From assembly GCA_947178085.1 (NCBI GenBank), contig CAMWWS010000016.1, positions 1-16,968 on the forward strand: a stretch of DNA of 16,968 bases, given 5' to 3'. Below the pieces are notes generated by a model. It was not told the origin of the DNA, made no database searches, and saw only the letters and a program-made list of their open reading frames with translations. The position numbers and the translations under genes are program-made. Shown piece after piece: positions 1-16,968 of the stretch (positions are counted from its first letter, which is position 1; the number at the start of each line of letters is the position of its first letter). The DNA is from an uncultured Lachnospiraceae bacterium (lineage in GTDB: Bacteria; Bacillota_A; Clostridia; Lachnospirales; Lachnospiraceae).

Positions 1-7
1 AGCCGGT

Positions 8-32
8 AAGAAAACAGGTATCTCAACCTGTT
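8..32 (-). terminator. Terminator-like hairpin at left edge (minus strand)
   Basis: A perfect 7-bp inverted repeat (AACAGGT / ACCTGTT, 6-nt loop) is followed on the minus strand by TTCTT. It could end the transcript coming from the MATE gene, or act as an attenuator for a gene beyond the left edge. The stem is short and the T-run is interrupted, so the assignment is weak. Confidence 0.35.
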
Positions 33-89
33 ACCTTATCCAGCTCATCATTTCCTGACGAATGACTCACCCTCCGAGTAATCCATTGA

Positions 90-118
90 ATGGTAACAAA
101 ATAAGAACAAATTGTCAA
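90..118 (-). promoter_or_regulatory. Candidate promoter pointing to the left edge
   Basis: On the minus strand TTGACA (113-118) is followed after 17 nt by TACCAT (90-95). The -35 is consensus and the -10 is poor. It lies between the MATE stop codon and the window edge and would drive a transcript leaving the window, through the hairpin at 8-32. The rest of 1-177 holds no convincing gene. Confidence 0.35.
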
Positions 119-177
119 GCCGATTTTTGCAATCTTTTTCACCTAATCTTTTTCGTAACTTTTATTTTCACTTATTA

Positions 178-1536
178 TTATGAATTTAATACTTTAAAAG
201 ATGCACTCTTTATATAATACACAGTTATCAACAGCACACAGGCTCCCGACCATGCCAGAATCTCTGCGTAAAATACCCCTTCCTGCCCCATAAGACGCGG
301 AAGAAATACAGCCGCAGATACCCTCATGGCAAACTCCACCATTCCCGATATCATCGGTACGACGGTATCTCCCATTCCCTGTAAAGCACTTCTATAGGTA
401 TGAAGCGCATATAATATAATCAGAAAGACACTCATGATCATTAAATAATGGTGAGCAATCTGCAACACCTGTTCCGCCAGTACTTCATCTTCCGAAATAA
501 ATAAAGAAAGCATATTTTTTCCCAATAAGAACATAAGGCCAGAAATCATTACCGAGGTGGAAAATGCCATAACAATTCCTTTCCTCATACCTGCTTTAAT
601 CCGATTATAGTTCCCTGCCCCTTTATTCTGAGCCACAAAAGTGGAAATTGCATATCCGTATGAAATAGCCGCTGTCTCCAATATACCATATAGTTTATTT
701 GTTGCCGTAAAACCTGCTACAAACAATACACCGAACCCGTTGATGACTGACTGAAGCACCATACCGCCGACACCTATGATTGCATCCTGAAACATGACAG
801 GCATCCCCAGCCTTAAAAGTTTATTTACCAGACTCAAATCTATCATAAAATCCTGACGTTTCAACTTCAAAAAAGAAATCCTGCTTAAGACGACAAAGCA
901 ATAAATGCAGGAAATTCCCTGTGCAATCAGCGTCGCCGCAGCCGCACTGGCAATACCTAAATGGAATTCCATCACAAACAGTAAATCCAAGCCTATATTT
1001 GTACAGGAAGCAATTACCATGGCTATCAAAGGAGAACGTCCATCCCCCAACGCCCTTAAAAGAGAAGCTTCCAGATTATAAAACATAATGATTGCAAGCC
1101 CGCCTATCATAACCCGCAGATATGTCAGAGAACCTGCAACAATATCTTCCGGTGTTTTTAAAAGTGCCAGCAACGGCGCCGCCGCAAGCTCTCCAATCAC
1201 AGTCAGCGCCGTTGCTGCCACTATAGTGATAAGGACTGCATTTCCAATGGATTTATGTAATAACTTATCATCCTTTCCTCCATAATACTGTGCAAAAAGG
1301 ATTGAAAACCCATGTGTCATGCCTGCCGCCATCCACAAAAACAACCAGTTCAACCAGTCAGCAGCGCCAACGGATGCCAGAGCCGGCATTCCGACTCCCC
1401 GCCCCACTATGATTGTGTCCACAATCGTATAAAGCTGTTGAAAAATATTCCCCAGCATCAAGGGTAACGAAAAACCAAACAGCAGTCCGGTTGGATTACC
1501 TGTGGTCATATCTTTTGTTGCCACCATCTTTTTCAT
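178..1536 (-). CDS. MATE-family multidrug/drug-type efflux transporter
   Basis: A 452-residue integral membrane protein of the MATE (multidrug and toxic compound extrusion) family, expected to couple ion gradients to export of cationic or amphipathic compounds. The N-terminal stretch PTGLLFGFSLPLMLGNIFQQ followed by LYTIVDTIIVGRGVG is typical of the first MatE domain. The length and about 12 hydrophobic segments in two similar halves match the family (usual 440-460 residues). The second half begins near residue 240 (RLGMPVMFQDAI). It has its own consensus promoter just upstream (1572-1600) and is the only gene on its transcript here. The start codon is the most upstream ATG after the promoter; a second ATG three codons in is possible, since the ribosome site (GATGGGAATGG) is not sharp. 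Substrate cannot be read from sequence. Confidence 0.93.
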   Translation of the reverse strand: MKKMVATKDMTTGNPTGLLFGFSLPLMLGNIFQQLYTIVDTIIVGRGVGMPALASVGAADWLNWLFLWMAAGMTHGFSILFAQYYGGKDDKLLHKSIGNAVLITIVAATALTVIGELAAAPLLALLKTPEDIVAGSLTYLRVMIGGLAIIMFYNLEASLLRALGDGRSPLIAMVIASCTNIGLDLLFVMEFHLGIASAAAATLIAQGISCIYCFVVLSRISFLKLKRQDFMIDLSLVNKLLRLGMPVMFQDAIIGVGGMVLQSVINGFGVLFVAGFTATNKLYGILETAAISYGYAISTFVAQNKGAGNYNRIKAGMRKGIVMAFSTSVMISGLMFLLGKNMLSLFISEDEVLAEQVLQIAHHYLMIMSVFLIILYALHTYRSALQGMGDTVVPMISGMVEFAMRVSAAVFLPRLMGQEGVFYAEILAWSGACVLLITVYYIKSASFKVLNS

Positions 1537-1571
1537 CCATTCCCATCTAAAACTCTCTTCTTAAGTTTGGT

Positions 1572-1600
1572 ATTATATCCTTTGAAATCTATATTGTCAA
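1572..1600 (-). promoter_or_regulatory. Consensus SigA promoter for the MATE gene
   Basis: On the minus strand TTGACA (1595-1600), a 17-nt spacer and TATAAT (1572-1577) give a perfect housekeeping promoter. The predicted start site is about 30 nt upstream of the MATE start codon. The match is exact in both hexamers, so strong constitutive transcription is likely unless a regulator intervenes. Confidence 0.85.
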
Positions 1601-1640
1601 TTATTTATCTGACTGAGTTTCTGCTATAAAAAGTTTCCGC

Positions 1641-3179
1641 CTAAAGATAGATATATGCTCCGATTGTGTTAATCGTGTTCTCGTCATATTTAAGCCAGCC
1701 GTCATTCAACGCCTGTTCAACAACATAACCACGGGTGATAGACTGAACCTGCTTAATCAAGATACCTATTTCGCCTATCAAAACCGTCATTCTATCAGCC
1801 GGGTCCACTTTATACGGCTTTTCGGCATTGCGGTCAAATACAACCACGTTAGGCTCGATAACGCCATTCGTATTCTTAATATATCCGTATTTCAGCAATT
1901 TTTCGATATAGCCCTTCTCTCCGTCCTCTGCTCTGCCCGCGCATACCAGCCAAAGGGTATATGCTTCGGAATAAGTAAGACGCTCCGGCGTCTTTGCATA
2001 AAAACCTCCGGTGTAAAACTTATACTGTCCATAATCTATCTCTTTCTTCACCTCTTCTTTATCATGGGAAAGATAGCCATGCAGCCCAACAAAAGCAGGT
2101 TCTTCCCAATCGACTGTTTCGTATCCCGTTAGTGTCCATGCTCCGTTATCCGGACGGGAAGGATATGGTCCTTTAGCGCAATCATTTTCTACCAGGCTCA
2201 AAGCAAACCAATCAAATAAACGTACCAGCAGAGCCCACTTGGCCGCCTCATAGCCGACATATTCCACATTCACCATCGCCCCGTCTTCCTTCATGTAAAG
2301 ATCTATCATTTCACATAACTTGTCTGTCAAAGGTTTCTGAATGGTCTTATTCGCATCAAATATCGCGCGCTGTTCACCCCTGCCGACAATCGTAAAATTA
2401 GTTTCATACTTATTATTGGATTTGCGTAGAAGTTCCTCTCTTGCGAGAAACTCCAGCTCATCTTCCATATACGGAAGCGCTATCCCCAGCTCCAACGCTA
2501 ACTCCTCTGCAGTTTCCGGATTTTCGTATGTTTCCAGAAAAATGTTCTTGTATAACAGATGATCAATGATTGACCAGGGCTGTCCTTTTTTCCCGTCATA
2601 GCCATTCATAACGAAAGCTATTTGTTCCGGGTTATAACTTCTTGCTCCAAATTCTCTTGCCATATCCATACCTTCTTTCAATATTATTCTTGCACGCTGA
2701 AGGCGTTTCTTCACCGTTTCCAGAGAAAGCGAAAGCTTCGATGCTATGACGCGCATACTTTGGTTTTCCATATAATAGGCAACGATGATATTGCGATAAT
2801 TACTGCTGATGAACGCCAGCTCCCGCCGAAACAGTAACATCTGTTCACTGTGTATCATTTCATCAAGAATGTTTTCGCTCTCGTCTTCAATCTCATAATC
2901 GCTGATGTCAGAACCTGTTAATGACTTACTGCGTCTATGTTTTTCGTCTGCCCATACAGAGTATCGATTGCGCGCAATCTTCCACACCCACGCCGAAAAA
3001 CTTGTGGGTATCGTCCCTTTGTTCAAAGCAGCCAGGATATTCAACGCAATGTCCTGCGTCAAATCCTCCGCCTCTGTGCTGCTGCCCGTCTTTTTCAGAC
3101 AGAAATAAAACAGCTTTTCCATGTAATTTTCAGTAAATTCCGATACCAGTCGGTCCCGCGTGTTGATTTCACTTGACAT
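1641..3179 (-). CDS. ECF-type sigma factor with long C-terminal extension
   Basis: 512 residues. The first ~170 read as a sigma-70 family ECF factor: region 2 (about residues 14-85, with EDLTQDIALNI and FSAWVWKIARNRYSVW) and region 4 (about 112-170, with a helix-turn-helix around MRVIASKLSLSLETVKKRLQRA). Typical ECF factors stop near 160-200 residues; here some 340 more follow. Residues ~212-266 (NPETAEELALELGI..., then LEFLAREELL) look like a winged helix-turn-helix, and the remainder (270-512) I do not recognise; it has no membrane segment. Such extensions in ECF factors are known to replace a separate anti-sigma factor, so self-regulation is plausible but inferred. The ATG at 3179 follows AAGAGGCGAG at good spacing. 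The gene is divergent from the GH26 gene across about 210 nt of AT-rich DNA, in which I see no clear consensus promoter for either gene. Confidence 0.88.
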   Translation of the reverse strand: MSSEINTRDRLVSEFTENYMEKLFYFCLKKTGSSTEAEDLTQDIALNILAALNKGTIPTSFSAWVWKIARNRYSVWADEKHRRSKSLTGSDISDYEIEDESENILDEMIHSEQMLLFRRELAFISSNYRNIIVAYYMENQSMRVIASKLSLSLETVKKRLQRARIILKEGMDMAREFGARSYNPEQIAFVMNGYDGKKGQPWSIIDHLLYKNIFLETYENPETAEELALELGIALPYMEDELEFLAREELLRKSNNKYETNFTIVGRGEQRAIFDANKTIQKPLTDKLCEMIDLYMKEDGAMVNVEYVGYEAAKWALLVRLFDWFALSLVENDCAKGPYPSRPDNGAWTLTGYETVDWEEPAFVGLHGYLSHDKEEVKKEIDYGQYKFYTGGFYAKTPERLTYSEAYTLWLVCAGRAEDGEKGYIEKLLKYGYIKNTNGVIEPNVVVFDRNAEKPYKVDPADRMTVLIGEIGILIKQVQSITRGYVVEQALNDGWLKYDENTINTIGAYIYL

Positions 3180-3392
3180 TCGCTCGCCTCTTTCACTTAT
3201 ATAGTGTGCATTTTTTGAATTTGGGGACAGAAAAGTTAATTTTTTTGGTAATCATACCCCTAAAACTGCCCGTTTGCAATACTACGTTAACATCGCATCT
3301 AATATCAGAATTTCAGACTGCTGCTTTACAGCTCATTAAAAAAGCTATATCATGTTCACTAAGCAATTATTAGCAAATTAAAGGAAACGACT

Positions 3393-4319
3393 ATGAGTAT
3401 CGGAAAAGTATATAAAAGTAAGTATAATCTTTCAAACCCAAATGCAGATGAACCAACAAGAAAAGTCTATGACTATATATGCGAAAGCTATGGAAAATAT
3501 ATAATTTCCGCCCAGCAGGAATCAACATGGCGCGATTCTCCCGATTATGAAATGGAGCATATCCTTAAAACCACGGGAAAACTTCCCGCAATGCGCGGTC
3601 TCGACTTTATGGGCGGCGATTTCAACGGAGTTATAGAGCGCTCAAAGGCATGGCATGAAAAAGGTGGGCTTATAACTATATGCTGGCATACGGGAATATA
3701 CGGCGGAAGCTATCTGGATGCAAAAGACGATGTTCCCGATTTTGAAAAGCTGCTTACATCGGGAACATCTGAAAATATGAAAATGCTTGAAAACTGGGAC
3801 AAGGCGGCAACTGCTCTTTCGAAGCTTCGTGATTTCGGCGTACCCGTGTTGTGGAGACCTTTTCACGAATTTGACGGCGGCTGGTTCTGGTGGGGCAAGG
3901 ACGGCGGAGATAATTTCATCAGACTGTGGAAAATGATGTATGACCGCTTTACAAATAAATTCGGACTTACAAACCTTATCTGGATTCTCGGCTATTCGGG
4001 CGAGGTCAAAGACGGCTGGTATCCCGGCGACGATTACTGCGATATTATCGGTTCGGATACTTATGATAATTCCACACATTCAGCGGCATGGGAAAAGCTT
4101 CATAAAATTATCTCCGGTAGTAAACCGGTTGCACTCCACGAATGCGGAAATATACCGCCTGTTGAAGATTTTGAGCGTGACGACTGTTTGTGGTCATGGT
4201 TTATGATATGGCATACCGACCATATAATGGGAAACGATATAAATAACCTTAAGGCTGTCTATAACAGCCCTAAGGTTATAACGCTTGATTCTCTGCCCGG
4301 AAACCATAGTAAAACTTAA
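3393..4319 (+). CDS. Glycoside hydrolase family 26 (beta-mannanase-like)
   Basis: 308 residues matching the GH26 clan-A (beta/alpha)8 fold, whose members mostly hydrolyse beta-1,4-mannan with retention. The acid/base Glu is E159 in WRPFHEFDGGWFWWG, and the nucleophile is E250 in VALHECGNIP; both family motifs are intact. No signal peptide, lipobox or carbohydrate-binding module is visible, and the protein begins almost at the catalytic domain, so a cytoplasmic enzyme acting on imported oligosaccharides is likely. The ATG follows AAAGGAAACGACT. Ile is often coded by ATA, and codon use looks a little different from neighbouring genes, which may hint at transfer (impression only). It faces the 206-residue gene tail to tail with 12 nt between stop codons. 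A long inverted repeat lies in its last 26 codons. Confidence 0.9.
   Translation: MSIGKVYKSKYNLSNPNADEPTRKVYDYICESYGKYIISAQQESTWRDSPDYEMEHILKTTGKLPAMRGLDFMGGDFNGVIERSKAWHEKGGLITICWHTGIYGGSYLDAKDDVPDFEKLLTSGTSENMKMLENWDKAATALSKLRDFGVPVLWRPFHEFDGGWFWWGKDGGDNFIRLWKMMYDRFTNKFGLTNLIWILGYSGEVKDGWYPGDDYCDIIGSDTYDNSTHSAAWEKLHKIISGSKPVALHECGNIPPVEDFERDDCLWSWFMIWHTDHIMGNDINNLKAVYNSPKVITLDSLPGNHSKT
4243..4279 (-). terminator. Long hairpin inside the GH26 3' end, likely terminator of the convergent gene
   Basis: A 16-bp stem with a 5-nt loop: arms 4243-4258 and 4264-4279. At the single imperfect position (4252/4270) the plus-strand RNA has an A-C mismatch while the minus-strand RNA has a G-U pair, so the structure is fully paired only in minus-strand RNA. 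It lies about 53 nt past the stop codon of the minus-strand gene ending at 4332 and is followed there by ATTTATAT. It overlaps the coding sequence for GH26 residues ~284-296. Termination activity is inferred. Confidence 0.55.
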
Positions 4320-4331
4320 TCATTTTCCTGC

Positions 4332-4952
4332 TTAAATCAATAGGTCAATACGCTTGTATTTGTCGGGCTGTAACGGAAACTGTTCCTGTTTTATGGCACT
4401 TTCCGATACAACATCCGATAACTCGTCCGCACTTTCCTGATTTTCCTGTGAAAGTTCTTCATTCAGATCTATTTCCGTTACTTCTTCGGTCAGTTCCTCT
4501 GCTAATTCGGAAAGTTCTTCCAGACTTTCGCTCAACGCGCCCTTTTCATCATCGATTCCAAGCGCTTCCTCCACCATATCTTCACGTCTTTCCTCAGCAG
4601 TCTTAGGCTTCATTTTCTCCGCTGCTTCAGCAATCTTCTCGCTACGCTCTCTTGCCTCATCCATAATGTGCCACATTTGTTCCTGATTGTATTGCATTTT
4701 GACAGAGGCAATTTCATCCTCATAGGAATGAAATTTTTCAAGTTTATTCGCAATATCCTCAACGGTACTGCATTCCATATTTTTCAGTTTTTCCTTTTGA
4801 TTCTCCAAAAATTGAATCTGTCCTGCTGCTTTTTGCTGACGCTCTATTTTCTCCTGTGTGCTCTTCAGTGCCGGTTTCTGCATCATAGGCAGATTTCCGG
4901 CAAACAGGGAACCACCCTTATTAGATACTGCATTTAACATCGTAACATTCAT
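4332..4952 (-). CDS. Hypothetical coiled-coil protein with acidic C-terminal half
   Basis: 206 residues, function not recognised. After a short N-terminal segment (MNVTMLNAVSNKGGSLFAG) residues ~33-115 are rich in K, E, Q and A with heptad-like spacing (ALKSTQEKIERQQKAAGQIQ), suggesting long helices or a coiled coil. Residues ~125-185 are strongly acidic (ESLEELSELAEELTEEVTEI). It ends in a basic-hydrophobic tail YKRIDLLI. No signal peptide or membrane segment is visible. The ATG is preceded by CGGAG nine bases upstream. It is codirectional with the ABC exporter genes and separated from them by 126 nt. A box GCCGATAA (minus strand, 5024-5031) upstream matches the -10 of motility sigma (SigD/sigma-28) promoters, but no good -35 is seen. 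The low-complexity helical composition makes family placement by eye unreliable. Confidence 0.7.
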   Translation of the reverse strand: MNVTMLNAVSNKGGSLFAGNLPMMQKPALKSTQEKIERQQKAAGQIQFLENQKEKLKNMECSTVEDIANKLEKFHSYEDEIASVKMQYNQEQMWHIMDEARERSEKIAEAAEKMKPKTAEERREDMVEEALGIDDEKGALSESLEELSELAEELTEEVTEIDLNEELSQENQESADELSDVVSESAIKQEQFPLQPDKYKRIDLLI

Positions 4953-5078
4953 AAAATCACGCTCCGTTCAATATTTTTATGCCAACCTTGGTCTTCTTGT
5001 AAAATATGCCATTTCTAAAAGATTTATCGGCAGATGCATCTCATTTTCCAACCTAAAATGACACCAAAAGACCGTTTT

Positions 5079-6140
5079 TTAGCATGAATGGTCTGCCCAC
5101 GCCTGATATATCTGCGCAATCACCTGCTCGATAGGCGCTTTTCTGATTTCCACATCCATGATTCCGTCAGCCTTCGAAAGTCTCTCTAACAATACTTTGA
5201 CAGGCAGGTGGGATAAGTCCGCCTCGAATTCAAAAACTCCGCGATTTGCGCTTAAGAGCCTGCAGCCCTCAAGCTGAGGTTCTCTGCCGTCCGTGGTAAC
5301 GATGAAATGTGTGAGATTTCCCGTAATGTCGCGCAATCCATCGAAGCTGCCGTCAAAGGCGAGCTTTCCCTTGGAAATCATCAGAATTCTCTGCGTCATC
5401 TCCTCCAGATCATCCATATCATGACTGGTTACCAGAATTGTCGCGCCATTCTCACGATTAATTTTTTTAAGAAAGTCAATCATCTGGCGCTTTGCCACTA
5501 CATCCAGTCCCAGTGTCGGTTCATCTAGCAAAATCAGCTCCGGCGAATGCAGCAGCATCATTGCCAGGTCTGCCCTCATTCGCTGCCCCAGAGACAATTC
5601 TCTGGCGAAGGTGTTCCTAATTTCACCAATATCCAACAATTCCGTCACCATATCCAGATTCCGTTTGTACACCGTATCCGGGATATCCCATACTACCTTT
5701 TTCCATTCAAAGCTCTGTATAATCGGATGGTCCCACCAAAGTTCCGTGCGGTTTCCAAACAGCACTCCGAGCTTTTTCATAAGAGCTATTCTGTCTTTCT
5801 CCGGGGACATTCCTAACACGGATATAGCCCCTTCTGTGGGTTGAAGTATGCCTGAGAGCAGCTTCATTGTGGTACTTTTGCCGGCTCCGTTTGGACCTGC
5901 ATACGCTACGAACTCGCCACGCTTAATCTGAAAAGAAACATTGTCAAGCGCAGTCACGATTTGCTTTTCCTGCTTGAAAAATTTTCTAATTCCTTTCTTT
6001 GCGGAATGGTTCTCATTCCCGGAATGGTCTGTATTTCGTCGCCACTGTGTAAACGACTTACTCACCGAATCCACCTTCACCACTATGTCATCATGAGCGG
6101 TGTCCGCCTGAAACATATCTATTGATTCCTTTTTTAACAT
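5079..6140 (-). CDS. ABC-2 exporter ATP-binding subunit
   Basis: 353 residues from the chosen ATG. Walker A is AGPNGAGKSTT (about residues 81-91), the signature region is ELSLGQRMRADLA, Walker B is LILLDEPTLGLD, and the H-loop His is in VTSHDMDDLEE. The ~35-residue insertion between the first strand (VDSVSKSF) and the Walker A region, rich in K/R, is typical of the COG4586-type ATPases that work with a pair of ABC-2 permeases. It is the last gene of a three-gene operon and overlaps the preceding permease by about 50 nt. The reading frame is open up to 6221; the ATG at 6140 (AGGAAAGGA ten bases upstream) is preferred, and an ATG at 6116 with a similar site is an alternative. Substrate unknown; export rather than import is inferred from the family. 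Confidence 0.9.
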   Translation of the reverse strand: MLKKESIDMFQADTAHDDIVVKVDSVSKSFTQWRRNTDHSGNENHSAKKGIRKFFKQEKQIVTALDNVSFQIKRGEFVAYAGPNGAGKSTTMKLLSGILQPTEGAISVLGMSPEKDRIALMKKLGVLFGNRTELWWDHPIIQSFEWKKVVWDIPDTVYKRNLDMVTELLDIGEIRNTFARELSLGQRMRADLAMMLLHSPELILLDEPTLGLDVVAKRQMIDFLKKINRENGATILVTSHDMDDLEEMTQRILMISKGKLAFDGSFDGLRDITGNLTHFIVTTDGREPQLEGCRLLSANRGVFEFEADLSHLPVKVLLERLSKADGIMDVEIRKAPIEQVIAQIYQAWADHSC

Positions 6141-6942
6141 AATATCTAAATCCTTTCCTGAAAAAATAAGTTGCGCCCATTGATATAAAAAGGGCAAATA
6201 TTGCCGGATAAATGCTTTCAAATGTTGCCGTCTTCCCCAGCAGTATCATTGTCGGAAACCACGCCATAAGACCTGCCGGAAAAACAGTCAGCAGCGGGTA
6301 CCTGATATACAACGGCATACCGGATAGCGGAAAAGTCATGGTACGCTCCATACTGTAAACCACTGCACTTGATATCTCCTCACACTGTACCGGAGCATAA
6401 AATGCAAGACTTGAAAACAGATAAGAAATCGCCACAACTATTACCATGCTGATCATCATCTGGAGAATCAGCATTCCCGGCCACCACCACGGTATAACCG
6501 TTTCCATTCTGCATACAGCCACCAACAGCATCCCGATTCCTGAAAGGAAACCGGCGGAACCGGTAAAAGGAAAAATTCCCACCGTCAACTGAACTGCATA
6601 AGGAACAGGCATAATAAACATATGCTCCCACTGTCCCCTGCCGATAATCCTACTTGGGAACAGCGCATTACATCCGCCCATCATATTTAAGAAACCCATC
6701 ACAATATTTCCATATGCCAGCATGAATAAAACTTCATACCTGTCCATACCGCCAATCCCGCCGAATTTCCATGCCAGAAGGAATATTCCCGAAATTGACG
6801 ATATATTTGATACAATATCAGCAATTATAACGATTGCCATGAATTTACTATCCCGCATCAGAGAAGCCAGATCCATCCGGGCGTATATTCCAAGCAGTTG
6901 AAAATATCTCTTTATTCCATAAAAACCTTTATTTTTACCCAC
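6091..6942 (-). CDS. ABC-2 family permease (second of pair)
   Basis: 283 residues with about six membrane segments after a short cytoplasmic N-terminus (KRYFQLLGIYARMDLASLMRD). It ends in a basic tail (FRKGFRYYVKKGINRYVSGG). The N-terminal region and the loop organisation fit the ABC-2 permeases of the COG4587/COG3694 type that act as heterodimers with a COG4586 ATPase. The start is a GTG that overlaps the upstream permease gene by 8 nt, with GGATGGTGAG as ribosome site; a start further downstream is less likely given the tight overlap. Translational coupling of all three subunits is suggested. The transported substrate cannot be told from the sequence. Confidence 0.85.
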   Translation of the reverse strand: MGKNKGFYGIKRYFQLLGIYARMDLASLMRDSKFMAIVIIADIVSNISSISGIFLLAWKFGGIGGMDRYEVLFMLAYGNIVMGFLNMMGGCNALFPSRIIGRGQWEHMFIMPVPYAVQLTVGIFPFTGSAGFLSGIGMLLVAVCRMETVIPWWWPGMLILQMMISMVIVVAISYLFSSLAFYAPVQCEEISSAVVYSMERTMTFPLSGMPLYIRYPLLTVFPAGLMAWFPTMILLGKTATFESIYPAIFALFISMGATYFFRKGFRYYVKKGINRYVSGGHRS

Positions 6943-7705
6943 CGAAACTCACCATCCTCTCTCTGGATTTTTCAAACCACACGGCTGCTGTAATCCATAT
7001 CACTACATTCCAGAAAAGCTGCACCGGAATTATCTCAGAAGCCTCTGCGCTTCCTACATACAGCGATAAAAAGGCACCGCCCAGACTGCCGAAAGGCTGA
7101 AATCTAATCCACTTGTCCATGCCAAACGGAAGTATTTTGAACGGTATCACTGTACCTGAAAAAAATGATGTCACCGCGCTTCTGATAACATAGGTGAGCC
7201 ATGAAACATTGCGCAGCCTGACTGTAACGCAGTAAAACAGAAATTCAAAAGCAAACCCAAGCGATATGCTCAGCACCAGTGACGGAATCACCCACAGGGT
7301 ATTGGGCAGTATCCTTATCTTTAGCAGAGGAGCAGCCAAAAACATCGGCGCCGAGAACAACAGCAGCATCGGTATCCATTCTCCGATCGTCCTTGAAATG
7401 ACCTGACCGAATACCGGCAGAGGGCGGGTAAACATTTCCATGCTTCTGGTATCATAATCCCACGCCGATAAACACGTATTTACAATCATCATATCCGCCA
7501 GAAGCGTATTCACATAAGTATAGCTTAAAAGCTGCGAAACCGTCATATCCGCCTCATATCCGCTTTCCGTCAATGATTTCCAGATAAACATTACCGGTAT
7601 CAGATATACCACTTTCATGATCATATCCGGAAACATATATAGCACACCGCCGCCCGTCTTACCATGCATAGCCATCCGGGCAGTCGAAATATATTTACTT
7701 ATCAT
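6935..7705 (-). CDS. ABC-2 family permease (first of pair)
   Basis: 256 residues, beginning MISKYISTARMAMHGKTGGG and followed by about six hydrophobic segments. The conserved-looking block SWLTYVIRSAVTSFFSGTVIPFKILPFG sits before the last segments, as in ABC-2 permeases of the COG4587/COG3694 group. The ATG at 7705 is preceded by GAGAGGAT at good spacing; an in-frame ATG five codons upstream lacks a ribosome site and is rejected. It is the first gene of the exporter operon. Upstream lies a 58-codon ORF and a strong terminator (7807-7845) about 100 nt before this start. Transcription from the small gene's promoter could thus reach the operon only by readthrough. I see no convincing promoter in 7706-7806. 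Confidence 0.85.
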   Translation of the reverse strand: MISKYISTARMAMHGKTGGGVLYMFPDMIMKVVYLIPVMFIWKSLTESGYEADMTVSQLLSYTYVNTLLADMMIVNTCLSAWDYDTRSMEMFTRPLPVFGQVISRTIGEWIPMLLLFSAPMFLAAPLLKIRILPNTLWVIPSLVLSISLGFAFEFLFYCVTVRLRNVSWLTYVIRSAVTSFFSGTVIPFKILPFGMDKWIRFQPFGSLGGAFLSLYVGSAEASEIIPVQLFWNVVIWITAAVWFEKSRERMVSFGG

Positions 7706-7765
7706 TATCAATCCTCTCATTCTGCTGCTTACGCGGCGATATTATTTATGTTGTCTGTCATTACT

Positions 7766-7789
7766 TTGCTTGTCTTTTGTGTTGCTTGT
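7766..7789. repeat. Direct repeat TTGCTTGT, 16-bp period
   Basis: Two exact copies of TTGCTTGT (7766-7773 and 7782-7789) are spaced 16 bp apart in the leader of the ABC exporter operon. The region is T-rich on the plus strand, so chance is possible; a regulator-binding site is only a guess. Confidence 0.3.
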
Positions 7790-7806
7790 TATTCATTTTG
7801 GGCATT

Positions 7807-7845
7807 AAAAATGCCCTGTACAGACTGTTTTGTCTGCACAAGGCA
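7807..7845 (-). terminator. Rho-independent terminator, copy A (after the 58-codon ORF)
   Basis: Minus-strand RNA forms a 14-bp stem (arms 7845-7832 and 7825-7812, loop AAAACA, two G-U pairs) followed by five T. It sits 57 nt past the stop codon of the small ORF and about 100 nt before the ABC exporter start. Two internal positions pair only in minus-strand RNA. It is part of a 58-bp repeat whose second copy follows clpP (11098-11155). Its first arm and loop can also pair with 7946-7964 inside the small ORF. Confidence 0.85.
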
Positions 7846-7864
7846 CTCGCTTCTGACCGCAAAT
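7807..7864 (-). repeat. 58-bp terminator repeat, copy A
   Basis: Matches 11098-11155 at 54 of 58 positions with no gaps; all four differences are transitions (C/T or G/A). The similarity extends about 20 nt past the hairpin into its 5' flank (AGAAGCGAGTGC on the minus strand), so it is more than two similar stems. Confidence 0.85.
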
Positions 7865-7902
7865 CCTGCATAATAGAAGAATAGGTATCCTGTAAATATA
7901 GT

Positions 7903-8079
7903 TTACAAGACTGTCATACTCTCTGTTATTCCGTCAAATGGTGAGCTGCATACAAAACAATCCGTTTCCCAAAAAAGGGCATAGTTATCCCCTGCGGTTC
8001 CTGCTTTGTATGTGAATCTGCGTACGATGTCACTGCCGTTAAATAATTTCTTAGCAATCAGAACTTCGCATTGTTTCAT
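7903..8079 (-). CDS. 58-residue small protein or leader peptide
   Basis: A short ORF with every sign of a real gene: promoter TTGCAA-N17-TAAAAT (8112-8140), ribosome site AAAGGTGGTGA seven bases before the ATG, and terminator copy A downstream. The peptide starts MKQCEVLIAKKLFNG and ends CFVCSSPFDGITESMTVL. It has no signal peptide or membrane segment, contains three Cys (4, 41, 44; a CFVC motif) and is rich in Ser/Thr near the C-terminus. I do not recognise a family. Two readings are open. It may be a leader peptide controlling the ABC exporter, because codons 39-45 are complementary to the terminator. Or it may be a small substrate or partner of the nearby LanC-like protein; a Cys plus Ser/Thr-rich tail would fit, but no dehydratase is present. 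In-frame GTG codons four and three codons upstream are part of the ribosome site. Confidence 0.65.
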   Translation of the reverse strand: MKQCEVLIAKKLFNGSDIVRRFTYKAGTAGDNYALFWETDCFVCSSPFDGITESMTVL

Positions 8080-8111
8080 ATCTCTCACCACCTTTCATCA
8101 AAGTTGAATTT

Positions 8112-8140
8112 ATTTTACATTATTTTATATAGGTTTGCAA
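8112..8140 (-). promoter_or_regulatory. Promoter of the 58-codon ORF
   Basis: On the minus strand TTGCAA (8135-8140), 17-nt spacer, TAAAAT (8112-8117). The predicted start lies about 26 nt before the small ORF's ATG. One mismatch from consensus in each hexamer. This makes the small gene independent of the NhaC gene 166 nt upstream, for which no clear terminator is seen. Confidence 0.7.
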
Positions 8141-8245
8141 CATCTAATTTACACAAACTTTCTGTAACAGCGAGGCAATAAATATTTCGTATTTACCTCC
8201 CCAACATGTTACCTGATTGTAAAAACCATAATGAACAGAAGTTAC

Positions 8246-9601
8246 TTATTCTACCCAATTCCATGGTCTTTTGCGTATTGCACCGTCCGCAAAAGGAACA
8301 AAAACAGATAAGATACCAAAAAGCCCCAGTAAATACGAATACCAGACATATGGCATAAAACTTATCGCATTCACGGAGTGTCCGGCAGCAATGGCAAAAG
8401 AGGTTGAAATCAAAAGCTGACCGCTATATGGCAGTAATCCTTGAAATACGCAGCTGAAAATATCCAATAGAGAAGCTGTACGGCGAGGATCAACCTTATA
8501 TTTATGGCTTATGTTCTTTGCCAGATCACCGCTCAGAATAATTGCCACTGTATTGGTTGCAGTTACCACATCCAACACTGATACTAATACCGCAATAATC
8601 AACTGTGCAGATTTGGCGCCTTTTACCACACTGCTTAATTTTTCCAAAAGTATTGTAATTCCGCCCCGGCTCTGTATTAATGCAGCCACACCGGCCATTA
8701 TCATTGTCAGATAAAAAATCTCATCCATGCCGGTAACACCGGAATACATTGCGGTAGCTGCCGCTGCAACCGAAAAGGTTCCGGTAGCCACACCGATCAA
8801 AACTGCGCTGAGAATACCTGTCACCAATACTACAAAAACATGAATACCGATAATCGCAAGCACAAAAACAATTATATATGGAAGTACTTTAATAAATTCA
8901 AAATTAAGGTTGTCTATCGGTACCACTGTTTCCGGCCTTCCGAAAATCAACAGCAGAATAATAGTGCTGACTGCCGCCGGTAATGCAATCATCAGATTTA
9001 CTTTAAATTTGTCTTTTAGTCCTACTCCCTGCGTGCTGGTAGCGGCAATAGTCGTATCGCTTATCATAGAAAGATTATCTCCAAACATTGCACCGCCTAC
9101 GCATGCTCCTACAATAATCGCAACATTTAAACCGCCTTTATCCGCTATACCGATCGCAACCGGAGCGATTGCACTAATGGTTCCTATAGATGTCCCTGCT
9201 GCCGTACCCATAAACGCCGCGATTACAAACACGCCGACTGCCAAAAACTGTACGGGAATAAAGGAAAGCCCCATATTGACTGCGGCATCTCTCCCGCCCA
9301 TTGACATAGTTACTCCCGAGAATGCACCGGCAAGTATATATATCATCAACATTGTTATAACGCCTTCGTTACCAATTCCTCTGGCAAATATAGAAAATTT
9401 ATCATCCAACCGTTCTTTACCAAACAAAAATGCAATTACTACAGCAATGAACATAGCTCCAAATGACGGAAACTGATAGAAAGCAAATTCAACTCCCTGA
9501 ATCTGGTATATGATGCCTGCTCCCATGTATATGATCACAAAAGCTATAATAGGCAGAAATGCCCATCCCTGACCTTTTTGGTTCTGATTCTTTTTATCCA
9601 T
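8246..9601 (-). CDS. NhaC-family Na+/H+ antiporter
   Basis: 451 residues, strongly hydrophobic with roughly 11-12 membrane segments. Motifs GTAAGTSIGTISAIAPV, ACVGGAMFGDNLSMISDTT and TATNTVAIILSGDLAK, followed by RRTASLLDIFSCVFQGLLPYS, are those of the NhaC antiporter family; related proteins exchange Na+ for H+ or couple to organic acids, so the exact solute is uncertain. The start is the ATG at 9601, preceded by the excellent site AAGGAGGAGG; the upstream open frame to 9733 runs back into the LanC gene and is not used. Only 16 nt separate it from the LanC-like stop codon and no terminator lies between, so the two are cotranscribed. Pairing an antiporter with a LanC-like protein suggests a shared function that is not obvious. 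Confidence 0.9.
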   Translation of the reverse strand: MDKKNQNQKGQGWAFLPIIAFVIIYMGAGIIYQIQGVEFAFYQFPSFGAMFIAVVIAFLFGKERLDDKFSIFARGIGNEGVITMLMIYILAGAFSGVTMSMGGRDAAVNMGLSFIPVQFLAVGVFVIAAFMGTAAGTSIGTISAIAPVAIGIADKGGLNVAIIVGACVGGAMFGDNLSMISDTTIAATSTQGVGLKDKFKVNLMIALPAAVSTIILLLIFGRPETVVPIDNLNFEFIKVLPYIIVFVLAIIGIHVFVVLVTGILSAVLIGVATGTFSVAAAATAMYSGVTGMDEIFYLTMIMAGVAALIQSRGGITILLEKLSSVVKGAKSAQLIIAVLVSVLDVVTATNTVAIILSGDLAKNISHKYKVDPRRTASLLDIFSCVFQGLLPYSGQLLISTSFAIAAGHSVNAISFMPYVWYSYLLGLFGILSVFVPFADGAIRKRPWNWVE

Positions 9602-9617
9602 AATAATTACCTCCTCC

Positions 9618-10994
9618 TTATTCCTTTCCCGATTCCGCAAACGGATCATCAGGCAGACGATTCCAATGGAATTGTTTGCTTTCCGCCAAATACATTTGTA
9701 ATAAAACAGAAGCAATTCCGGCGATTCCGTCATAGTATCCCAGATCGACTGTCAGGAAATCGGGTTTTACACGCCAAAATGCCATTGACCATAAAGTTGT
9801 CCCGTCTTCCTGGTCTTTTCTTTCTCCCATAAGAACAGCCGCCGTCCTTCTTGCAAGGTCTAAATACCGTGGTTCACCCACCGATTCATAAAGCCCCAAA
9901 AAGAATTGCAGCATGCCTGCATGCCCACAGCAGAAACATTGTGTATTCCAAAGTCCGACAGACTGTTTCTCCGGCGCACGCATAGACTCAATTCCGTCTA
10001 TCATGGCATTTATTTCATCCAGATACTGCTGTTTTCCCGTAATCTGATACAGTTTATAATAGAGCTTTGCATTGCCTCCGACACCATGACACGAGCTCAA
10101 GAAATAAAAAGGAGTATCAGCTTCCGTGTCATATGGGATTAAATAGCCTTTTTCCTGCTGAATACGTATTTCAGACAGATACACCGTACACCTTATTGCA
10201 GCGTCCAGATATTTCTCATCCTTAGTAAATTCATATAATAACGTAAGCAAATATCCTGCTCCGGCTGACCCAAACTCATAATTCGGCCTAGTGCCCGGTC
10301 CAGGCCATCCTCGGAATTCCAGTCCCCCTTTTTCCGTAGGGATTCCCTGCTTTATGTATCGTTCTGCCGCTTCCAAAAGCACTTTTTTCGTCTCTTCTCT
10401 GCCAAACTGACGATAAAGATGAAGAAGCAGTAAAATAACCCCTCCATCCATCGCTATAGCCGGGGAACCGGTCCAAAAAGCTCCGTTTTCATCATGTTTT
10501 ACCGAATTTATGTAGTAGGATTCTATCTCCATAGCACCTTGCTTTGCGTTTTCATCCTGAATGCTCCTGTAAATTTCAGAAAATACCAGTCCGATACCTC
10601 CAACACCCATATACAGGCCATCATCCATCTCTTTCATGCCGAATATAGGCGACTGTTCAAAATATTCTTTCCAATGCACAGCCAAGTATCCGGTTCCCTC
10701 TTTTAGAATATGCAGAAACTTCTCTTCCCTTGTTGTTTCCCAAAGTTTGAGATAGTAATATAGAATACCGCTGGTTCCGCTGTAAAAGGACTGATCTACT
10801 TCCTGTTCGCCAATCATACTCCATGTTGCGCCTTCCTTTTTCCAAAAAATCCCATCCGAGTCTTTATGCGAATATTTTGCAATAAACTTTTCAGCCCGCA
10901 AAGAAATATCCAGATAGTTTTCCAGACCGGATACCTTTTCGGTTCGATAAGGTTTACCTATCCTGATTTTTTGCAAGTTTTCTTCTGTTGTCAT
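9618..10994 (-). CDS. Stand-alone LanC-like protein with Cys-Cys-Gly zinc motif
   Basis: 458 residues with the alpha/alpha-toroid repeats of the LanC family: GxxG-type turns near 72, 130, 184, 242, 303, 357 and 422. LanC enzymes use zinc to activate Cys thiols that add to dehydro-amino acids, making lanthionine rings. Likely zinc ligands here are C302 in SSCHGVGG and C355/C356 in CFCCGHAG. The second motif reads Cys-Cys-Gly where most LanC proteins have Cys-His-Gly, like the Cys3 zinc sites known from ProcM-type LanM enzymes. The usual AHG in the fourth repeat (NisC His212) reads SAG here, so that active-site His seems missing. No LanB or LanM dehydratase is in the window. The ATG at 10994 follows AGCAGGTG; the open frame above it begins with GTG inside the promoter's -10 and is rejected. 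A classical lantibiotic role is doubtful; a thiol-addition or sugar-like substrate role is possible. Confidence 0.8.
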   Translation of the reverse strand: MTTEENLQKIRIGKPYRTEKVSGLENYLDISLRAEKFIAKYSHKDSDGIFWKKEGATWSMIGEQEVDQSFYSGTSGILYYYLKLWETTREEKFLHILKEGTGYLAVHWKEYFEQSPIFGMKEMDDGLYMGVGGIGLVFSEIYRSIQDENAKQGAMEIESYYINSVKHDENGAFWTGSPAIAMDGGVILLLLHLYRQFGREETKKVLLEAAERYIKQGIPTEKGGLEFRGWPGPGTRPNYEFGSAGAGYLLTLLYEFTKDEKYLDAAIRCTVYLSEIRIQQEKGYLIPYDTEADTPFYFLSSCHGVGGNAKLYYKLYQITGKQQYLDEINAMIDGIESMRAPEKQSVGLWNTQCFCCGHAGMLQFFLGLYESVGEPRYLDLARRTAAVLMGERKDQEDGTTLWSMAFWRVKPDFLTVDLGYYDGIAGIASVLLQMYLAESKQFHWNRLPDDPFAESGKE

Positions 10995-11027
10995 AATACA
11001 CCTGCTTTCTTTTTTCTTTATCACAAG

Positions 11028-11056
11028 AATATACCACTATTTTCCTACTATGTCAA
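11028..11056 (-). promoter_or_regulatory. Promoter of the LanC-NhaC operon
   Basis: On the minus strand TTGACA (11051-11056), exactly 17 nt, then TATATT (11028-11033). It predicts a transcript start about 27 nt before the LanC ATG. It lies between the clpP terminator and LanC, so the LanC-NhaC pair is transcribed separately from araC-clpP. Confidence 0.85.
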
Positions 11057-11094
11057 TAGGTTATATATGTTTAGTATGAATAAAAGAATTAATT

Positions 11095-11136
11095 AAAAAA
11101 AATGCCCTGCACAGACTGTTTTGTCCGCACAAAGCA
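11095..11136 (-). terminator. Rho-independent terminator, copy B (after clpP)
   Basis: Minus-strand RNA forms a 14-bp stem (arms 11136-11123 and 11116-11103, loop AAAACA) followed by eight T. Five of the pairs are G-U and would be A-C mismatches on the plus strand, which fixes the direction. It lies 53 nt past the clpP stop codon, the same spacing as copy A has to the small ORF. Confidence 0.88.
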
Positions 11137-11155
11137 CTCGCTTCTGACTGCAAAT
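11098..11155 (-). repeat. 58-bp terminator repeat, copy B
   Basis: Second copy of the element at 7807-7864, 54 of 58 identical. The two direct copies bracket the LanC, NhaC and 58-codon genes (about 3.3 kb apart). Confidence 0.85.
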
Positions 11156-11189
11156 TCAACACCTTATATAGGAATGGAGTTGCAGCATT

Positions 11190-11783
11190 TTATTGTCTTT
11201 TTGAGATAACAGAATCAATCAGCCCATATTCTAAGGCTTCGTCTGCACTCATAAAATTATCTCTGTCCGTATCCCTTTCAATTTCTTCAATGGTACGTCC
11301 TGTATTCTCGGCTAAGATTCGATTTAATCGCTTCTTATTTTTCTGTATATGGTCTGACATTATTCGTATATCAGTAGCCTGCCCCTGAATACCATTACCC
11401 TGTACAGACGGCTGATGTATCATGATTTCAGAATTAGCTAACGCCATACGCTTCCCATGTGTACCCCCCGCCAGCAAAAAAGCTCCGAAACTTGCGGCAA
11501 GTCCTATACATATCGTAGAAACATCGCATTTTATATACTGCATAGTATCATAAATTGCCAATCCGGCTGTTATAGAACCTCCGGGGCTGTTAATATAAAG
11601 CTGAATATCCTTATCCGGATCCTGAGCTTCTAAAAAGAGCAGTTGTGCTATGACTAAACCGGCAGAACTATCGCTGACTTCTTCTCCTAAAAAAATAATC
11701 CTGTCTGACAGCAATCGTGAAAAAATATCATAGCTTCTTTCTCCGCGGCTGGTCTGTTCAATAACGTAAGGAATCGTACTCAT
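11190..11783 (-). CDS. clpP: ClpP-type serine protease (likely extra paralogue)
   Basis: 197 residues, full ClpP length, starting [20 protein letters not shown] as ClpP proteins do. The catalytic triad is intact: S98 in [10 protein letters not shown]123 in MIHQPS, and D175 in DTDRDNF. The usual Met after the catalytic Ser is Phe. After H-Q-P there are three more residues than in B. subtilis ClpP (SVQGNGI before QGQATDI), a change in the handle region that can affect heptamer pairing. ClpP forms a tetradecameric chamber fed by AAA+ unfoldases; none is encoded here. The ATG overlaps the AraC stop codon (ATGA) and has the strong site AAGGAGG, so translation is coupled to the regulator. Housekeeping clpP normally sits with tig/clpX, so this is probably a second copy with a dedicated target. 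The terminator is copy B. Confidence 0.93.
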
Positions 11784-12199
11784 GCTGCAACCTCCTTGAT
11801 TTCTGCAATATATTTGCAATATCCCGGCATGCATGAACAGTACATAGAAATACTGCTTTGTTTTGGTATAAAGACCCCGATATTCCTATAAGTTTTAGGC
11901 GGATATAAATATACCTGCTTAAAAGCAAATGAAAATGATTGCTGTGTATCATATCCGGCTTCATATGCAATCTGCACTATCGGCTTATCTGTATTGACGA
12001 GTTTTTCAGCCGCAATCGTAAGTCTTCGGTTTTGCAGATATTTATGAATTGATATTCCCGTCTGTTCCGCAAAAACCCGATTAAGATGAAATTTGGAATA
12101 GCCTATATTTTTTGAGATAATATCTAAGTTGATTTCTTTCTCTGAATTTCGCTCAATATAATCTACGACTTTCTTTACAACTTCTTTCCTGTCTTTCAT
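11780..12199 (-). CDS. AraC-family HTH-only transcriptional regulator
   Basis: 139 residues. Residues ~8-106 form the two helix-turn-helix motifs of an AraC/XylS DNA-binding domain ([21 protein letters not shown] and [20 protein letters not shown], then the typical YPPKTYR end). It lacks the usual N-terminal ligand domain, and the C-terminal effector (GyrI-like) domain often found in this subgroup is reduced to about 30 residues. That tail carries three cysteines (CSCMPGYC, residues 121-128), which might bind metal or sense redox state (inference). The ATG is preceded by AAGGAGGG. The stop codon overlaps the clpP ATG, so the pair forms one operon with its promoter at 12226-12254. It may regulate its own operon and the nearby LanC or exporter genes. 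Confidence 0.9.
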
Positions 12200-12225
12200 T
12201 GCATACCCTCCTTGTATTTTTAGAT

Positions 12226-12254
12226 ATTATAGCAAGCATAGAGGTATATGTCTT
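12226..12254 (-). promoter_or_regulatory. Promoter of the araC-clpP operon
   Basis: On the minus strand AAGACA (12249-12254), 17 nt, TATAAT (12226-12231), with TGC just before the -10 (extended -10). The weak -35 plus extended -10 would suit an activated or autoregulated promoter. Confidence 0.7.
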
Positions 12255-12273
12255 AATAAAAAGTGCTGTTTTA

Positions 12274-12292
12274 ATGCCTTCGTTACAGGCAT
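12274..12292 (-). terminator. Weak hairpin after the GH13 gene
   Basis: ATGCCT / AGGCAT with a 7-nt loop lies some 23 nt past the GH13 stop codon. No T-run follows directly (TAAAACAGCACTTTTT on the minus strand), so it is at best a weak terminator and some readthrough into araC-clpP is possible. Confidence 0.3.
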
Positions 12293-12314
12293 CATAATCC
12301 CCATCCTGATTTCA

Positions 12315-14030
12315 TCATATAAGCACCGCCGCTTCATAGTCTCCTAAGCAGCCTGAAAAACTTTGACCGCTCACAAGATTTCTTCTGCCTTCCAAATCCG
12401 GCAGTTCAACCTTCCCCTGCTGCATATGAAATATTACTGCTATGTGCTGGTTCCCCAAATGCCTTTCCATATAAATAAGTCCTTCCGTATCATCTTCGTA
12501 TTGTTTTACAATATCGCCTGATGTCAATACCGCATGCTCATGCCTGATTCGGATAAGCGTCTGATAGTAGCGAAAAATCTCCTTATTCTGCCTTTCTTCC
12601 TCCCACAGCATCCCCCGTCTGCAATCAGGGTCAGGTCCTCCATCCAAGGCTACCTCATCACCGTAATAAATCATTGGCATGCCGGGAAGCAGGATTTGCA
12701 GTGCCGCCGCCAGTTTCTGCTTTTTAATATTTTTGCCTACACTGTGTGAAAACCTCGCCGTATCATGGCTGTCTATAAAATTCCATAGGTATCCCTCCAA
12801 AGCCTTATTCAGATTTCCCTTCATAAAATTGAGCCGTCCCACAAATGAGCTCACACTTAAACTTTCTGCGACAATGAAGTCCTGCACTGCATGATAAAAC
12901 TGATAATTCATAATGCTGTCCCACTCGTCGCCTTCTAAAAAGTCACCGGCAAAATGCCAGATTTCGCCAACGATTAAAACATCCTTCTTTACCGCCTTTA
13001 TCTCTCTTCTGAATCTCTTCCAGAAAGCATGATGTATCTCATCCGCCACATCTAAGCGCCAGCCGTCAATATCGCATTCCTTTATCCAATATTTAGCTAC
13101 ATCAATTACATAATCTGCGGTCTCTTTATTCTGTAAATTCAGTTTCGGCATAAACGCGGCATAACTGAATGTCTTGTAATTAGGCTTTTTCCCCCATTCC
13201 ATTACAAGCGGAAAATCCTCAATATAATACCAGTTCAGATATTCGGACTTTTCTTTCTTCTCCCTGATATCTTTAAAAGCAAAAAAGTCCACTGCCGTGT
13301 GATTAAATACGCCGTCCAGAATAACGTGCATTCCCAGTTCATGCGCCTTGCCGACAAGCTCCTTTAAATTTTCCTTAGTTCCAAAAGAAGGGTCAATGCT
13401 GTAATAATCATCTATATTATATTTATGGCTGGAATTGGAGCTAAAAATCGGCGTCATATAGATAATATCCGCGCCTAATTCCTTTATGTAATGCAAATGT
13501 TCAATTATCCCCCGAAGAGAACCCTTTAAATCAGCCTTGTGGTCAATCGGAGCCTGATACCAGACTTCTTCCGGGATATCTTTATCTGTGGCAAAACGGG
13601 ACGGAAAAATCTGATATACCACCTTATTTTTCGCCCAGTCTGGCAGTTCAAAGATTTCCTCTTCTCTGAGATTCTGCGGACAGTCAAACATCTTATCAAT
13701 ATCTGTGATACATTCATCATAAAAATTGTGGTTTCCGTAATAAGTCACTTTACCCGATGCATCTTTTATCTCGAAAAAATATCTGAAACAGACCACATCA
13801 ATGTCTATGATTACCTCATAGTAATCAATATAATTATCAGAATACGCAATCTTCATCTGTCGCTCTTGCCTGGTATCCATAAATTTAACCGGCAGATACT
13901 TTTCCTGACCATGAAGGATAACCTTTACCACATCCTCTTTTTTGGTCTCAAGCCGGAACAAAAAACGTCCCTTCTCCACTGCATAACAATACTTTTTATC
14001 TGCAAAATGTCTGATTGCCGCATATTCCAT
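12315..14030 (-). CDS. GH13 neopullulanase/cyclomaltodextrinase-type alpha-glycosidase
   Basis: 571 residues. An N-terminal beta domain (about 1-125, CBM34-like) precedes a GH13 (beta/alpha)8 barrel. Conserved regions are intact: DGVFNH (239-244), nucleophile D327 in GWRLDVAD, acid/base E356 in VGEIWH, and D423 in FIDSHDTARF. A short C-terminal beta domain ends in YEAAVLI. The MPKLNL motif and N-terminal domain place it with GH13_20 enzymes that hydrolyse cyclodextrins, pullulan or maltodextrins. No signal peptide is seen, so it acts inside the cell on imported alpha-glucans. The ATG at 14030 follows AAAAGGAGAG; the open frame to 14063 lacks a ribosome site. It is a single-gene unit divergent from the two-component genes, with a 225-nt spacer. 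Confidence 0.93.
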   Translation of the reverse strand: MEYAAIRHFADKKYCYAVEKGRFLFRLETKKEDVVKVILHGQEKYLPVKFMDTRQERQMKIAYSDNYIDYYEVIIDIDVVCFRYFFEIKDASGKVTYYGNHNFYDECITDIDKMFDCPQNLREEEIFELPDWAKNKVVYQIFPSRFATDKDIPEEVWYQAPIDHKADLKGSLRGIIEHLHYIKELGADIIYMTPIFSSNSSHKYNIDDYYSIDPSFGTKENLKELVGKAHELGMHVILDGVFNHTAVDFFAFKDIREKKEKSEYLNWYYIEDFPLVMEWGKKPNYKTFSYAAFMPKLNLQNKETADYVIDVAKYWIKECDIDGWRLDVADEIHHAFWKRFRREIKAVKKDVLIVGEIWHFAGDFLEGDEWDSIMNYQFYHAVQDFIVAESLSVSSFVGRLNFMKGNLNKALEGYLWNFIDSHDTARFSHSVGKNIKKQKLAAALQILLPGMPMIYYGDEVALDGGPDPDCRRGMLWEEERQNKEIFRYYQTLIRIRHEHAVLTSGDIVKQYEDDTEGLIYMERHLGNQHIAVIFHMQQGKVELPDLEGRRNLVSGQSFSGCLGDYEAAVLI

Positions 14031-14202
14031 GTTTACTCTCCTTTTAGAACGTGAAAATAACATTATTATACTTGCATCTTACACTTATCTATATTATATA
14101 TCCAGTAAAATATCCTTACTTTTTTCACACAATCCTATTCATATTTCCAATAGTCCGCCTTCTATTCTGTATTTTTTAGCGGTAATAACATCCGCCGCTT
14201 TA

Positions 14203-14231
14203 TTGAGACGCGCAGCAGAATGTAGTATAAT
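14203..14231 (+). promoter_or_regulatory. Promoter of the two-component operon
   Basis: TTGAGA (14203-14208), 17 nt, TATAAT (14226-14231). The predicted start is about 18 nt before the response regulator ATG, giving a very short leader. Confidence 0.8.
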
Positions 14232-14255
14232 ACCCTCTGTAAGTGAGGTGAGACT

Positions 14256-14975
14256 ATGCTGCACATAGCGATTTGTGATGATGATAAGGCAGCCGTAGAA
14301 AGCCATAAGAACATTATGGAAAATTATCTAAAGGACTGCGGCAGCATTGGAAAAATAGAAACATATATAAACAGTAATAATCTGCTTTACGATATTACCG
14401 AGGACAAGCTTTTCTTTGATTTAATTTTACTTGACATAGAAATGCCCGGAAGTACAGGCATGGAAATTGCGGAAAAAATTAAGCCCTATTTACCGAATGT
14501 GAAAATCATTTTTATCACTTCTCATATCGAATATGCCATAGACGCTTTTGAACTGTCCATTTTTCGGTATGTGCCAAAAAACGATATAGATAAACGACTT
14601 CCTGCCGCTATACAGGACGCAATAAAACTGATTGAGTTAGAGGACGGAAAAACCTATACTATTCAGACAAACAGCCGCCTTGAGAAAATTCCTTATCGGG
14701 AAATTTACTATATTGAACGGGACGGGAAAAATGCAAGCATTACCGCTGCCGGCGGAATATCGAAAGTGCGGAAAAGTTTACAACGAATTTTTTCAGAATT
14801 AGGAGCGGACGAGTTTATTTTTACCGACCGGGGATGTATCGTAAATATGATACATATTATGCAGATTAAAGACGGTATGGCGGTACTGAAAAACGGAGAA
14901 TCTCTCCCCATAAGCCGCTCTCATTTGCAGGAAGTTAAAGAACAGATTAACCATTATTGGGGGATGCATATATGA
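14256..14975 (+). CDS. LytTR-family response regulator (AgrA-like)
   Basis: 239 residues. The receiver domain (1-~120) has the acidic pocket D8-D9-D10, phospho-acceptor D60 in LLDIEMPG, T/S in FITSH (~89) and K108. The LytTR DNA-binding domain follows (~135-235: SRLEKIPYREIYYIERDGKN, ..., FIFTDRGCIVNM, ..., LPISRSHLQEVKEQ). Such regulators are phosphorylated by GHKL kinases and often control peptide-signalling, bacteriocin or transporter genes. The ATG follows GTGAGGTGAGACT. The stop codon overlaps the kinase start (ATGA), so both are translated together. Confidence 0.93.
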   Translation: MLHIAICDDDKAAVESHKNIMENYLKDCGSIGKIETYINSNNLLYDITEDKLFFDLILLDIEMPGSTGMEIAEKIKPYLPNVKIIFITSHIEYAIDAFELSIFRYVPKNDIDKRLPAAIQDAIKLIELEDGKTYTIQTNSRLEKIPYREIYYIERDGKNASITAAGGISKVRKSLQRIFSELGADEFIFTDRGCIVNMIHIMQIKDGMAVLKNGESLPISRSHLQEVKEQINHYWGMHI

Positions 14976-16264
14976 CAGATTGGCTTATTTTATTTTCAAA
15001 TATCGCAGCCGGAAGTGTGAGAACGATTATAGGTCTGCTTCTTATTTTTCGGTTGTTGGCATCCAAAAAGCCGGGCAGGAACAGTGTAATAACAGCTGTT
15101 GCCGGCATTGTTGTAATTTCTGCGATATTGTCTGTAACAGGATTACCGGATTTCTATCGCATGGTGTCAGAAATAGTCTGGATTGTTGTATGCGCAGGTT
15201 ATTTGCAAAATACAGATACCAGAATGAGCCTTTTTTTGAGCATTTTCTATGAGATTGCGATTTCTTTGGGTCAATTTCTTGTAGCTGCATGGTCAGGCGT
15301 GATATTGCACTTATCCGCATTTCCTGATTACGGCACAGCATGCGGGCAAATTTCTATATGGCTTTTTCATGCACTGCTGATTGCCGGCACACTGTATATT
15401 GGAAAAAAGCAGAATATGACAGGAAAAGAAGCGTTTCGCTTTGCGTCTGTTATCGTTGTTGCAGCTTTTATCGCAGTGATCACTTTATCACAGCAGACAA
15501 TACTTCCCATTGCAGACGACACTCTGGATATGTGGACGATTTTGGCAATTGTTTTAATGATGTCCGTTTTGATATTCAACATGAACCGACAATATGAGGT
15601 TGAAAAAGAACTTGCCAGGTTAAAAACAGAACAGGCGGAGCTGTTGGAACGTGATTACACTACCTTGAACAATGCTTATGCAATCAATGCAAAATTATTC
15701 CATGATTTTCATAACCATATCGGAATTTTGCGGCAGCTTCTTTCCCATACAAAATTAGAAGAAGCTATGCAGTACCTTGATGAACTAAAGGCTCCGGTAC
15801 AGGAAATGACTGAAACCGTATGGACGGGCGATGAAACGGTGGACTATATTATTAACAGTAAAGCCGTAACAGCAAAAGAACATAACATACAGTATCAGGT
15901 GCAAGTTGAATTTCCACGTCATACAAACCTGCGAAGCTCTGATTTATGTGCAGTATTGGGGAATCTCTTAGATAATGCGTTAGAAGCAGCCGGACTGGTA
16001 CCGGAAAAAGAGGAACGGTTTATCCGGCTTACAATACGTCGTATCAACCAAATGTTAATCATAAAAGTAGAGAACAGCTTTTATAGTCCCCCTATTTTCC
16101 AAGACGGTGTTTTAACAACATCAAAAGTAAAAAACGGTCTGCATGGCTGGGGGCTGAAAAGCGCGCAGACTGCTGCTGGGAAGTATGACGGTACAGTACA
16201 GACTTCTTATAAAGATAATGTATTCAAAGCCGTCGCTACGCTATCCTATCAATGCGTGTCGTGA
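14972..16264 (+). CDS. GHKL sensor histidine kinase (AgrC-like)
   Basis: 430 residues. About six membrane segments (1-~205) form a sensor with no recognisable extracellular domain. They are followed by a coiled-coil linker (QYEVEKELARLKTEQAELLERD), a dimerisation helix with H244 in KLFHDFHNH, and a GHKL ATPase with N-box NLLDNALEAA (331-340) and G-box HGWGLKSA (391-398). This matches AgrC-type kinases that usually sense secreted peptides. The ATG at 14972 overlaps the response regulator TGA by 4 nt; an upstream in-frame TTG at 14957 is less likely. No agrB/agrD-type processing or peptide gene is present, so the signal is unknown. Confidence 0.92.
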   Translation: MTDWLILFSNIAAGSVRTIIGLLLIFRLLASKKPGRNSVITAVAGIVVISAILSVTGLPDFYRMVSEIVWIVVCAGYLQNTDTRMSLFLSIFYEIAISLGQFLVAAWSGVILHLSAFPDYGTACGQISIWLFHALLIAGTLYIGKKQNMTGKEAFRFASVIVVAAFIAVITLSQQTILPIADDTLDMWTILAIVLMMSVLIFNMNRQYEVEKELARLKTEQAELLERDYTTLNNAYAINAKLFHDFHNHIGILRQLLSHTKLEEAMQYLDELKAPVQEMTETVWTGDETVDYIINSKAVTAKEHNIQYQVQVEFPRHTNLRSSDLCAVLGNLLDNALEAAGLVPEKEERFIRLTIRRINQMLIIKVENSFYSPPIFQDGVLTTSKVKNGLHGWGLKSAQTAAGKYDGTVQTSYKDNVFKAVATLSYQCVS

Positions 16265-16294
16265 ATCATTTAGACAAAAAGCGAATCTTTTGCT

Positions 16295-16323
16295 AGACGA
16301 GTGCTCGTGCACTCGTCTTTTTT
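16295..16323 (+). terminator. Rho-independent terminator of the two-component operon
   Basis: A perfect 10-bp stem, AGACGAGTGC / GCACTCGTCT, with loop TCGT, followed by a run of six T. It lies about 30 nt past the kinase stop codon and cleanly ends the operon, so the small membrane protein and ABC gene downstream have their own start of transcription. I see no strong consensus promoter in 16324-16411. Confidence 0.93.
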
Positions 16324-16426
16324 ATGGTCAAAAACCTACCGATTACGGACATTTCCGCACTAGTATCTTTTTTCGGTTATGATACAGATACAACAAAACT
16401 AAGAACACGTAGGGGAGGTAACAATT

Positions 16427-16603
16427 ATGCGTCATGTATATATTCGTGGAATTTTAGGGTTGATTTGGCTGGCGGCAGCTATCGTAAGCGGCATATCCGG
16501 AAATTTTGAAATGAGCGCGCTCTATGTCATTTTAGGCGGCGTATTCCTGTATTCTGCTTACGCAACATGGAAAAAAGATAAAGACAACAAGGGAGACAGA
16601 TAA
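16427..16603 (+). CDS. Small two-helix membrane protein
   Basis: 58 residues, too short for many gene finders. It starts MRHVYIRGILGLIWLAAAIV and has two hydrophobic helices (~8-24 and ~30-46), ending in a charged tail (WKKDKDNKGDR). The ATG follows the strong site GGGGAGGT. Its stop codon is one base before the ABC ATPase start, so they are cotranscribed. No family recognised; it may be a small accessory subunit of the ABC transporter. Confidence 0.75.
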   Translation: MRHVYIRGILGLIWLAAAIVSGISGNFEMSALYVILGGVFLYSAYATWKKDKDNKGDR

Positions 16604-16604
16604 A

Positions 16605-16968
16605 ATGGGCGCAGTTCTTTTGACAGTCAAAAATTTAAGTGCATGGTACAGTAACGAGAAAATGGTGTTGGCCGATTTTTCTCTGGAATTAGCCGGGCAT
16701 GAAGCAGTAGGCCTGATCGGGCTGAATGGAGCCGGAAAAACGACATTTTTGAAAGTGCTGTCAGGTTTGCTTCCTACTTTTCGCTCTGAGGGTATTTTGT
16801 TTTCCGGTAAACCTGTAACTCCAAGGGAACGAGCGTTCAAGATGCAGCGTTACACGGTATTTGCAGAGGATAATTCTTTCCCATATTTTACCTTCCGGGA
16901 ATATTTATCTTACGTGTTCTCCGCTTACAAAAAAGAGATACCCGATATATCAGAACTGGTACAAGGAT
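16605..16968 (+). CDS. ABC transporter ATP-binding protein (partial, runs off window)
   Basis: The first 121 codons of an ATPase: first strand LLTVKNLSAWYSNEK, Walker A GLNGAGKTTF (about residues 38-47), and the Q-loop region RYTVFAEDNSFPYFTFREYL, with E replacing the usual Q side in this variant. The signature, Walker B and H-loop lie beyond the right edge. The ATG has AAGGGAGACAG about 10 nt upstream. Together with the preceding small membrane protein, and likely permease genes beyond the edge, it would form an ABC-2-type exporter next to the two-component system, a common sensing-plus-export arrangement. Substrate unknown. Confidence 0.88.
   Translation, partial: MGAVLLTVKNLSAWYSNEKMVLADFSLELAGHEAVGLIGLNGAGKTTFLKVLSGLLPTFRSEGILFSGKPVTPRERAFKMQRYTVFAEDNSFPYFTFREYLSYVFSAYKKEIPDISELVQG

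Follow-up and report, generated by a model that had tools for sequence, protein, structure and literature searches.

The minus-strand region 8095–7807 of the window (the whole stretch of DNA analysed, 16,968 nucleotides from an uncultured Lachnospiraceae bacterium) very probably represents a ribosome-sensing transcription attenuator of a three-gene ABC exporter, in which the stalling of ribosomes by antibiotics would be the signal. Termination and readthrough are themselves predicted from the sequence. It is one of a larger group of predicted leaders that also precede a gene for an ABC-F ribosome-protection-like protein.

The leader ORF comprises 58 codons on the minus strand (8079–7906; 7903–8079 with its stop codon at 7905–7903) and is preceded by the Shine-Dalgarno stretch GAAAGGTGGTGAG, in agreement with the ORF and ribosome site described in the initial annotation. 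It is a conserved predicted gene, as 36 relatives of the leader peptide were found in databases, 27 of them exactly 58 aa in length. The promoter that had been proposed upstream (TTGCAA-17 nt-TAAAAT, 8112–8140, minus strand) fares less evenly: it matches the consensus at 9 of 12 positions and TTGCAA is kept in 5/10 relatives (alignment A1, by eye), but promoter-like sites are rarer in the 5 kb scanned (6) than in shuffled sequence (mean 12.2), and the candidate is plausible but weak by itself. An intrinsic terminator (7807–7846, minus strand) begins about 56 nt past the leader stop and consists of a hairpin of 15 pairs (7846–7811, -25.1 kcal/mol) and a tract of five U (7811–7807). The exporter follows about 100 nt after it, so that the strong terminator ahead of a three-gene exporter stands as originally described. 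This terminator scores 67.9 bits in the RNA model R1, of which the window itself is one row, and the pattern scan in which the promoter-like sites were counted did not itself list the 7846–7811 hairpin. Comparison of the window with Rfam gave no match at the gathering score, i.e., no described leader or riboswitch.

The exporter is encoded on the minus strand by two permeases and an ATPase. Permease 1 (6935–7720, with its start at 7720 or, as the Shine-Dalgarno-like GAGAGGA would suggest, at 7705) has no Pfam match, and its KpsM-type similarity is far under the cutoff. Permease 2 (6091–6942) belongs to ABC2_membrane_6 (PF06182; 59.3 bits, cutoff 22), and a PDB search with it gave no match. The ATPase (5079–6221) matches PF00005 with 92.7 bits; its best NCBIfam match is the DrrA subfamily, under the cutoff. 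In PADLOC the permeases were without match and the ATPase had generic matches only. A small hairpin ahead of the exporter Shine-Dalgarno (7724–7737, minus strand) can also be seen by eye in relatives, its bases varying among them (GCCGC..GCGGC vs. TGCCG..CGGCA-like, by eye). Elsewhere in the window, a LanC-like protein (9621–11024, minus strand; PF05147, 106.5 bits) is encoded directly before an NhaC-type antiporter, and the terminator half of the leader occurs in a second copy, without leader ORF, behind clpP (11094–11160, minus strand; R1 56.7 bits). In the relative L006 a second terminator-half copy, also without leader ORF, lies behind the exporter and a GH26 region (12747–12794, plus strand; R1 67.2 bits). 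The likeness of these copies reaches somewhat upstream (by eye), and they form direct repeats on either side of LanC-NhaC-leader in the window and, in L006, of the exporter-GH26 block; recombination at the terminator may have given rise to them.

Three RNA segments on the minus strand make up the proposed switch. Segment 1 (8067–8092) covers the Shine-Dalgarno sequence, the start codon and the first codons; segment 2 (7935–7965) corresponds to codons 39–49; and segment 3 (7823–7837) spans the end of the terminator 5′ arm, its loop and the start of the 3′ arm. The complementarity reported between 7964–7946 and 7839–7821 is exact as described (17 of 18 contiguous positions pair, with two G-U pairs and one A-G mismatch). 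The best duplex between the 3′ part of the ORF and the terminator reaches -40.1 kcal/mol, compared to -26.3 on average (sd 3.3) for dinucleotide shuffles, none of which (0/200) was as good. A third element, overlooked by the initial annotation, is the pairing of the ribosome-binding site and start region with codons 39–49: 8092–8067 pairs with 7965–7935 at -28.9 kcal/mol (0/200 shuffles as good), and this pairing is visible in the centroid fold as well as in a direct duplex search. Since codons 39–49 pair with both regions, segment 2 has two mutually exclusive partners, one for the off state (segment 1) and one for the on state (segment 3). Anti-antiterminator (1:2), antiterminator (2:3) and terminator constitute the classical switch arrangement. 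Within the ORF, AGGGGATAACTATGCCCTTTTTT (7971–7993, minus strand) forms a GGG..CCC hairpin followed by a T tract and is a candidate RNA-polymerase pause element. Where the motif of NusG-dependent pauses (hairpin plus TTNTTT) was looked for, the window shows GGG..CCC and TTTTTT, and several leaders have at most five T.

Both pairings leave a covariation signal. Over 22 leaders, which are related to one another and were anchored by hand, 378 of 440 segment 1:2 pairs form, while permuted partners give a mean of 368.9 (sd 2.9; 3/2000 as high), and 297 of 329 segment 2:3 pairs form, with a permuted mean of 289.3 (sd 2.1; 0/2000 as high). Left out were leaders that do not align base for base (L002, L003, L010, which contains N, L051, L052, L040, L044, L045 and the L014–L019/L046–L048 subfamily). 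Changes on both sides were seen at four pairs of 1:2 and two pairs of 2:3: the start stem of L072 has U-A in place of G-C, the antiterminator of L013 and others has A-U in place of U-A, and in L082 all three segments are altered together. The near-constant A-G mismatch of the 2:3 helix has a counterpart in the other helix, since in 1:2 this A is the partner of the start-codon U. The ten close relatives retain the complementarity, and in more distant leaders compensating changes have restored it, which is the covariation that had been suggested as a check.

Duplex tests took the place of covariation for the divergent subfamilies. The 1:2 duplex occurs in all 16 leaders chosen as representatives out of 26 (-20 to -34 kcal/mol) and has z < -3 relative to shuffles in 21 of 28 distinct leaders; it is weaker in L049, L044, L045, L014, L019, L068, and L069. 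The same test on 87 ordinary control genes gave a mean z of -0.12 (sd 1.04) and a minimum of -3.7, reached by one gene. In the broad test of the 2:3 duplex at most 10 of 200 shuffles were as good in only 7/16 leaders, L014 and L019 being at chance; when regions were swapped between leaders the own partner came first in only 5/16, many leaders sharing sequence. The mutual exclusivity claimed for antiterminator and terminator is thus upheld by the anchored covariation and by a minority of leaders in the broad test.

The leader accompanies the exporter wherever the latter was found. At ten genome loci gathered through the leader peptide (MAGs titled Lachnospiraceae or Clostridium, the close relatives referred to above) the exporter lies directly downstream in 10/10. 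Searches with the permease only, which were positive in 9/397 genomes of the family (E 1e-30) and 12/392 of the order (E 1e-20), these sets partly overlapping, added 17 loci. Thirteen of them show leader ORF and terminator directly before the exporter, and the other four (L039, L041, L042, and L043, refetched as L049, L050, L051, and L052) have the order leader, ABC-F ATPase gene, exporter. Near copies (L014/L016 and L019/L046/L047) mean that these 17 are not independent cases. A leader therefore precedes the exporter, or the ABC-F gene directly before it, at 27/27 exporter loci, which on comparative grounds favours the attenuator reading of the initial annotation. An intrinsic terminator lies between ORF and gene in 16/16 representative leaders (-12 to -25 kcal/mol), and the leader ORFs measure 34–79 codons across relatives. 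Some variation among loci deserves mention. L014–L019 and L046–L048 form a distinct leader subfamily, most members of which carry VY(K/Q)CA(H/L/F)F or YCALF (DNA TGCGCC(C/T)(A/T)TTTT), and the permease of the exporters behind them is 33–40% identical to that of the window. Longer leaders (L045, L049, L070, L072, and L076) contain a GGG..TGCCC(A/T)TTT-like element twice, as well as extra hairpins, as if a stall zone had been duplicated. In L007 (8001–8798) permease 1 was matched in two pieces only and the leader ORF is cut to 52 codons, possibly reflecting decay or an assembly error.

The association with the ABC-F gene extends beyond exporter loci. All three ABC-F proteins tested exceed the cutoff (380) of NCBIfam NF000355, ribosomal protection-like, with 456, 419, and 500 bits, and among their best 25 matches they stay under the cutoffs of the Vga, Lsa, Msr, CplR, OptrA and Sal models. 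At E 1e-3 the terminator covariance model R1 matched 52/383 genomes of the order, and many of these matches are due to chance; among the loci examined, ten further full leaders sit before the same ABC-F gene. Nine of these ten genomes are absent among the exporter carriers listed, and the tenth (G425) has an exporter 18 kb off that is preceded by a separate leader (L044). When the ABC-F protein itself served as query, 21 loci were retrieved in 20/358 genomes, and a leader-like region precedes the gene at 20/20 loci with readable upstream sequence (L145 is without upstream sequence; L136 and L080 are the same sequence twice within one genome; the leader of L144 is without ATG start and that of L075 would start with TTG). 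The leaders of L141 and L143 look unlike the others in sequence, yet here too the start region pairs with a stretch located at the end of the ORF or immediately behind it (-23.1 and -18.0 kcal/mol, respectively). L076 is a leader with no ABC-F gene in view. None of seven genomes of the close group of the window had this ABC-F protein at E 1e-100 (93 candidates scored in each).

Other sources of similarity were considered. The terminator 17-mer occurs once in 11/13 genomes (twice in G006 and not at all in G107), as does the segment-2 pattern in 12/13 (absent in G580), so their conservation is not that of a dispersed repeat. No plasmid match was found that would indicate a mobile leader; of six weak matches to viral contigs the three examined are parts of a phage-like ORF, and four further matches examined are due to chance. 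The pattern TGCGCCCWTTTTTRCGR occurs in 8/397 genomes, six times in exporter leaders and twice inside ordinary ORFs, its reversed control occurring in 5/397. The R1 matches L078, L079, L081, L083–L085, L087–L090, and L091–L094 look like ordinary terminators or chance.

Two parts of the leader appear to be selected as RNA. The T-tract hairpin element is nearly invariant in DNA among relatives, while its reading frame varies between leaders: its GCC lies in frame 0 in 28 of 37 leaders, in frame 1 in seven (six without L044) and in frame 2 in two, counts that include matches to stretches other than the element in L044, L015, L045, and L070. In L008 and L009 the stretch GGGGAYAACTATGCCCTTTTTTGG is kept by means of compensating frameshifts which change the peptide from DNYALFW to TMPFFG. 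Segment 2 is likewise read in two frames (25/27 and 2/27 leaders, the latter being L049 and L086) with the same bases, and the N-terminal peptides vary between leader subfamilies. Since both elements keep their bases while the frame changes, it is the RNA rather than the peptide that is selected there.

According to the mechanism proposed, the 58-codon ORF would be translated by ribosomes trailing RNA polymerase. Under free translation the ribosome would clear the ORF, segment 1 would pair with segment 2 (a pairing that would also close the leader's own ribosome-binding site), the terminator would form and the exporter would stay off. If ribosomes were held at about codons 18–30 while others initiated or queued at the start, segment 1 would be covered and segment 2 left free to capture the emerging 5′ arm and loop of the terminator, so that polymerase would read on into the exporter. 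The T-tract hairpin, located just ahead of segment 2, may pause polymerase and keep it in step with the ribosome. In the absence of initiation the off stem should form, and hence translation of the leader ORF should be needed for induction. The inducers are probably ribosome-targeting antibiotics, and the exporter would presumably remove such a stalling compound.

Folding models would place the decision during transcription. At equilibrium, with the start masked or unmasked, the finished terminator wins in 15/16 leaders and only L017 flips. A simple equilibrium fold with masked bases thus shows no switch, but the fold does shift in truncated transcripts. When growing transcripts were folded with the start masked, antiterminator values increased and the terminator formed later in most of the 16 leaders; the effect is strong in L007, L008, L013, L050, and L017, mixed in L049 and absent in L045. 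For the window, masking the start alone brings the antiterminator to just 0.21 in truncated transcripts. In a stall scan of the window with a second ribosome on the start, ribosomes at codons 18–30 give antiterminator values of 0.7–1.0 when the transcript is 8 nt short of the full hairpin, and at the same point stalls from codon 38 onward give mainly the terminator (0.7–1.0). This pattern accords with the stall zone predicted earlier (before codon ~35), again before hairpin completion; 4 nt past completion the terminator stands at 1.0 for every stall position. The pattern across stall positions is irregular in several leaders (e.g., L040, L045). As the complete terminator wins in every window condition modelled, antitermination would have to act kinetically, during transcription, and the outcome would have to be settled before the 3′ arm has fully emerged.

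Four alternative readings were weighed. An attenuator responding to some other translation stress or to a host metabolite which the transporter exports (e.g., a bacteriocin or a self-made lanthipeptide) is unlikely: a start of the LanC-like gene lies some 3 kb upstream of the leader in the window, but neither LanC nor NhaC was found in the fetched loci L001–L010, and in four genomes the exporter lies directly behind the ribosomal-protection-like ABC-F gene. A switch that acts on translation only, the leader gating its own ribosome-binding site and that of the exporter without transcription termination, is very improbable. Segment 1:2 does cover the leader ribosome-binding site, and cplR joins translational and transcriptional attenuation (PMC10201436); against this, a hairpin with U tract is retained in 16/16 representative leaders despite changing sequence, and the exporter ribosome-binding site lies about 100 nt further on.

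An amino-acid attenuator, in which starvation (e.g., for cysteine) would stall the ribosome and open the exporter, is less probable again. TGT/TGC codons do recur in the peptide motifs DCFVC/DCFEC, and a cysteine uORF attenuator has been proposed before cysS elsewhere (PMC8632094). These codons, however, are those of segment 2 and are accounted for by RNA pairing; L049 and L086 read the same bases in another frame as IVLNACH; the genes downstream are the exporter and ABC-F rather than biosynthesis genes; and no codon run for one residue is kept across subfamilies in the listed peptides (by eye), which makes the amino-acid control offered as an alternative in the initial annotation unlikely. 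That the ORF is no more than a small protein gene ending in a terminator of its own, the complementarity being a by-product, is scarcely credible, given that its conserved length (58 aa in 27/36 homologues) is set against frameshifts in L008 and L009 that preserve DNA while altering the peptide, two elements read in more than one frame, N-termini that vary by subfamily, and covariation.

Beyond the ribosome-sensing attenuator itself, a broader proposal is put forward tentatively, as possible rather than probable: the leaders would constitute a family of Lachnospirales leaders in which the 3′ part of the ORF serves both as antiterminator and as lock of the ribosome-binding site, and which, its peptide sequence being free to change, would read no particular peptide but act as a general gauge of slowed initiation and elongation attached to ABC-F and ABC-2 export. 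No description of the leader or the exporter was found among the literature entries listed, few subscription papers being covered. If the proposal is correct, a single module has been attached to two unrelated defences, ABC-F ribosome protection and ABC-2 export, sometimes in one operon. The switch would place an uncharacterised exporter family in the translation-stress response of Lachnospiraceae, via a control shared with ABC-F genes of the ribosome-protection-like type, and would point to loci in commensals that are candidates for inducible antibiotic tolerance. The leaders also offer a natural series, with the three strands rewritten several times, useful for testing a peptide-independent ribosome sensor.

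Control of a resistance gene by a drug-stalled ribosome on a leader ORF is known from the tet(M) leader, and the msrD and ermC leaders operate by the same principle that is proposed here. Arrest in the msrD and ermC leaders is peptide-specific; in the leader peptides of the present family no arrest motif shared by all was seen. Closer parallels are found among leaders that act on transcription, and the best reading is that the present family would work in the manner of vmlR, cplR and bmrB, by ribosome-mediated transcription attenuation. The following comparisons are of architecture, not of sequence. The vmlR leader of Bacillus subtilis (ABC-F) contains a uORF, an anti-antiterminator, a T-rich pause hairpin, a terminator and an antiterminator (PMC9226507), i.e., the same set of elements, and its target is an ABC-F gene as in many relatives here. 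Its uORF, however, has three codons (MIN) and lies inside a hairpin, whereas the present ORFs have 34–79 codons and their own 3′ part usually constitutes the antiterminator strand. Both the vmlR and the tlrB (yxjB) leaders use NusG-dependent pauses (PMC9226507, PMC6851288). In the cplR leader of Clostridioides (ABC-F) a 5′ hairpin sequesters the uORF and is followed by a terminator, and induction needs the uORF start codon (PMC10201436); the hairpin over the uORF start with a terminator after it recalls the present arrangement, but the uORF of cplR is MR[I/M] and its terminator stem covers the cplR Shine-Dalgarno sequence. The bmrB leader gene of B. subtilis, 162 bp long and ending 119 bp before the multidrug ABC transporter bmrCD, forms three alternative stems and is induced by 50S antibiotics (PMC4191407). 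It shares with the present leader a gene-length ORF before an ABC transporter and alternative stems, and differs in that its terminator lies inside the ORF, whereas here it lies about 56 nt past the stop, with the start region taking part in the switch. The present family differs from these systems in the long ORF whose 3′ coding part would be used as a switch strand, and in serving both ABC-F genes and an ABC-2 exporter.
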